DNA of 64,000 nucleotides, from assembly GCF_002218025.2 (NCBI RefSeq), contig NZ_AP018681.1, positions 434,001 through 498,000 on the forward strand. Direction: 5' to 3'. The notes below the pieces were generated by a model, which saw nothing but the letters and a program-made list of their open reading frames with translations, had not been told where the DNA came from and searched no databases. The stretch's first letter is position 1, and each line of letters starts with the position of its first letter. Both the position numbers and the translations under genes were made by a program. Shown piece after piece: positions 1 to 64,000 of the stretch. The DNA comes from Vibrio casei (lineage in GTDB: Bacteria; Pseudomonadota; Gammaproteobacteria; Enterobacterales; Vibrionaceae).

Positions 1-166
1 ATGCCGGGACCGATAACTGGCTTGGTTGCCCATGCTGAAAAGCGTATACCCAAATGGCAATAGCAAGAGGGGCGTAAATAGCGCCTAGCAAGAAAAAAGG
101 TCGAAAGCCAAGGCGCAACAGAGGGGTAATTTTATCTTCGGCACTTTTATCCGTGATATTCATCAT
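1..166 (-). CDS. nnrS: NnrS family heme-copper membrane protein (5' end only)
   Basis: Only the first ~55 codons lie in the window; the gene runs off the left edge. The translated start reads MMNITDKSAEDKITPLLRLG and continues with GFRPFFLLGA, then a hydrophobic stretch. This LxRLGFRPFFLLGA opening is typical of NnrS, a polytopic membrane protein that eases nitric oxide stress in Vibrio and other proteobacteria. ATG codons at 166 and 163 are both possible; an AGGAG ribosome site lies at 177-181. It is divergent from norR, and a sigma-54-like promoter and a NorR-type palindrome lie between the two genes, which supports an NO-related role. Confidence 0.75.
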   Translation of the reverse strand, partial: MMNITDKSAEDKITPLLRLGFRPFFLLGAIYAPLAIAIWVYAFQHGQPSQLSVPA

Positions 167-237
167 TAAAGATAGCTCCTAAAAATGTGGGTGTACTACG
201 GTGTAAACGCAATTATTATGTCATACCTATTATTTAA

Positions 238-253
238 AGCATTAATCATGCCA
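238..253 (-). promoter_or_regulatory. Candidate sigma-54 promoter of nnrS
   Basis: Read on the minus strand the site is TGGCATGATTAATGCT. It keeps the -24 GG and -12 GC dinucleotides at sigma-54 spacing and differs from TGGCAC-N5-TTGCA at two positions. It lies about 70 bp before the nnrS start, and the neighbouring gene encodes a sigma-54 activator. Confidence 0.5.
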
Positions 254-303
254 CTATTTAACTGATTGATTTTTAATGTTAATTTTTATCAGTATAAACA
301 GTT

Positions 304-320
304 GATGTTAAATAAACATC
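304..320. promoter_or_regulatory. NorR-type palindrome in the nnrS-norR intergenic region
   Basis: GATGTTAAATAAACATC is an inverted repeat with core GT-N7-AC, the spacing known for NorR enhancer sites. Two more copies of the GATGT-N7-ACATC pattern stand before hcp (858-874 and 880-896 of the 5-6 kb block, i.e. 5858 and 5880). NsrR sites are also AT-rich palindromes, so NsrR is the alternative owner. Confidence 0.55.
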
Positions 321-399
321 ATTAGGGTAAGATCACAAAGTGACCTTATTATACATGTGATCAATTGTTTTATTTATTATTAACTTACGGGTAACATCT

Positions 400-1965
400 A
401 TGGTTAAAAACACATCAAACCATTCAATGGAACGAGTGTTATTACAAATAGCATTGGACTTAAATGCTCGCACACCAACGACTCAACATTATCAAAAGTT
501 GGTTGATGCTTTGCAGCAGGTGTTACCGTGTGATGCTTGTGTTTTATTGATATTAAACCATCAGCAGCAACTTATCCCTGTTGCGATGAATGGATTATCG
601 AATGAGGTTCTTGGCCGTTCTTTTTTACCAGAGTTGCACCCACGTTTGTCCATAATTTTGGAAAGCCGTCAGCCCGTACGTTTTCCAGAAGATTCAACGC
701 TCCCCGATCCATTTGATGGTTATTTAAGCCATGACCCTCACCATAAAATTGATGTACATGCCTGCATGGGATGTAGCTTATATGTTGAGGATACTTTAGT
801 TGGCGTTTTAACGCTTGATGCTCAAGCCTCAGGAGCCTTTGATGATATTGAAGATTCTACAATCGAAACGTTTGCAAGCTTAGCCGCGGGTATTGTACGT
901 AATATTAGTTTGTTCGAAGCCTTGAATAAGGCGAACTATCAACAAAAATCCATTAATAAATTATTGATCGACGAAGCTCGAATCCGAGGGGGGCAATTGG
1001 TGGGGATTAGCCCTCAAATAAAACAATTATTATTAAATATTAAGATGGTTGCGCAATCCAATTATGCGGTTTTGATTAGTGGTGAAACCGGGACTGGTAA
1101 AGAGCTTGTTGCCCATCGGGTTCATGCTAAAAGTTTACGTTCAGATAAACCGATGATTTATGTTAACTGCGCGGCCTTACCTGAATCGATTGCAGAAAGT
1201 GAATTGTTTGGTCATGTGAAAGGTGCATTTACCGGGGCTCATGCTCATCGAGCGGGTAAGTTTGAGTTGGCCGATGGCGGAACCATCTTTTTAGATGAAA
1301 TTGGGGAATTGCCATTGCTGTTACAAGCAAAGTTATTGCGTGTGATTCAACAAGGTGAAGTACAACGTGTGGGGGCCGATAAAAATAGCTTAATTGATGT
1401 GCGCATTATTGCCGCCACGAACCGGGATTTGGATAAAGAAGTCACCGAAGGGCGTTTTCGCTCAGATCTCTTCCATCGCTTGAATGTATTCCCAATACTG
1501 GTGCCCCCATTACGTGACCGAGAAGGGGATATACCCGTACTGATTGGCCATATTCTCGATACCATTCGTACTCAGTTTCAATTGAAAATATTGCATATTC
1601 ATCCAAAAGCATTACAACAGTTAGAACAGCAGCCTTGGCTCGGTAACGTGCGTGAACTTGAACACACTTTGATGCGTGCGGGGTTAAGGGCCATGCAAGA
1701 ACAGGCGAAAGTGATTGAATGGCATCATTTTCATGCCGATTTATCGATGAATCAGGTTGAATCAACGTTGGCGTCATCCAATCAAGCGGCTTCAACCTTA
1801 CTCCCTATCGAACCCACCCCGATGAGATCGGCGGTTGAAGCGTATCAAAAGCAACTCATTGCCCATGCGTTGCAGCAAAGTGGCGGTGTATGGTCAAAAG
1901 CGGCTGAATTTTTACAAATGGACAGAGGAAATTTATATAAGATGGGTAAGAAGCTCGGGTTGTGA
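400..1965 (+). CDS. norR: NorR-type nitric-oxide-responsive sigma-54 activator
   Basis: A 521-residue enhancer-binding protein. Residues ~20-170 form a GAF-like sensor domain. The central AAA+ domain has Walker A GETGTGKE, the sigma-54 contact loop GAFTGA and Walker B GGTIFLDEIGELP. The last ~50 residues form a Fis-type helix-turn-helix. The length is close to that of E. coli NorR (504). In the family, NO binds a mononuclear iron in the GAF domain and relieves repression of the ATPase. It is divergent from nnrS, with a NorR-type palindrome between them. Similar palindromes plus a -24/-12 promoter precede hcp, so the regulon probably includes hcp-hcr. ATG at 400 follows a weak purine-rich stretch. 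Confidence 0.88.
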   Translation: MVKNTSNHSMERVLLQIALDLNARTPTTQHYQKLVDALQQVLPCDACVLLILNHQQQLIPVAMNGLSNEVLGRSFLPELHPRLSIILESRQPVRFPEDSTLPDPFDGYLSHDPHHKIDVHACMGCSLYVEDTLVGVLTLDAQASGAFDDIEDSTIETFASLAAGIVRNISLFEALNKANYQQKSINKLLIDEARIRGGQLVGISPQIKQLLLNIKMVAQSNYAVLISGETGTGKELVAHRVHAKSLRSDKPMIYVNCAALPESIAESELFGHVKGAFTGAHAHRAGKFELADGGTIFLDEIGELPLLLQAKLLRVIQQGEVQRVGADKNSLIDVRIIAATNRDLDKEVTEGRFRSDLFHRLNVFPILVPPLRDREGDIPVLIGHILDTIRTQFQLKILHIHPKALQQLEQQPWLGNVRELEHTLMRAGLRAMQEQAKVIEWHHFHADLSMNQVESTLASSNQAASTLLPIEPTPMRSAVEAYQKQLIAHALQQSGGVWSKAAEFLQMDRGNLYKMGKKLGL

Positions 1966-2089
1966 GTAGAATCTTGACGTTATTTGGAAGTATAAGAAGT
2001 CATTTGGAAATATAAAAAAGCATTAAATATATTGATATTTAGTGTTTGAAGCCCCACTCTATAGGAAAATCTACTTCGGAAAGCTTGAT

Positions 2090-2611
2090 GTGAGTACCAT
2101 TCGGTTCATTTTATTGTTTTTTTGTGTCATTGGCGCGACTCATGCCAAGGCCGATCACATCCCGGATTTACATCAAGCCCGTTTATCACCCGTTTTAGTC
2201 TCTCTTTCTCAAAATATCACCTCGACATGCCAAATAACCGCTTTGGATGTTTCGGCAGTACCATGTTTGTCTAACACGGCGTCTACCGATTCATTAAACC
2301 AGCATTCATTGAATCCGCATTCATCAAAACTGGCGTCGTCAACTGATTTCAGCAATGACATATACGTCAATAGTTTTAATCTTAGATTTGCACATGGTAG
2401 TTTTAATCATGATGAATTAACGCCAGACTATGTGGAAATCTTTGAATTTTCGGTTGTTTCTTTTTCTTCAACCGCTTGGCACTATACTGAACGTTTCACG
2501 CCTCAGCATGATTGGATGATACTAACTAAATCTAAATCACCCCGGATTTCTTCTTGGAAAGACAGTAACTTACAATATATTCCTCAGCAATATCCCCATC
2601 TATTTGCCTAA
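2090..2611 (+). CDS. vemP: VemP-like export-monitoring arrest peptide upstream of secDF
   Basis: A 173-residue secretory protein starting at GTG 2090 (SD GGAAAG, 8 nt upstream); an earlier GTG at 2042 lacks an SD. The N-terminus MSTIRFILLFFCVIGATHAKA is a signal peptide. The middle is low-complexity and not conserved. The C-terminus contains RISSWKDSNLQY at ~152-163, about ten residues from the stop. As I recall, the Vibrio alginolyticus VemP arrest segment has the related string RISGWKESNAMY near its C-terminus. VemP stalls the ribosome when export or SecDF activity is low and so raises translation of the downstream secDF2. Position directly before secD-secF supports this. It is assigned on signal peptide, C-terminal motif and synteny; arrest itself is inferred. 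Confidence 0.75.
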   Translation: MSTIRFILLFFCVIGATHAKADHIPDLHQARLSPVLVSLSQNITSTCQITALDVSAVPCLSNTASTDSLNQHSLNPHSSKLASSTDFSNDIYVNSFNLRFAHGSFNHDELTPDYVEIFEFSVVSFSSTAWHYTERFTPQHDWMILTKSKSPRISSWKDSNLQYIPQQYPHLFA

Positions 2612-2831
2612 CTTGCTCTGAGCCTTTGGGTCATCTTTAGCCCTTAGATTCAAGCTTAGATCGTTATTATTTGGCTATTTTCGCGAATTTATATTATGCG
2701 TTAGCTTTATTTTTCGACCCTTTTAGTGCGGTTTTATTCAATGATTCTGAGTGGCTACATCGACCTAGCTTGGAACTAAGAAGAAATCGATACTTATTCA
2801 TCAACGTACTATCAATCAATGGGCGTTGAAG

Positions 2832-2844
2832 ACCTATTTTAGGT
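2832..2844 (+). promoter_or_regulatory. Small hairpin covering the secD ribosome-binding site
   Basis: ACCTA-TTT-TAGGT folds into a 5-bp stem whose right arm includes AGGT, the only SD-like sequence before the secD ATG at 2852. Sequestering this site would fit VemP-type control, in which ribosome stalling upstream remodels the mRNA. The stem is short, so other pairings in the 240-nt vemP-secD gap may matter more. Confidence 0.35.
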
Positions 2845-2851
2845 AAATAAG

Positions 2852-4705
2852 ATGAATGTACATAAACCTCGCGCCTCCTCGAAGCGCACCTTAAACCAAT
2901 ATTCTTTTTGGCAATATGCGGTGCTTATTGTCACTCTTTCGATCATGTTATTAAGCGCCTTACCTTCTTGGTTTGGTGAATCACCAGCCTTGCAAATTAA
3001 CCAAGGTAGTGAGGCTCGATCCGATAAATTGACTCATGTTCAATTTGAACCCTTGAAGTTACAGCAGGCCCTTATCAAACAAGGAATAGAGTTAAAAGAA
3101 ATCAAGCAAGATAACACCACCACTTGGGTCATATTATCGAATTCAGAACAGATGCCATTAGCTAAGAACGCCTTGCTTGATATGGTTGGTAAACAAGGTG
3201 AAAACAGTGATATTCAAGTGGCTTTAGCTTCGGTTGCTAACGCGCCTAGATGGCTAACTCACCTTGGATTGAAGCCGATATCATTAGGGTTAGATCTCCG
3301 TGGTGGTGTGCAATTTTTGCTCGATGTTGATATGGCTTCTGTGTATCAAAATCAAACCGATGAAGTTCAAAAAGGAATCAACCATTTTCTGATTGATAAT
3401 AAATTTCGTAGAGCACAATTTACCGATCTATCGGCTGAAGGCTTTAGCGTCACACTCGCCAATGCGAAGCAAGCATCCCAGTTACGTGATTTTGTTCATG
3501 AGCAGTACGCCAATTGGAAAGTCGTTAACAAGGATAATCGCCTTACCTTAAGCCGCTTGGAAGCGGAAAGTGTGGCATTACGCAATATGACGGTGCAACA
3601 AAACTTGCAGATTATGCGCAGTCGAATTGAAGAGCTAGGCATTACTGAAGCGTCAGTACAGCGGCAAGGTGATCAACGTATTCGTATTGAATTGCCCGGT
3701 GTTCAAGATCCGGCTCAAGCGAAAAATGTCATTGGGGCAACCGCGAGTTTGGCGTTTTATGAAGTGGTTAATAATGGAGGAAAAACGCTCCCGGATCAAA
3801 ATGGCAATCTAATTCATGTTAACCAATCACCAGTATTAACGGGTGAACATATTGTTGATGCTCGTGCCAATTTTGGTGAAATGGGCATGCCTGAAGTGAA
3901 CATTAGTTTGGATAGCCAAGGTGGGAAAATGATGGCCGATTTTTCCGGTCGTCATATTGGCAAGCCAATGGCAACCGCGTACAGCGAATATTCACGTAAC
4001 GAAAAAGGAGAGGTGGTACAAACCAATAAGATCATTAGTGTTGCGACTATTCAATCGGCTCTTGGCTCTAAATTCCGCATTACCGGAGCTGGCTCAATGC
4101 AAGATGCGCAAAGTTTAGCATTACTGCTACGGGCTGGGTCATTAACGGCGCCTGTTACCATCGTGGAAGAACGCACGATTGGTCCAACACTTGGGGCTGA
4201 AAATATTACCAACGGCTTTTCTGCCTTAGCTTTAGGCTTAGGATTGACCTTGCTATTTATGGCGGTTTGGTATCGTCGATTAGGCTGGGTTGCGAACGTT
4301 GCTTTGTTAGCCAATATGGTGATGTTATTTGGCCTTCTGGCCTTGATTCCAGGAGCGGTATTGACTCTACCAGGCATTGCAGGGTTGGTGCTTACCGTCG
4401 GCATGGCGGTGGATACGAACGTGCTCATCTTTGAGCGGATTCGTGACAAGTTAAAAGATGGCAATAGTGTAGCGATGTCGATAAATAATGGATTTAGCAG
4501 CGCAACCAGCACCATATTAGATGCCAATTTTACCACCATGATCACTGCGATCGTGTTGTACACCATTGGTAATGGGCCCATACAAGGCTTCGCTTTAACA
4601 CTAGGTTTGGGGCTGCTGACCAGTATGTTTACCGGTATTTTCGCCTCTCGCGCAATGATCAATTGGTTTTGGGGTAAAGACACCCGCCGTAATGTGAGTA
4701 TTTAA
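2852..4705 (+). CDS. secD: Protein translocase subunit SecD (second, VemP-linked copy)
   Basis: 617 residues, normal for SecD. One N-terminal membrane segment (~22-42) is followed by a large periplasmic domain containing LGLDLRGGVQFLLDVD and the second P1 half with RSRIEELGITEASVQRQGD. A six-segment RND-like membrane core has the GMAVDTNVLIFERI motif in TM4, including the conserved Asp that takes part in ion coupling. SecD with SecF uses the ion gradient to pull substrates out of SecYEG. secF starts 3 bp after this stop, and no yajC is present. Vibrios carry two SecDF sets, and the arrest-peptide context suggests that this is the inducible second set (secD2). Confidence 0.93.
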   Translation: MNVHKPRASSKRTLNQYSFWQYAVLIVTLSIMLLSALPSWFGESPALQINQGSEARSDKLTHVQFEPLKLQQALIKQGIELKEIKQDNTTTWVILSNSEQMPLAKNALLDMVGKQGENSDIQVALASVANAPRWLTHLGLKPISLGLDLRGGVQFLLDVDMASVYQNQTDEVQKGINHFLIDNKFRRAQFTDLSAEGFSVTLANAKQASQLRDFVHEQYANWKVVNKDNRLTLSRLEAESVALRNMTVQQNLQIMRSRIEELGITEASVQRQGDQRIRIELPGVQDPAQAKNVIGATASLAFYEVVNNGGKTLPDQNGNLIHVNQSPVLTGEHIVDARANFGEMGMPEVNISLDSQGGKMMADFSGRHIGKPMATAYSEYSRNEKGEVVQTNKIISVATIQSALGSKFRITGAGSMQDAQSLALLLRAGSLTAPVTIVEERTIGPTLGAENITNGFSALALGLGLTLLFMAVWYRRLGWVANVALLANMVMLFGLLALIPGAVLTLPGIAGLVLTVGMAVDTNVLIFERIRDKLKDGNSVAMSINNGFSSATSTILDANFTTMITAIVLYTIGNGPIQGFALTLGLGLLTSMFTGIFASRAMINWFWGKDTRRNVSI

Positions 4706-4707
4706 TC

Positions 4708-5616
4708 ATGAGTAAATTAATAAATATGCAAAATGCGAGTAAATGGCGTTATGGCACAAGTGTGATCTCGATTTTATTAATGTGCGTCGCTTTGTTTTTT
4801 ATTACGACGAAAGGTTTTAATTGGGGGTTAGATTTTACCGGTGGTGTGGTGAGTGAGATTCAGGTTAGCCCCAAAATCACCAGTAGTGAGCTTAGCCCAT
4901 TATTAGAAGGGGGGTTAGGGCAAAAAGTCAGTGTCGTGGCAGGTGAAGGGCAGGGACGTTGGATCATACGCTACAGCATGCCAGAAAATGCACAGGAAAA
5001 TACGTCATCGATTGAAACACTATTACTACCACTGCACGGCGAAACACAAGTGTTGAACACGAGCATTGTTGGGCCACAAGTCGGCCAAGATTTAGCGAAT
5101 CAAGGTGGCTTGGCTTTACTTGTCTGTCTATTGTGTATCATGGCTTATTTAAGCATTCGATTTGAATGGCGGTTGGCTTTAGGTTCGCTGGTGGCATTAC
5201 TGCATGATGTGGTCTTTGTGCTCGGTTTCTTTGCATTAAGCCAGATGGAGTTTAATTTAACCGTATTAGCCGCCATTTTGGCTATTCTAGGGTATTCGCT
5301 CAATGACTCGATCATCATTGCCGACCGTATTCGTGAATTGCTGCGTATAAAACCTAATGTGGCCACCGCTGATATAAATAACCAAGCCATCGCGGCGACG
5401 TTTATTCGTACAATGATCACCTCAGGTACGACTTTATTGACTGTTTCCGCCTTATGGTTATTAGGTGGGGCGCCGCTAGAAGGCTTTTCTATTGCCATGT
5501 TTATCGGCATTGTAACGGGGACATGGTCGTCCATTGCTGTTGGCACCTCTTTACCCGAATTGCTGGGATTAAAACCCGAGCATTATCAAGTCGTCACAAT
5601 ATCCGATACGCCATAA
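4708..5616 (+). CDS. secF: Protein translocase subunit SecF (second copy)
   Basis: 302 residues, matching the SecF family. It has a first membrane segment (~17-35), then GLDFTGGVVSEIQV at the start of the small periplasmic domain. A five-segment core carries AAILAILGYSLNDSIIIADRIRE, the SecF counterpart of the SecD TM4 motif. It pairs with SecD from the same transcript (3-bp gap) to form the SecDF export motor. A terminator-like hairpin lies 200 bp downstream. Expression should follow secD under control of the upstream arrest peptide. Confidence 0.93.
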   Translation: MSKLINMQNASKWRYGTSVISILLMCVALFFITTKGFNWGLDFTGGVVSEIQVSPKITSSELSPLLEGGLGQKVSVVAGEGQGRWIIRYSMPENAQENTSSIETLLLPLHGETQVLNTSIVGPQVGQDLANQGGLALLVCLLCIMAYLSIRFEWRLALGSLVALLHDVVFVLGFFALSQMEFNLTVLAAILAILGYSLNDSIIIADRIRELLRIKPNVATADINNQAIAATFIRTMITSGTTLLTVSALWLLGGAPLEGFSIAMFIGIVTGTWSSIAVGTSLPELLGLKPEHYQVVTISDTP

Positions 5617-5816
5617 ATAGCTTATACCAATCACATGAATTAATGAGTCAGACAATGCTCACCGGTACAGTAGGAGTGGATGGTGCCACTGATGCATTCT
5701 AGCAACGAATGTCACCGAATGAGCATATCAAGGTGGTTATTGAACCTTGGTATAATGGCTTGTTGGAACGAGTGTGAAATCCGTCAAGTAGTAGAATCAA
5801 GAAGTAGCAGAATCAT

Positions 5817-5848
5817 CACCCCATGAGGTTCGCTGAATGGGGTTTTTT
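5817..5848 (+). terminator. Rho-independent terminator after secF
   Basis: A CCCCAT / ATGGGG stem with a 12-nt loop is followed by six T residues at 5843-5848. It closes the vemP-secDF unit and lies just before the hcp regulatory sites. The rest of 5617-5816 holds no credible gene. Confidence 0.7.
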
Positions 5849-5857
5849 AATATTAAC

Positions 5858-5896
5858 GATGTTTTTTTAACATCTCACCGATGTGTTAAAAACATC
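5858..5896. promoter_or_regulatory. Two NorR-type palindromes upstream of hcp
   Basis: GATGTTTTTTTAACATC at 5858-5874 and GATGTGTTAAAAACATC at 5880-5896 both fit GATGT-N7-ACATC, containing the GT-N7-AC core of NorR enhancers. Their centres are 22 bp apart, so both lie on one face of the helix, and they end ~50 bp upstream of a -24/-12 promoter. The same pattern occurs in the nnrS-norR gap. Confidence 0.6.
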
Positions 5897-5948
5897 ATTT
5901 TTGTTGTTAATGATAAGTTAAGTCGTTGTTTTGTAGCTATTTAAATAT

Positions 5949-5964
5949 TGGCACGCTACATGCA
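5949..5964 (+). promoter_or_regulatory. Sigma-54 promoter of hcp
   Basis: TGGCACGCTACATGCA matches the sigma-54 consensus TGGCAC-N5-TTGCA at all but one specified position, with -24 GG at 5950-5951 and -12 GC at 5962-5963. Transcription would start near 5975, leaving a ~60-nt leader before the hcp ATG. Confidence 0.75.
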
Positions 5965-6036
5965 ATACAGTGATTAAGTTTTTATTGGTCGTAAGTTTCT
6001 CGGCCTTATTTTTATTTATCACTGGAGCTTCAAACT

Positions 6037-7707
6037 ATGTTCTGTATTCAATGTGAGCAAACTATCCGTACCCCTGTTGCCAGCGGTTGTTCTTATTCTC
6101 AAGGTATGTGTGGTAAAACAAGTGACGTGTCGGATCTGCAAGATATCCTTGTTTATACATTGCAAGGTGCCACTTTTTGGGCTGAACTTGGTCGTGAATA
6201 CGGCATCATCGATTCTGAAATTGATGAGTGGGCACCCAAAGCATTCTTTTCAACGCTTACCAATGTGAACTTTGATGAAGAACGCATCATTGAATTTTCA
6301 AACCAAGCTTACCAATTCAAAATGCGCTTAGAAGAAAAAGTACGCGCGGCGGCCACACTGGCAGACAAAGCGTTACCAGAGCTTTCTCCTGCTGCTATTT
6401 TTGAGCTTCCAACCGACCGTGAATCTCTCCTTAAATTTGCACCATTAGCCGCGGTTAACCGTGGTCATGAAACGGTAGATCCTGATGTGATGGGCTTACG
6501 CCTGCTTTGCCTTTATGGCTTAAAAGGGGCGGCAGCTTATATGGAACATGCTCGAATTCTTGAGCAAACCAGTGTCGAAATTTTTAGCGAATATCATCAA
6601 ATTATGGCGTGGTTGGGTACGGAGCCACAAGATCTTGCGGCGTTGCTTGAGTGTTCTATGCAAATTGGTTTGATGAACTATAAGATCATGGAAATTCTTG
6701 ATCGTGGTGAAACACTAACTTATGGACACCCAGCGCCCACTCAAGTGAATGTAAAAACCAAGAGTGGCAAATGTATTCTAGTTTCTGGCCACGACTTACA
6801 TGACCTTGAGAAAATCTTGCAACAAACTGAAGGTAAAGGCATCAATGTTTATACCAACGGTGAAATGTTGCCTGCACACGGCTACCCAGAGCTCAACAAA
6901 TATCCACACCTGGCGGGTAACTACGGTAGCGCTTGGCAGAACCAACAAAAAGAATTTGCTAACTTCCCTGGTGCCATTGTGATGACGTCAAACTGCTTAA
7001 TTAACCCAGAAGTGGGTCAATACGCTGATCGTCTATTTACGCGTAGCATCGTAGGTTGGCCGGGTGTGGCTCATCTTGAAGGCGATGATTTCTCATCGGT
7101 TATTGATTGTGCATTAGCCCACGAAGGTTTCAAGCATGATGAGATTGAACAAATGATCACGGTTGGATTTGGTCGTAATGCCTTGATGGAAGCCGCTCCG
7201 GCAGTTATCGATCAAATCAAACAAGGCAACATCAGCCACTTCTTCCTAGTGGGTGGTTGTGACGGGGACAAAGTGGAGCGTAACTACTTCAATGAATTCA
7301 CCAAACAAACCCCTGATGACAGCGTTATTTTGACGTTGGCGTGTGGGAAATTCCGCTTCAATAAAGAGCAACACGGTGAAATCAATGGCATTCCACGCCT
7401 ATTGGATGTGGGCCAATGTAACGATTCATACTCGGCGATTCAACTTGCTCTTGCCCTTGCCAAGGAGTTTGATTGTGGTGTGAATGATTTACCCCTAACG
7501 CTGGTTCTTTCTTGGTTTGAACAAAAAGCGATTGTGGTACTTCTTACGCTGCTTGCGTTAGGCATCAAAGGGATTTACACCGGCCCAACCAAACCTGCGT
7601 TCCTAACCGATAACCTAATGGCAGTGATGCAAGAGAAATTCGATCTTCGTTCAATCTCAACGGTTGAAGAAGATATGAAGGCTATCTTAGGCGAGAAAGT
7701 CGCTTAA
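6037..7707 (+). CDS. hcp: Hydroxylamine reductase / hybrid cluster protein
   Basis: 556 residues. The N-terminus [13 protein letters not shown] with [11 protein letters not shown] supplies the four Cys of the class I Hcp [2Fe-2S] cluster. Later Cys and acid residues (for example [48 protein letters not shown]) are the ligands of the hybrid 4Fe-2S-2O cluster. Hcp is a cytoplasmic high-affinity NO reductase in enterobacteria and can reduce hydroxylamine. It is followed by its reductase hcr. A strong sigma-54 promoter and two NorR-type palindromes lie upstream, unlike the E. coli hcp promoter, which depends mainly on FNR, NarL and NsrR. Confidence 0.96.
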
Positions 7708-7715
7708 TTATAACC

Positions 7716-7773
7716 GTCGTATTTGAAGCTACAACATCAACTACTTAGGTTATCTATCTGTCGTATTTGAAGC
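7716..7773. repeat. Direct repeat GTCGTATTTGAAGC in the hcp-hcr gap
   Basis: Two identical 14-bp copies lie at 7716-7729 and 7760-7773, 44 bp apart, right after the hcp stop. The related strings TTTGAAGCTGCAG (9568) and ACTTGAAGCTGCC (~16,750) occur in other intergenic gaps, which suggests a scattered intergenic repeat. Function unknown. Confidence 0.5.
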
Positions 7774-7830
7774 GGCATCTCCGTTTGATTGCCGCTTTAA
7801 ATGGTTGGATAGCCATCACCAAATATCGCC

Positions 7831-7862
7831 ATCCCGGAAATGAGGCACTAATTATCCGGGAT
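7831..7862. other. Perfect stem-loop between hcp and hcr
   Basis: ATCCCGGA and TCCGGGAT form an 8-bp perfect stem with a 16-nt loop, without a following T tract. It may be an mRNA processing or stability element in the hcp-hcr transcript rather than a terminator. Confidence 0.45.
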
Positions 7863-7949
7863 CTCGCTTTAATCCATATCATTATCGTGATTATAAACCC
7901 GTTTCAGATTGGCTTTTTATGTCTAGAAACGAGCAACGAGAGAAATAAT

Positions 7950-9032
7950 ATGAATCACTTCCAATGGCCTACCAATGGCCCTGTTACTTTAGTCTGCCAA
8001 CGTAAATGGGCTGAAACATCAAACAGTGTAAGCTTTACTCTCGCACCTGAATCTTTTGAAGAGCAAGGTGTGGTGTTTGATTTTATTCCCGGTCAATTTA
8101 TTACTTTAGGGATCGAAATCGACGGCAAAATGGAATATCGCGCTTATTCATTAAGCTCAATGCCAAATCAAACTGAATTACAACTAACCATCAAGCGGGT
8201 TGCGGGTGGTAAAGTGTCAAACTATATCGTTGATAGCCTACAAGAAGGGCAAGCGGTATCGGTTTTAAAGCCAGCAGGTCAATTTCACCTTGCTCAAGCT
8301 CATGGCGATCGCATTGTTTTACTTAGCGCCGGTTGTGGTATTACCCCTGTTATGTCAATGGCCAAAACACTATTGGCCGATGACAATGACCCAACCGATA
8401 TTCATTTCATTCATGCGGCAACAGAAATAGATCAAGTCATTTATCACCAAGAACTATTATCGATGGCTGAGCAGCATCAACGTTTTTACCTTCACATTAT
8501 GCTTGAAGATGCCAAAGGAAGTGATTATTTAGAAGGGCGTTTAACCCAAGCTGCAATAAAACAATATTGCTCGGATATTGCTGATCGCAGCGCATTCTTA
8601 TGTGGCCCAGTCGGTTTTATGGGCGCCATGAAAGAAAACCTACAGGCGTTAGGTATGAATATGGATTATTTCTACCAAGAAAGTTTCACGCCAGCAGAAT
8701 CGACTCAACCAGACGTTGATCTTGCTTCTGGTGATCAATCCAAAGGAGATAAAGCAAAAGCGTTATCTAATGCAACGGTATTTGTACCCACTTTTGGCGC
8801 ACACGCAGAAGCGAAAATTGGCAGTACGTTAATTGATGCATTAGAAGCCGCAAAAGTGCCGGTGATCGCCGCCTGTCGTAGTGGTATTTGTGGTTCTTGT
8901 AAGTGTAAAGTTACCAAAGGAAAATTTACGCGTACCAGCACAGAAACCTTAACCGCCGATGAAATTGAGCAAGGATTTGTACTGGCGTGTTCTTGTCACA
9001 TTGAATCTGACTTAGAAGTTGCGTTGAATTAG
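7950..9032 (+). CDS. hcr: NADH oxidoreductase Hcr (Hcp reductase)
   Basis: 360 residues from ATG 7950, preceded by a weak GAGAGA site. The same frame is open for another 61 codons upstream, but that part overlaps a hairpin and has no family likeness. The order is an FAD-binding ferredoxin reductase domain (RAYSLSSMP), an NAD-binding domain (LLSAGCGITPVMSM and FLCGPVGFM), and a C-terminal plant-type [2Fe-2S] domain with ACRSGICGSCKCKV and a later Cys in VLACSCH. It passes electrons from NADH to Hcp. It follows hcp by 242 bp and is probably cotranscribed. Confidence 0.93.
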   Translation: MNHFQWPTNGPVTLVCQRKWAETSNSVSFTLAPESFEEQGVVFDFIPGQFITLGIEIDGKMEYRAYSLSSMPNQTELQLTIKRVAGGKVSNYIVDSLQEGQAVSVLKPAGQFHLAQAHGDRIVLLSAGCGITPVMSMAKTLLADDNDPTDIHFIHAATEIDQVIYHQELLSMAEQHQRFYLHIMLEDAKGSDYLEGRLTQAAIKQYCSDIADRSAFLCGPVGFMGAMKENLQALGMNMDYFYQESFTPAESTQPDVDLASGDQSKGDKAKALSNATVFVPTFGAHAEAKIGSTLIDALEAAKVPVIAACRSGICGSCKCKVTKGKFTRTSTETLTADEIEQGFVLACSCHIESDLEVALN

Positions 9033-9199
9033 CCGTTGTTACTAAGTCGTTCGTTATTAATCCTTTTATCATCTACTCATTAAAAAATAGTACTTTATTG
9101 CCTATGTGAGAGTATTTCTTTAGTGAGAAAGCTCTGCAGGTTGTGAAAAATACGCGTATACTCGCGCCAAATTATTGCTCACTTTCAATTGGGACTTCA

Positions 9200-9532
9200 A
9201 TGTCAAAATTATTCTTTAAAGGCCGTATTGATACGCGTCAAAATCATGTTATGTCTGGCTATAATGTTAAACGTGATGTGAAAGCTGGCAGTGCTGAATC
9301 ACCACTAAATTTAGTGGTGAAGACAGCAGAGCGCCAAGCTGAGATCGAAGGCATCTTATTAGAGCAACAATTAGTTGCAGATATTACGGTTGATGCTTCT
9401 AAAGATGAAAATATTGTAGAACTAGACACCATTTTGAACAAACCGAAAACCACGACGTTTGAAAAAACACCTAATCGTAATGATCCATGTTCATGTGGAA
9501 GTGGTAAAAAATACAAGAAATGTTGCGGCTGA
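9200..9532 (+). CDS. PBPRA1643-type SWIM/SEC-C metal-binding protein
   Basis: 110 residues from ATG 9200 ([20 protein letters not shown]). The C-terminus has [18 protein letters not shown], the SEC-C zinc-binding motif also found at the SecA C-terminus. The N-terminal half resembles a small marine gammaproteobacterial family named after a Photobacterium protein. The function is unknown; zinc binding is the only safe inference. It converges on narI, and a shared hairpin terminator lies between them. Confidence 0.8.
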
Positions 9533-9567
9533 AAAAACGGAAGTGACGGAGAGCAGAACGATTTAAT

Positions 9568-9611
9568 TTGAAGCTGCAGTATGATGATATCCCTGCAGCT
9601 TCAATTTTTTT
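9568..9611. terminator. Bidirectional terminator between the SEC-C gene and narI
   Basis: TGAAGCTGCAG and CTGCAGCTTCA form an 11-bp perfect stem with a loop of about 13 nt, followed on the plus strand by a T run. It lies between the convergent SEC-C gene and the narGHJI operon and can serve the plus strand and, less strongly, the minus strand. Confidence 0.75.
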
Positions 9612-9626
9612 ACCTTTAAAAAAGAC

Positions 9627-10316
9627 TTAGCGACGATTACGCACAATTTGGTATTTACGTGTTAAATATTCCACTGGCACGCTCCAAATGTGAACTAAAC
9701 GGCAGAACGGGAATAGCAAGAACATGGTCATACCCAGTACGATGTGTACTCGGAAGATCATGGCGACCCCATCTAAATGCGCAGAAGAACCCGCGCCAAA
9801 CGTCATCACCGATTGTGCCCAGCCCACTAATTTCATCATTTCGCTGCCGTCCATGTGTTGGGCAGAAAAAGGAATAGTGAGAACACCTAAACAAGCCTGA
9901 ATCACCAATAAGGTTAAGATACCAATATCGGCAAAGCTTGAAGTTGCTCTAACGCGTGAGTTAGTTAAACGGCGTTTTAGTAGCATGGCGCCACCTGCTA
10001 CCGTCATTAGCCCACATGCCCCACCTGCAATCATTGCCAATTGTTGTTTAGCGGCAATGGTAATAAAAGGAGCATACATCCAATGTGGCGTTAACATCCC
10101 GACAAAGTGACCCGCAAAAATGCCTAAGATCCCAACGTGGAATAGGTTAGATGCAATGCGCATGTAGCGTTTGTCATTACGACTGGTGAGCATTTGGCTA
10201 GAGCCTGCACGCCAAGTGTATTGAGCGTAGTCATAACGAATCCAACTACCAATGAAAAACACAGCACTGGCGATGTAAGGATACACGTCAAAAAAGAACG
10301 TATTTAGAAAACTCAT
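9627..10316 (-). CDS. narI: Respiratory nitrate reductase gamma subunit (cytochrome b)
   Basis: 229 residues (E. coli NarI 225). There are five hydrophobic segments. Histidines in [14 protein letters not shown] and in [21 protein letters not shown] provide the two haem b ligand pairs. NarI anchors NarGH to the cytoplasmic face of the inner membrane, oxidises quinol on the periplasmic side and passes electrons to NarH. Last gene of narGHJI; its ATG overlaps the narJ stop by one base. Confidence 0.95.
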
Positions 10317-11059
10317 TATTGGCCTCCAGAGACTGAAGTTGATGATGCAGTTGAAGTCGGAAGTGAATCTAAGCTGACATATTGTGGCTGTACACTGCCG
10401 GCAAAACGTTTTTGGTGCATGTTTTGTTCAGCAGACGCACAACCTTCTTCACCTAAGAATTTGATTTGCTCTTCTTCCCAAACCGCATCTAAAGCTTCGG
10501 GTGTATCATCGCGTTCTTCTTTTTCTACATTACTATTTAAATGCTCAGGACGAACTTTTGTGCCTGATAACTCAAGTAATAAAGTAAACAAGTGGCGATA
10601 GATACTGTCACGCTTTTCTAAACGAGCGCCAAGCAGCGCAAGAATAGGAGCGATATCGGCTAAACCTTTAGTCGACTCTTCACGGGTTTGCGTGGCTAAG
10701 TATTCAAGGTAAACCGGCAGATAATCAGGCAGTTCAATGCTGTCGATTTGAAGGCCGGCTGCTTTGTATTGCTCCATCAAGTCGATCATGGCTTGGCCAC
10801 GATCTCTTGATTCACCATGCACATGTTCAAACAACAATAATGATAATGAACGGCCGCGATCGAACAGTTCAATGTAGTTAGATTGAGCATCCAATAAATC
10901 TTGCTCAGTCAGTTCTTCAATGAAGGTGTATAAACGACTCATTTGAGCCGGAGAGAGAAAGAGCATTTCAGAAATATCTTTCATCAACTCGTCTTGGTGT
11001 AACCAGATCTCGCGATCTGGGTACTCAAGCAAGAGAGAAATAATCTTTAGATTTTCCAT
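10316..11059 (-). CDS. narJ: Nitrate reductase assembly chaperone NarJ
   Basis: 247 residues (E. coli NarJ 236). The N-terminus has [19 protein letters not shown]. The core [27 protein letters not shown] is the family signature for this TorD-like chaperone, which binds the NarG N-terminus and guides molybdenum cofactor insertion. The acidic C-terminal tail is longer and less conserved. It overlaps narI and narH by one base each, indicating tight translational coupling. Confidence 0.95.
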
Positions 11060-12693
11060 TATTTCGCTCCTTTACCGTTCATATCTGAAGCATCCATAAA
11101 TTGAACACTATTTTGAGGGGCAGTTTTTGGATCAATGTTGATAGCATCGATGCGTTTGCTGTCAAATAGGTTGAATTTGTTTTCACTTCCACCGCCATGA
11201 CAACCATCACCAAAACTAAATCCACAACCACTTTTTTGGGCATAAGCGCCGGTGTCATCAAGTGCGCCTGGGAACGATTCTTTGGCCATTTCACGATGAC
11301 TCGCTGGAATAACAAAGCGGTCTTCGTAGTTAGCAATCGCAAGGTAACGATACATTTCTTTCGCTTGAGCTTCGGTTAAACCCGCTTCTTCAAGTGCTGT
11401 GGTATCGATAACACCGTCAACAGTTTCTGCGCGCTTGTAATGACGCATGGCGAGCATACGTTTTAGAGCGCTAAGTACTGGTTTTTCATCACCTGCGGTG
11501 AGTAAGTTAGCCAGATATTTCACAGGAATACGCAGTCTTTCGATTTCTGGCAAGATGCCGTCGCCGTCAAGTACACCCGCATCCGTTACCGCTTGAATTG
11601 GCGATAGCGGCGGCACATACCACACCATTGGTAGGGTGCGATATTCTGGGTGAAGAGGCAGCGCCAATTTCCAATCAACCGCCATTTTGTAAACCGGTGA
11701 TTTCTGCGCTGCTTCAATGGTGCTCATTGGAACGCCTTGTGCTAACGCTTCTTTAATCACAGCAGGATCGTTGGGATCTAAAAACACATCCAATTGTTCT
11801 TGGTAGAGATCGGTAACGTTCTCGGTTGATGCGGCTTGTTCTACTTTATCGGCATCGTAAAGCATTACGCCAAGGTAGCGAATACGGCCGACACAGGTTT
11901 CAGAACACACGGTTGGTTGACCCGCTTCAATACGCGGGTAACAGAAAATACATTTTTCAGATTTTCCTGATTTCCAGTTGAAGTAGATTTTTTTGTATGG
12001 GCAACCGGTTAAGCACATGCGCCAGCCGCGACATTTGTCTTGATCGATTAAGACAATACCATCTTCTTCACGCTTGTAGATTGAACCGCTTGGGCAAGTT
12101 GCCACACAAGTTGGGTTCAAACAATGCTCACATAAACGCGGCAAATACATCATGAAAGTGTTTTCAAATTCGCCGACGATTTCTTTTTGCTTTTGCTCGA
12201 AACCAAATGCATTCAAGTTGTAGTCTTTTGAACGTTTTGAATACTCACCACCAAGAATTTCTTCCCAGTTTGGTCCATTTTCAATTTTGTCCATACGCTC
12301 GCCAGTGATCAAAGAACGTGGGCGTGCGATAGGTTGATGTTTGCTTTCTTTAGCATTTTGCAGATGTTCATAATCGAACGTAAACGGTTCGTAGTAATCA
12401 TCAATGCTTGGCATATCTGGGTTGTTGAACAATTTTGACAATACGCCAACTTTGCCGCCCATTCGTGGTTCAATTTTGCCATTGATTTTTCTAATCCAAC
12501 CGCCTTTCCATTGGTCTTGATCTTCCCAATTGGCTGGGTAGCCAACACCAGGTTTACTTTCTACGTTGTTGAACCACGCATATTCCATACCTTCACGGCT
12601 AGTCCATACGTTTTTACAAGTGACTGAACAGGTGTGACAGCCAATACATTTGTCTAGGTTAAGCACCATGCCGACTTGAGAACGGATTTTCAT
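11059..12693 (-). CDS. narH: Nitrate reductase beta subunit (iron-sulfur)
   Basis: 544 residues (E. coli NarH 512). Four ferredoxin-type groups are visible: CIGCHTCSVTCKNVW near the start, CEHCLNPTCVATCPSGS, CRGWRMCLTGCPYKK (the CxxW variant that makes the [3Fe-4S] centre) and CIFCYPRIEAGQPTVCSETC. The C-terminus GCGFSFGDGCHGG resembles that of E. coli NarH. It carries electrons from NarI haems to NarG. The narG stop lies 2 bp upstream. Confidence 0.96.
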   Translation of the reverse strand: MKIRSQVGMVLNLDKCIGCHTCSVTCKNVWTSREGMEYAWFNNVESKPGVGYPANWEDQDQWKGGWIRKINGKIEPRMGGKVGVLSKLFNNPDMPSIDDYYEPFTFDYEHLQNAKESKHQPIARPRSLITGERMDKIENGPNWEEILGGEYSKRSKDYNLNAFGFEQKQKEIVGEFENTFMMYLPRLCEHCLNPTCVATCPSGSIYKREEDGIVLIDQDKCRGWRMCLTGCPYKKIYFNWKSGKSEKCIFCYPRIEAGQPTVCSETCVGRIRYLGVMLYDADKVEQAASTENVTDLYQEQLDVFLDPNDPAVIKEALAQGVPMSTIEAAQKSPVYKMAVDWKLALPLHPEYRTLPMVWYVPPLSPIQAVTDAGVLDGDGILPEIERLRIPVKYLANLLTAGDEKPVLSALKRMLAMRHYKRAETVDGVIDTTALEEAGLTEAQAKEMYRYLAIANYEDRFVIPASHREMAKESFPGALDDTGAYAQKSGCGFSFGDGCHGGGSENKFNLFDSKRIDAINIDPKTAPQNSVQFMDASDMNGKGAK

Positions 12694-12695
12694 GC

Positions 12696-15600
12696 TTATT
12701 TCTCCTGTTCAGTTTTGGTTGAAGCGTGTGGAACCGCTTTTTCTTGATCGTAATCGTTATTTTCTTCATCTAACCATTTCACGTCTTTCATCTTACGAAC
12801 CACAACGAATTCATCGCGGTTAGAACCCACGGTGCCGTAGTAGTTAAAGCCGTAAGATTGCTGAGCGTAACCGCCAATCATGTGGGTTGGTTTTGGCGTG
12901 ATACGAGTCACTGAGTTATGAATACCACCACGTTGTTTGGTGATTTCAGAACCAGGGATGTTCACCAAACGTTCTTGAGCGTGGTACATCATCACCATGC
13001 CTTCAGGCACACGTTGGCTCACAACTGCACGAGCGGTTAGAGCGCCGTTGCTGTTAAACGCTTCGATCCAATCGTTATCTTCAATGCCAAGTGATTTTGC
13101 ATCGTCCTCACTCATCCAAACAATTGGACCACCGCGAGACAGCGTTAGCATTAATAGGTTTTCGCTGTAGGTTGAGTGAATGCCCCATTTTTGGTGTGGA
13201 GTAATAAAGTTCAATGCTTTTTCAGGGTTGCCATTACTCTTTCTGTTGATTTCGCTTTGTACTGAGCGAGTATCAACCGGTGGACGATACGCCACTAAGC
13301 TTTCGCCGAAATCACGCATCCATTGGTGATCTTGATACAACTGCTGACGACCAGAAAGGGTGCGCCATGGGATAAGCTCGTGTACGTTGGTGTAACAGGC
13401 GTTGTAAGACACATGTTCATCTTCTAAGCCAGACCAAGTAGGGCTTGAGATGATTTTGCGTGGTTGCGCTTGAATATCACGGAAGCGAATTTTTTCATCT
13501 TCTTTATTAGTGGCAAGGTGAGTATGCTCAAGGCCAGTTTTCTCACTCAGTGCCGCCCATGCTTTTACGGCAACTTGACCATTGGTTTCTGGTGCAAGCG
13601 ATAAGATCACTTCTGCTGCATCAATGGCGCTCTCAATCAGTGGACGGCCTTCAGCTGCGCCTTCTGTTTTGGTGTAATTCAGCTCTTTTAGGAAATCGAC
13701 TTCAACTTGTGTATCCCAGTTGATGCCTTTACCGCCATTGCCTTGTTCATCCAAAATAGGACCAAGTGAAGTGAAACGCTCATAAGTATTTGGATAATCA
13801 CGAACCACGGTTTTAAGGTGTGGTGCAGTTTTACCTGGAATAAGGTCACATTCGCCTTTTTTCCAATCTCTTACATCAAACGGTTGAGCAATCTCAGCGT
13901 TTGAATCGTGTTGAATTGGCAGAGAAACAAGATCGGTTTCAACCCCTAAATGACCAACACAAACTTCAGAGAATTTCTTCGCGATGCCTTTGTAGATTTC
14001 CCAGTCACTTTTTGCTTCCCAAGCAGGATCAACCGCGGCAGAAAGAGGGTGGATGAATGGGTGCATGTCTGAAGTGTTCATGTCATCTTTTTCATACCAA
14101 GTAGCAGTAGGAAGAACGATGTCTGAGAATAAACAGGTGCTTGACATACGGAAATCGAGCGTTACCACGAGATCAAGCTTGCCTTGTGTACCTTGGTCTT
14201 TCCATTCAATTTCTTCAGGCTTAACCTTACCTTGTAGGCCAAGATCTTTACCTTGAATGCCGTTTTCAGTACCCAACAAGTATTTCAGCATGTACTCGTG
14301 ACCTTTACCTGACGAACCTAGTAGGTTTGAACGCCAAATAAACATGTTACGGGGATAGTGATCTTCAGGTTGTTCTGCGGCAAACTTGATGCTGCCATCT
14401 TTTAAGTTTTTCACCATGTAATCTTCAGAGCTTAAGCCTTCTGCTTTGGCTTTCTCAGCCACATGCAGCGGGTTAATATTGAATTGTGGTGATGATGGTA
14501 ACCAACCCATACGTTCTGCTTTCACGTTCATGTCGAGCAAGCTTTCGCTGTAACGCGACTTGTCGGCAATCGGAGAAAGAAGATCGTTCGAATTAACCGT
14601 TTCATAACGCCATTGGCTTGAATGGTTGTAGAAGAACGACGTACCATTCATATGGCGAGGCGGTTTCTGCCAATCTAGGCCAAAAGCAAGGGGTTGCCAG
14701 CCAGTTTGAGGACGTAGTTTTTCTTGACCAACATAGTGCGACCAACCGCCACCACTTTGACCAACACAGCCACAAAATACCAACATGTTGATGATGCCAC
14801 GGTAAGACATATCCATGTGGAACCAGTGGTTCAAACCTGCGCCAACGATGACCATTGAACGGCCACGCGTTTTCTCGGCATTTTCACCAAATTCACGAGC
14901 AATCTTAATGATTTCAGCGCGATTTACGCCAGTAACAAGTTCTGCCCAAGCTGGAGAATACGCTTTGACTTCATCGTAAGTAGAGGCGCAGTTTTCATCA
15001 TTCAGACCACGATCAATACCGTAGTTCGCCATGGTTAAGTCGTAAACGCTGGTGACTAAAATCTCGTTACCTTGGGCATTGGTAATACGTTTGGCTGGCA
15101 ATTTATGTTGAATAACATCGTTCAATTCAACATTTTGGAAATGCTCGCTTGGCAGGCCACCAAAGTATGGGAAGCCAACACTGACAACTTCATCGTGTGA
15201 ATCAACAAGGCTTAAACGCAGGTTACGTTCTTGGTCAGTTTTGCCATCTTTTTGTTGAAGGTTCCATTTGCCATCTTCACCCCAGCGATAACCGATAGAG
15301 CCTTGTGGCGCAATCAACTCTCCAGTGGCTTCATCAATCGCAATGGTTTTCCATTCAGGATTGTTATCTTGGCCAAGGTTATCGACTAGATCAGAAGCAC
15401 GCAGCTGACGACCAGCAACAAAAGTACCGTCTTCGCGTTTTTCAAGTTCAACCAACATTGGCATGTCGGTGTATTGTTGAGTGTAATTTTTGAAGTATTC
15501 GACTTGACGCTTGGTGTGGAACTCGGTCAATAAAACGTGGCCCATTGCCAATGCCATTGCACTGTCGGTACCTTGTTTTGGGTTTAACCAATGGTCACAC

Positions 15601-16472
15601 AATTTTGCTACTTCAGCGTAATCGGGCGTTACTGCAACCGTTTTGGTGCCTTTGTAACGAACTTCGGTAAAGAAATGCGCATCAGGCGTACGCGTTTGAG
15701 GCACATTTGAACCCCACGCGATGATGTATGAAGAGTTATACCAATCGGCGGATTCTGGTACGTCGGTTTGCTCGCCCCATGTCATTGGAGAGGCTGGTGG
15801 TAAATCACAATACCAATCGTAGAAACTTAAGCACGTTCCACCGATAAGAGAAAGATAGCGAGCACCAGAAGCATAAGACACCATCGACATTGCTGGAATT
15901 GGAGAGAAGCCAACAATTCGGTCAGGACCGTGTTCTTTTGCCGTATGAACGTTTGCCGCGGCAATTAATTCGTTTGCGTCATCCCAATTAGCGCGAACAA
16001 AACCGCCGCGTCCGCGGGCTTTTTTGTATTGCTGCATTTTAACAGGATCGGAGGTGATTGATTTCCAAGCATCGACTGGATCGCTGTGTTGCAGTTTCGC
16101 TTCTTGCCAAAGTTTTAATAGACGTTTGCGAATCATTGGGTATTTAACTCGGTTGGCACTGTAAAGATACCAAGAATAACTAGCACCACGAGGACAACCA
16201 CGTGGTTCATGATTTGGGAGATCAGGACGAGTACGAGGGTAGTCGGTTTGTTGTGTTTCCCAAGTTACTAGGCCGTTTTTAACATAGATTTTCCAACTAC
16301 AAGAACCTGTACAGTTAACCCCGTGAGTGGAGCGAACAATCTTGTCATGTTGCCAACGACTACGATATCCATTTTCCCAATCGCGGTTAGAATCCATCGA
16401 TTGGCCGTGGCCATTTGAAAAGGTTTCACCTAGTTGCTTAAAGTAACGAAACCGGTCAAGAAATTTGCTCAT
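12696..16472 (-). CDS. narG: Respiratory nitrate reductase alpha subunit (molybdenum catalytic)
   Basis: 1258 residues (E. coli NarG 1247). Near residue 50, HGVNCTGSCSWKIYVKNG begins the FS0 [4Fe-4S] site with a His ligand, followed by EPRGCPRGASYSWYLYSA. The Mo-bisMGD domain includes GTCLSFYDWYCDLPPASP with the Asp ligand to molybdenum. It reduces nitrate to nitrite in the cytoplasm, coupled to quinol oxidation. An FNR box lies ~104 bp upstream of the ATG. Most well-known vibrios use only periplasmic Nap, so a full Nar set is notable for the genus. Confidence 0.97.
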   Translation of the reverse strand: MSKFLDRFRYFKQLGETFSNGHGQSMDSNRDWENGYRSRWQHDKIVRSTHGVNCTGSCSWKIYVKNGLVTWETQQTDYPRTRPDLPNHEPRGCPRGASYSWYLYSANRVKYPMIRKRLLKLWQEAKLQHSDPVDAWKSITSDPVKMQQYKKARGRGGFVRANWDDANELIAAANVHTAKEHGPDRIVGFSPIPAMSMVSYASGARYLSLIGGTCLSFYDWYCDLPPASPMTWGEQTDVPESADWYNSSYIIAWGSNVPQTRTPDAHFFTEVRYKGTKTVAVTPDYAEVAKLCDHWLNPKQGTDSAMALAMGHVLLTEFHTKRQVEYFKNYTQQYTDMPMLVELEKREDGTFVAGRQLRASDLVDNLGQDNNPEWKTIAIDEATGELIAPQGSIGYRWGEDGKWNLQQKDGKTDQERNLRLSLVDSHDEVVSVGFPYFGGLPSEHFQNVELNDVIQHKLPAKRITNAQGNEILVTSVYDLTMANYGIDRGLNDENCASTYDEVKAYSPAWAELVTGVNRAEIIKIAREFGENAEKTRGRSMVIVGAGLNHWFHMDMSYRGIINMLVFCGCVGQSGGGWSHYVGQEKLRPQTGWQPLAFGLDWQKPPRHMNGTSFFYNHSSQWRYETVNSNDLLSPIADKSRYSESLLDMNVKAERMGWLPSSPQFNINPLHVAEKAKAEGLSSEDYMVKNLKDGSIKFAAEQPEDHYPRNMFIWRSNLLGSSGKGHEYMLKYLLGTENGIQGKDLGLQGKVKPEEIEWKDQGTQGKLDLVVTLDFRMSSTCLFSDIVLPTATWYEKDDMNTSDMHPFIHPLSAAVDPAWEAKSDWEIYKGIAKKFSEVCVGHLGVETDLVSLPIQHDSNAEIAQPFDVRDWKKGECDLIPGKTAPHLKTVVRDYPNTYERFTSLGPILDEQGNGGKGINWDTQVEVDFLKELNYTKTEGAAEGRPLIESAIDAAEVILSLAPETNGQVAVKAWAALSEKTGLEHTHLATNKEDEKIRFRDIQAQPRKIISSPTWSGLEDEHVSYNACYTNVHELIPWRTLSGRQQLYQDHQWMRDFGESLVAYRPPVDTRSVQSEINRKSNGNPEKALNFITPHQKWGIHSTYSENLLMLTLSRGGPIVWMSEDDAKSLGIEDNDWIEAFNSNGALTARAVVSQRVPEGMVMMYHAQERLVNIPGSEITKQRGGIHNSVTRITPKPTHMIGGYAQQSYGFNYYGTVGSNRDEFVVVRKMKDVKWLDEENNDYDQEKAVPHASTKTEQEK

Positions 16473-16575
16473 CCGGGGATCTCCTCATCAGGTTTTTCAC
16501 CTGTAGTTATATGTATTTAGTTAATATTGACATTGGTCATCTCTGCCAGAATAGGGAGCCTAAAGTGGCGAGGTA

Positions 16576-16589
16576 TTGATTTTGATCAA
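16576..16589. promoter_or_regulatory. FNR box upstream of narG
   Basis: TTGATTTTGATCAA is a perfect match to the FNR/CRP-type consensus TTGAT-N4-ATCAA. Its centre is ~110 bp upstream of the narG ATG, and it should allow anaerobic activation of narGHJI. The remainder of the 16,473-16,857 gap holds only an unconvincing 71-codon frame. Confidence 0.8.
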
Positions 16590-16857
16590 TAAGTACTTTG
16601 TCGTGAATGAAAGTCGATTAATCATCTACCTCCAATTAGTTAGAATTATTTTATTTTAATTTATTGTTTTATAATGATTTTTTTGAAATTAAAGGCTTGA
16701 ATGGATTGAGAGAGGTATAGGAAACTATTGAGGGGTATATAGCCTTTGTACTTGAAGCTGCCGTTTTGTTGATAGCGTTTATTCACCCTAATCACTTTGG
16801 GTATAGAATTGAAACGTGCTGAGTGAAAAGGCTGCTCAAGAATGGCATGAACCCAAA

Positions 16858-16891
16858 ATAAAAACAGCCTGATCAATCATGATCAAGCCGT
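16858..16891 (-). terminator. Terminator of narK
   Basis: On the minus strand an inverted repeat around TTGATCATGATTGATCA, extended by GGC/GCT pairs, is followed by TGTTTTTATTTT. It lies ~40 bp after the narK stop. Confidence 0.65.
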
Positions 16892-16930
16892 GATGTTTTA
16901 TATAAACGCAGAGCTTACTCGTTCTGTCTT

Positions 16931-18325
16931 CTATTTTTTCTCATAACGGCCATACACCGCCCAAGTCAAAATGACACAAACAATGTAAAAGCCCAAGAAT
17001 ACCTTCATGGCTCCAATCGGTGAGCCAGTCAGCGCTAGAGACGTCCCAAACGCTTTAGGGATAAAGAAACCACCAATTGCGCCAATGGCAGAAATAAAGC
17101 CTAATGCTGCTGCTGAATCTTTGATGGCTCGCGCTTGCGCTTTTTCTTCGTTACCACCATTTTCACGTAGCATTCTTTCAACAGTTAATTGCCTAAATAC
17201 CACCGCAATCATTTGGAAGGTTGAGCCACTTCCCAAACCAGCCGTAGCAAATAACAACATAAAACCAATAAAGAACAATTTGAAATTACCGTTGGCCGAT
17301 GCTTCGCCTGGTAAGAAATAGAAAATTGACGCAGTAAAGATAGCCATTAATACAAAGTTAATGGTAGTGACTTTTATTCCACCAAGTTTATCGGATAATG
17401 CCCCGCCCACAGGTCGCATAAAGGCGCCTAATAATGGGCCCAAGAATGCAATATGGATAATATCTACCGTTGGGAATTGGGTTTTGGTTAACATGGCAAA
17501 ACCGGCTGAAAAGCCAATAAATGAACCAAAAGTCGATAAATATAAGAAACTCAACACCCACATATGAGGGCGTTTTAATACTGGCAGTTGATCGGAAATA
17601 GACGCTTTAGCGGTGGCGATATCATTCATACCAAACCATGCCGCTAAGGTGGTTATTACGATAAACGGAACCCAAATGAGAGGTGCGTTTGCGAGCCATA
17701 ACATGCTGCCATCGGGTTGTTGAGAACCAGAAACAAAGAAGCTAAAGATCCCCATAGAAACCGTAAGTGGCGCAAATAACTGCATCACACTCACGCCAAG
17801 ATTGCCTAAGCCACCATTTAAGCCCAGCGCGCCACCTTGTTTATGTTTTGGGAAGAAGAAACTGATGTTTGACATGCTTGAGGCAAAGTTGCCGCCAGCA
17901 AAACCACACAGTAGAGAAATTAAGACAAAAATAGAATAGGGCGTATTTGAATCTTGAACGGCAATGGATAGCCAGATGCAGGGTACTGCCAGGAAGGCAG
18001 TTGTGAAGGCAGTCCAACGACGGCCACCTATAATAGGGACCATAAAGGAATAAGGGATACGCATGATCGCGCCAGAGGCTGAAGGTAGCGCCGTTAACAA
18101 AAACAGTTGATCGGTAGTAAAGGTAAATCCTACTCGATTAAGGTTAATAGAAACCGTGCTAAACATCATCCAAACACAGAAAGAAAGTAATAGACAGGGA
18201 ATAGAAATCCATAAATTCTTACGGGCAATATGTTGGCCTTCCTGTTGCCAAAACGTTGGGTCTTCCGGTACCCAATGGGTTAACACCTTGCTAATATTTT
18301 TACTCTTATGAATGGTCGATTCCAT
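16931..18325 (-). CDS. narK: Nitrate/nitrite MFS transporter (NarK family)
   Basis: 464 residues with about 12 hydrophobic segments. Signature segments include RIPYSFMVPIIGGRRWT, with the substrate-binding Arg, and two nitrate-signature glycine-rich stretches, GFAGGNFASSMSNISFFFPK and FATAGLGSGSTFQMIAVVF. It imports nitrate or exchanges it for nitrite across the inner membrane and so serves NarG, whose active site faces the cytoplasm. It lies directly upstream of narGHJI on the same strand but has its own terminator and FNR box, so it is a separate unit. Confidence 0.93.
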   Translation of the reverse strand: MESTIHKSKNISKVLTHWVPEDPTFWQQEGQHIARKNLWISIPCLLLSFCVWMMFSTVSINLNRVGFTFTTDQLFLLTALPSASGAIMRIPYSFMVPIIGGRRWTAFTTAFLAVPCIWLSIAVQDSNTPYSIFVLISLLCGFAGGNFASSMSNISFFFPKHKQGGALGLNGGLGNLGVSVMQLFAPLTVSMGIFSFFVSGSQQPDGSMLWLANAPLIWVPFIVITTLAAWFGMNDIATAKASISDQLPVLKRPHMWVLSFLYLSTFGSFIGFSAGFAMLTKTQFPTVDIIHIAFLGPLLGAFMRPVGGALSDKLGGIKVTTINFVLMAIFTASIFYFLPGEASANGNFKLFFIGFMLLFATAGLGSGSTFQMIAVVFRQLTVERMLRENGGNEEKAQARAIKDSAAALGFISAIGAIGGFFIPKAFGTSLALTGSPIGAMKVFLGFYIVCVILTWAVYGRYEKK

Positions 18326-18388
18326 TTCAAAATCCTTACTAAGTCTGCAAAATAGACGCTAGCTTTGACCTATTTTTAAGGGGGCTTT

Positions 18389-18402
18389 TTGACTCATATC
18401 AA
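18389..18402. promoter_or_regulatory. FNR box upstream of narK, with NarL-type heptamers beyond
   Basis: TTGACTCATATCAA fits TTGAT-N4-ATCAA with one change and lies ~65-75 bp before the narK ATG. Several copies of the NarL/NarP heptamer TACYYMT or its complement follow (for example ATAGGTA near 18,448 and TACCTAT near 18,551). This suggests joint control by oxygen and nitrate in the region shared with the divergent sensor kinase gene. Confidence 0.6.
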
Positions 18403-18621
18403 TTGAATGGCAGTTTTTTAGAGGTATAAAGGTGATACCATTCCTATATAGGTACTATTTATATGGTTATTATTTTGTTTATTATTAATAGGTTACATTT
18501 AATTGTTGAAGGGTAGGTATCAAAATATAAAGTAATGGATATTAAGTAATACCTATAAATGATTATATGGTTCTATTTCAGAAAGCATAAAATATAACCT
18601 TACTCTTTGTGAAAGATTGCC

Positions 18622-20484
18622 ATGAAGCGAATTCAATTAAAGCAAGTTCAAGTAAAGCAAGCTAAATCAAAGCAAGCTCGGTCAAAACAGACGCTTGCGA
18701 GTCCTCTGTGGAATCCATTTTCGCTCGTCAATCAAGTATCTCTATCTATGCTGGTGATCACGGTATGCGCGATCATCGGTATGTCGGTTTCTGCCTGGGT
18801 TGCTAATAGTATTCAGGGAAATGCTCACGCGATTAACCGAATTGGTTTTATGCGGATGCAGAGTTTTGAATTGTTATCATTATTACCGCTTAATCAACAG
18901 ACAAGTGAGGTGCTATCCGTTACCGATAAGAGTAGCCATTCCCAATTTCTAGAAGAGTATATTCATGAACGCGGCCTTTCAGATGAATATAAAAAGGTAC
19001 ATCGTTATTGGCTAGAGGAGGTTAAACCCACTTTGCTTGAGGCGCATAGTCCAGACGGCGCAAGGCAAGTTATCACCCAATATGTGGATCAATTAGATCA
19101 ATTGGTGCATTTAATTGATAAAGAAACAGAACATCGTTTATGGGTTTTGAAATCCTTACAGACGACGTTCATCATTTTATTATTACTGATTTTATTTGCC
19201 AATGTAGTGCATTTACGTAGCCGTATTTTTCACCCTTGGCGTCAGTTATTGACCATGGCTTTTGAGTTAAAAAATGGTCATTTACAATCTCGCTTTCCAG
19301 TGAATAATAAAAAAGATGAACTGAATCAATTAGGTATTATGTTTAACAGCATGGCAGATAAGCTCGAGAGTATGTACTCAAACCTCGAAACGTTAGTGGA
19401 AAGCAAAACGGAGAGTCTGACTCATAAAAATAGGTTGCTCGATTTTTTGTATCGCTCCAGTGGGGTTTTGATTTTAGATAATAGTGAGAGATATTGTGCT
19501 TTATTTTCCCCAATAGTATTCGAGCTTAGAGATATCACTGGTTATCAAAACATTACTTTAGAAATAGCGGATTACCATAAGTCGGGCAATTGCCAAGTGA
19601 TTTCAACTGCGCAGCATCAAAGACCGGAAAACTGTTTGGATCTGAGTTGTGAAGCTTGTTTCTTTTCGATATCTGAACCATTACCGAACACGAATGGTGA
19701 GGTTAAAGTGTGGGAACTTGAGGATGGGTTACGCAGTTATGGCCGATTAAAAATTGAGTTTTTGCATGATCAAGCTCCCTCGGAAGATAATCTGCAATTT
19801 ATTGACACGTTAAGTAAACAAATTACTCGCTCTTTAGCCTCTAAATACCAAGAACATTTAAATAGTGAATTAATGTTAGCCAATGAGCGTGCGACGATTG
19901 CTCGTGAATTGCATGATTCCATTGCTCAATCTTTGTCTTGTTTGAAGATCCGTTTGAGTTGCTTGCAAATGCAAAGCAGTCATTTTTCGGATGATCAAAA
20001 AAACTTGGTCAAAGAAATGCGTCAGGAAGTAGATACGGCCTATACCCAACTGCGCCATTTGCTCGCGACGTTTAGATTGAAATTAACGGAGCCCGGTTTA
20101 TTAGCGGCATTGGAAAATACGGTTGAAGAATTTAATGAAAAATTGGGGTTAATGATCCACTTAAACTTTGAAGTGCCGGCCAATAGTATCTCTTCCCACC
20201 AAGCAGTGCATATTGTGCATATTGTTCGTGAAGCATTATCCAACATCTATAAACATGCAAATGCCAGCATGGTTCATATTGACGCTAAATATGATGTTAA
20301 TAATCAAAAAGTTTCTGTGACAGTAACGGATAATGGTTGTGGCATGAATACAATTACTGAACCTAAAAATCATTACGGTCTCACTATTATGAGAGATAGA
20401 GCCAAGTTGCTACCTGGCAAGCTCAATATTAAATCAGAATCAGGGGTAGGAACGCGTATTAATATTGAGTTCTCACCACAATAA
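18622..20484 (+). CDS. narX: Nitrate/nitrite sensor histidine kinase (NarX/NarQ type)
   Basis: 620 residues. A basic N-terminal tail made of repeated KQ-rich units precedes TM1 (~38-62). The periplasmic P-box AHAINRIGFMRMQSFELL is the nitrate-binding helix of NarX/NarQ. TM2 (~178-198), a HAMP linker and a central module with clustered Cys (NCLDLSCEACFFS) follow. The HisKA_3 dimerisation box is IARELHDSIAQSLSCLKIRL, with the phospho-His in ELHDS. A HATPase_c domain contains DNGCGM. It pairs with the response regulator that starts 13 bp after its stop. It is divergent from narK, hence narX-like in context, though it could equally be called narQ. Confidence 0.87.
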   Translation: MKRIQLKQVQVKQAKSKQARSKQTLASPLWNPFSLVNQVSLSMLVITVCAIIGMSVSAWVANSIQGNAHAINRIGFMRMQSFELLSLLPLNQQTSEVLSVTDKSSHSQFLEEYIHERGLSDEYKKVHRYWLEEVKPTLLEAHSPDGARQVITQYVDQLDQLVHLIDKETEHRLWVLKSLQTTFIILLLLILFANVVHLRSRIFHPWRQLLTMAFELKNGHLQSRFPVNNKKDELNQLGIMFNSMADKLESMYSNLETLVESKTESLTHKNRLLDFLYRSSGVLILDNSERYCALFSPIVFELRDITGYQNITLEIADYHKSGNCQVISTAQHQRPENCLDLSCEACFFSISEPLPNTNGEVKVWELEDGLRSYGRLKIEFLHDQAPSEDNLQFIDTLSKQITRSLASKYQEHLNSELMLANERATIARELHDSIAQSLSCLKIRLSCLQMQSSHFSDDQKNLVKEMRQEVDTAYTQLRHLLATFRLKLTEPGLLAALENTVEEFNEKLGLMIHLNFEVPANSISSHQAVHIVHIVREALSNIYKHANASMVHIDAKYDVNNQKVSVTVTDNGCGMNTITEPKNHYGLTIMRDRAKLLPGKLNIKSESGVGTRINIEFSPQ

Positions 20485-20497
20485 AAAAGGTATTGCT

Positions 20498-21151
20498 ATG
20501 GAATTACAACACACCAATAAATCAACCATATTATTAATTGATGATCACCCAATGTTATGCAGAGGCGTGAAACATTTAATTGAAATGAATGGCAATATGC
20601 AAGTCGTAGCAATGGCTCACACTGGCACAGATGGCATAGCATTGGCGAAAGAACATGATCCGGACCTTATTTTATTGGATCTTAATATGCCTGAGATGAA
20701 TGGCTTAGAAACCTTACGTGAATTGCGAAATGGCCACCTATCGAGCCGAGTCGTTGTGTTTACAGTCTCGAATTATAAAGGTGATTTAACCAATGCCATT
20801 AAGTTAGGTGCCGATGGCTATTTACTAAAAGACATGGAACCTGAAGAATTAATAAAAGCTATTGATCAAGCTTGTAACGGGCAAATGGTACTAAGCCCAG
20901 AAATGACCCCGATTTTAATGGAAGGTTTACGCAGTAAAAAAGAAGCGCCACGTGGAATTGACAGTTTAACCAAACGGGAATTTCAAACCTTAAAGCTGGT
21001 TGCAACGGGAATGACGAATAAGATGATTGCTCGTAAATTGGATATTGCCGAAGGGACAGTGAAAGTTCACGTTAAAAGTTTGCTAAAAAAATTGAATTTG
21101 CACTCGCGTGTCGAAATGGCGGTGTGGGTACATGAAGAGAATATCTGTTAA
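20498..21151 (+). CDS. narL: NarL/NarP-family response regulator
   Basis: 217 residues from ATG 20498, preceded by AAAAAAGG; an in-frame TTG at 20465 overlaps the kinase gene and is less likely. The receiver domain has LLIDDHP and LILLDLNMPEMNGLE, with the phospho-Asp in LLDLN, plus the conserved Lys in YLLKDME. The C-terminal LuxR-type HTH reads SLTKREFQTLKLVATGMTNK with IAEGTVKVHVKSLLKKL. It binds TACYYMT heptamers such as those seen between narK and narX. NarL and NarP cannot be told apart with confidence from sequence alone. Confidence 0.88.
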   Translation: MELQHTNKSTILLIDDHPMLCRGVKHLIEMNGNMQVVAMAHTGTDGIALAKEHDPDLILLDLNMPEMNGLETLRELRNGHLSSRVVVFTVSNYKGDLTNAIKLGADGYLLKDMEPEELIKAIDQACNGQMVLSPEMTPILMEGLRSKKEAPRGIDSLTKREFQTLKLVATGMTNKMIARKLDIAEGTVKVHVKSLLKKLNLHSRVEMAVWVHEENIC

Positions 21152-21233
21152 CCCTTAAGCTTGGGGGAGTATCCGAGACGGGTATATTCAAGTTATTTTC
21201 CAAGTGTTTAAAATCTTAGTATATGAATTCGGT

Positions 21234-21263
21234 AATGAAAAAAAGCGGGCCTATGAGACCCGC
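21234..21263 (-). terminator. Terminator of the ytfQRT-yjfF operon
   Basis: On the minus strand GCGGG-N9-CCCGC is followed by seven T residues. It lies ~80 bp past the yjfF stop and ~85 bp past the converging response regulator stop. Confidence 0.75.
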
Positions 21264-21342
21264 GAAAGAGGAGGAAGTGCTCCTTTTAGGGAGGAGCTTG
21301 TTTAGGGATTAGATTATTTAGGGTATTTAAGTTATTTAAGGG

Positions 21343-22344
21343 TTAGCTTACTGCCTCAATTTTTGCTTGATCGGCAGGTTTAACATTTCTTCGTCTTTCG
21401 GATAACACGACGAGTAAACGCTGCAAGCCAATAAAACAAAATAATAAAATACCGATGATGATTTTTGTCCACCAAGAGCTTAAGGTACCATCAAAGGTGA
21501 TGTATGTTTGGATCAATCCTTGAATTAATACGCCAAATAATGAACCTAAAACCGTACCGACGCCACCCGATAATAGGGTGCCTCCGATGACAACCGCCGC
21601 AATACCATCAAGTTCAACACCGACTGCTGCAAGCGGGTAGCCTGCCGACGTGTAAATGGCAAATACAATACCGGCTAAAGTGGCTAGTAGGCTCGACAGC
21701 ATATAAATACGGATGTTGGTTTGACGAACCGGCACGCCCATCAAGGCGGCAGACTGAGCATTACCGCCAATCGCATAGACGTTATTACCAAATCGAGTTC
21801 GGTGAGCGAGATAGATCCCAAAAGCGACAACCGCAAGCATGATAATGGCAATTAAGCTTAATCGACCGCCTCCCCAAATCTTCCATGATGCTCGGGACAG
21901 TTCTCTAAACATTGGGTGTACGATGGGAATCGACTGCTCTGAAATAATAAAACTGGCGCCACGTAAAAAGAACATACCCGCCAATGTAATGATGAAAGGT
22001 GGGATTTTTAAGGTATCAATAAACCAGCCCATCATTGCGCCAAACATGGCACCCATCGCAAGCACAATCGGTATCGCGACCACTGGATTGACTCCCCAGT
22101 CACCGACCATTTTAGCGAGCAGTACTCCAGTAAAGGCAACCACGGCACCAACCGAAAGGTCGATTCCCCCAGAGAGGATCACGAAGGTCATGCCGACCGC
22201 GATAATTCCGAGAAATGCATTATCGGTTAAGATATTGCAAATTACTCGAGTGGTTAAAAAGGCAGGGTATTCGACTAGGCAAATGATATAGCCTAGGAAA
22301 AACACCCCAATAGTGATCATTAAAGGTAAGTGGCGCTTAATCAT
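21343..22344 (-). CDS. yjfF: Sugar ABC transporter permease, YjfF type
   Basis: 333 residues with about 8-10 hydrophobic segments. It belongs to the RbsC/BPD_transp_2 family (GIIAVGMTFVILSGGIDLSVGAVVA and the EAA-like GIAAVVIGGTLLSGGVGTVLG). Two different permeases plus a double ATPase and a periplasmic protein match the E. coli galactofuranose importer YtfQRT-YjfF. Its ATG overlaps the previous stop (4 bp). The substrate is inferred from family order only; other furanose sugars are possible. Confidence 0.85.
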   Translation of the reverse strand: MIKRHLPLMITIGVFFLGYIICLVEYPAFLTTRVICNILTDNAFLGIIAVGMTFVILSGGIDLSVGAVVAFTGVLLAKMVGDWGVNPVVAIPIVLAMGAMFGAMMGWFIDTLKIPPFIITLAGMFFLRGASFIISEQSIPIVHPMFRELSRASWKIWGGGRLSLIAIIMLAVVAFGIYLAHRTRFGNNVYAIGGNAQSAALMGVPVRQTNIRIYMLSSLLATLAGIVFAIYTSAGYPLAAVGVELDGIAAVVIGGTLLSGGVGTVLGSLFGVLIQGLIQTYITFDGTLSSWWTKIIIGILLFCFIGLQRLLVVLSERRRNVKPADQAKIEAVS

Positions 22345-23372
22345 AATTTACCTCTCTTTAATGAATTTAAAACCGTAGAAGATTGCAATACGAGAACGAC
22401 GAGAACCACTAAAGCCTTCACGATTAAGTTCCATTGCGGCTGGTAGCCAGAGAGTAATATTCCGGTATTTACGCCTTGGATAATCAGCGCACCAACTAAA
22501 GCGAGGAATAAATGAAAGCGGCCGCCCATTAACGCGGTACCACCAATCACTACCGCTAATATCGCGTCCATTTCCAACCATAAACCCGCATTATTGGCAT
22601 CGGCTCCTCGAATATCGGCGGCGACAATAATGCCGGCAATGGCTGCCATTAATCCGCTCAACATGTAAGTGGAAATCACGATAACCGGGGTGTTTACGCC
22701 AGCATTTTTGGCGGCACGGATATTAATCCCGACCGATTCAATAAATAAGCCGAGCGCAGTTTTTTTGGTAAGCATCCAGATAAACAAAGTACACAGTAGT
22801 GTGATAACGACTGGGGTTGGGAAGTAGAGGAAAGAACCACTGCCTAACCATGCTAAAGCGTCGTTATTGAAGGTGATGATTTGCCCTTCAGTAATCAGCT
22901 GAGCGATACCTCGTCCTGCCACCATCAATATTAAGGTGGCAACAATCGGCTGAATTTTAAATACAGCGACTAAGAAGCCATTCCATAAATCACAGGCAAG
23001 ACCTGCTGCCAGCGACGCTAAAATTACCACCGGGATGGAATATTCTTGAGCGGCTAAGCTGGCCATAGTCGCACCGCTGATCGCCATGACCGCGCCAACC
23101 GATAAATCGATCCCGCCAGTGGCGATCACGAGTGTCATACCTAGGGTAAGTAGGGCAACTGGAGCACAGCGATTTAAAATATCAATCACACTGCCAAATA
23201 AGCGTCCATCTTGGATATGAATTGAGAAGAAACCATCCGAGACAAGGCTGTTGATCAGCAAAACTAAAATTAAGGCTGCAATTTGTGGTGCGCCTTTAGG
23301 CACCTTGAATTTGAACTTTGAAGGTTGTTCTGGTTTTGGTTTTAGAGAATCTTGAACCGTTTGGGACCTCAT
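22341..23372 (-). CDS. ytfT: Sugar ABC transporter permease, YtfT type
   Basis: 343 residues, RbsC-family permease with a longer charged N-terminus (~35 residues) before TM1. It contains LLTLGMTLVIATGGIDLSVGAVMA and ILAVVIGGTALMGGRFHL. It should form a heterodimeric channel with YjfF. It overlaps the upstream ATPase gene by 4 bp (ATGA) and the downstream permease by 4 bp, so the operon is translationally coupled. Confidence 0.85.
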   Translation of the reverse strand: MRSQTVQDSLKPKPEQPSKFKFKVPKGAPQIAALILVLLINSLVSDGFFSIHIQDGRLFGSVIDILNRCAPVALLTLGMTLVIATGGIDLSVGAVMAISGATMASLAAQEYSIPVVILASLAAGLACDLWNGFLVAVFKIQPIVATLILMVAGRGIAQLITEGQIITFNNDALAWLGSGSFLYFPTPVVITLLCTLFIWMLTKKTALGLFIESVGINIRAAKNAGVNTPVIVISTYMLSGLMAAIAGIIVAADIRGADANNAGLWLEMDAILAVVIGGTALMGGRFHLFLALVGALIIQGVNTGILLSGYQPQWNLIVKALVVLVVLVLQSSTVLNSLKRGKL

Positions 23373-24901
23373 GCTGCACCTCCTTGGGCAATAGCTTGCA
23401 TGATTGCAGGAACCGTTAATGTTTCGGTTGGAATTTCTGATACTTGTTTTTTATCTCTCAGCACAATCACTCGGTCTGCATAACCGACCAGTTCTTCAAG
23501 CTCGGAAGAGATAACTAACAAGGCGAGCCCATCTGCGCACAATGACTCAATTAAACGAATGATTTCAGCATGTGCACCAACATCAATCCCGCGGGTCGGC
23601 TCATCTAAAATCAAGAATTTCGGTTTGGTTAATAACCAACGAGCAAGTAGAACTTTTTGTTGATTACCGCCAGACAGAAATTCTATCGGTTGTTCCATAT
23701 TTGGGGTTTTAATACCTAGCTGCTCAATAAAGCGAGTGGCGATGGTTTCTTGTTCTTTCTGCGAAATAGGTTTGAACCAACCACGTTGTGCTTGCAGCGC
23801 GAGGATAATATTTTCTCTCACGGATGCTGCGCCAATAATGCCATCGGTTTTTCTATCTTCAGGACAAAAGCCTAAACCTGAGCGAGAAGCTTTTCTGGCA
23901 GAATGAATGGTGAGTTTTTCGCCTTTGAAAGTACATTGGCCACTGTCATTGGGTTGAATACCAAAAATGACTTCCGCGGTTTCGGTTCGGCCCGAGCCGA
24001 GTAAACCTGCCAGCCCAACGATTTCTCCGGGATACACATCAAGATCAAAAGGATGAATGGTGCCTTTCTTGCCGTAATTTTTAAGCTGGATAGTAGGCGT
24101 ATCACTTAAGCGGGTTTTACCAGCACGTTTCAGCGCGTTATCAGCAAGATCTTTACCTAGCATCATTTTGATTAATTCAATACGTGGTAGATCTTTGGTG
24201 ACTCGTGTCCCTATAAACTGCCCATTACGCAAAACGGTAATGCGGTCAGAAATGTCATAGACTTGCTCAAGAAAGTGAGTAATGAAAATTAAGCTAATCC
24301 CTTGTTGCTTTAAGTCATTCATGATGCGAAATAGCATCTTTACTTCATTGTTATCTAGGCTAGCGGTGGGCTCATCTAATATTAATATTTTGGCGGATAA
24401 AGAGACCGCCCGCGCAATCGCGATGACTTGTTGAATCGCAACCGAAAAATGGTTAAGAGGCTGGGTGACATCAATATTCAGACCATAGTGTTTTACCAAT
24501 TCTTTGGATTTTTCAGTCATGGCCTTACGATCAACAAATCCCCATTTCTTAGGCTCATGGCCGATAAATAAATTATCCACCACTGACATGTTAGGCAGTA
24601 AGTTGACTTCTTGATAAACCGTACCTATGCCGAGTTGTTGGGCATGTGAAGTATCGGTTGGATTAATTGCTTGGTTTTCTAATAATACTTCACCGCTGTC
24701 TTTTTGATATACACCAGTGAGCACTTTAATTAAGGTGGATTTTCCCGCACCATTTTCACCTAATAAGGCCATGATTTCGCCATGTTGTAGCTCAAAATCG
24801 ACATTATCGAGCGCGCGAACCCCAGGGAAAGATTTAGATATTCCTTTGGTTTGCAGTAGAGGTGTGGCTGAGCGTCCTTGCTCAGATTTAATTTGTGACA
24901 T
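23369..24901 (-). CDS. ytfR: Sugar ABC transporter ATP-binding protein, YtfR type
   Basis: 510 residues with two ABC domains, as in RbsA/MglA/YtfR. The N-half has Walker [10 protein letters not shown] and Walker B ILILDEPTASLD. The C-half has a degenerate Walker A (GLLGSGRTE), signature LSGGNQQKV and [12 protein letters not shown]. It powers import through YtfT-YjfF. The periplasmic binding protein gene lies 220 bp upstream on the same strand; this gap contains no gene. Confidence 0.88.
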   Translation of the reverse strand: MSQIKSEQGRSATPLLQTKGISKSFPGVRALDNVDFELQHGEIMALLGENGAGKSTLIKVLTGVYQKDSGEVLLENQAINPTDTSHAQQLGIGTVYQEVNLLPNMSVVDNLFIGHEPKKWGFVDRKAMTEKSKELVKHYGLNIDVTQPLNHFSVAIQQVIAIARAVSLSAKILILDEPTASLDNNEVKMLFRIMNDLKQQGISLIFITHFLEQVYDISDRITVLRNGQFIGTRVTKDLPRIELIKMMLGKDLADNALKRAGKTRLSDTPTIQLKNYGKKGTIHPFDLDVYPGEIVGLAGLLGSGRTETAEVIFGIQPNDSGQCTFKGEKLTIHSARKASRSGLGFCPEDRKTDGIIGAASVRENIILALQAQRGWFKPISQKEQETIATRFIEQLGIKTPNMEQPIEFLSGGNQQKVLLARWLLTKPKFLILDEPTRGIDVGAHAEIIRLIESLCADGLALLVISSELEELVGYADRVIVLRDKKQVSEIPTETLTVPAIMQAIAQGGAA

Positions 24902-25121
24902 AGTGACTCCGTTAATGCTCTTGTAATACCAATTTCAACAAGTAACTGATCGCTTAGCTTGCTAAAAACGCGAGCATGACTTTTCCTTCAACGGGCTAGC
25001 TCTAGATATAGGTGAGCATGAAAAGGCAGTGATTATCGATCGCTGTTTTTATTAGCGGCTTACCATCGCCTTACATGCTCACAGATTTCAAGTGGCGTGA
25101 ATTACACGCATTGATTATCGA

Positions 25122-26081
25122 TTAATATCCCATGTCTTTTTTCAGAGCGAGTTGCTCTTTAGCGCTACCTGGTTCAAATAGCGTCGTTTCGGTTTTGATG
25201 TGTTTTGGCGGCACAGTGCCGTCTTCTTTGTATTTGATTAGCGCATCATAAGCAGGGCCAGCCATATTTGGCGTAAGCTCTACTGTTGCATTCGCATCAC
25301 CAGCCATCATGGCTTTAAAGATATCTGGCACACCATCAATAGAGACGATGTAAATATCGCTACCCGGTTTTAGCCCGGCTTCTTTAATCGATTGAATAGC
25401 GCCGATCGCCATATCATCGTTGTGAGCAAATACCGCACAAATATTCTTACCGTTATCTTCGGCTTTAATGAAGCTCTCCATGACTTCTTTACCTTTACTA
25501 CGGGTAAATTCGCCAGATTGAGTACGGATAATTTTTAGATTGTCGGCAGAAGCGATGGCGTCTTGGAAGCCTTTTTTACGGTCGATAGCCACACTAGCGC
25601 CTACCGTACCTTGCAGCTCAACTACGTTACATGACTTATCGCCGACTGTGTCGATCAGCCACTTACCAGCTAATTCACCTTCCAGCACGTTGTCCGCCAT
25701 TACTGCGGTCATATAAAGTGAATCATCTTGCACATCGATGCCACGGTCGAGTAGGAAGACCGGAATATCGTAATCCTTGGCTTCTTCTAGCACAGGGCCC
25801 CAGCCAGTTTGTACCACTGGCGCGATAAAGATGGCATCAACCCCTTGGGCAATGAAAGAGCGAACCGCTTTAATTTGGTTTTCTTGTTTTTGCTGCGCAT
25901 CGGAAATTTTTAATGTGATGCCGCGCTTTTCAGCTTCTGTTTTAGCTACGCTGGTTTCCGCTGCTCGCCAACCAGACTCTGATCCTATTTGAGAAAAGCC
26001 TACCGTGAGGTCTTGAGCAAAAATGGAAGGAGATACTAGGGCGGCGCTGACCATGGCAGTTAAGGTTAATTTTTTTAGCAT
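25122..26081 (-). CDS. ytfQ: Periplasmic sugar-binding protein, YtfQ type
   Basis: 319 residues from the ATG at 26081 (MLKKLTLTAMVSAAL), matching the usual ~318; the frame is open 17 codons further but has no better SD than the AAAGGAC before 26081. A cleavable signal peptide ends at IFAQ. The mature protein is a Peripla_BP_4 fold: LTVGFSQIGSESGWRAAET is the YtfQ opening, followed by DAIFIAPVVQTGW and NICAVFAHNDDMAIGAIQ. In E. coli this protein binds galactofuranose. Confidence 0.88.
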   Translation of the reverse strand: MLKKLTLTAMVSAALVSPSIFAQDLTVGFSQIGSESGWRAAETSVAKTEAEKRGITLKISDAQQKQENQIKAVRSFIAQGVDAIFIAPVVQTGWGPVLEEAKDYDIPVFLLDRGIDVQDDSLYMTAVMADNVLEGELAGKWLIDTVGDKSCNVVELQGTVGASVAIDRKKGFQDAIASADNLKIIRTQSGEFTRSKGKEVMESFIKAEDNGKNICAVFAHNDDMAIGAIQSIKEAGLKPGSDIYIVSIDGVPDIFKAMMAGDANATVELTPNMAGPAYDALIKYKEDGTVPPKHIKTETTLFEPGSAKEQLALKKDMGY

Positions 26082-26318
26082 AATATTGTCCTTTTTATTA
26101 TTGATACGCGAGATGGATAAACGTCCTTTCATCTCTATGCATGATGAAGATAGCTAAAGAAAATTAAAAGAAGCATGTAAATGGTCACATTAGGCTTTAA
26201 GTAGCTATTATATCCATAAAGATAGCGGAGCTGTCCATAATGATCACTTGACTGATTTAGTATTAAAAACAATATGATAGGTTAGACTAAAGTCTTAATT
26301 TTACTGGCAGGAGATGTT

Positions 26319-26352
26319 GAAAAAGCCTAAAAAGAAAAATTCTTTATAGGCT
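26319..26352 (-). terminator. Terminator of mgsA
   Basis: AGCCTA and AAGAA pair with TTCTT and TAGGCT, followed on the minus strand by TTTTT. It lies ~35 bp past the mgsA stop. Confidence 0.7.
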
Positions 26353-26385
26353 GATTTAAATAGGTTTATCAATAATGCGCTAGGC

Positions 26386-26841
26386 TTACAAACGGTCGTT
26401 CAAATAAGCTTGATAATCTGGAATTTCTATATCTACTTCTTGCTCTAATAGTTCAGAGTTAAACAAAAATTTAGCAGTGGCACGGTTCGTAGCAACAGGA
26501 ATATTCCATACTGATGCGATACGAAGTAAAGCTTTTACATCGGGGTCATGAGGGACGGCGTTAAGAGGATCCCAAAAGAAAATCATCATATCAATTTTAC
26601 CTTCAGAGATCAGCGCGCCAAGTTGTTGATCGCCACCCATAGGGCCGCTAATTAAACTTTTAATGGCAAGGCCAGTTTCTTTACTCAGCATATTGCCGGT
26701 TGTGCCTGTGGCATATAAAAAGTGTTTTTGAAGTTTCTCTTTATTTTCAACTACCCAACGCAATAATTCTGGCTTGTAGTGATCATGTGCGACGAGCGCA
26801 ATATTTTTATGTGCAGGCATAGTTCGAATGGTTTTTTTCAT
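26386..26841 (-). CDS. mgsA: Methylglyoxal synthase
   Basis: 151 residues, the family length. It contains [14 protein letters not shown] near the N-terminus, the phosphate/active-site loop [13 protein letters not shown] with the catalytic Asp, and [18 protein letters not shown] with the conserved His and Asp. It converts dihydroxyacetone phosphate to methylglyoxal and phosphate in the cytoplasm, an overflow bypass of glycolysis. Monocistronic, with its own terminator. Confidence 0.96.
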
Positions 26842-26931
26842 TATTATTACCCTGAATGTTCGATAAATATTTTATTTGTAGCGACGGTATACGGCGCTTA
26901 AGTTACACACAGCATAAGGGAATTATTGGAA

Positions 26932-26969
26932 AATAAATAGGCTTGAAATTCACTTCAAACCTATTTATT
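26932..26969 (-). terminator. Terminator of the cis/trans isomerase gene
   Basis: AATAAATAGG pairs with CCTATTTATT, with inner TTGAA/TTCAA pairs, giving a long stem on the minus strand just after the stop at 26992. Confidence 0.75.
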
Positions 26970-26991
26970 GAGATCTTTTTGAACCGAAGAA

Positions 26992-29361
26992 TTATCGGTT
27001 CTCAAATCGGTTGTAATCGAGAAGACCTGCTTCTATTGGCTGATCTTTTTCATACCATTTGTGTAACTTGTCACTAAATTGCCAGAAATTTTTATCACTA
27101 CGACGAACACCATATTTATTTAGGATAGCAACATAATCATTGTCTTCTTTTATGGTCGATAACCGTTGATAAAAATCGCTGATGTCATTTTCATTAAGGT
27201 ATAGGAAGGCAGAAGGGTAGCTGCCGACGACGCCTTTCACAAACGTAAGGTCATCGTTTTCAGGATCTCGATTACTTTCTTCATCAAACAAGCTTGAAAT
27301 ATTACGATGAGAATTGTTATGAATAATGGTGAAGACTTGTTCTTTACCTGAATGAGTCGTGATCATTACTGTTAGTAGCTGAGGAACCCAGCGCAGCCCA
27401 CTTCCTTTAATGGTGTTAATCTTTTGAAGGGTAGCTTCGTGCTGTGCGGTTAATCCCGTATTTTTTATTTCATAGCGATGCGTGAGCACTGGCGCTAAAC
27501 GTTTTTTGAGCATTTGATAAAGCTCGGTTTGTGGATGACTCGTTTGATATTTGACGTTGGTCGGTTGTTCAAATGGTTTGACATCACGCTGGATAAAAGC
27601 ACTTAATTGAGGTGGAGAGTTTTGGTACCAGCTTTCCATTAAGTGGTGGCGATCCTCGATCGGTAGTAAAGATAAGAAGTTTTCTTCCCCTTCCATTCGT
27701 AGAAAATCCATAAACATACGAGTAATCAGTTGGTGACCAAAGTTGCCATATACATCAAAGCCATCCACTAATAAGTATTGAATACGTTCGAGTAAAGCAT
27801 AGTCCATTATCCATGCGGTTTTAGGTGGGGTACCGACTAAACCTTGTACGACAGAAGCACTGTCAAAGTGGCGAAAAACGGTTAAAGCCGCATTTGGATT
27901 TTTTCCATCGCCATCCCAAACTAAATCGGTGGTTAAGTGTTCGCCGTCCTTAAACCATTCGTTCATTGCCCGAGTCTTGGCTTCAAGATATTGGGCTTGT
28001 TGCTTGGAATAAGACAGCCATTGATACGTCGGAATCAAGTTACTTTCTTTTTCAGAAGGCAAGTGTAGGTTCTCCATTTGGCTGTCATAGAATGTCTTAA
28101 CTTGAGGCGAACTGGATGATTTAGGATCAACAAAAAAGACCCAAAAACGGTCGTTGATAACATTTAAAGCAAGTTGACCACGGCATACCGGACCTTTGAT
28201 AAAACTCATGATGGTATTCTGAGCATTATCCAACATGAATTGATAACGAGCTTCTACCGGTAAGGAAACAAATGCTGTCATAGGATTAGCCGATACTTTT
28301 GGTTTATAGCTGGGTAAAGCATCCACTTGGTAAGTCGGCTGGATGAAAAGATCTCGAATACGTTTCAACTTTTTGCCATTAAAGGCATAGGGTTGGTGTG
28401 TTTTATCCACAATGGTTGCTGGATAAGCGACTAACCGATAATAGACGCGTTCAACTTTTGGATCATCATATGGGCGACGGGTGGCAATTCGCTTCACTGG
28501 CAGCCCCGGTGGCGTCGCAGAGCGTACTAAAGCAAAAAATTGGATTGGGCTGTTAGGTGTTGCTTTTTGAAAATCTGAAAAATAAATATGGGATAAAAAC
28601 AAATGCTCATAAATATATCGACTGGTGAGCTGTTGTTTTAATGAATCATCATTTAAGAATGCTTCCCAGATGTCGACTTGCTTGGTTTGTTGCTTAGAAA
28701 GTGGTTGATGGGCTGTCATTACTGCGCCATCAGACAACCAAGTCATCAGAGTATTATGTTCTTTATTACTTAAAGCGGGCATACCGTAAGGCATTCCCCA
28801 AGTTGGGTAATTGGTTTGATACTGGTCTATATTTTCAATCGTTGGGCATTTTTGTTGACGATTGATTTTAAAATCAAACCCTTCGAGTTGTGTTTGTTCA
28901 GGAAGGGGATGAGCTTTCTTTTGAGTGAGTAAACGTGCCACTAAACCAGCTTCTAGATTGGCTTCAGGAATTTGTGAGCGTTCATTGAGAATTGGGTGAA
29001 ATCCAATCTCTCGCCATTCTTGTGTGGTTTGCGCATCTTCAAATAAACGGGTCGGATTTGACGCTGTTAATCGTGTGCCTTCGTAGACTAAGCTTTTATT
29101 TGCGCCTCTATCGATACCTTCAACCGATGAGAGTTTGAGCTGGCAGGGTGCATCATAACAGGCGTGACAAACCACGCAGCGGTTATCTAAAATGGGTTTT
29201 ATTTCACGCACGAAGCGTTGCGCTGCCTTACTATTGTACTCTGGCGTTCTTGGTTGAACTTGCTGTTTTCCAAAAAGTTGATCGTAATTTATACCGGTGT
29301 AAACGGCACAACCAGAGATGACTGAGATAAAGATCAGAGCGACAAGATGTTTTAATTTCAT
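26992..29361 (-). CDS. cti: Fatty acid cis/trans isomerase (Cti)
   Basis: 789 residues. A lipoprotein-like signal ends at SGCAVYTG. Near residue 60, CVVCHACYDAPCQL is a c-type haem motif (CxxCH), as in Cti. The rest matches the periplasmic Cti domain, with WGMPYGMPALSNKEHNTLMTW and ARYQFMLDNAQNTIMSFIKG. Cti turns cis into trans unsaturated fatty acids in existing phospholipids and so stiffens the membrane under solvent or heat stress. Monocistronic. A near-palindrome, ACTTGGGTGTATACACAAGT, lies 33 bp upstream of the start (29,394-29,413) and could be an operator. I see nothing else in 29,414-29,753. Confidence 0.9.
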   Translation of the reverse strand: MKLKHLVALIFISVISGCAVYTGINYDQLFGKQQVQPRTPEYNSKAAQRFVREIKPILDNRCVVCHACYDAPCQLKLSSVEGIDRGANKSLVYEGTRLTASNPTRLFEDAQTTQEWREIGFHPILNERSQIPEANLEAGLVARLLTQKKAHPLPEQTQLEGFDFKINRQQKCPTIENIDQYQTNYPTWGMPYGMPALSNKEHNTLMTWLSDGAVMTAHQPLSKQQTKQVDIWEAFLNDDSLKQQLTSRYIYEHLFLSHIYFSDFQKATPNSPIQFFALVRSATPPGLPVKRIATRRPYDDPKVERVYYRLVAYPATIVDKTHQPYAFNGKKLKRIRDLFIQPTYQVDALPSYKPKVSANPMTAFVSLPVEARYQFMLDNAQNTIMSFIKGPVCRGQLALNVINDRFWVFFVDPKSSSSPQVKTFYDSQMENLHLPSEKESNLIPTYQWLSYSKQQAQYLEAKTRAMNEWFKDGEHLTTDLVWDGDGKNPNAALTVFRHFDSASVVQGLVGTPPKTAWIMDYALLERIQYLLVDGFDVYGNFGHQLITRMFMDFLRMEGEENFLSLLPIEDRHHLMESWYQNSPPQLSAFIQRDVKPFEQPTNVKYQTSHPQTELYQMLKKRLAPVLTHRYEIKNTGLTAQHEATLQKINTIKGSGLRWVPQLLTVMITTHSGKEQVFTIIHNNSHRNISSLFDEESNRDPENDDLTFVKGVVGSYPSAFLYLNENDISDFYQRLSTIKEDNDYVAILNKYGVRRSDKNFWQFSDKLHKWYEKDQPIEAGLLDYNRFENR

Positions 29362-29753
29362 CCTAAATCCATTTATATTATTTGTAATCAGTTACTTGGG
29401 TGTATACACAAGTGGTATAAAAATATAGATATCAATAAGGATACCAAACACTGGAGTATTTACACAAAATAGCAATGAATGTGGTTTTTTTTAAATACAA
29501 TATTAGCCATACCTATTGATTTGTTGGAGTCATTATACCCATGAATATGTTCGATGATTATTTATAAGTATTTGATTGATTTAAAGCATTAAACGCCAAA
29601 ATGGTTTTTAGTAAACTGAGCGCTATGATAAATTTACGTCAGAATTTTTACGGAGTACTCTTCTGTATTTTCTTTACGTTATACTAAATCAAATAACAAT
29701 AGATAGATCAGTACATCATAAAGATAATAAACCAAACTGAGAGAACATAAATT

Positions 29754-30290
29754 ATGAAAAAGTTGAAAATAGCGATTGTAGCAGCATTAGGTGTGACAAC
29801 ATTGAGTGGTTGCATGGGACAAATGGGCGTAACGGGCCTAGTCACAAAAGGTAACTTAATGGCTGTCGATAACCGCTATGCGCGTGAAGGTCTATTTATT
29901 TTAATGAGCCCAATTTACGGTATTGCTTCTATTGCTGATTTATTTATCTTTAACTCAATCGAGTTTTGGACTGGCAAAAACATCATTACGGGTAAATCGC
30001 CAGCAGTTGTTGATACAAAAATTGATGCTTTATTAAAAGTAAATGATAAAGTCGACGGTTCTTTAACAACAGCACCTGTTCAGGCGAACAATGCTCAAGT
30101 TGAAAATACGACTATTCAACAAATTGACGATAACACTCTTGAAATGAACATTTCTTACGTCAATGGTACACAAAAGACACTTCGTGGTGTTAAAACAGGC
30201 GATGCTGTTGAGTTCTATTCTGATAACCAACTGGTTACGACTGTGAAAATCCAAGAATTAGAAAACTACGTTACTGCTGCCCAGCTTTAA
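29754..30290 (+). CDS. DUF3332 family lipoprotein
   Basis: 178 residues. The N-terminus MKKLKIAIVAALGVTTLSGC is a lipobox signal (LSGC). GNLMAVDNRYAREGLFILMSP and IYGIASIADLFIFNSIEFWTGKN match the DUF3332 family, which is common in gammaproteobacteria and of unknown function. A hydrophobic patch at ~45-70 may insert in or lie on the membrane. It has a GAGAG-type SD and a strong terminator, so it is a single-gene unit. Confidence 0.8.
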   Translation: MKKLKIAIVAALGVTTLSGCMGQMGVTGLVTKGNLMAVDNRYAREGLFILMSPIYGIASIADLFIFNSIEFWTGKNIITGKSPAVVDTKIDALLKVNDKVDGSLTTAPVQANNAQVENTTIQQIDDNTLEMNISYVNGTQKTLRGVKTGDAVEFYSDNQLVTTVKIQELENYVTAAQL

Positions 30291-30354
30291 TGTATTTGCA
30301 CTTAATTTACTAAGTAAAGTATAAGTAAATTAATGTAGGTAATGTTGGTATTGA

Positions 30355-30392
30355 AACAGAGTGAACTGAAAAGTTTACTCTGTTTTTTATGT
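30355..30392 (+). terminator. Terminator of the DUF3332 gene
   Basis: AACAGAGT-N-AACT pairs with AGTT-N-ACTCTGTT and is followed by TTTT. The rest of 30,291-30,639 shows no further gene. Confidence 0.8.
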
Positions 30393-30639
30393 TAGATTTT
30401 TAAGTGTCAAATTAATGTACATAAGCAACGCCAAGATGAGAGTTTTGAACCTTAAAGTCATTTGATATAGGCATCCTCTTCTTTATATTCGCTTTATTTC
30501 ATTCACTAAAATCAATCTGAATTACGGTTAACCCCGTCACATCTTTTGAGGTTTACGACTTAAGTTCTACAGTTATTCACATCTAAAGACTGCATATTAA
30601 GCATGTGGGATGGTTTTGCTTCGTGTGATTGGGGAAAAT

Positions 30640-30876
30640 ATGTTTGAAACAATGGTTATGGTTGTTGAAAAAAGTATCTTAGTGATAGGCATTGCCTTGA
30701 TTTTGATGAGTTTGTATCAATATGGTAAGCGTAGCCAAGATTGGAAAGGTGTCGTAACCGTATTTTACAAGAGAGTTGAAATGACTGTACAGGAGTTTAA
30801 GTTTTATAAATTAGGTGTCAGTTTGGTGATATTTGCAGTGATATTAAGAATTGTAATTTTAATATTCTGGCCATAA
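30640..30876 (+). CDS. Small two-segment membrane protein, function unknown
   Basis: 78 residues from ATG 30640 (SD GGGGA); an ATG at 30610 in the same frame is less likely. Two hydrophobic segments, ILVIGIALILMSLYQ near the N-terminus and LVIFAVILRIVILIFWP at the C-terminus, flank a basic amphipathic middle. No family is recognised. It lies alone between two terminators. Confidence 0.55.
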   Translation: MFETMVMVVEKSILVIGIALILMSLYQYGKRSQDWKGVVTVFYKRVEMTVQEFKFYKLGVSLVIFAVILRIVILIFWP

Positions 30877-31029
30877 AAAGTCGCATTAACATAAACTCTT
30901 TAATTATCAGAATCTTAAGATTGAATTCTATTGACTTTATAGTCAGTTTTTAAATGGAAGCTGACATAAAGTACCATAAAAAAAATTAAAATATCAGACT
31001 AGTAAGAAAAAAATCACAACCTATAATGC

Positions 31030-31065
31030 TGAAAACCGGAGCGTCTGCCAACGCTCCGGTTTTTT
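31030..31065 (+). terminator. Strong hairpin terminator before guaC
   Basis: AAAACCGGAGCGT pairs with ACGCTCCGGTTTT around a six-base loop and is followed by a T run. It may end the upstream small gene. A TATAAT at 31,022-31,027 lies directly before it, so it could instead be a leader attenuator of guaC; no good -35 supports that reading. Confidence 0.75.
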
Positions 31066-31178
31066 GTGTCCGAAATATAGATGAACACTTCTGCCAAAGT
31101 ATTCATCTCGCATGCAGCAGATACATGTTTGCAGCGTCAAGGACGCATACATTTTATGTAATAAAGGAAATTTGCACT

Positions 31179-32222
31179 ATGCGTATCGAACAAGAACTTA
31201 AGTTAGGCTTTAAAGATGTATTATTCCGCCCGAAGCGTTCTACATTAAAAAGTCGTTCTCAAGTAAATTTAACCCGCGATTTTACGTTTAAGCATAGCGG
31301 ACGTCAATGGTCTGGTGTACCTGTTATTGCCGCTAATATGGATTCTGTTGGTAGTTTCAATATGGCAAAAGCGTTAGCAGAACATGGTGTAATGACGGCG
31401 ATTCATAAACACTACACCGTTGAAGATTGGAAAGGTTTTATTGAATCAAATGAAGCAAATGTTCTAAACAATGCAATGGTATCGACTGGTACTTCAGAAG
31501 CTGATTTCCAAAAGACCAAAGATATTATGGCAATGAGCGATGATTTGATCTTTATCTGTATCGATATAGCTAATGGCTATTCTGAGCATTTAGTGGATTA
31601 TGTGACTAAAGTGCGTGCAGAATTCCCGGACAAAGTGATCAGTGCTGGTAACGTGGTTACGGGCGATATGGTTGAAGAACTTATCCTAGCGGGTGCCGAT
31701 ATCGTTAAAGTCGGTATTGGTCCAGGTTCAGTGTGTACAACTCGTGTTAAAACTGGTGTCGGTTATCCTCAACTTTCTGCCATTATTGAATGTGCGGATG
31801 CCGCTCACGGTCTAGGTGGCATGATCATCGGTGACGGTGGCTGTACTTGTGCGGGTGACGTATCGAAAGCCTTTGGTGGCGGTGCCGATTTCGTGATGCT
31901 TGGTGGTATGCTAGCTGGTCACGAAGAATCAGGTGGCGAGCGCATTGAACAAGATGGTAAATCATTCATGAAATTCTACGGCATGAGTAGCCAGTCTGCG
32001 ATGAAGAAGCATTCAGGTGGTGTGGCGAAGTATCGTGCGGCGGAAGGGAAAACAGTGCTGATTCCATTTCGTGGAACCGTGCATGAAACCATTAACGATA
32101 TTCTTGGTGGCGTGCGCTCAACCTGTACGTACGTTGGCGCGGCGAAGCTTAAAGAGTTAACCAAACGCACCACGTTCATCCGTGTGCAAGAACAAGAAAA
32201 CAACGTTTACGGACGTGAATAA
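31179..32222 (+). CDS. guaC: GMP reductase
   Basis: 347 residues from ATG 31179 (SD AAAGGAA), the E. coli GuaC length; the longer open frame from 31,026 runs through the hairpin and is not coding. The catalytic loop [20 protein letters not shown] contains the nucleophile Cys. [27 protein letters not shown] is the phosphate-binding site. It reduces GMP to IMP with NADPH. Its last codons contain the protospacer for the CAST private guide (32,163-32,194, PAM CC at 32,161-32,162), and the transposon end begins 24 bp after the stop. The gene itself is intact. Confidence 0.97.
32163..32194 (+). other. Protospacer (attachment target) of the CAST private guide in guaC
   Basis: 32 bp starting exactly on a guaC codon and encoding [10 protein letters not shown]. 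It is preceded by CC, a permitted I-F PAM. It matches the private spacer at 38,595-38,626 in 26 of 32 positions. Its 3' edge is 51 bp from the first transposon base, the expected distance for I-F3 insertion. Confidence 0.9.
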
Positions 32223-32245
32223 ATTGCTAGTTTAACCTTTAAATG

Positions 32246-32314
32246 TGTTGATACAACCATAAATTGATATTTACAACCATATATTGATATTTCGTACAAC
32301 CATAATTTGATATT
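32246..32314 (+). repeat. CAST right end with three TnsB-binding repeats
   Basis: The terminus TGTTGATACAACC is followed by three copies of ACAACCAT-N3-TTGATATT, starting at 32,253, 32,273 and 32,296. The TGTTGATAC start and the ACAACCATA..TTGAT repeat unit match the known ends of guaC-type I-F3 elements. Confidence 0.9.
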
Positions 32315-32371
32315 GCCTCTTCATGGTCTAAGCTTACGTAAGTTTACGACAAAATCGTGAAGAGGCAATAT
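32310..32371 (+). promoter_or_regulatory. 14-bp inverted repeat in the tnsA leader
   Basis: ATATTGCCTCTTCA at 32,310-32,323 is the exact reverse complement of 32,358-32,371, which ends one base before the tnsA ATG. The 34-nt loop contains a second palindrome, CTTACGTAAG (32,332-32,341). In RNA the outer stem would cover the purine-rich AGAGG before tnsA, a possible translational brake. In DNA it could be an operator. Confidence 0.6.
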
Positions 32372-32372
32372 T

Positions 32373-32870
32373 ATGTCTGATCTACTTTCCCCTTCTACAG
32401 CCATCCTGGTTGCACTAGAAAATGCATTTTCTACGCCTGCTCGAAACTTAACTAAGTCACGCGGGAAAAATATACACCGATACGTCAGTGCTAAAATGGG
32501 AAAAAGAGTTACAGTAGAATCTTTTTTAGAATGTGCTGCCTGTTATCATTTTGATTTTGAGTCCAGCATCTTTCGCTTCTGTTCTCAGCCGATAAGATTT
32601 TCATACTGTTTAAATGGTAAGACCCATACCTATGTTCCAGACTTTCTAGTTCAATTTGATACCGGTGAATTTAAGCTGTACGAAGTAAAGTCCGATATGG
32701 AAAGCTCAAAAGACGAATTTCAATGTGAATGGGAGGCAAAAGTACAAAGCGCCTTTGAGTTAGGTTTGGAGCTAGAGCTGGTTACAGAGGGAGAAATACT
32801 GGATGAGGTCATATTTAGCAACCTTAAGCTTTTGCATCGATATGCTTCAAGAGATAACTTGAATCACTTT
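32373..32870 (+). pseudogene. tnsA: tnsA, N-terminal part (interrupted by an IS)
   Basis: 166 codons of the TnsA endonuclease. The frame stays open to a stop at 32,888 inside the inserted IS. Catalytic residues of the restriction-like fold are present: Glu in VESFLECAACYHF, Asp in YVPDFLVQFD and Lys in YEVKSDME. With TnsB, TnsA cuts the 5' strands at the transposon ends, giving cut-and-paste rather than cointegrate products. Removing 32,871-34,514 and one CTTT duplication joins this part in frame to the C-terminal part, giving 229 codons, close to Tn6677 TnsA. The split product lacks the C-terminal domain that contacts TnsC and DNA. Confidence 0.88.
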
Positions 32871-32935
32871 CCCTCTCTGTCAGACTAGTTGTCGCGCTTA
32901 ATATTCAACCATTAAACAGAGGGCGTGGAGTAACA

Positions 32936-33433
32936 ATGAAACATTATTCAGCGCAAAGCAAAGAGTCGGCTCTTCAGAAGATGATGCCTCCAAATAATAT
33001 AGCAATAGCCCAATTATCAATCGAGATGGGGATTGGTGAATCAACCTTGTATAATTGGCGAAAACAAGCAATTGATAAGGGGCATTTAGTGCCAGGTGAT
33101 GGAAAGAATGCTGAGCAGTGGTCATCAGCAAATAAATTCTCAGTCGTGTTGGAAACAGCCTCTTTAAATCAAGCTGAGTTAGCGGAATATTGCCGAGGCA
33201 AAGGTCTTTATGTGGAACAAGTATCGGCTTGGCGAAATGCGTGTATAGATGCAAACGCTAACGTTAAAGAGCAAGAAAAAGCCTTCTCCACCGAAACAAA
33301 GAAAGATAAAAAACAGATCAATCAATTAGAAAAGGAGCTACGTCGAAAAGATAAGGCACTCGCTGAAACCGCAGCACTATTGGTGTTAAGAAAAAAAGCA
33401 AATGCGATCTGGGGGGAAGCCGAGGACGAATGA
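32936..33433 (+). CDS. IS3-like transposase, OrfA (HTH subunit)
   Basis: 165 residues. An N-terminal HTH (IAIAQLSIEMGIGESTLYNWRK) is followed by a second HTH-like stretch (LNQAELAEYCRGKGLYVEQV). A coiled-coil leucine-rich C-terminus reads KKDKKQINQLEKELRRKDKA and ends in LRKKANAIWGEAEDE. It should bind the IS ends. It overlaps orfB by 4 bp, consistent with coupled translation. Confidence 0.85.
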   Translation: MKHYSAQSKESALQKMMPPNNIAIAQLSIEMGIGESTLYNWRKQAIDKGHLVPGDGKNAEQWSSANKFSVVLETASLNQAELAEYCRGKGLYVEQVSAWRNACIDANANVKEQEKAFSTETKKDKKQINQLEKELRRKDKALAETAALLVLRKKANAIWGEAEDE

Positions 33434-34479
33434 TCCTCGACTCAGCTCGCATTCAAGCAGTTAAACTAGTTAATGAAGCTGTGAGTTCTGGTGCGCCAAA
33501 GTTTAAAGCTTGCCGTGAACTTGGGATCAGTGTCCGGACGTATCAACGTTGGACTGTTGACGGGAACATAAAAACAGATGGTAGACCAATATCTCAGCGC
33601 CCTGAGCCAAAAAATAAGCTATCAAAAGCAGAGAGAGATAACATATTAGCCATCGTTAATAGCGATGATTTTAAGAGCTTACCACCAAGCCAAATCGTCC
33701 CTACATTAGCAGATGAGGGTATTTATCTTGCTTCTGAATCAACATATTATCGTGTTCTTCATGAAGAAAAACAGCAAAACGCTCGCGGACGTAGTCAGAT
33801 AAAAGAGAGAAAAGTACCGACGACACACTGTGCTACAGGGCCAAACCAAGTGTGGTGTTGGGATATTACTTGGTTACCAGGCCCCGCTAAAGGGCTGCAT
33901 TTTTATTTATATTTGATACTCGATATATTTAGTCGAAAGATTGTTGGATGGGAAATTCATGATGACGAATCAGCAGAAAATGCATCAATATTAATTAAGA
34001 AAGCTCATTTAAAAGAAGGAGTTAAAGATAATCCTCTGGTACTGCATTCGGATAATGGAAGCCCAATGAAAGGCTCATCAATGCTTGAAACACTTTATAG
34101 TTTAGGTGTCGTGTCGTCTTTTAATCGTCCTAGGGTGAGCAATGATAATGCTTATGCTGAGTCGATATTTAAAACGTGTAAATATCGCCCTGACTATCCG
34201 TATAAAGGGTTTTCAACAATTGATGAGGCGCGTAGTTGGGTGTTGAAATTTAGCCACTGGTATAATTTTAACCACAAACATAGTGGCATCAAATACGTCA
34301 GCCCACATCAAAGGCATTCAGGATTAGCGGGTGACATATTGGCTAATAGAAAAGAAGTTTATCAAGGTGCTAAAGATGCTCACCCTGAGCGCTGGAGCGG
34401 TAATATCCGTAATTGGGATTTACCAAAAGAAGTGTACTTAAACCCTGAACAAAATAGTGTCAAGGCTGAGAGTGCATAA
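33430..34479 (+). CDS. IS3-like transposase, OrfB (DDE integrase domain)
   Basis: 349 residues. HTH-like region at ~20-40 (FKACRELGISVRTYQRW), then an rve/DDE domain. Asp lies in VWCWDITWLPG, Asp in LVLHSDNGSPMKGS and Glu in SNDNAYAESIFKTCKY. The frame is complete and intact, so this copy may be active. It ends 35 bp before the IS terminus. Confidence 0.9.
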   Translation: MILDSARIQAVKLVNEAVSSGAPKFKACRELGISVRTYQRWTVDGNIKTDGRPISQRPEPKNKLSKAERDNILAIVNSDDFKSLPPSQIVPTLADEGIYLASESTYYRVLHEEKQQNARGRSQIKERKVPTTHCATGPNQVWCWDITWLPGPAKGLHFYLYLILDIFSRKIVGWEIHDDESAENASILIKKAHLKEGVKDNPLVLHSDNGSPMKGSSMLETLYSLGVVSSFNRPRVSNDNAYAESIFKTCKYRPDYPYKGFSTIDEARSWVLKFSHWYNFNHKHSGIKYVSPHQRHSGLAGDILANRKEVYQGAKDAHPERWSGNIRNWDLPKEVYLNPEQNSVKAESA

Positions 34480-34514
34480 CGTAGTGATCGCGACAACTAG
34501 TTTGACAAACACCG

Positions 34515-34710
34515 CTTTCATCAAACTCTTCTTACTACCCTCAAATTGAATGGTACCCAAACCGCAAAGAGTTTAGGACACCACCTTGGCTTAAATGAAA
34601 AAAAAATATTACCATTTCTATGTGATCTGCTCTCTCGAAACATACTCCAAACAAGCTTAGAGACGCCTCTATCACTCGAATCTGAATTTGAATTGGGTTG
34701 TTATGCCTAA
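34515..34710 (+). pseudogene. tnsA: tnsA, C-terminal part (separated by an IS)
   Basis: Continues the tnsA frame after the CTTT duplication with HQTLLTTLKLNGTQTAKSLG and DLLSRNILQTSLETPLSLES, ending FELGCYA and TAA at 34,708. This is the winged-helix C-terminal domain of TnsA. It has no start of its own except internal codons. The tnsB ATG (34,703) overlaps its stop by a few bases, as in intact tnsAB. Confidence 0.85.
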
Positions 34711-36517
34711 GAAATCATTTTCGAGTTTTCATCGGAAGTCAGCACTTCAGCAAGAAAAAGTTGAACTGAATGATAGAGGTTTTGATACCAACGTTGATAT
34801 AGAAGAAGCAACATATCAAGATATATCTGCATTTCCTGACAATATAGTCACTCAGATTACTTTTCGTCTAAGTATCCTTCGTTATTTAGCCAGTAAGTGT
34901 GAACAAATCATTCCAAAGACTATCGAACCGCATCGCGTTGCACTACAGCGCTTGCATGACAGGAAGATTCCAAGTGCGATATCAATATACCGTTGGTGGT
35001 TAGTTTTCAGAGCGTCTGATTGTAATCCAGTTAGCTTAGCTCCCAAGAATAAAGATAAAGGTAACAGTAAAGCCAAAGTGCCAACATTCGTTGATGCGTT
35101 AATGGAACAAGCTGTAGAAGGAGTTATCTCTGGGCGAAAAGTGCGAATAAGAAGCGCCTACAAGCGTGTGCGAAGGAAATTACGTCAGCATAATTTGAGC
35201 AATGGTACGAAGTACACATATCCAACTTATGAATCCCTTCGGAAGCGAGTTAATAAGAAAACTCCATTCGAACGATTGGCAGCAAAAAAAGGGGTGCGAG
35301 TTGCGAAAAGAGAATTCCGCCGGATGGGGAAGAAAATATTAACCTCAGCGGTGCTAGAACGAGTGGAAATAGACCATACAGTGGTTGATTTGTTTGCGGT
35401 ACACCCAGTGTATCGAATTGTTGTCGGACGACCTTGGCTTACGCAATTGGTGGATTGTTATAGTAAAGCTGTTGTTGGTTTTTATTTAGGTTTTGAACCT
35501 CCAAGTTATGTATCGGTGTCGCTAGCTCTCAAAAATGCAATACAACGTAAAGATGACTTCTTGTCTTCATACGAATCAGTTGAAAATGAATGGTTGTGTT
35601 ATGGGATCCCTGACTTAATCGTCACTGATAATGGTAAAGAGTTTCTGTCAAAGGCCTTTGATAAAGCATGTGAATCATTGTTGATCAATGTACATCAAAA
35701 CAAAGTCGAAACGCCAGACAACAAACCGCATATTGAACGTAACTACGGCACTATCAATACTTCCTTGTTAGATGATCTTCCAGGGAAAGCTTTCAGTAAG
35801 TACCTTCAAAGAGAAGGTTATGATCCATTGAGAGAAGCCACTCTTACACTAGATGAAATTAAGGAAATTTACTTGATCTGGTTAGTCGATATTTATCATA
35901 CAAAACCTAACCAAAGAGGTACTAATTGTCCGAATGTAGCATGGAGAAGGGGGTGCCAAGAATGGGAACCTGAAGAGTTTACTGGGACTAAAGAAGAGTT
36001 GGACTTCAAATTCGCGATTGTAGACCATAAGCAACTTACTAAAGTTGGAATCACGGTCTATAAAGGCCTCGAATATAGCAGTGTTCGATTAGCTGAATAT
36101 CGGGGTAAAAAAGGCAATCATAAAGTTCAGTTCAAATATAACCCGGAATGTATGGCGGTTATTTGGGTATTGGATCAAGACGAAAATGAATATTTCATCG
36201 TCCCTGCTATTGATTATGAGTACGCAAGCGGAGTTTCACTCTGGCTGCACAAGTATAATATGAAGCATCAAGCAGAATTAAATTCAGCAGATTATGATGA
36301 AGAGAAAGAAATTGATGCAGAGATGAAAATTGAAAAAATTGCTGAACAATCAATTTTTAAGACCAAAAAAACCACAGCTCGGAGACGCGGAGCAAGATAT
36401 CAAGAGAACAGATCTAGGGCAAAAACCATTAGCGAAACAAAGCCTATGCCTGATAAAAAATGTGAAGAAAGTGACGTCATTGTTGATGATGGAGATTGGG
36501 ATATTGATTATGTTTGA
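34703..36517 (+). CDS. tnsB: TnsB DDE transposase of the CAST
   Basis: 604 residues from ATG 34703 (MPKKSFSSFHRKSAL); a TTG five codons earlier is less likely. HTH-containing DNA-binding domains occupy the first ~200 residues. The rve core carries Asp in VEIDHTVVDLF, Asp in LIVTDNGKEF and Glu in KPHIERNYGTIN, so the DDE triad is complete. A Mu-C-like beta barrel and a charged, TnsC-binding tail end the protein. TnsB binds the ACAACCAT repeats at the ends and cuts and joins the 3' strands. With tnsA broken, any movement would be expected to be replicative. The frame is intact. Confidence 0.93.
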   Translation: MPKKSFSSFHRKSALQQEKVELNDRGFDTNVDIEEATYQDISAFPDNIVTQITFRLSILRYLASKCEQIIPKTIEPHRVALQRLHDRKIPSAISIYRWWLVFRASDCNPVSLAPKNKDKGNSKAKVPTFVDALMEQAVEGVISGRKVRIRSAYKRVRRKLRQHNLSNGTKYTYPTYESLRKRVNKKTPFERLAAKKGVRVAKREFRRMGKKILTSAVLERVEIDHTVVDLFAVHPVYRIVVGRPWLTQLVDCYSKAVVGFYLGFEPPSYVSVSLALKNAIQRKDDFLSSYESVENEWLCYGIPDLIVTDNGKEFLSKAFDKACESLLINVHQNKVETPDNKPHIERNYGTINTSLLDDLPGKAFSKYLQREGYDPLREATLTLDEIKEIYLIWLVDIYHTKPNQRGTNCPNVAWRRGCQEWEPEEFTGTKEELDFKFAIVDHKQLTKVGITVYKGLEYSSVRLAEYRGKKGNHKVQFKYNPECMAVIWVLDQDENEYFIVPAIDYEYASGVSLWLHKYNMKHQAELNSADYDEEKEIDAEMKIEKIAEQSIFKTKKTTARRRGARYQENRSRAKTISETKPMPDKKCEESDVIVDDGDWDIDYV

Positions 36518-36528
36518 GGGTTTCTTCG

Positions 36529-37521
36529 GTGAATGACAATCGTGAGGCTCGTCTCTCAATAGCCAAAAAAGCATTTGTGTCGACTCCTAGCGTTACAAAA
36601 ATTTTGTGCTATATGGATAGGTGTAGAGACTTGTCTGACTTGGCCTCTGAGCCCACCTGCATGATGGTTTTTGGCGCTTCGGGAGTTGGTAAAACGACAG
36701 TTATCAGAAAGTATTTAAAAGAAAACAAACGAAAAATTGAAATGCGAGGCGATATAATTCCAGTATTGCATATCGAATTGCCAGATAATGCGAAACCAGT
36801 AGATGTAGCAAGGGAGTTGTTGCTTGAAATGGGGGACCCATTAGCGGTTTATGAGACGGATCTAACTAGGTTGACGAAAAAACTAACAGATTTAATACCT
36901 GCAGTTGGAGTTAGGTTAATCATTATCGATGAGTTTCAGCATTTAGTTGAAGAAAGATCAAGCCGGATTCTCACACAAGTCGGTAACTGGCTAAAAATGT
37001 TACTTAACAAAACTAAGTGTCCCATTGTTCTTTTTGGCATGCCATATTCAAAGCTTGTACTACAAGCAAACTCGCAACTTCATAGTCGATTCTCAATTCA
37101 GTTTGAGCTTCGGCCCTTTAGTTATCAGGGGGGTAAAGGTATATTCAAAACTTTTTTGGAACGCCTAGACAAAGCTTTACCCTTTGACAATGAGGCTGGC
37201 TTAGCTACAGAGAATTTACAGAAAAAATTATATGCCTTTTCTCAAGGTAATATGCGATCGCTGAGAAATCTTATTTACCAAGCATCTGTTGAAGCAGTTG
37301 ATAATAATCACAATACCATTACGGAAGAAGATTTTATTTTTGCTGCAGAGCTAACTAAAGGAGACAAGCCTAGCACGTGGCTAAACCCGTTCGAGAAAGA
37401 TGTAACGGTGACGGAACGTATGCTACGTCCGCCACAAAAAAACATTGGCTGGGAAAATTATTTAGGTAGTCGTGCATCTCAGCCCAAGAAAAATAAAGGG
37501 GATGCAGGCCTCTTTGATTAG
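36529..37521 (+). CDS. tnsC: TnsC AAA+ regulator of the CAST
   Basis: 330 residues from GTG 36529 (SD GAGGG, 8 nt upstream), the length of I-F3 TnsC; a TTG at 36514 overlaps tnsB. Walker A is GASGVGKTTV, Walker B RLIIIDEFQH, followed by sensor region CPIVLFGMPYSKLV and arginine-rich LHSRFSIQFELRPF. TnsC forms ATP-dependent rings on DNA beside the TniQ-Cascade complex and calls in TnsAB. Intact here, although its usual partner TniQ is not found in the window. Confidence 0.93.
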   Translation: MNDNREARLSIAKKAFVSTPSVTKILCYMDRCRDLSDLASEPTCMMVFGASGVGKTTVIRKYLKENKRKIEMRGDIIPVLHIELPDNAKPVDVARELLLEMGDPLAVYETDLTRLTKKLTDLIPAVGVRLIIIDEFQHLVEERSSRILTQVGNWLKMLLNKTKCPIVLFGMPYSKLVLQANSQLHSRFSIQFELRPFSYQGGKGIFKTFLERLDKALPFDNEAGLATENLQKKLYAFSQGNMRSLRNLIYQASVEAVDNNHNTITEEDFIFAAELTKGDKPSTWLNPFEKDVTVTERMLRPPQKNIGWENYLGSRASQPKKNKGDAGLFD

Positions 37522-37547
37522 AGCACTTACGCCCATATTCACGGCTA

Positions 37548-37733
37548 TTAACTTGCCGGAAATCTGCGTAGTTCAAGATTAGTTCGAAATGCATCAAACA
37601 TCTTTTTTGACAAGCTAGCAGCCATGAACGTTTTTCCGGCTCCAGGTGTCGCTTGTGTTAGAAAGAGTTGTTTACCATGTAAGTACTTATTGAGGGCCAG
37701 ATTGATACATTCGCTTTGCCAGTACCTTAGCAT
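37548..37733 (-). pseudogene. Truncated DEAD-like helicase (cargo remnant)
   Basis: 61 codons. LRYWQSECINLALNKYLHGK and LFLTQATPGAGKTFMAASL give the Q-like N-terminus and Walker A of a superfamily 2 helicase/ResIII domain. After ~50 residues the likeness stops (ELRRFPAS then stop), so most of the gene is deleted next to the tnsC 3' end. Its start overlaps the stop of the HTH gene upstream by a few bases, so they formed an operon. Helicases of this type are common in CAST cargo, often as defence genes; which system is unknown. Confidence 0.7.
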
Positions 37734-38272
37734 GTAGCTACCTTATCATTTTGGACAACACTTATTGCGTTACTCCAGACATTTAACTTCGCTAGCAGTA
37801 GAGCTGATCTTCGCGTAGCACGTAAATAGGATGGTTTAAGTAGTTGTGATAACTCGGTTGAACGACTCATTAGCACTTTGTATTCATCTATCTCTGCGAG
37901 CGCAACTGTTAGTTCTGCTTCAATGTCATTTTTTTCTTTCTCGAGTGTTACAACAGTACTTGGATCTCTTTTCATCGGTTGTATCGCTTTGTTGGCTTTG
38001 GATCGTTTGTCTACAAGTTCAAAGTCTGCCTCATGAAATTGCGCTGTTTTAGAGAATACTTTGTTGCGCCCACTTCCTTTACTACTGATAAGTCCCACTT
38101 TCTCAAGGAGATGAAACTGTCTTGATACAAACTGGCGAGCATTATTATTGTTTCCGTACTTGTTTGAGTTCGCTTGAATGCGGTTTCGTACATCGATCAC
38201 ACGGAAGTGATTTAAAGATGGCACAGATAGTGTTTGATAGATGTCACTGTTAATTCGATGCTTTGTATTCAT
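37727..38272 (-). CDS. Winged-helix/coiled-coil cargo protein, function unknown
   Basis: 181 residues. The N-terminal ~85 residues look like a winged helix (LNHFRVIDVRNRIQANSN, then ARQFVSRQFHLLEKVGLISS and a GSGRNKVFSKT wing). A coiled-coil region at ~108-140 (VTLEKEKNDIEAELTVALAE) and a basic C-terminus follow. It overlaps the helicase remnant downstream. A minus-strand promoter with TTGATG and TATAAT 17 bp apart starts at 38,328 and overlaps the Xre-type palindrome at 38,297-38,310, so xre may control it. Confidence 0.6.
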   Translation of the reverse strand: MNTKHRINSDIYQTLSVPSLNHFRVIDVRNRIQANSNKYGNNNNARQFVSRQFHLLEKVGLISSKGSGRNKVFSKTAQFHEADFELVDKRSKANKAIQPMKRDPSTVVTLEKEKNDIEAELTVALAEIDEYKVLMSRSTELSQLLKPSYLRATRRSALLLAKLNVWSNAISVVQNDKVATC

Positions 38273-38296
38273 TGGTAACGTTTAGATTGATTTTTG

Positions 38297-38310
38297 CGGA
38301 TTATAGTCCG
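38297..38310. promoter_or_regulatory. Xre-type operator upstream of xre and the HTH cargo gene
   Basis: CGGATTATAGTCCG is an inverted repeat, CGGA-N6-TCCG. The same 12-bp core GGATTATAGTCC recurs at 38,656-38,667 in front of the private guide. Here it overlaps a minus-strand -10 (TATAAT) whose -35 TTGATG lies 17 bp away and stands 54 bp before the xre start. Repressor binding is inferred. Confidence 0.7.
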
Positions 38311-38363
38311 TGGTAATAAATGCATCAAGAGGCGATAGTTTTTGTTTTTTAGAGTCGTTTTAA

Positions 38364-38570
38364 ATGAAAGACTTAGCAAAGCGCTTTGGTGCCAATTTAC
38401 GTGGAAAACGCAGAGATAAAAAGGTTTCTCAAGACCAATTAGCTTTGTTGGCTGATATCGATCGGAGTTATATTGGCAGGATTGAAAGAGGAGAAGTGAA
38501 CATCACACTCGAAAAAGCCTACCAGCTAGCGCAAGTGCTCGAGTGTGATGTTAGAGACCTTCTTCCGTAA
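38364..38570 (+). CDS. xre: Xre-family repressor of the CAST
   Basis: 68 residues, a single HTH_3 domain: FGANLRGKRRDKKVSQDQLA and LLADIDRSYIGRIERGEVNI, ending in DVRDLLP. I-F3 elements commonly carry such a gene beside the arrays, and published work on related elements links it to control of the atypical guide. Palindromes sharing GGATTATAGTCC precede both this gene and the private guide. Its stop codon lies inside the last repeat of the private array, which is transcribed towards it. Confidence 0.88.
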   Translation: MKDLAKRFGANLRGKRRDKKVSQDQLALLADIDRSYIGRIERGEVNITLEKAYQLAQVLECDVRDLLP

Positions 38571-38654
38571 CTATCTGCTTATTCAGCAGTAAGTTGTTCT
38601 TGTACTCGAATAAAAGTGGTTCGTTTGTTATCAACTACTTTTACGGTAGTTGTG
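38567..38654 (-). CRISPR. Private (atypical) one-spacer array with the guaC-targeting guide
   Basis: Transcribed on the minus strand. The atypical repeat at 38,627-38,654 starts CACAACTACCGT and ends GTTGATAAC, diverged from the typical repeat but with a stem-loop. The 32-nt spacer 38,595-38,626 follows, then a diverged terminal repeat 38,567-38,594 whose CTGCT/AGCAG stem is kept and which matches the typical repeat at about 16 of 28 positions. Spacing (28-32-28) is exact for type I-F. The spacer matches guaC 32,163-32,194 at 26 of 32 bases. Mismatches are at spacer positions 6, 12, 15, 18, 21 and 24, all silent third-codon positions. Confidence 0.9.
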
Positions 38655-38686
38655 AGGATTATAGTCCTCTTTATGGGGTAAAACAA
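38655..38686 (-). promoter_or_regulatory. Promoter of the private guide with overlapping Xre-type operator
   Basis: On the minus strand the -35 TTGTTT (38,686-38,681) and a perfect -10 TATAAT (38,663-38,658) are 17 bp apart, so the transcript would start at or in the first atypical repeat. The palindrome AGGATTATAGTCCT (38,655-38,668) covers the -10. It shares 12 bp with the site before xre. Confidence 0.8.
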
Positions 38687-38704
38687 ACAGCCGAGTAGCT
38701 GTTT
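38677..38704 (-). terminator. Hairpin between the typical array and the private guide
   Basis: AAACAGC and GCTGTTT form a 7-bp perfect stem with loop CGAGTA or its complement, followed on the minus strand by GTTTTA. It would end transcripts from the typical array just before the private promoter. The loop resembles the repeat loop, so it may have come from a repeat. Confidence 0.5.
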
Positions 38705-38729
38705 GGAAAATAAAAATGTTGATGTTGTT

Positions 38730-38817
38730 AATGCACTCTACCTACTCGGCAGTTCATAAATGGAAAGTTCAGCAGTTCGTTGATGAAAAATTATCAGCTA
38801 CCTACTCGGTAGTTCAC
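38730..38817 (-). CRISPR. Typical I-F3 array: two repeats, one spacer
   Basis: Downstream of cas6f on the minus strand. Repeat 1 (38,790-38,817) starts GTGAACTACCGAGTAGGTAG and ends CTGATAAT, the Vibrio I-F3 type. The 32-nt spacer is 38,758-38,789. Repeat 2 (38,730-38,757) keeps GAACTGCCGAGTAGGTAG but has diverged at its 3' end, as expected for a terminal repeat. No match to the spacer was noticed inside this window. No cas1, cas2 or cas3 is present, as in all I-F3 elements, so new spacers cannot be gained locally. Confidence 0.88.
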
Positions 38818-38947
38818 CTGTTACAAAATTAAATATAGTACATATTTATCAATTGGTTAATATACTTAATTCCAAGTAACCCTATTTTGTAGGGATGAGT
38901 AAAACAACCATTAACTCAATAGGTTAAGATTATCGATAAAAATATGA

Positions 38948-39547
38948 TTAAACCAAAGGGACTGGTTGATATGAATCCACCGCATTAGATAATCCGTAGC
39001 TGCTGAAAATAGAGTCACCTTCTAAACTTTGCTCTGGCTTTATTTGTATATTCAGTCGAAAAGGGCTGTTTTTACTGCGACTGTTAACCTCAAGTGAGTG
39101 ATAGTGGGGAATAATAATTGATTCCCTTTGTTTTATTAGTGCGGCGTTAAACGATTCCCCTCTAGCTATTGCACGCTTTTCAAGGCGTCTTAGTTTTCTT
39201 GTTTGAGCGGCGGTAGTGGATTTGTCGATTGATTGATTACGCACGAATGAAACATATTCGCAACCATCGGGAATTTGAGTCGTTGATGAAATATCGAAAT
39301 AACCGAGCTGTTTCATTTGAGTAAAGTAGTGGTGCTTCAGTAATAAATCGAGCTCAACTCTACTTGTGCTGATAAAAGAGAGCTTCTTTCCCACAGTCTC
39401 TTCACACCACTTAGGAAAAGAGATGCCAATACTTCGGGTATCATACTTGTAATTGAACCCGTGAAGAACTCTTAAACACTTTGCTGCGAGTACTTCATTG
39501 TCACATCGCTCTGGGAGGAAAGTCACGGTCTTATAGTACCAGCGCAT
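38948..39547 (-). CDS. cas6f: Cas6f (Csy4) crRNA-processing endonuclease
   Basis: 199 residues, normal for Csy4. His29 in RVLHGFNYKY sits where the catalytic His of Pseudomonas Csy4 lies. A basic helix AAQTRKLRRLEKRAIARGES matches the arginine-rich helix that grips the repeat stem. It cuts the repeat RNA and stays on the crRNA 3' hairpin as part of Cascade. It follows cas7f by 2 bp. The frame is intact, so the two arrays could still be processed. Confidence 0.9.
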   Translation of the reverse strand: MRWYYKTVTFLPERCDNEVLAAKCLRVLHGFNYKYDTRSIGISFPKWCEETVGKKLSFISTSRVELDLLLKHHYFTQMKQLGYFDISSTTQIPDGCEYVSFVRNQSIDKSTTAAQTRKLRRLEKRAIARGESFNAALIKQRESIIIPHYHSLEVNSRSKNSPFRLNIQIKPEQSLEGDSIFSSYGLSNAVDSYQPVPLV

Positions 39548-39549
39548 AA

Positions 39550-40605
39550 TTAATCTCCCTTATGCTGGAACATGCCACCTTTGATGAGGTTGGCAACTAA
39601 GTAGTGTAAGTCATTCGTAAGTTCTTGGCTCAATTTGTCCGGTGAAGATAATCGCTCGATGAATTGGTCAGAGTTCTGGAGTATGGAAAATAGGTCTTTT
39701 TCTGTTGATGGGTGACGATAGCAAGTTACATCCCCTTTGTGTGCGCCAAATCGACTAATTCGTAATGGTTCAATGGCATTCGGATACCAATCGTCAATTG
39801 TTGCAATGGCAGCGCCCACCTTGTAAATACCAATGATTGGAGAGCGTGCGTTTTCAATCTGAGTGTTCTGAAATATTCGAGCTTTGTTGCCAGACTTTTT
39901 TGAGTCTTTATTTTCTTTTTCAGCGAAAGCTTGGCTTGGATAAATCTCACTATTGGTTGGGAGTGTCAAAGTGGCTTTAACTTCAAATATTGCCAGTCCA
40001 TTTGATTGGCTGAACGCATCAACAACTAACTGGCGGATAGCCCCCCATTGTTGATGAGCTTCAAATGCTGATTTTTCTGTGTAATCGGTACGTATATTTT
40101 CAAATAAAACTGGCTGGTCAGTCCACGGCCAAGGAGTTAGCTCAACGTCATAGCGATATGCTTTTTTGGTATTTTTCCACAACCAAGAGCCGTTACAAAC
40201 GTTGATTAGGTATCTTGACACTAACTCCTGCCAACCGATTCGTTTTTCGTAGAGTTCGATTAACTTAATTAGAGTATTTTTGACATTGCCTGAATTGCAC
40301 TTGTATGGTTTCCGTAACGCTGAAGAGAAAGATACTGAGAAAAAACATTCAATGTAGCTAGCTCCGAAAGGGACGCTACAAAAATCAACAGTATGTGGAT
40401 TGCCATGCGCTAGTTTTTCTGCTGTAGCATTATCTTTAATTTTTCCCGATGACTCATAGGCTAGTGCAGCTGTCTCCATCTGCCCAAGTACGGTGCGAGA
40501 GCTATATCTGAGCGGCTCTTTCGCTCCGTCGGGCCAAACAACAAAAAAGCAAACATCAGAGGGGTTGATGGAACGCTCATAAGCTAAGTTGGTTGGTAGT
40601 TCCAT
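39550..40605 (-). CDS. cas7f: Cas7f (Csy3) Cascade backbone subunit
   Basis: 351 residues, close to the I-F3 Cas7 length. It starts MELPTNLAYERSINPSDVCF, and further Csy3-like stretches are KPYKCNSGNVKNTLIKLIEL and AIATIDDWYPNAIEPLRISRFGA. Six copies coat the crRNA spacer, flipping out every sixth base. It lies 5 bp after the cas8 stub and 2 bp before cas6f. Intact. Confidence 0.92.
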   Translation of the reverse strand: MELPTNLAYERSINPSDVCFFVVWPDGAKEPLRYSSRTVLGQMETAALAYESSGKIKDNATAEKLAHGNPHTVDFCSVPFGASYIECFFSVSFSSALRKPYKCNSGNVKNTLIKLIELYEKRIGWQELVSRYLINVCNGSWLWKNTKKAYRYDVELTPWPWTDQPVLFENIRTDYTEKSAFEAHQQWGAIRQLVVDAFSQSNGLAIFEVKATLTLPTNSEIYPSQAFAEKENKDSKKSGNKARIFQNTQIENARSPIIGIYKVGAAIATIDDWYPNAIEPLRISRFGAHKGDVTCYRHPSTEKDLFSILQNSDQFIERLSSPDKLSQELTNDLHYLVANLIKGGMFQHKGD

Positions 40606-40610
40606 GATGG

Positions 40611-41389
40611 TTATGTCTCCGTTTGCAATACGATATGGTCATGATGATATTGATAACACCATAAAATTTTATTTGGGTCAGTTGTGTTCCCAAAAACTAT
40701 AGGATTGATGAGTCCAATAATAGATTCGGCAAATGCATGTCTATAGTTTCGTAGCGTGTCCTTTTTCTCTACTGGTTGCTCTAGCAGATGATATCCAACG
40801 CAAGAAGGGGTTAACCATTGCCTGTTTTTTACGTTTGTTACCATGTCATCAAAGTTGTTGAGAGGATGCTTATAGAGCGAGAGCCATTTTCCAGTTTGTG
40901 TCGGTACATGTTTAACGGCGGAAGTTAAGTTGTCGAATGACTGAATGTTATGAAAGTCGATAATAGAAATTTTGGCAGCCCCACGAGCGAGACGTTTGGG
41001 CAGAGCTTTGATGATTGAGTCGATGGGCATAGTTGGTTGATGTGTGAATTTCAAGATAAGACTAAATGTGAAATCACACTGCCAATCATCATGTATTGAT
41101 GGGGGAGATATAGTGCCGTTAGTTTTTTCAACAAACTCTTTGGTTAAACCACGTTTATCTAAATGGAACTGATGAATACAGATAGCAAACGACTCAATTT
41201 TCGTTGCTGCGTGTAACTCTCTCAATTTACGTTCAAATGCATGCACATATCCATAGAATGCTGTTAGTGAGGGAATACCGATTGTTACGGAAGAGCTCAA
41301 TGCAGTGGCTCCAGAGACCTTGGTATTGGGTAAAAGCAAAAAGGAACCAGTCTTTGAGCTAGACTCATCAATGGTTGGTTCAAGTAGAG
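40611..41389 (-). pseudogene. cas8f: cas8/5f, C-terminal stub cut by IS66
   Basis: About 259 codons from LLEPTIDESSSKTGSFLLLP to the stop (IVLQTET). I-F3 Cas8/Cas5 fusions are normally ~640 residues, so the N-terminal 60% is missing, including the part expected to read the PAM. The open frame continues into the IS66 end (to 41,543), but that part is IS sequence. The order cas8-cas7-cas6 is the usual I-F3 operon. Without this subunit no functional Cascade is expected unless another copy exists elsewhere. Confidence 0.85.
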
Positions 41390-41468
41390 GTGAGCTTACG
41401 GCAGCATAGCTCAACTTAACTCGCCAGCTCTGGTTTACTAAGTGCTTATCCAATATAAGGAAGGCACC

Positions 41469-41843
41469 ATGCAAAACCAGAAAAACCTGATTCAGGCCAC
41501 TGCTGACTTTGAGCACTGGCGACAAACCCGCATTAATAAACATGCCAGTATCCCCGATGAACTACGCTGCTTAGCACTCAAGCTGCTTGAAGAATATCCG
41601 ATCAGTCACGTGACCAAAGCACTACGGATCTGCACCACCCAGCTCAATGACTGGCGCAAGCAACTTCCCGTTAAGTCGTCCGCTCCTGATTTTGTTCCGT
41701 TACAGATAGAGCCTGATTTACTACCTAAATCAGACCTGAGCCTTCAGCTCACTCTTCCTAATTCAAGTCAGATCTGTATCAGCGGCCTTGTCTCTCCTGA
41801 CTTATTGCGAGCTCTGATACAAGAAGCAGGAGAAGTAAAATGA
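41469..41843 (+). CDS. tnpA: IS66 TnpA (HTH accessory protein)
   Basis: 124 residues from ATG 41469 with SD AAGGAAGG; an in-frame GTG at 41442 is less likely. FEHWRQTRINKHASIPDELR and the HTH-like ISHVTKALRICTTQLNDWRK are typical of IS66 OrfA. The C-terminus ends IQEAGEVK. Its stop overlaps the tnpB start by 4 bp. Confidence 0.88.
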   Translation: MQNQKNLIQATADFEHWRQTRINKHASIPDELRCLALKLLEEYPISHVTKALRICTTQLNDWRKQLPVKSSAPDFVPLQIEPDLLPKSDLSLQLTLPNSSQICISGLVSPDLLRALIQEAGEVK

Positions 41844-42166
41844 TCCACCTGACTGCTGAGAGTAAAATCCTGCTTGCGACTCAACCAGCCGATTTTCGCT
41901 GTGGTATTGATGGACTCGCCGCCCTGTGTCGTCATCAGCTAAAACAGTCGCCTCGTAGCGGAACCCTGTTTGTGTTTACCAACCGCCGTCAAACCATGCT
42001 TAGAGCATTATGTTATGACGGCTCTGGCTTCTGGTTAATCAATAAACGCCTGAGCAAAGGCCGCTTTCAAGATTGGCCCCGTCATCACCAAGATGGGGTG
42101 ACCCCTGTCGCCGCGAAGCAGCTTAAAGCTCTGTTGGTGGGGCTGCCTGGCTGGCAAAAAGTATGA
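41840..42166 (+). CDS. tnpB: IS66 TnpB (Orf2 accessory protein)
   Basis: 108 residues. IHLTAESKILLATQPADFRC, GIDGLAALCRHQL and SGTLFVFTNRRQTMLRAL are the signature of IS66 Orf2 (TnpB). Required for efficient IS66 movement; biochemical role unknown. Translationally coupled to tnpA; tnpC starts 115 bp later. Confidence 0.92.
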   Translation: MIHLTAESKILLATQPADFRCGIDGLAALCRHQLKQSPRSGTLFVFTNRRQTMLRALCYDGSGFWLINKRLSKGRFQDWPRHHQDGVTPVAAKQLKALLVGLPGWQKV

Positions 42167-42281
42167 CCGTACGCACACTATTCCCCCTTAAGTTATCGAT
42201 CCTCACGATCATGTTGACTGATCCCACAATGCTGGAATAATTGAGCGCATCAGCACTGCAAGCCAGCCGACAGGAACTTAA

Positions 42282-43880
42282 ATGGCGCAAGACTTTACCG
42301 ATATTGACAGCGAAGAGCTGGACGGGCTTATCCAGCGAGTGCACGAGGCAAAGGAGCACGACTTAGCACTGAGTGCGGAAGATTGCCACATCTTGTTGAA
42401 GGCATTAAAGACGCTGGCTGCCTTGCAAGAGCGTCTGTCTGATAACGATATCACCCTGCATAAATTGCGTAAGTTGGTTGGCATGGTCAAGTCATCAGAA
42501 ACGATGGACACTCTACTCGGCCAGAAAAATAAGAAAAACAAAAACCGCGGTCAAAAACGTCCTAAGCCTAAAAATACCCAACCCAGCACACCACCAGTGA
42601 AACCGAAAGTCACTCAGCATAAACTGGACGATCTAAAGAAAGGCGATAGTTGCCCCGAGTGTCAAAAAGGCAAGTTATATAAATACGAGCCCGCTACGCT
42701 GTTGCGGATCACTGGGCAAAGTCCGTTCGTCCCAGAGCAACACGTTATGGAGCGGCTACGTTGCAATGCCTGTGGTCAGTACTTCACTGCCAAGTTACCT
42801 AATGACGTGATAAATGATGGAGAGCCAAGCCAGAAGTATGGTTACAGTGCCCGCAGCCTGATGGCTCTTCACAAGTTTTTTGCAGGTGCACCCTACTATC
42901 GTCAGGAGAGTACGCAAGCGCTGATGGGGATTAAACTGACCGCCTCAACCATCTTTGACCAAGTCGAGTTAGTCGCCAATAGCTTGCAACCCATTTATAA
43001 CTTGTTAAGAGTGTTTGCCGCAAACGCAGAGCACTATTATTTAGATGACACGACCAACCGAATTTTAGACAAAGTCCCGATAGAAAAGCCGCAGAGAAAT
43101 GGAACAAAAACCCGAGAGCGCAGTGGTGTTTACAGCTCCGGTTTAGTCGCGGGCTTAAAAGAGGGTCGTACTGTCGTGTTGTATCAGACCAATATCGGTC
43201 ATGCCGGCGAGTTCATCGACGAGATTTTACATGACCGTGGCCGGACACTCGCGCCCCCGATATTGATGAGTGATGCCTTATCCAGCAACCGCCCATCGCT
43301 TGATTACGTGGTCGAACACAGTCTGTGCAACAGTCACGGACGACGGCAGTTTGCCGAAGTCCTTAATCAGTTTCCAGATGAAGTGGAGCAAGTACTACAG
43401 TGGTATGGTGAAATCTGGCGACACGATGATGAAGCCAGGGAGCTAGGACTTAACGCGGGGCAACGGTTAGCTTGGCATAAAAAGCTATCACTTCCGGTAA
43501 TGGAGCAGATCCGAAACTGGGGTCAGGCCGAGCTGAACAGGGGAAGTACAGAAGAAAACAGCGGGCTTGGTAAAGCAATTAATTATTTTACTAAGCATTA
43601 TGAGGGGCTGACCGCCTTCTGCCGTCTCGAGGGAGCACAGCTGGATAATAACCGAGCGGAGCAAGCACTCAAGCTAGTTGCTCGCAACCGAAAAAATGCC
43701 CTGTTCCATAAAACACAGGCTGGTGCGAGCATTGCGGATGTGATCATGGCGATGATAGCGACATCAGCCGAAGCGGGTATAAATGTGCTGGATTACTTTA
43801 ATACGATACAGCGAATGGAAAGTGAAGTTAAGGCTAATCCACAACAGTTCTTGCCCTGGAATTATCAGTCCAATATCTAA
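42282..43880 (+). CDS. tnpC: IS66 TnpC transposase (DDE)
   Basis: 532 residues. An N-terminal leucine-rich region is followed by basic linker KNKNRGQKRPKPKNTQPSTP and the IS66 zinc finger (CPECQKG and CNACGQYF). The DDE core has Asp in YYLDDTTNRIL, Asp in PILMSDALSSN and Glu in LDNNRAEQALKLVARNRKN. A C-terminal IS66_C region ends QQFLPWNYQ. The frame is intact. Confidence 0.93.
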   Translation: MAQDFTDIDSEELDGLIQRVHEAKEHDLALSAEDCHILLKALKTLAALQERLSDNDITLHKLRKLVGMVKSSETMDTLLGQKNKKNKNRGQKRPKPKNTQPSTPPVKPKVTQHKLDDLKKGDSCPECQKGKLYKYEPATLLRITGQSPFVPEQHVMERLRCNACGQYFTAKLPNDVINDGEPSQKYGYSARSLMALHKFFAGAPYYRQESTQALMGIKLTASTIFDQVELVANSLQPIYNLLRVFAANAEHYYLDDTTNRILDKVPIEKPQRNGTKTRERSGVYSSGLVAGLKEGRTVVLYQTNIGHAGEFIDEILHDRGRTLAPPILMSDALSSNRPSLDYVVEHSLCNSHGRRQFAEVLNQFPDEVEQVLQWYGEIWRHDDEARELGLNAGQRLAWHKKLSLPVMEQIRNWGQAELNRGSTEENSGLGKAINYFTKHYEGLTAFCRLEGAQLDNNRAEQALKLVARNRKNALFHKTQAGASIADVIMAMIATSAEAGINVLDYFNTIQRMESEVKANPQQFLPWNYQSNI

Positions 43881-43886
43881 TCAAAA

Positions 43887-43912
43887 CAGGCTCTGGCTTT
43901 CGGCCAGAGCCG
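43887..43912 (+). terminator. Hairpin after tnpC
   Basis: GGCTCTGGC-TTTC-GGCCAGAGCC is a strong GC-rich stem-loop just after the tnpC stop, inside the IS. There is no long T run, so it may block readthrough or protect the 3' end. Confidence 0.55.
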
Positions 43913-44166
43913 CTTCTTAATACCTATGTACACTATCTTCTCGTAAGCTCACATTGCCGCGTATTTCGGAGCGTTTCAATCAGTCATTTGGAGGTTATTT
44001 GAACAATTTCAGCCTAACTCTTAAATAGGTGACCGGAACCCCATCATTTTCTCTTTTAAATCAATAACTCGCTATGCTTTACTTTCTCGGTATGAAGGGT
44101 AGGACGCGATAATGGTTAAAAAGGCAACCCCAATGAACAAAGTAAAGAGTAAGCGTCCCATTAATT

Positions 44167-44402
44167 GTAAGCGTCTGACAACCGACTCATTGATTTCCTA
44201 ATATCAACAGAGATACCGCCAACTAAGGCGGTATCTGTCATCCTGAACGGTATTGTTTGAGGAACGGATTATTCCGTTTTTGGCATATTCCAAGGAAGAA
44301 GATGACCATGGTCGCCCCCGCACTTCAGTTTTGGGATTTCTGGTAGCACGTATTCGAGGTACTCATACGGCTCACAGTCGTTAGACTTCGCGGTTTCGAT
44401 AA
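44167..44402 (-). pseudogene. Relic of a second IS66-type element (tnpC 3' end and terminus)
   Basis: On the minus strand 44,402-44,269 reads IETAKSNDCEPYEYLEYVLP and later HGHLLPWNMPKTE then a stop, the C-terminus of an IS66 TnpC different from the intact copy nearby. Beyond it lie a GATACCGCC/GGCGGTATC hairpin and GTAAGCGTCTGAC at 44,167, the standard IS66 terminus. A second GTAAGCGTC lies 18 bp outside it (44,149). The 43,953-44,148 stretch between the two IS66 remains holds no gene I recognise. Confidence 0.75.
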
Positions 44403-44557
44403 TTTACAGCGGCACTGGCTTTTTTCTATCTGCTACGCCTTTTGTATCATTTGAGTGATGATTACTTAAAAGTAATCTAAGAGTATTAATGTGTTAAGTT
44501 TGCTATTCACTAAATCATTTTCACTGAAGTAACATCATTAAGTTTAAATTAATTAAA

Positions 44558-44583
44558 CTTTATTCTGTATCCACAGAATAAAG
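44558..44583 (-). terminator. Terminator-like hairpin after the integrase gene
   Basis: CTTTATTCTGT pairs with ACAGAATAAAG around a four-base loop (11-bp perfect stem), followed on the minus strand by TTTAATTAATTT. It lies 25 bp past the integrase stop. Two further palindromes, at 44,540-44,560 and 44,460-44,477 (GATTACTT-AA-AAGTAATC), follow. Confidence 0.55.
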
Positions 44584-44607
44584 TAGAGCCGTGTGTTGAA
44601 TCATTGT

Positions 44608-45825
44608 TTAGTGATTTTTATTCGCTTCCATTATAAATCCACTCCACCAGCTCATAATTTCTTTCCTTTGTTCAAAAAAGTCAGAGCGGTTGTAGCTCGC
44701 TCTTGTCGTATTCTTGTCCATGTGCGATAGGCAAGCTTCAATATGCAGAGTGTCAAAGCCTTGTTCGTGTAGGGCGGTTGATGCAATAGCTCTTAAACCA
44801 TGTGCAACGAGTTCATCTTTAAACCCTAAGCTGCGTTTTAAAGCAGCATTGGCTGTGTAGATGCTTATATGACTCTGTGGGTTACGTTCACCAGGGAAGA
44901 CGAATTCTTTAGCGTCACTTTGAATTCTGATTCGTTCAAGAACACTAATTGCTTGCGTGGGGAGAGGGACTCTGTGTTCACGCCTCCGCTTCATTTCCTC
45001 TGCAGGTATGGTCCAGCATCGCTTTTTCAAATCTATGTCTTTCCAGCGTGTTCTTGCCGCTTCTTTTGGACGTGCGATAGTGTGCAACTGCCAAAGTAGA
45101 AGTAGTTTGGTTTTATCTTGGATGTTTTCATTTTTTTCCAAACGAGATAAAAATTCTCCTAATAGTTCAGGACGAATGGTAGGCATGTTTTCAACTTGAT
45201 GTTTCTCAAATGAATTGATCATTTTTGTAAGTGGGTTAGCGGTGATAACATCGCTTGCGACAGCGTATTCCATGATTTGGTTTAGGCTTTGGCAAATTCT
45301 TTTAATCGTTGAGAGTTTACCATCGCTTTCAAGTGGCCGTAGCGTCTGAATGGCATCACGCCGAGTGATCTCACTTATGGGGAGTGAGCCTAAATGGTCG
45401 AATACGTATTTTTCCAAAGTTCTCCAGGTTCGTTCTGCATGAAACGGACTAATGGACTTACGCTTTCTGTCAAACCAATTCGTTGCAACAGCGAGAAAAT
45501 TATCGTTGTGCTTACGTAGATATTCAATTTTCTTATCTTCTTTGAGGCGCTTAGGATCTAAACCTAATGCAATTTGTTTGCGATATTCTGCTCCTTCTAA
45601 TTTGGCGGCAGCCAGTCCTAGAGAAGGATAGGTTCCCATTGAAATTTTGGTTACTTTTCGCGTTACAGGGTGACGATATTTGAATTGCCAGGCTTTTGTT
45701 CCTTTTCCGGAACTGGAGCGTTTAGGGCGAATACGAAGCTGTAAGCCCTCTTCAACAGTGTAGGTATATTCCTTGTCCTTGATAACGAGTGCTTTGATTG
45801 ATGTATCTGTAATCCGTTTAGCCAT
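44608..45825 (-). CDS. int: P4-type tyrosine recombinase (integrase)
   Basis: 405 residues from ATG 45825 (MAKRITDTSIKALVIKDKEY); the frame is open 15 codons further upstream. An N-terminal DUF4102 domain is followed by a core-binding SAM-like domain. The catalytic domain has Arg in ARPKEAARTRW, HGLR in LVAHGLRAIASTALHEQG, His in ACLSHMDK and Tyr in RASYNRSDF. Such integrases insert genomic islands next to tRNA or other genes. Two GTGGGGTACC direct repeats lie just upstream (~45,880-45,900), typical of the promoter/accessory region of this class. No attachment pair was identified. Confidence 0.92.
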   Translation of the reverse strand: MAKRITDTSIKALVIKDKEYTYTVEEGLQLRIRPKRSSSGKGTKAWQFKYRHPVTRKVTKISMGTYPSLGLAAAKLEGAEYRKQIALGLDPKRLKEDKKIEYLRKHNDNFLAVATNWFDRKRKSISPFHAERTWRTLEKYVFDHLGSLPISEITRRDAIQTLRPLESDGKLSTIKRICQSLNQIMEYAVASDVITANPLTKMINSFEKHQVENMPTIRPELLGEFLSRLEKNENIQDKTKLLLLWQLHTIARPKEAARTRWKDIDLKKRCWTIPAEEMKRRREHRVPLPTQAISVLERIRIQSDAKEFVFPGERNPQSHISIYTANAALKRSLGFKDELVAHGLRAIASTALHEQGFDTLHIEACLSHMDKNTTRASYNRSDFFEQRKEIMSWWSGFIMEANKNH

Positions 45826-45878
45826 AATCATAATCACATAGATGAGCGAGTAGAGACCATTGTATAGCAATATAATCT

Positions 45879-45901
45879 AGTGGGGTACCAGGTGGGGTAC
45901 C
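45879..45901. repeat. Direct repeats GTGGGGTACC upstream of the integrase
   Basis: Two tandem copies of GTGGGGTACCA(G/A) with a one-base gap. GC-rich direct repeats like this occur upstream of many P4-family integrase genes and may bind the integrase or its excisionase. A related GGGGGTATTTTGGGGGGAC follows near 46,090, perhaps belonging to the broken integrase beyond. Between them GACTTCCTGG occurs twice (~45,931 and ~45,988). The rest of 45,902-46,370 has no gene. Confidence 0.5.
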
Positions 45902-46370
45902 AAGATGATGGTTTTCAATAAAACGTGGTGAGACTTCCTGGAATTGAATTGTTGATTAACTTGCTGATTTTAATGGATTAAAAAGACTTCCTGGTAAGCT
46001 ATGAGATTTCAATGCGGGTGACCCGGAAACCACTGGATTGCGTTATTAACCATATGAATTTATTAACCTTAGTGTTTTGTAATGTGTATTGGGGGTATTT
46101 TGGGGGGACTTTTCGATTTTTTCGAATTGATGAACCAAAATACAAAAATGCCAATAACACTTAAAATTTAGGGGGAGTTTAACACTTATTATCTGCTAGC
46201 ACATGCTTAGTAACATTTAACTATTCCTGATTTCAGATAATAACTGAGACATTAATGGAAAGGTGTATGTAGAGGAGGAAGTCAAGTACTGAGAGTGGTA
46301 CGTTCTTCTTGCCAAAGAAATAATATCGTACAAAAAATGGTCAAATATTTGTTGAACCTATGCAGATTGC

Positions 46371-46560
46371 TCGCTGAAGAGAGATAGGGAGTTAGAAGCT
46401 AGGAGAATGATTTCTGAAGGGATAGATCCGCAGTTAGCCAAAGCAGAGCAGAAAGCTATGGCAATTGTAGAGAAAAATGCCACATTCTTATCTGTTGCCG
46501 AACAATGGAAAGCAACGAAAGAGGGAAGGATCAAAGAAAAAACACTTCACGATAACTTGC
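46371..46560 (+). pseudogene. Integrase N-terminal fragment
   Basis: The plus-strand frame reads DRELEARRMISEGIDPQLAK and then VEKNATFLSVAEQWKATKEG, the DUF4102/SAM-like junction of a P4-type integrase. It has no proper start and loses likeness near 46,558. It is a relic of a second recombinase, different in sequence from the intact one nearby. Confidence 0.7.
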
Positions 46561-46600
46561 ACGGGTCTCATTATGGTCTAAGTGAGATAAACAGGTTTCA

Positions 46601-46689
46601 ATCAGTAAGGAATAAAAGCCTGCTCATGCAAGGTTGTGGATGCAATCGATCTAAGCCCGTGTGCTACTAACTGGTTTTTAAAATTAAGT
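46601..46689 (-). pseudogene. Integrase catalytic fragment in opposite orientation
   Basis: The minus-strand frame reads FKNQLVAHGLRSIASTTLHE then QAF, closely resembling LVAHGLRAIASTALHEQGF of the intact integrase. It is only ~28 codons long and faces the opposite way to the N-terminal fragment beside it, so at least one inversion or composite deletion took place here. The AT-rich stretch 46,690-47,490 beyond holds no credible gene. Confidence 0.7.
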
Positions 46690-47490
46690 ACTAAAACAGC
46701 ACGAAATAACCATCAAACCCAAGAGCTAAAGTTACGTAATTAGGGAAATTATAATATTCTAGCAGGGTAGAGAATAATGTTTTAACCAAACAGAAATAGT
46801 CTCTGATGATGATAAATTGAAGGCGCACTAGTGTGATTAATAGACCATTTGTTTTTCCATATTGATTTTAGTATAGGTAATTTAAAATCAGCGGTATTGG
46901 ATATACCTAAGAGGTAAGAATGATGATGTACCATGGATTCAATGTACAGAAGTCCAATATCGGATTTGACGAGCCGGAATAGATAACTCTTTAGCAAGAG
47001 TTCAAGAAGATTCGCCATCAAGACAGCGTTGTGCGATTCAGAGTTTTAATTCTCTGATGTATTTAGACATAAATAACCCCCAATGTTAGTTGTCCAACTA
47101 TTTTGGAGCAGTTAAGAACATAAAATTTATAGCTAAGATTATATTTATTGTCTTATTTGTCAGTTACATATTTCATCTTTTTTAGATTTAACTCTAAAAA
47201 TTACAAAGGAGTAATAGTCGGTTATAATAATTTAAAGTAGCTTAGTGCTTAATAATATTGTCTCGGATGGTTTTATGAGTTCTATTCTATATTGAAAATG
47301 TATATAATTATTTAGTGAGCAATTTAATTCGTTATTATGTTATTTAATGTTGATTTTTATAAATAAACTATCATGATTTAAATATTTAATTTATATTTAA
47401 ATTTCAAATGTTTTATATTAAATTAGAATTGATAACCTAGTTTTTAATTTATTTGGTTATGTCGATGAATTATCAAGGAAAATAAATCGT

Positions 47491-47554
47491 GGCTAACTCG
47501 AAAGTTTATCGGTTAGCCATAAATGAGCGCAGTACTCTTTTACTGCATTAATGC
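47491..47554. promoter_or_regulatory. Cluster of three palindromes before the bacteriocin-like gene
   Basis: GGCTAAC-N14-GTTAGCC (47,491-47,518), GCAGTA-CTCTTT-TACTGC (47,529-47,546) and GCATTAATGC (47,545-47,554) lie back to back within 65 bp of the ATG at 47,568. They could be operators or a structured leader. No known consensus was recognised. Confidence 0.45.
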
Positions 47555-47567
47555 GAAAGGTATTTTT

Positions 47568-47829
47568 ATGTATAACTTAAAAATGCAAATGAAATTTTGA
47601 TGGTCGATGGTGGTGTGATGGGGGGCTACCCGCTGGACCAGGATATGGAGCTCAATCAAATGGAATTGGAAGTGGTAATTTGGGTAATTCAGCAGCGGCT
47701 GGTCACGGCTTAGGTTCAGGGGATTGTTCTAATGGAGTAGGTGGTGGAATGGTTGCTGGTATGAGTGGCGGATTAGCTGGAATGGGATTAGGTGCAATTG
47801 GAGGCAGTATTGCTGGTGGGTGCTATTAA
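47568..47829 (+). pseudogene. Glycine-rich bacteriocin-like precursor, two frameshifts
   Basis: Starts MYNLK (SD GAAAGG). After a one-base shift in an A run at 47,579-47,583 it reads NANEILMVDGGVMG, a double-glycine leader. After a second shift in the G run at 47,620-47,625 it reads GLPAGPGYGAQSNGIGSGNL and on through GGGMVAGMSGGLAGMGLGAI to a GGCY end. The restored ~87-residue product has a class II bacteriocin/microcin layout: leader ending GG, glycine-rich core with many GxxxG steps. The last frame stop (TAA 47,827-47,829) overlaps the ATG of the next gene. Both shifts need one extra base in a homopolymer, so sequencing error, phase variation or true decay are all possible. Confidence 0.65.
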
Positions 47830-48026
47830 TGGCAATAGCTGATAAATATAAGTTAATTATATTAAAGATAGTAAGTATTATTTTATCTATAATTATATTA
47901 AAATACTTATCCCCATTATTTCTTGTGGAAAATATAGCTATAGATATAAAAGTTATAACTTTATTACTTACAGCATATGGTTTATCTGTTTTAATAGGTA
48001 AATTTTTGGTTTTTATTAAATGGTGA
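47829..48026 (+). CDS. Candidate bacteriocin immunity protein (two membrane segments)
   Basis: 65 residues from ATG 47829 (MAIADKYKLIILKIVSIILS). Two hydrophobic segments (~9-30 and ~40-58) with basic ends; C-terminus LIGKFLVFIKW. Its start overlaps the stop of the bacteriocin-like gene (TAATG), as in toxin-immunity pairs, and a terminator follows. No family is recognised; the immunity role is inferred from position, size and topology. No exporter gene is seen nearby. Confidence 0.6.
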   Translation: MAIADKYKLIILKIVSIILSIIILKYLSPLFLVENIAIDIKVITLLLTAYGLSVLIGKFLVFIKW

Positions 48027-48036
48027 TTACTTATAA

Positions 48037-48065
48037 AACACCCTGTTTTTATAGGGTGTTTTGTT
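48037..48065 (+). terminator. Terminator of the bacteriocin-like unit
   Basis: AACACCCT pairs perfectly with AGGGTGTT around an 8-nt loop and is followed by TTGTT. It ends the two-gene unit. The following 48,066-48,450 is AT-rich and shows nothing I can support. Confidence 0.85.
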
Positions 48066-48450
48066 ATTAATATTTAGTATTGATAATAAGGGTGGGAGTA
48101 TTTTAAAAATGTATGGTGTTAAAGGTAAGATTTTTATTTGTAATGTTGATATTAATTAATAAATTAGGTTATTATTTTATTTATTAATGTCCGAGTTTAA
48201 ATATAGGTCATATTTAATTTATATCATATGCGGCGGTAATTAATCTTGCTGAAAATAATTTATTTAACCCCATGATTTTAATTTGGTGGAGGAGATTTTA
48301 CGTAAATTACTTTTTGATATAATTAAATACATACATACATTTATTTTAAAGTTGATTTATTTTTTACTTCATTCAATTGATTCGTGCTTTTATGGAAAAT
48401 CATTTTTAATTTGTATCTACCATAAGAAAAATAACCTACAGATATGCCAT

Positions 48451-49455
48451 TCAGACTACAGAAAGAACGGAATGGCGTATCACTAATGTGGGCTCTAGCT
48501 GTACTACTTGTTGCGGTGCTTGAGGGGCTTCAAGTCGAGCGAGTAGTGTGTCTACTGCTGTTTTACCGAGCTGATGTTTAGGTTGGTGGATGGTGGTAAG
48601 AGAAGGTGTGATAAATTTGGCTAAATGAATATCATCATAGCCAATAATAGAAAGATCTTTGGGGATCGTTAAGCCATCTTCCGTGGCCGCATTAATGAGC
48701 CCCATTGCCATCATGTCATTACAAACAAAAAGCGCAGAAGGTAAGGCTCCACTTGCTTTTAGAGTTTGGTAAGCATCATACCCACCGTCACATTCAAAGT
48801 TACTTTCAACGATCCAATCTTGATTCAGTATGATCTTGGCATCTTGTAAAGCTTGCTTAAATCCATCAAAGCGAGAAGACGCTTGGTTACGATGCAGTGG
48901 CCCGGTGATGCAACCAATTGTACGGTGACCATTTTCAATTAAATGCTGGGTAGCAAGGTAGCCACCTTTATATGAATTGTCTTGAATCTTATCACTGGCG
49001 TAAGCCATTGGTCCCCAGTCCATGACCACCACTGGAAGTTCTGGATAACGCTCAAATATTTCTATTTTTTCGCCTTCTAGCGTGGAACACATTAGCATTA
49101 ATCCATCAACACGTTTTTGTAATAGCGTATCGATAGAGGCTTTCATCCGTTCACTGTCACCTTCCGTATTGCAGAGTATGAGATTGTAACCTTTCTCATA
49201 GCAGCGACGTTCAACGCCTTTTAAAACCTCGCCAAAAAAAGGATTGGTCGAGGTGGTGACGAGCATTCCGACCGTTTTAGTGCATTTCATTTTTAAGCTA
49301 CGGGCAAGGGCCGAAGGGGCATAATTAAGATCTTGCGCTGCCTGTTTGACGCGTTTTTCAATATCTTCACTAACAAATCGAGATTGATTGAAAACATGGC
49401 TGACCGTCGAAGTCGACACATGAGCTAATCTCGCTACGTCTTTCATGGTGGCCAT
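48451..49455 (-). CDS. rbsR: Ribose operon repressor RbsR (LacI family)
   Basis: 334 residues. N-terminal LacI HTH MATMKDVARLAHVSTSTVSH with hinge ALARSLKMK, then a periplasmic-binding-like domain (VGMLVTTSTNPFFGEVLKGV and FVCNDMMAMGLINA). Last gene of the rbs cluster, 42 bp after rbsK. In the family, ribose releases it from the DNA. Two perfect CGAAACGTTTCG palindromes before rbsD are the obvious operators, so it should repress the operon that includes itself. Confidence 0.93.
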   Translation of the reverse strand: MATMKDVARLAHVSTSTVSHVFNQSRFVSEDIEKRVKQAAQDLNYAPSALARSLKMKCTKTVGMLVTTSTNPFFGEVLKGVERRCYEKGYNLILCNTEGDSERMKASIDTLLQKRVDGLMLMCSTLEGEKIEIFERYPELPVVVMDWGPMAYASDKIQDNSYKGGYLATQHLIENGHRTIGCITGPLHRNQASSRFDGFKQALQDAKIILNQDWIVESNFECDGGYDAYQTLKASGALPSALFVCNDMMAMGLINAATEDGLTIPKDLSIIGYDDIHLAKFITPSLTTIHQPKHQLGKTAVDTLLARLEAPQAPQQVVQLEPTLVIRHSVLSVV

Positions 49456-49471
49456 GCTTTTTTATTCCTTT

Positions 49472-49506
49472 AGATATTAGATATTAGATATTAGATATTA
49501 GATGTT
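49472..49506. repeat. 7-bp tandem repeat between rbsK and rbsR
   Basis: AGATATT is repeated four times without gaps (49,472-49,499) and a fifth unit is AGATGTT (49,500-49,506). The array overlaps the rbsK stop codon and ends just before the rbsR SD. A change in copy number would move the rbsK stop relative to the rbsR start. Confidence 0.85.
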
Positions 49507-50454
49507 AAGGGATGAATGGCTTCGTAACGCTAAAAACTCATCCGTTTCTTGCCGTGTGGGTATCGACGTTTGTGCTCCAAATCGTGTTACCGATAAGGCG
49601 GCAGCGGCATGAGCAAAAATGATGGCTTGTTCGATGGCCATTCCTTCGATTAAACCCGTAACCAAAGCTCCGTTAAATGTATCGCCTGCGGCGGTCGTGT
49701 CAACGGCTTTTACCTTAAAGCCCTGAATGAGTTTACTATTTGAATTATTACTTAACCAAACACCCTTAGCACCTAATGTGATGATGACCGTTTCGATACC
49801 TTTAGCATGTAATTGATTAGCCGCGAGTTGGGCGGATGTTTCATCCATTACTTTAATACCAGTTAGTACTTCAGCTTCAGTTTCATTGGGTGTAATGATA
49901 TCGATCAGAGCCAATAATTGATTGGGTAAAGCTCTCGCTGGCGCAGGGTTTAAGATTACTTGGCGCAAAGAACCAAACTCAACCTCTGTTTGCTTAGCCA
50001 ATTGAACGGCTGCTTCAATACCATCAAGCGGGGTTTCAAGTTGCAGTAATAAATATTCACAGTTTTGGAGCGCTTCGCGATGGCGAGACACTAATTCTGC
50101 ATTGAGGTGATCATTGGCTTCGGGTGATAGACAGATGCTGTTTTCTCCCTCATCGGAAACTTGAATCATCGCAATGCCTGTTGGAGTATTTTGCGTGATG
50201 TGAACGCACTCCGTATCCATGCCATCTTGTTTAAATTGTTTAACAATATTGTGACCAAAACTATCTGAACCGACACAAGCGATAAAACCAATATCAGCGC
50301 CTAATCGAGCGGCTGAAACGGCTTGATTCGCGCCTTTTCCACCAGGGATTACTTGATAGTTGCGTCCCATTAGGGTTTCCCCTGGGCGAGGGAAGGAGGT
50401 GACTTGAAGCACGTGATCCGCATTAACACTGCCTAAAACCATCAGTTTGTTCAT
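49498..50454 (-). CDS. rbsK: Ribokinase
   Basis: 318 residues, slightly longer than E. coli RbsK (309). PfkB family: GSVNADHVLQVTSFPRPGET and the substrate motif GGKGANQAVSAARLGAD near the N-terminus; the catalytic base region AVDTTAAGDTFNGALV near the C-terminus. It phosphorylates ribose to ribose 5-phosphate after import. The rbsB-rbsK gap is 147 bp; otherwise it is part of the operon. Confidence 0.95.
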   Translation of the reverse strand: MNKLMVLGSVNADHVLQVTSFPRPGETLMGRNYQVIPGGKGANQAVSAARLGADIGFIACVGSDSFGHNIVKQFKQDGMDTECVHITQNTPTGIAMIQVSDEGENSICLSPEANDHLNAELVSRHREALQNCEYLLLQLETPLDGIEAAVQLAKQTEVEFGSLRQVILNPAPARALPNQLLALIDIITPNETEAEVLTGIKVMDETSAQLAANQLHAKGIETVIITLGAKGVWLSNNSNSKLIQGFKVKAVDTTAAGDTFNGALVTGLIEGMAIEQAIIFAHAAAALSVTRFGAQTSIPTRQETDEFLALRSHSSLNI

Positions 50455-50601
50455 TGAAAAATCCTTTCATTGATGAGCGCAGAATTGTGATGACACTTAT
50501 TATTGTATAAGTGGGGTACTGTATAAATTGAAACATAACGCATGCCGCGATAATGCATCGAGAAAATAAGGTGAGGGCTTGTTGACCCTCACTCTATTTG
50601 G

Positions 50602-51486
50602 TTATTTTGTGATGACTTTCAGTGGAACAGGAATGTTTTTCTCAACGGTCTGACCTTTTAAGACTTTGTCTGCCGTTTCGACCCCTAGTTCACCGATTAA
50701 AGCCGGTTGTTGAGCAATGGTTGCTCCTAACATGCCACGTTTAACCGCTGAAATACCGTCGTCGGTGCCATCAAAGCCTACAATGAGTATATTTTTACCT
50801 GAAGCTTGAACCGCGCGTAATGCACCTAATGCCATTTCATCATTTTGCGCAAATACGGCTTGTACGTCGCTGTTTGCCGCCAGTAGGTTTTCCATAACGT
50901 TCAATCCTTTAGTGCGGTCGAAATCGGCAGGTTGGCTTGCAAGAAGTTCAAGGTTTGATCCCTTTACCGCTTTCATAAAACCTTCTCCGCGTTCACGAGC
51001 CGCTGAGGTACCTGCAATGCCTTCAAGTTGAATAACTTTGGCTTTTTCGCCGACTTTTTCAATGATGTATTTACCCGCCATTTCGCCGCCAGCGACGTTA
51101 TCTGAAGCGATGTGACTCACCACATCACCACGGCTTGCGCCACGATCAAGTGTAAGTACTGGGATGTTGGCACGGTTTGCAATGCGAATGGCGTTAGAGA
51201 CTGCATCCGAATCGGTTGGGTTGATTAGCAGGGCTTTTACGCCACGGACCGATAAATCTTCCACGTTCGATAGCTCTTTACTTGGATCATTTTGAGAATC
51301 TAAAACGATCAACTCATAACCGAGTTCTTTGGCTTTGGCTTCTGCGCCATCTTTCATACTAACGAAGAAAGGATTGTTCAGGGTAGACACAACGATGGCT
51401 AAGGTATCTTGTGCATGAGCCGTAACCGATAACGTACTGGTTAACACGGCGGCAGAAAGTAATGTGGAGATTTTTTTCATTTTCAT
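50602..51486 (-). CDS. rbsB: Periplasmic ribose-binding protein
   Basis: 294 residues (E. coli RbsB 296). Signal peptide to VTAHAQ. The mature start [20 protein letters not shown] and later [17 protein letters not shown] and [16 protein letters not shown] are RbsB signatures. It delivers D-ribose to RbsAC. rbsC lies 91 bp upstream on the same strand. Confidence 0.96.
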
Positions 51487-51577
51487 GTTGTTATTCCTTT
51501 AATGTGTAGGGGGGAGCCTATCAACTGGCTCTTGTCTTTTTCTTGTTAATAAATGATTATTTATCATTATCTGTGTT

Positions 51578-52567
51578 TTATTTATTTTTGTTATCGACCA
51601 TTACCGCCAGTAAAATAACCACGGCTTTGGCGATCATTTGGTAGTAAGAAGAAACATCGAGCAAATTGAGTGCATTGTTTAAGAATCCGATGATAAGCGC
51701 ACCAATTAAGGTTCCTATGATTCTTCCTCGGCCACCCATTAAGCTAGTACCACCAACCACGACTGCGGCAATGGCATCTAATTCATAACCCATTCCAGCG
51801 GTTGGTTGAGCTGAAGAAAGACGAGAGGTAACAATGATGCCTGCCAATGCCGCTAATGCACCGCAGATGGCATATACCCCCATTTTTACTTTATCAACAT
51901 TAATGCCTGATAATCGTGTTGCTGATTCATTACCGCCCAGCGCATAAATATAACGACCAAAACGGGTATGGTTTAGAAGATACCAAGCGCCAGCAAAGAC
52001 AATCACCATGATCCAAACCGGAACCGGAATCCCTAGTGCGTAGCCAGTGCCAAACCATGCAAAGTTATCTGCCACATCGGTGAAACCGGTGGAAATAGGG
52101 CGGCCATCGGTGTAAACCATGGTGACGCCACGTAATAAGGTCATGGTGACAAGGGTGGCAATAAATGCCTGTACTTTACCTTTTGCAATGATAAGGCCGC
52201 TGATACCACCTAAAACCGCGCCTGCGAGTAAAGCTGTAGGGACGGCAACCAATACGGGGACTTCCATGGCGATTAAACTGGCTGCAAACGCGCCGCATAA
52301 TGCCAAGACCGAACCTACGCTTAAATCTATCCCTGCGGTTAAGATCACTAACGTCATACCCACGGCAATAATGGCACTGACGGAGGTTTGTCTTAAAATA
52401 TTCAGTATATTATCGACAGTGAAAAAATTCGGATTTAAAAACGAGACCACCACGATTAAGACGATAAGCGCGATCAGTGATTTTTGCTCGATCAGCCATT
52501 CTTTGCTGATCAAGGGTTTCTTTTTATTCTCAGGGGAATTAGGGTGGTTGATGGTTTTACTGCTCAT
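51578..52567 (-). CDS. rbsC: Ribose ABC transporter permease
   Basis: 329 residues (E. coli RbsC 321) with ~8-10 hydrophobic segments and the family stretch [20 protein letters not shown] and [17 protein letters not shown]. It forms the membrane channel of the ribose importer. It overlaps rbsA by 4 bp. Confidence 0.95.
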
Positions 52568-54069
52568 GCGACATCCTTACTGATATTTTTACCGACTGCA
52601 CACGCCAGTAGTAATTCTTGATTTGCTTGTTTAGCGTTAAATTCGCCACTGATCTTTCCCTCATGCATGACTAAAATACGGTCACTCATGCCAAGTACTT
52701 CAGGCATTTCAGAGGACACCAAAATGATGCTCATGCCTTCAGCCTTAAACTTATTGATCAATTGGTAGATCTCTTTCTTAGCTCCTACATCCACACCACG
52801 CGTGGGCTCATCTAAAATCAGCACATTTGGGCGGGTCATCAAACCTTTCGCAATGGCGACCTTTTGTTGATTACCCCCCGATAAGTTGCCAATGATCTGT
52901 TCACGATTAGGCGTTTTAATATTGAATAAGTCTATAAAGTCGTCGACAGCCATGACTTCACTATTATGTTGGATTTGAGCACCTTTGCTAAAATGCTGTA
53001 GAGCAGAAAGCGTCATATTGTCCTTTACCGACAAACCCAACACCAATCCATCTCCTTTACGGTCTTCAGAGATGTAAGCTATACCATTAGTGAGCCCTTC
53101 TTGCGGGGTTCTAGAGTGAATCGATTTCCCTTCAAGTAATACTTCGCCACTTTGGTATGGAAGAGCGCCGTAAATCATTTTCATTAGTTCAGTGCGACCG
53201 GCGCCCATTAAACCAGACACGCCAACAATTTCACCACGCTTTAAATCAAAACTCACATCGTAAATACCTTTACCGGTTAACCCTTTTACTTCAAGGAGTG
53301 TATCACCAGATTGAACCGCAATTCGTGGGTACTGTTCTTCAAGCTTACGCCCAACCATCATTTCGATTAAGGCATCTTCATTGGTGCTTTCAACGCTGCA
53401 TTCACCAATAAATTTGCCATCACGTAATACGGTAATATCGTCACAAATTTCAAATATTTCTTTTAAGCGATGTGAGATATAGACAATGCCACAACCTTGA
53501 TCGCGTAATTCATTGATCACTTTAAATAAGAAATCGGTTTCTTTATCGGTCAAGGCATCGGTAGGCTCATCCATGATGATGACTTTAGATTCAAACGACA
53601 GGGCTTTGGCGATTTCAACCATTTGTTGTTCACCAAGGCTAAGCTCGCCAAGTAGAGTATTCGAAGTGCGCTGAACATTTAAACGAGCCAGTAACTTATC
53701 TGCTTTTACATGCATTTGATCCCATAGAATACGACCAAAACGATTAGTGATTTCACGGCCTAAAAAAATGTTTTCAGCAATACTAATTTCAGGAATAAGA
53801 TTTAATTCCTGATGAATAATACTGATGCCAGCTTGCTGTGAGTCTCTCGGGCCTTTGAATTGAGAGGGTAGACCTTGGTAGTGAATCTGGCCGGAATCCA
53901 TTGAATAAATTCCTGTTAGTACCTTCATTAATGTCGATTTACCCGCACCATTTTCTCCCATTAGCGCCATTACCCGCCCGGGATATACATTTAAGCTAGC
54001 CTGATCGAGTGCTTTGACGCCAGGAAAGGCTTTTTCGATACGGTTAAGTTCTAATATGGCTTGTGTCAT
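52564..54069 (-). CDS. rbsA: Ribose ABC transporter ATP-binding protein
   Basis: 501 residues from ATG 54069 ([20 protein letters not shown]), the exact E. coli RbsA length; the frame is open 21 codons further, into rbsD. Two ABC halves: Walker [10 protein letters not shown] with [12 protein letters not shown], then GLMGAGRTE, signature [10 protein letters not shown] and [11 protein letters not shown]. It energises ribose uptake. Confidence 0.95.
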
Positions 54070-54083
54070 AACAAATCTCGTTT

Positions 54084-54503
54084 TTAAAAAGTCACACCAG
54101 TTTGAAAGATAACATTGGCATAAGGGGTACACTCACCAGTACGAATGATCGCTTTGCTTTGATGTGTTCGTAGTTTGAAATCTTCATGAGGAAGGTAAGT
54201 AATAGACAATGTTTTCCCTGTCTCCAATTCTTCTATCTTTAAGCATTGAAGTAAGGCTTGGTGATGTTGTGCACTGACTTGCTTAAATTCATTTGCAATG
54301 ATCACCCCTTCAATTTGTGACTCTTTTAACAGAACTTCGACGGTTTGTATAAAGCTTGGGATACCATGGGTTAATGCAAGATCAATACGTTCAACCGAAG
54401 AGGGAACCGGTAAACCAGCATCACAAATAGTGATTTCATCGGTGTGACCAAGTGTCGCCACCAAATATGAAAGCTCTGAATGGAGTAAAGGGGTTTTCTT
54501 CAT
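54084..54503 (-). CDS. rbsD: D-ribose pyranase
   Basis: 139 residues from ATG 54503 ([20 protein letters not shown]), the family length. The catalytic His follows LLHSEL, and [18 protein letters not shown] is the conserved C-terminus. It converts beta-pyranose to furanose forms of ribose before RbsK. First gene of the operon, preceded by two RbsR operators. Confidence 0.95.
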
Positions 54504-54534
54504 AGTGATACAACCTATATTCAAATAATTCGAA

Positions 54535-54630
54535 TTCATCGAAACGTTTCGATGAATAATAGTAACAAACAAAAATAATGCATTACTTCACCAAATAAAT
54601 TGTGAAATGGATCATCGAAACGTTTCGATG
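54535..54630. promoter_or_regulatory. Two perfect RbsR-type operators
   Basis: The core CGAAACGTTTCG occurs in a 22-bp perfect palindrome at 54,535-54,556 and an 18-bp perfect palindrome at 54,613-54,630, centres 76 bp apart. Both fit LacI-family operators with a central CG. The pair could support a repression loop over the rbsD promoter and may also affect the divergent deacetylase-family gene. Confidence 0.85.
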
Positions 54631-54766
54631 GTGATAGGCCTGAGTGATCAGGGTCACATTGAAGCAGAATAAGAGGGTGAGGTTAAGCTGTATTTTTACG
54701 GTGAAGCTGATAGCATCGACAGGGTACTTTTTTGACTATTATCGACTAAAGCTGCCACGAAACCTT

Positions 54767-55705
54767 ATGATCCCACTTATTTATCATCCTATTTACTCTG
54801 CTTTGGATTTGCCTGCTAAGCACCGTTATCCCATCAGTAAGTACCGTCTTTTGTATCAAGCTATTCATTCTATAATGCAAACTAGCTCGGTATGGCAATC
54901 TATGTTAGCTTTTGTTGAACCTGAACCCGTGACGATTGAACAAATCAAAGTGGTGCACCATTCTGATTATGTCGAAGCCTTGTTGCAGGGAAACTTGCCG
55001 GCAGCGAAAATGCGTCGTATTGGATTCCCGTGGAGTGAAGCATTAATTGAACGAACTTTGATGTCATCCGGAGGGACATGTAAAACGATCGAGATGGCAT
55101 TAGAGTGTGGTATTGCGATTCATCTCAGTGGTGGATATCACCATGCACATGCTGATTTTGGCAGTGGATTTTGTTTATTCAATGATTTGGTTATCGCGGC
55201 AAAACATGCATTAACCTTTGATAATATTGATAAAGTATTAGTTGTTGATAGTGATGTTCATCAAGGTGATGGTACGGCAACATTAACTCAAAATAATAGT
55301 GACATTGTCACGTTGTCATTTCATTGCGAAAAAAATTTCCCAGCCAGAAAGCCTAATTCTACGATGGATGTGGCGTTGCCAAGAGAAACTAATGATGCAG
55401 AGTTTTTAGATCACTTTACTGCCATTGTTGAAATGGCGATTAATCTGCATCAGCCCGATGTCATTCTTTATGATGCAGGTGTGGATATTCATATAGATGA
55501 TGAGCTCGGTTATTTTCAAGTCTCGACTGAGGGAATTTATCAACGAGATAGGTTTATGTTTGACTTAGCGAAGAAACGGCATATCCCGATTGCCTGTGTT
55601 ATTGGCGGGGGCTATCGTTCGAAGCACCAAGATCTCGTGCCTATACATATCCAGCTAATAAAAGCGGTAATTGATTCACTAAACGAGAAAGAGTCTTTAA
55701 CTTAA
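54767..55705 (+). CDS. Histone-deacetylase-family zinc hydrolase
   Basis: 312 residues from ATG 54767 (MIPLIYHPIYSALDLPAKHR); the frame is open 41 codons upstream but runs through the operator region. HDAC-superfamily zinc motifs: GGYHHAHADFGSGFCLFND (active-site His pair), VVDSDVHQGDGTA (metal Asp and His) and ILYDAGVDIHIDDELG (metal Asp). Bacterial members remove acetyl groups from acetylpolyamines or acetyl-lysine; the substrate here is unknown. It is followed 12 bp later by a Nudix gene, probably in one operon. Confidence 0.88.
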   Translation: MIPLIYHPIYSALDLPAKHRYPISKYRLLYQAIHSIMQTSSVWQSMLAFVEPEPVTIEQIKVVHHSDYVEALLQGNLPAAKMRRIGFPWSEALIERTLMSSGGTCKTIEMALECGIAIHLSGGYHHAHADFGSGFCLFNDLVIAAKHALTFDNIDKVLVVDSDVHQGDGTATLTQNNSDIVTLSFHCEKNFPARKPNSTMDVALPRETNDAEFLDHFTAIVEMAINLHQPDVILYDAGVDIHIDDELGYFQVSTEGIYQRDRFMFDLAKKRHIPIACVIGGGYRSKHQDLVPIHIQLIKAVIDSLNEKESLT

Positions 55706-55717
55706 GGAAGATTAAGC

Positions 55718-56275
55718 ATGGAGCAGGCTAAACAAGTAAATTCAAACCCGCTAGAACCAAAGCAGTTACAACCAAAGCAACAGCATAGAATTCGTGCTGC
55801 AGGTATCATCATTAAAGATAATTCGTTACTTTTATTACGAGTAAAAGATTTTAGTGGTGAATATTGGATTCCACCGGGTGGTGGCCTTGAAGAAAATGAT
55901 GGGCATACTAAAGCGTGTTTAAAGCGAGAGTGCCATGAAGAAGCCGGTATTGATGTGACAGTGGGAAAATTAGTCTGTGTTAGAGAGTTTTTAGAAACCA
56001 CACGAAATATTTATCATGCTGAGTTTTTTTACCATATTACGGATTTTTCTGGTAAGCCTCATATCGATAATTTAGCTGGGCACAACGACGCTGTGTTTAT
56101 ACAAGAAATCGAATGGGTGCCGATTGAAACCTTAGAGCAGAGACGCACTTTTCCGACCGATCTTAAACACGTTGCCATGCTGGTCTTACAACATAAAGCG
56201 AGTGTTCATCTTGGCAGTTATGTGCAGGGCGAATTTGAAATACACAATCAAATGTCTGATGATAATTCTTTATAA
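55718..56275 (+). CDS. Nudix hydrolase
   Basis: 185 residues. After a Q/K-rich N-terminus, IRAAGIIIKDNSLLLLRVKD leads into the Nudix box GGGLEENDGHTKACLKRECH with EEAGID (REx2EE core intact). Such enzymes hydrolyse nucleoside diphosphates linked to another group; the substrate is not predictable here. SD AAGGAAG. Its 3' end overlaps the converging YgjP-like gene by 28 bp. Confidence 0.88.
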   Translation: MEQAKQVNSNPLEPKQLQPKQQHRIRAAGIIIKDNSLLLLRVKDFSGEYWIPPGGGLEENDGHTKACLKRECHEEAGIDVTVGKLVCVREFLETTRNIYHAEFFYHITDFSGKPHIDNLAGHNDAVFIQEIEWVPIETLEQRRTFPTDLKHVAMLVLQHKASVHLGSYVQGEFEIHNQMSDDNSL

Positions 56276-56757
56276 GTCAGAAATAATCTCGCATCAAATT
56301 CCAGTTGATGGTATTCCGGTTCCATATGGCAACATAAGGCATAAAAGGCTTTGTTGTGCTCTTTTTCTTTAATGTGCGCCAATTCGTGGACCACTAACAT
56401 GCGCAACAGTGGTTCTGGTGCCTCTTTAAAGATGGAGGCAATACGGATTTCGTTCTTAGCTTTTAACTTACCACCATGATTACGAGACACAAAAGTGTGC
56501 AAGCCCAAGGCATGATTGACGATATGAATTTTCGGGTCATAAATGACTTTGGATAAAGGGGATGATTTCTTTAAATAACGATTTTTAATCGCCATTGTGT
56601 ACTCGTAAAGTGCTTTTTCGGTGGTTAACGTATGCATTGTTGGATATTTACTTTTCATCCATGCGGCTAACTTGCCTTGTTCTATCAAGCTTTGAACTTG
56701 AGACAATACATTTTCCGGATAACCTTGCAGGTACTTTAAATTTACACTGTTCTTCAT
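56248..56757 (-). CDS. YgjP-like metal-dependent hydrolase (DUF45)
   Basis: 169 residues. The zinc motif is LVVHELAHIKEKEHNKAFYA (HExxH plus downstream His), as in the DUF45/YgjP group of M48-like proteins. HNKAF and CHMEPEYHQLEFDARLF follow. Cellular role uncertain; it may be a peptidase or nucleotide-acting hydrolase. Single gene, convergent with the Nudix gene. Confidence 0.82.
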   Translation of the reverse strand: MKNSVNLKYLQGYPENVLSQVQSLIEQGKLAAWMKSKYPTMHTLTTEKALYEYTMAIKNRYLKKSSPLSKVIYDPKIHIVNHALGLHTFVSRNHGGKLKAKNEIRIASIFKEAPEPLLRMLVVHELAHIKEKEHNKAFYALCCHMEPEYHQLEFDARLFLTYKELSSDI

Positions 56758-56862
56758 TCAATATTCTTTCAGTTTCAGCTTATATTCGTTGCAATGGGTA
56801 ATGTCTTATCCCCTAAAGTAAAAGCGATCCTAAGATCGCTTCTATCACACAGACACCATCAC

Positions 56863-58512
56863 TTACACTTTAAATTGTGCTTTACGAAGTCGATTTAAAA
56901 CCGCCATGACATCGAGTGTGCGAGGCTTGGCTAAGTCACCATTTTTGGGCATGGCTTGATACCAATCGTTTTGCAATGCTTGCTCAAATATATGAGACGG
57001 GTTGTCACTCCAGCCAGGCTGTTGAGACAGTTGGAACCATAACCAACCAATGGCATTGAGTTCGCTGGTGGACTCAATTTGTTCAAGAGCGGAAACATCA
57101 ACATGCTCTTTACCAAAACGCAGAGTATGAGTGCCTTTACCTTGAATTCGAAATTTACCTTCCGCCAAAATCTTCTGTAAACATAGATTATTAAATGAAC
57201 GAGCAGGATGCTGAACCAGTGGCGTTTCGGTTTCTTGATTACGCTGGCTTGGGTGCTGTTTGATGACTTCTTTTGCTTTTTCCGTCACATCCAAGGCTTG
57301 GTAGTCATGCATTTGAATCACGGTATCGGCAACATCGAAATAATCCCCCGATCCACCCATGACAATAATAGAAGAGACGCCTTGCTCATCACGTAATTGC
57401 CCAATGCGATCGACCAAAGGTGTAATGGGTTCATCCCCTTTACTGACTAAAGCTTGCATGCGTTCATCGCGGATCATGAAGTTGGTAGCCGAAGTGTCTT
57501 CATCAATAAGAAGAGTACTTGCTCCCGCTTCTAAAGATTCTTGTAACCAAGCCGCTTGAGAGGTTGACCCAGATGCATCTTGCGTCGAAAAATCCGTCGT
57601 ATCTTTCCCCATAGGTAAATGGTTAATGTAATTCGAAAGATTCAAATGATGAACACTACGGCCATCTTCTGCTCGAATTTTCATCGCTTGCGGATCAGTA
57701 ACAATGTACTCACGACCATCGGTTGGTATGTGATCGTAAATAGAACGTTCTATCGCGGTGAGTAAAGTGGATTTACCGTGAAAACCACCACCGACAATTA
57801 AAGTAATACCCTTTGGAATACCTAAACCACGAATTTGACCTTTGTGTGGTGTATTTAAAGTGTACGCTAACGTTTCAGGTGCACTAAAGGTGACGGCATT
57901 TTTCATTGGTAGATCACAATCACCAGAAACACGTGGTAAGACACTACCGTCTGCAACAAATGCAACAAGGTTGTTTGTCGCCAATTGATGACGAAGCGCC
58001 ACTTGATCTTCCACCACTTCACAGTGACGTTTTAGTGCTTCTATATCGATTTCACGCGCAATGGTTGACCGGCGGATAAACTTAGGCAAGTGAAAAGTCA
58101 GTATGTTAATGGCTTTCTTACTTAAAATCTGGCGACCATCGGCTGGTAAGTTGACACGAAAACGAAGTTCAATGCCACTTTCATCAAACACAACGGCAGT
58201 ATGGTCGAGCACACTTTGTCCGTTGAAGGCAATATCGACGGAAAGTTCGGGCTGAGCTAATTGAGAAAAGTAACGAGCGATATAGTCACGAGCGGCACGT
58301 TGATAATCTTCAGATTGGTCTAGTAACCATTGTAAATCCGTTAATGACCATGCTCGGCGAGCTCGTAAGCGTGAAGCGGTCGCATGTGGATCACCTTGCA
58401 CTGTATCGATGAAAAGATCGAAATCTGTAAAATCATATTGGCCTTTGATTTGCTGGTAAGCACGATAGTTTTGTTTTTCGATATTTTTCAGTTTGAAGAT
58501 CAGCGTATCCAT
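56863..58512 (-). CDS. ABC-ATPase domain protein (PF09818 type), function unknown
   Basis: 549 residues. The N-terminal part reads GQYDFTDFDLFIDTVQGDPH and ATASRLRARRAW. The central P-loop is GGGFHGKSTLLTAI, followed by TFSAPETLAYTLN-type surroundings, and a Walker B-like STLLIDEDTSATNFMIRD. The C-terminus ends LDVMAVLNRLRKAQFKV. Recognised as the large predicted-ATPase family of bacteria and archaea, without a known function and without transmembrane segments. Single gene. Confidence 0.82.
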   Translation of the reverse strand: MDTLIFKLKNIEKQNYRAYQQIKGQYDFTDFDLFIDTVQGDPHATASRLRARRAWSLTDLQWLLDQSEDYQRAARDYIARYFSQLAQPELSVDIAFNGQSVLDHTAVVFDESGIELRFRVNLPADGRQILSKKAINILTFHLPKFIRRSTIAREIDIEALKRHCEVVEDQVALRHQLATNNLVAFVADGSVLPRVSGDCDLPMKNAVTFSAPETLAYTLNTPHKGQIRGLGIPKGITLIVGGGFHGKSTLLTAIERSIYDHIPTDGREYIVTDPQAMKIRAEDGRSVHHLNLSNYINHLPMGKDTTDFSTQDASGSTSQAAWLQESLEAGASTLLIDEDTSATNFMIRDERMQALVSKGDEPITPLVDRIGQLRDEQGVSSIIVMGGSGDYFDVADTVIQMHDYQALDVTEKAKEVIKQHPSQRNQETETPLVQHPARSFNNLCLQKILAEGKFRIQGKGTHTLRFGKEHVDVSALEQIESTSELNAIGWLWFQLSQQPGWSDNPSHIFEQALQNDWYQAMPKNGDLAKPRTLDVMAVLNRLRKAQFKV

Positions 58513-58760
58513 AGAGTTTCAGTATCGCTTTTGATGAGAATAAAGACTAAAGCGGGATTATATACCTAAGTCACTTCAAGATGCGAATTTCAGCTTAATA
58601 AAGCTTTAGAGAATAGGGGTATTCAATAGCTGAAGAGCAGAACAATAAAAATAATGAATCGGTTGATAAGGAACCTCTCTAATAAGCAATGCTTGAGGAT
58701 CGCATTAGAGAGGTGATGAGCCTGTGAAAGGAGGCTGAAATATCTCGTTTTATCGTGGCA

Positions 58761-59957
58761 CTATGGTTGAAGCGAACGTAAATATTCGACATCAACATCT
58801 TGCTGATAATCTACACCATGAATATCAAAACCATTTAACTGCATAAATGCTTGCTTATAACCATGGTAATCACCAACGTGCTTAAAATTATCTTGATTCA
58901 TATTCGTCATGATTTCACTTACACGAGCTTGAATGCTTGGTTTTAGCTCCCACTCATCCATACGGATCAATCGTTCGGCATCAACGGGCGGTTTTTCTTG
59001 ATTCAATTTGGTCGAGAATAAGCGTTGCATTTGCTCGATACACCCTTCATGGTTTCCTTCTTCTTTCATGGCTTTATAAAGAGCGATCATATAAGGCGTG
59101 AAAGTGGGAATAAACACGCTTGCTTTAGTCACTAAAGCTTTACAAGCTGTTGCGTAGGCTGCGCCATTAAAACTTGCCAATTTAATGTTTAAAGAGTGAC
59201 TCGCTTGATGCAAATCGACTTTTGCCCATCCTAATGTGCCATCACGATAAATTGGGTAGTTAGCTTCACAACCAATGTAAGAGAATGCGATGGTTTTACA
59301 CCCTTCAGCAATCGATTCTGAATTGATTAAAGTGTCGACCCATGATTCCCAATCCGATCCACCCATCACTTGGATTGTGGCTTCAATTTCTTCATCCGTG
59401 GCAGGTTCAATGCTCGTTTCAATCCATTGATCATTGTCAAGCAATACCGTAGCACCTGTGACGCTGTCACCAATTGGTTTGATGCTAGAAACCCAATTTT
59501 TATTGGTGTTTGGGTTCGGGCGAACACCTGTTGCTAAGCTATAGATGATGAGATCTACTTCGCCTTCGAAGTAAGTTTCAATCGCTTCGATAACGTGTTC
59601 TCGGGTTGCCTTGGCAAAGGCATCACCAATAATGTTGATCGCAATGCGACCCTCTTTTTCGGCTTCTTGTTTGAAAAAAATATTATTATACCAACCAGCA
59701 CTTCCTACTCCTTTTTCAGAAGGACCACGTTCAAACGATACACCAATCGTATCGGCTTCACTGCCACCGAAAGCTAATGCAATCCGAGAGGCTAATCCAA
59801 AGCCAGAAGATGCCCCTAAAATGAGCACACGTTTTGGGCCATTTTCGATTTGTTTCGCGTTTTTTACGAACTGAATTTGTTGCTGTACTGATGCCTGACA
59901 TCCGTATGGATGGGCACTTCGGGCAACGACACCCTTGATGATTGGTTCGATAACCAT
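58761..59957 (-). CDS. fabV: Trans-2-enoyl-ACP/CoA reductase FabV
   Basis: 398 residues, the family length. The N-terminus MVIEPIIKGVVARSAHPYGC and RVLILGASSGFGLASRIAL form the Rossmann NADH site. The catalytic pair Y-x8-K is in IYRDGTLGWAKVDL. It reduces the enoyl bond in the last step of fatty acid elongation and is naturally triclosan tolerant; Vibrio uses FabV, first characterised in V. cholerae. Single gene. Confidence 0.96.
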   Translation of the reverse strand: MVIEPIIKGVVARSAHPYGCQASVQQQIQFVKNAKQIENGPKRVLILGASSGFGLASRIALAFGGSEADTIGVSFERGPSEKGVGSAGWYNNIFFKQEAEKEGRIAINIIGDAFAKATREHVIEAIETYFEGEVDLIIYSLATGVRPNPNTNKNWVSSIKPIGDSVTGATVLLDNDQWIETSIEPATDEEIEATIQVMGGSDWESWVDTLINSESIAEGCKTIAFSYIGCEANYPIYRDGTLGWAKVDLHQASHSLNIKLASFNGAAYATACKALVTKASVFIPTFTPYMIALYKAMKEEGNHEGCIEQMQRLFSTKLNQEKPPVDAERLIRMDEWELKPSIQARVSEIMTNMNQDNFKHVGDYHGYKQAFMQLNGFDIHGVDYQQDVDVEYLRSLQP

Positions 59958-60176
59958 ACGATATCCGCCTCTAAAGTAAGGAATAAGTCTTTAGAATAGA
60001 AACAATTAGCCTGTAGCGTATTGAGCAAACAGGGTATTAGTGGCAATTTTATGATTTATTTAAAGAAAATTTGTTTCAGATCATGAATGGAAGTGCTTGG
60101 AAATGAAAAAACGAACCTAATTTAGGCTCGTTTTTTATGATCTATATAGAAGCTGTGTGCGTAATGCAATAAGCAT

Positions 60177-60791
60177 TTACAGAATCAATTCCAGCTGAGA
60201 CGCCATAAAATCAGCGATCCAAGGTTGTGCTACCGCTTTTGGATGAAGGCCATCTTTCATCATCCATTCTGGTTTTACGATTACCTGTTCGAGGAAAAAC
60301 GGTAAGATCGGAATGTCTTGCTGTTTAGCAACCTCTGGGTATAAATTGGAAAATGCTTGCGTATAACGCTTACCATAATTGGGTGGCACCATGATTTGCA
60401 TGATAGCAACATCACTATTAGCGGCTTTACTTAAGGTAATAATTTGTGTCAGATTTTGCTTTATAGTGGTAGGTGAAAAGCCTCGTAAGCCATCATTAGC
60501 TCCTAATTCAACAATGACCCAATCGGGGTTATGTTGTTTCAATAGAGCAGGTAATCGCTGTAAGCCATTACCTGAAGTATCACCAGAAATACTGCCATTT
60601 ATGACCGTGGCATTAATCCCTTTTTGTTTGAGTTGATCAGGCAATAATGAAGGCCAGCTTTGTTCTATCGGCATTTGATAGCCCGCACTAAGGCTATCGC
60701 CTAGAATTAAAATTGTCGTGTTTGCGCTGTTCGCCGCGTGCGTAATGGAAGAAAGACTTAACACTAGAATTAAGGATAGAAATCTCATCAT
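60177..60791 (-). CDS. tesA: Acyl-CoA thioesterase I / lysophospholipase L1
   Basis: ~204 residues from ATG 60791 (or 60788); upstream open codons have no family likeness. Signal peptide LSLILVLSLSSITHA. SGNH/GDSL hydrolase blocks: ILGDSLSAGYQ (nucleophile Ser), GSISGDTSGNG (Gly), ELGANDGLRG (Asn) and DGLHPKAVAQ (Asp and His). A periplasmic enzyme acting on acyl thioesters and lysophospholipids. Its start codon overlaps the divergent ybbA start. Confidence 0.94.
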   Translation of the reverse strand: MMRFLSLILVLSLSSITHAANSANTTILILGDSLSAGYQMPIEQSWPSLLPDQLKQKGINATVINGSISGDTSGNGLQRLPALLKQHNPDWVIVELGANDGLRGFSPTTIKQNLTQIITLSKAANSDVAIMQIMVPPNYGKRYTQAFSNLYPEVAKQQDIPILPFFLEQVIVKPEWMMKDGLHPKAVAQPWIADFMASQLELIL

Positions 60792-61539
60792 GTCACAATC
60801 ACCTACAGAAAATGTTATCAATAAAAATGCAACAACTCAGGCAAAGCCGCCATGTTCAACCATGGCCAATGTGGTTATCCAAGCTGAGGGTGTTGGTCAA
60901 TCCGTTTCAACCAATAAAGAGCATTTAACCATATTAAAGGGTGTGAACCTAGCCATTCTGGAAGGAGAAAGTGTCGCTATTGTAGGGACCTCTGGTGCTG
61001 GTAAATCAACTTTAATGACATTGTTGGCAGGATTAGATAGCCCAACACAAGGTGAAATTAGCTTACTAGGAAAGTCATTATCAAAGATGGATGATGAAGC
61101 TCGTGCTGCATTGCGCAGTGATTCGATTGGTTTTGTATTCCAAAGTTTTCTTTTAATTCCGACTTTAACAGCATTGGAAAACGTAACATTACCGTGCTTA
61201 CTTAAAGGCGAAAAAGAAAACATAGAAAGGGCGACCCATTTATTGAACGAAGTAGGGTTAAAAGATCGCTTAACACATACGCCGAGTCAACTTTCTGGTG
61301 GTGAACAGCAACGGGTAGCATTGGCGAGGGCTTTCATGATTCAACCTAAAGTACTGTTTGCCGATGAACCGACAGGCAACCTAGACCAAATTACTGCAGC
61401 AAAGATCATAGAACAGTTATTTGAGCTTAATAAAGCGCATAACACAACCTTAGTACTTGTTACCCACGATAACGACTTAGCAAAGCGTTGTGATCGCATA
61501 TTACACATGCAAGCCGGTGAGTTGGAGGATCAAGCATGA
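60790..61539 (+). CDS. ybbA: YbbA-type ABC transporter ATP-binding protein
   Basis: 249 residues from ATG 60790; a shorter start at 60862 (MANVVIQAEGV) is also plausible and would avoid the overlap with tesA. LolD/MacB-like ATPase: Walker A GTSGAGKST, Q-loop FVFQSFLLIPTLTA, signature LSGGEQQRVALARA and Walker B VLFADEPTGNLD. It partners the FtsX-type permease downstream (4-bp ATGA overlap). Proposed to act on the cell envelope together with TesA; substrate unknown. Confidence 0.9.
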   Translation: MSQSPTENVINKNATTQAKPPCSTMANVVIQAEGVGQSVSTNKEHLTILKGVNLAILEGESVAIVGTSGAGKSTLMTLLAGLDSPTQGEISLLGKSLSKMDDEARAALRSDSIGFVFQSFLLIPTLTALENVTLPCLLKGEKENIERATHLLNEVGLKDRLTHTPSQLSGGEQQRVALARAFMIQPKVLFADEPTGNLDQITAAKIIEQLFELNKAHNTTLVLVTHDNDLAKRCDRILHMQAGELEDQA

Positions 61540-63986
61540 ACGCGGTGTCTAAGCCTTTACCCAATAAAGCTTTATTAAAATGGAGTTGGCGTGAGATAAA
61601 GCAAAGCCAGCTTTGGCCAATTGCTATTGCATTAACACTCATTATTGCTTGCGTGTTTGGTTTGGCGGCTTTGGCCGATCGCATGGATCAAGTGATCATG
61701 ACGCAAGGTAAAAATGCTTTAACCGCTGATACGGTATTTCGCTCTTCGAATCCTTTACCTGAAAAATTATTAACGGCTACTAAAGCCCAGAAAACGAAAA
61801 TCTCAACATTAACTCGATTTGCCACTATGGCCTTCAGCGACAACAGTATGCAACTGGTAACGGTGAAAGCGGTTGATGATAGTTATCCACTGCGTGGTGA
61901 AATGGTGCTTTCAAATGGTGATAAAACACGTAACCATGTTTCAGAAAATCAGTTGTGGCTTGAGCCTAGAGTTATGCAACAACTACAAGTTAATATCGGT
62001 GACGCCGTCACAATTGGTGATGCCGATTTCAAAGTATCAGGCGAAGTATTACAAGAACCTGGGTTGGCGTTTAACCCATTCCAGCAAATGCCGAGTGTTT
62101 ATATCCATCAAAGTGATGTAGAGAAAACCGGCGCGGTGCAAGTTGGTAGCCGGGTCAGTTTTCGCTTGTTTATTAACGGAACTCAAAACCAAATAAAACA
62201 ATTAAAGCAATCTATTAGCCTCACTCCAAGTGATAGGTGGATAGATGAAGATTCGCAAAGCAGAACGTCGGAAGTGTTTGAGAAAACCAAGCAATATTTA
62301 TCATTAACAGTGGCGATTGTGGTCGTTATGGCCGCTATTACATTAGTATTGACTTGTCAGCACTATGTCGCTAGCCGCCGACAAACCATTGCTATGTTAA
62401 AAAGCTTAGGAGCACAAAAACCTTGGTTGATTCGTTGGCTCAGCCTTCAAATTGGTAGCTTGTTTGCCATTGGCATCGTATTCGGTTCACTGATTGGCGT
62501 ATTACTTGAAATAGTATTGCGTATTCCGTTAACCGACGTTCTGCCAGATCCTCTACCTAGTTATGGTTTGATGCCGTTTTTGCTATCCGTTGGAACGTGT
62601 TTAGCGATTGGTATTCCCGCGTTAGGCATTCCTTTGATTGGGTTGCTTAATACCTCTGCTGCATCAGTCATGCAACCTAGCCAAGGTAATATTCCAAACA
62701 AAGCATGGTTGTTGATCATATTGCCATTTGGTTTGTTGATGTCAGTTTATGGCGGCAATATGCTGGTTTGGATAGTGCTCGCCAGTATTTTAGTGATATT
62801 TGTGATCCTTGGTGTAATCAGCCTATTTATGGTTAAAGGTTTACTGCGTCTGCCTGCATCACCAGCATTGAAATTAGCGTTAAGCCGCATTAATCGCTCT
62901 TCGATTGCTAGTGGCATTCAATTTGGCGCACTGTCTTTATCGCTAATGTTGATTGCCATTATTTGGTTAGTTCGAAGTGACTTGCTTAGTGATTGGCAAC
63001 AAACCTTACCAGAAGATGCTCCGAATGTTTTTGCATTGAATATAGCCTCTTATGAAAAAGACGACTATTTACAAGAAATCGATAATGCAAATCTCAATCG
63101 TTCGGAAGCTTACCCAATAATTCGTGGTCGTTTACATCAAATTAATGGGGTTGATGCCAAAGATTATGCTGATGGGGAAGATAAAAGTGATTCACTGCGC
63201 AGAGAACTAAACTTTACTTGGGCTAATACATTACCTGCTCGTAATGATTTATTAGAAGGTGAATGGGGTGAGCCCGGCAGTGTTTCGGTTGAATCCGATG
63301 TGGCAAGCGATCTTGGCCTTAACATTGGTGATACGTTATCTTTTGTTATTAGTAGTCAAACGGTTACAGCAAAAGTGAATACTATACGCAAAGTTCACTG
63401 GCGTGAAATGAAGCCTAATTTTTACTTCATTTTTTCTCCGGATGTATTAAAGGATATTCCTGGAACATGGTTGGTGAGCTTTAAAGCGCCAGCGGATAAC
63501 CAGAAAAAAACGGATGTATTTTTAAATAAAATGGCTCGTGATTTTCCTACAGTCAGTTTAATGGATATTCGTACCATGGCTGGCAAAATTCAAGTGTTAC
63601 TCACTCAGATTGTATGGTCTATTACTGTTTTGGCTGGCTTAGCGGTGATTGCTGGCTTGTTATTAATCTTTACGTTATTACGTTTAAGTCTCTCTCAACG
63701 TCAACAGGAAATTCGACTGTACCGCACTTTGGGAGCCAGTAAAAAAAGGATCAGCAAAACGGTGTGGTATGAATATGGCATCATGGCCTTTATTGCCGGT
63801 GTCGTTGCCAGCGTGGGAGCAGAAGCCAGTGTTGCGAGTTTAATGAAGTGGGGGTTTGAACTTGACCCTACTTGGCATATTGGCTTGTGGATTATTTTGC
63901 CACTTCTAGCATTTGTGACCTTGGCGCTTGTGCTTCGAACGCTAATTAAACAATTGTTAGTCCCTGTTAATAAGGCTGTATTTTAA
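61536..63986 (+). CDS. ybbP: YbbP-type ABC transporter permease (FtsX family)
   Basis: 816 residues. Membrane segments at ~27-47, three at ~250-370, further ones at ~395-435 and ~465-485, and three near the C-terminus, with large periplasmic domains between. Two FtsX domains are visible (for example VVVMAAITLVLTCQHYVASR and LRLSLSQRQQEIRLYRTLGA). Translationally coupled to ybbA. Complete, ending 14 bp before the window edge. Confidence 0.9.
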   Translation: MNAVSKPLPNKALLKWSWREIKQSQLWPIAIALTLIIACVFGLAALADRMDQVIMTQGKNALTADTVFRSSNPLPEKLLTATKAQKTKISTLTRFATMAFSDNSMQLVTVKAVDDSYPLRGEMVLSNGDKTRNHVSENQLWLEPRVMQQLQVNIGDAVTIGDADFKVSGEVLQEPGLAFNPFQQMPSVYIHQSDVEKTGAVQVGSRVSFRLFINGTQNQIKQLKQSISLTPSDRWIDEDSQSRTSEVFEKTKQYLSLTVAIVVVMAAITLVLTCQHYVASRRQTIAMLKSLGAQKPWLIRWLSLQIGSLFAIGIVFGSLIGVLLEIVLRIPLTDVLPDPLPSYGLMPFLLSVGTCLAIGIPALGIPLIGLLNTSAASVMQPSQGNIPNKAWLLIILPFGLLMSVYGGNMLVWIVLASILVIFVILGVISLFMVKGLLRLPASPALKLALSRINRSSIASGIQFGALSLSLMLIAIIWLVRSDLLSDWQQTLPEDAPNVFALNIASYEKDDYLQEIDNANLNRSEAYPIIRGRLHQINGVDAKDYADGEDKSDSLRRELNFTWANTLPARNDLLEGEWGEPGSVSVESDVASDLGLNIGDTLSFVISSQTVTAKVNTIRKVHWREMKPNFYFIFSPDVLKDIPGTWLVSFKAPADNQKKTDVFLNKMARDFPTVSLMDIRTMAGKIQVLLTQIVWSITVLAGLAVIAGLLLIFTLLRLSLSQRQQEIRLYRTLGASKKRISKTVWYEYGIMAFIAGVVASVGAEASVASLMKWGFELDPTWHIGLWIILPLLAFVTLALVLRTLIKQLLVPVNKAVF

Positions 63987-64000
63987 TAAGCGGCTGAATA

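Follow-up and report, generated by a model that had tools for sequence, protein, structure and literature searches.

How does a mobile element that finds its insertion site with an RNA guide recognize one gene in host after host, when the wobble bases of that gene differ between hosts? The question is raised by a 64-kb stretch of Vibrio casei DNA, here called the window. In it a 32-nucleotide spacer, flanked by atypical repeats and accompanied by tns and cas genes, resembles part of the nearby guaC gene, and every difference between the two is silent. Very probably the spacer is the private guide of a Tn7-like, CRISPR-associated transposon of I-F3a-like type, whose homing site is the 3' end of guaC.

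The kind of phenomenon is already known: published work describes tolerance of mismatches at I-F3 attachment (att) sites as well as variation of their wobble bases (PMC11406308). According to a passage in that review, PAM ambiguity and mismatch tolerance together allow att sites to be recognized across hosts despite wobble variation, and also help to keep I-F3 crRNAs private from I-F1 systems. The sections of PMC12774636 on the I-F3a element of V. parahaemolyticus (VpCAST) report that every sixth base of the guide is flipped out and that mismatches in positions 13-17 and 19-23 have minimal effect. Mismatching positions 7-11 causes severe impairment, and activity is lost when the first six bases or positions 25-29 are fully mismatched. 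Insertion occurs mainly 49 bp downstream. A guaC/IMPDH attachment site with a near-identical right end has been described in Vibrio strains, in the part of PMC6360697 that concerns it.

Here we report a comparison of natural guides with the guaC genes of their hosts. The element in the window is itself ordinary and broken; what we add to the known kind is that a family of guides evolves in the codon register of its target. Petassi et al. 2020 reportedly give an account of I-F3 mismatch tolerance. The passages of the literature searched, which did not cover that account, the likeliest place, held no per-position comparison of guide and att gene.

Results

A one-ended remnant beside guaC

The attachment-site gene, guaC (GMP reductase), occupies positions 31179-32222 on the plus strand; the open reading frame 31026-32222 matches Pfam IMPDH (E=1.1e-77), and an ATG stands at 31179. 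Near its 3' end are a PAM (CC, 32161-32162) and the protospacer (32163-32194, plus strand). The right end of the transposon (32246-32312, plus strand) consists of TGTTGATACAACCATAAATTGATA and two degenerate copies with 5-6 mismatches in 24, the three starting at 32246, 32266 and 32289. The terminal sequence, TGTTGATACAACC, begins at 32246, after 51 bases from the protospacer.

The Tn7-like genes tnsA, tnsB and tnsC follow on the plus strand. tnsA (32361-34707; tblastn and Pfam TnsA N-domain) is split into 32361-32867 and 34504-34707 by an insertion sequence. In tblastn two relatives each match it in two pieces, and the start of the second piece varies with the relative used (34504 or 34483). 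The transposase reading frames inside it (32936-34479, plus strand) carry Pfam HTH_Tnp_1, rve and rve_3 domains, from which we take them to be IS3-type. tnsB (34688-36517; Pfam rve and Mu-transpos_C) shares about 80% identity, and tnsC (36514-37521; Pfam TniB/AAA) 77-82%, with their counterparts in two relatives. Next comes a cargo reading frame with no assigned family (37727-38272, minus strand). After this frame a relative carries a helicase/ResIII-type gene; the window matches no more of it than residues 3-49.

An xre-type regulator (38364-38570, plus strand; Pfam HTH_3, E=1.4e-13) adjoins the guide cassette, which lies on the minus strand: 5' atypical repeat CTACCGTAAAAGTAGTTGATAAC (38627-38649), spacer (38595-38626) and 3' atypical repeat (38571-38594). 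Directly upstream of the guide is a palindrome, GAGGATTATAGTCCTC (38654-38669), a putative Xre operator. The 94-nucleotide stretch around the guide folds better than its shuffles (z -3.5). In the predicted fold, however, the 5' repeat is paired with the spacer and does not form its own hairpin, and this we count against our preferred explanation.

Beyond the cassette lies a typical CRISPR array (38730-38817, minus strand) of two repeats and one spacer (38758-38789). cas6 (38948-39547; Pfam Cas_Csy4, E=8e-29) and cas7 (39550-40605; Pfam Cas_Csy3, E=9.5e-71), both on the minus strand, are whole. cas8/5 (40611-41399, minus strand; Pfam Cas_Csy2) is reduced to its C-terminal 261 residues, matching only residues 372-632 of 633-residue relatives, and stops at an IS66-type insertion with reading frames at 41442-43880 (plus strand; NCBIfam IS66 TnpB and transposase). 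Beyond the IS66-type frames, neither the N-terminal part of cas8 nor tniQ nor a left end was found. The TniQ of a relative (Pfam TniQ, E=3.2e-19) has no match in the whole window (best E=0.21), and the frame that follows tniQ in that relative reaches only E=0.19. Between 31 and 60 kb the best candidate for a left end has 8 mismatches in 24; the right end alone was found, where such elements have two ends with a 5-bp target duplication. Neither cas1 nor cas2-3 is among the family matches of the reading frames scanned, the genome itself has no I-F1 cas3, and no RNA family reached its gathering threshold in 32-46 kb.

Several traits by which I-F3(a) elements are assigned are in place: tnsA, tnsB and tnsC, the first split by the insertion sequence; a private guide between atypical repeats that matches the att gene; and an insertion distance of 51 bp with a CC PAM, where about 47-51 bp and C at PAM position -2 are expected. 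A further trait, tniQ next to the cas genes, has gone together with the N-terminal part of cas8, so we read this copy as a remnant of an I-F3(a) member and not as a whole one. The element thus belongs with the type I-F3a-like CRISPR-associated transposons and occupies their known site at guaC; it survives as a one-ended remnant, and with the parts it retains it should no longer be able to move.

A tyrosine recombinase gene (44608-45870) is found just past the broken end, and the truncation of the transposon may be due in part to a second mobile element. The single typical spacer (38758-38789, minus strand) matches V. gangliei plasmid pVgang (NZ_AP021871.1) at 28 of 32 bases, with mismatches at 9, 12, 15 and 20 and a CT PAM. 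This is in line with the division of labor between typical and private guides described in the relevant part of PMC12774636.

The guide and guaC share a codon register

A preliminary description of this DNA had aligned the spacer with guaC, and on realignment we obtained the same picture: 26 of 32 bases identical without gaps, a CC PAM, and both sequences in codon phase 0. The six mismatches, at spacer positions 6, 12, 15, 18, 21 and 24, all fall on third codon bases, and the same 10 residues are encoded by both. Six random mismatches would all land on the ten third positions with P=2.3e-4. Apart from the spacer itself and guaC, no site in the window has 11 or fewer mismatches to the spacer.

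That the resemblance arose by chance, or that the spacer is a dead piece of guaC and no guide, is very improbable: the element has decayed, and this copy need not be active, but none of 2000 shuffled spacers reached 6 mismatches when compared with the window minus the spacer region (the best, once, had 7), first and second codon positions are preserved in non-coding sequence, and in 19 genomes the spacer has similar atypical repeats on both sides and a conserved palindrome above it.

Would the mismatches matter? The flipped positions are 6, 12, 18, 24 and 30, so four of the six are flipped; 15 and 21 are not. All six lie at flipped bases or within segments 13-17 and 19-23, which the published map (PMC12774636) gives as having minimal effect. 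Mismatches so confined occur in only 6 of 103 guaC sequences compared with this guide, the window's own included, and in none of the 15 other guide-target pairs described below. With all of its mismatches in tolerated places, this guide is likely to have homed to this guaC.

A family of guides in related elements

Cas7 of the window's type occurs in 24 of 329 genomes of the family, and 19 of the 24, including the window's genome, carry the same guide family. All 19 guides are flanked by similar atypical repeats and stand below the conserved palindrome, which shows small differences. The other five (G272, G118, G124, G220 and G167) had no guide within 10 mismatches in the stretch fetched, which for G220 stopped early at a contig end. 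Three Cas7 matches outside the family (G396, G375 and G387) had no guaC-type guide. In plasmid records only distant Cas7 relatives were found (less than 60% identity, in 36 records), and among viral contigs none of 22 pattern matches to Cas7 was confirmed as a relative. For other coding att sites (yciA, rsmJ), local comparison did not find targets of atypical or array spacers.

Sixteen guides could be paired with guaC of the same genome, leaving out three (G114, G127 and G013) that had no fetched guaC; in two pairs (G075 and G130) the guide is on one contig of the genome and guaC on another. For comparison we used 103 guaC protospacers, 108 less 5 duplicate loci. Their 75 distinct sequences are an uneven sample: of 301 genomes that gave a guaC match they represent a part, mostly those ranking highest in similarity to the window's guaC. 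One of the 103 (L089) looks degenerate.

The preliminary description held that the guide explains the insertion site and placed the inserted end 51 bp past the protospacer, the distance at which we find it. The PAM, the spacing and the presence of the same guide family in 18 other genomes, the private spacers with which comparison had been proposed, uphold that explanation. The gap between protospacer and transposon end is 47-51 bp in 15 of the 16 pairs and 67 bp in the other, and PAM position -2 is C in all 16 (CT in 9, CC in 5, CA in 2).

Guides mismatch their own hosts at third codon positions

Every one of the 16 guides mismatches guaC of its own genome, at 5-10 positions. These mismatches fall at 111 of 160 third positions and at 11 of 352 first and second positions; in 7 pairs, the window's among them, only third positions are affected. 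Because 19 genomes share the guide family and the mismatches in the 16 pairs fall mainly on third positions, we take the guide to be inherited and matched at the level of codons. It matches guaC at the first two bases of codons and holds little information about the silent bases of its host.

The preliminary description had noted that positions 6, 12, 18 and 24 are bases that Cascade flips out of pairing. This accounts for four of the six mismatches in the window and fits the guide family less well. Flipped wobble bases are mismatched at 63 of 80 places and other wobble bases at 48 of 80. Positions 3, 6, 9, 12, 18, 21 and 24 are mismatched in most pairs; of these, 3, 9 and 21 are unflipped, and each is mismatched in 14 of 16. 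Flipping-out explains only part of the tolerance. The 15 pairs other than the window's each have 1-4 mismatches in stretches (3, 9, 25-29) that were mapped as sensitive when whole segments were mismatched. Either single mismatches are tolerated there, then, or those guides are weakened.

Do guides follow the hosts in which they reside? Mean distances were 4.54 between guides, 5.16 between guaC sequences and 7.59 between guides and guaC (15 distinct guides, 75 distinct guaC). A guide is 7.63 from its own guaC and 7.86 when partners are permuted among element hosts. Host tracking leans the expected way and is not significant (permutation P=0.10).

Nor do guides appear to be optimized for the largest number of hosts. 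Their wobble bases lie 6.2-7.65 from guaC, random synonymous encodings of the same peptide average 6.56, and guaC genes score 4.97 by the same measure. By plain identity, a fraction of 0.08-0.67 of random encodings are as far from guaC as the guides or farther. The wobble bases of the guides look like random synonymous choices. By identity, the guides likewise do not stand out as anti-matching sequences.

Guides are inherited and change in register

Across 11 representatives, identity is 75-97% for the guides and 45-77% for sequence lying farther upstream. Because the guides are the more alike, we consider them conserved by selection and inherited. On the Cas7 tree the fewest guide changes are 18 at the five flipped sites (3.6 per site), 7 at the five other wobble sites and 10 at the 22 remaining sites, while aligned upstream columns average 4.1. 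The excess of changes at wobble sites is clear (P=0.0009, site shuffling); faster change at flipped than at other wobble sites is only suggestive (P=0.07). Three guide bases seen in none of the 75 guaC sequences, T at 30 (6 of 15 guides), A at 18 (2) and G at 6 (2), are all at flipped positions. Seven more guaC-absent bases, each in 1-2 guides, are at unflipped positions between 19 and 29.

Guide and Cas7 seem not always to have traveled together. In G286, G311 and G005 the element's Cas7 is almost that of G017, yet guide and repeats differ, and guide cassettes seem, from such cases, to have been exchanged between some elements. The tree of guides therefore need not equal that of Cas7. Locus L032 differs in guide and atypical repeats from L033, L034 and L035, with near-identical Cas7.

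No donor lineage found among the guaC genes searched

If the spacer was instead acquired from guaC of a different bacterial lineage, as the preliminary description proposed, that lineage should match at 32 of 32. The nearest approach is a 2.6-Mb genome of the family (G081), whose guaC matches the window guide at 29 of 32 and the guide of the G215 element at 31 of 32, the sole mismatch being at flipped position 12. Across the 329 family genomes, however, a guaC identical to the window guide at 32 of 32 was not found. Within 3 mismatches these genomes contain 11 places: 8 element guides, the window's included, and 3 guaC or guaC-like coding sequences, all at 3 mismatches (two in G081, one in G089). 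Among 138 genomes of the order nothing but the element itself came within 3.

Are these near matches more than codon usage would give? Two simple models predict that 5-7% of guaC sequences fall within 3 mismatches of the window guide and 0.2-0.4% within 1 mismatch of any guide. The near matches do not exceed this expectation, so they do not point to a donor lineage. With wobble bases in the range of random synonymous choices and no significant host tracking, acquisition from another lineage's guaC is unlikely.

Privacy as a selected trait

The mismatches might also be selected: a canonical I-F1 Cascade would use the host gene poorly as a target, so that the guide stays private and self-targeting is avoided. 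The idea of privacy has been published (PMC11406308 and PMC12774636, in the passages concerned). In our data it is favored by positions 3 (A) and 9 (C), which are invariant in all 19 guides although mismatched with the host's own guaC in 14 of 16 pairs. Moreover, when rU-dG and rG-dT are counted as paired, all 15 distinct guides have more unpaired bases (5.05-7.45) than the random mean (4.61), and 8 of 15 exceed the 95th percentile (6.16).

Each of these points has a counterpart. It is guides with first- or second-position changes, which that comparison counts, that make up the 8 above the percentile, and by plain identity the distance from guaC is no greater for guides than for random synonymous encodings. 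Two unchanging sites among ten wobble sites averaging 2.5 changes are not rare, by an estimate from tree counts, and we judge the invariance of 3 and 9 not yet significant; the window's own guaC agrees with the guide at both. An I-F1-type cas3 was found in only 4 of the 19 host genomes, and the need to stay private from a resident I-F1 system is therefore unlikely to explain everything. We regard selection for privacy as a doubtful explanation of the mismatches.

A bolder combination can be drawn from the same data: an old, vertically kept guide that addresses a stretch of protein instead of DNA and, without encoding the gene, changes in that gene's codon register. Its flipped bases would be nearly free to change, and positions 3 and 9 would be fixed by selection as a lock that keeps canonical I-F1 systems from turning the guide on the chromosome. 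As a joint claim we think it improbable.

Discussion

The reading we prefer is that of an inherited homing guide matched to guaC codon by codon. In the intact element, a crRNA with a 32-nucleotide guide would have been released by Cas6. Loaded into TniQ-Cascade (Cas8/5, Cas7, Cas6 and TniQ), this crRNA would bind guaC beside a CN PAM, and TnsABC would insert the element some 50 bp downstream, with its right end nearest guaC and guaC left intact. The guide would depend on bases common to guaC genes, chiefly at codon positions 1 and 2. Wobble bases, which differ between hosts, would go largely unread, every sixth base being flipped out or single mismatches elsewhere being tolerated. The guide would be passed down with the element, not recopied from each host. 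The match with its PAM and spacing, the guide family and its change in codon register, and the damage to this copy are seen directly in the sequences; expression of the guide, the activity of TniQ-Cascade on the guaC target and the order of events are what we infer. The claim in the preliminary description that the guide tolerates silent variation fits published I-F3 behavior, as given in parts of PMC11406308 and PMC12774636.

How does the element compare with known systems? In the part of PMC6360697 that describes them, the I-F3a elements of V. cholerae HE-45 and V. parahaemolyticus ISF-25-6 sit 3' of guaC, as here, with mini I-F cas genes and with tns genes at the right end. Their right end, TGTTGA(A/T)ACAACCATAAA(A/T)TGATA, is nearly the same as that in the window. 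Unlike them, the window copy is one-ended, with tnsA split by an insertion sequence, cas8 truncated, and neither tniQ nor a left end found. VpCAST likewise has a homing guide between atypical repeats and a CN PAM, and PMC12774636 calls mismatches between private guides and att sites common. It inserts mainly 49 bp downstream, compared with 51 bp in the window, and its att gene is yciA instead of guaC; VpCAST was shown to work. The passage in PMC11406308 contains the idea alone; the per-position counts, the inheritance test and the comparison with random encodings come from the present analysis.

Homing endonucleases tolerate silent variation in the host gene. Like the guaC guide, they are recognizers carried by mobile elements, tuned to conserved coding sequence and tolerant of wobble changes; theirs is a protein-DNA recognition, whereas the guaC element uses an RNA guide.

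The 16 natural pairs indicate that I-F3 homing guides are inherited and matched at the codon level and are not copies of the host att gene. They also constitute a natural map of mismatch tolerance to set beside the laboratory maps, one that bears on predicting the host range and off-targets of I-F3 tools.

Other observations at guaC loci

The window's genome also encodes a second, divergent type I-F Cas7 (contig 1, 1085720-1086730; L037, L150), 29% identical to the first and accompanied by a short CRISPR array. In the 2.6-Mb genome G081, a second and degenerate-looking guaC copy (L089) is present in addition to the one in L090. Tn7-like ends occur 45-52 bp past the guaC protospacer at 12 loci in genomes without a strong match (E<=1e-60) to this Cas7 type: L074, L086, L087, L103, L105, L123, L130, L134, L137, L143, L147 and L148. 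Four genomes of one genus in the family (G143, G131, G121 and G109; L124-L127, L129-L131) have two guaC copies about 5-12 kb apart, one of which, in G121 at least, has a Tn7-like end after it. Elements in these genomes possibly bring guaC with them or duplicate it.
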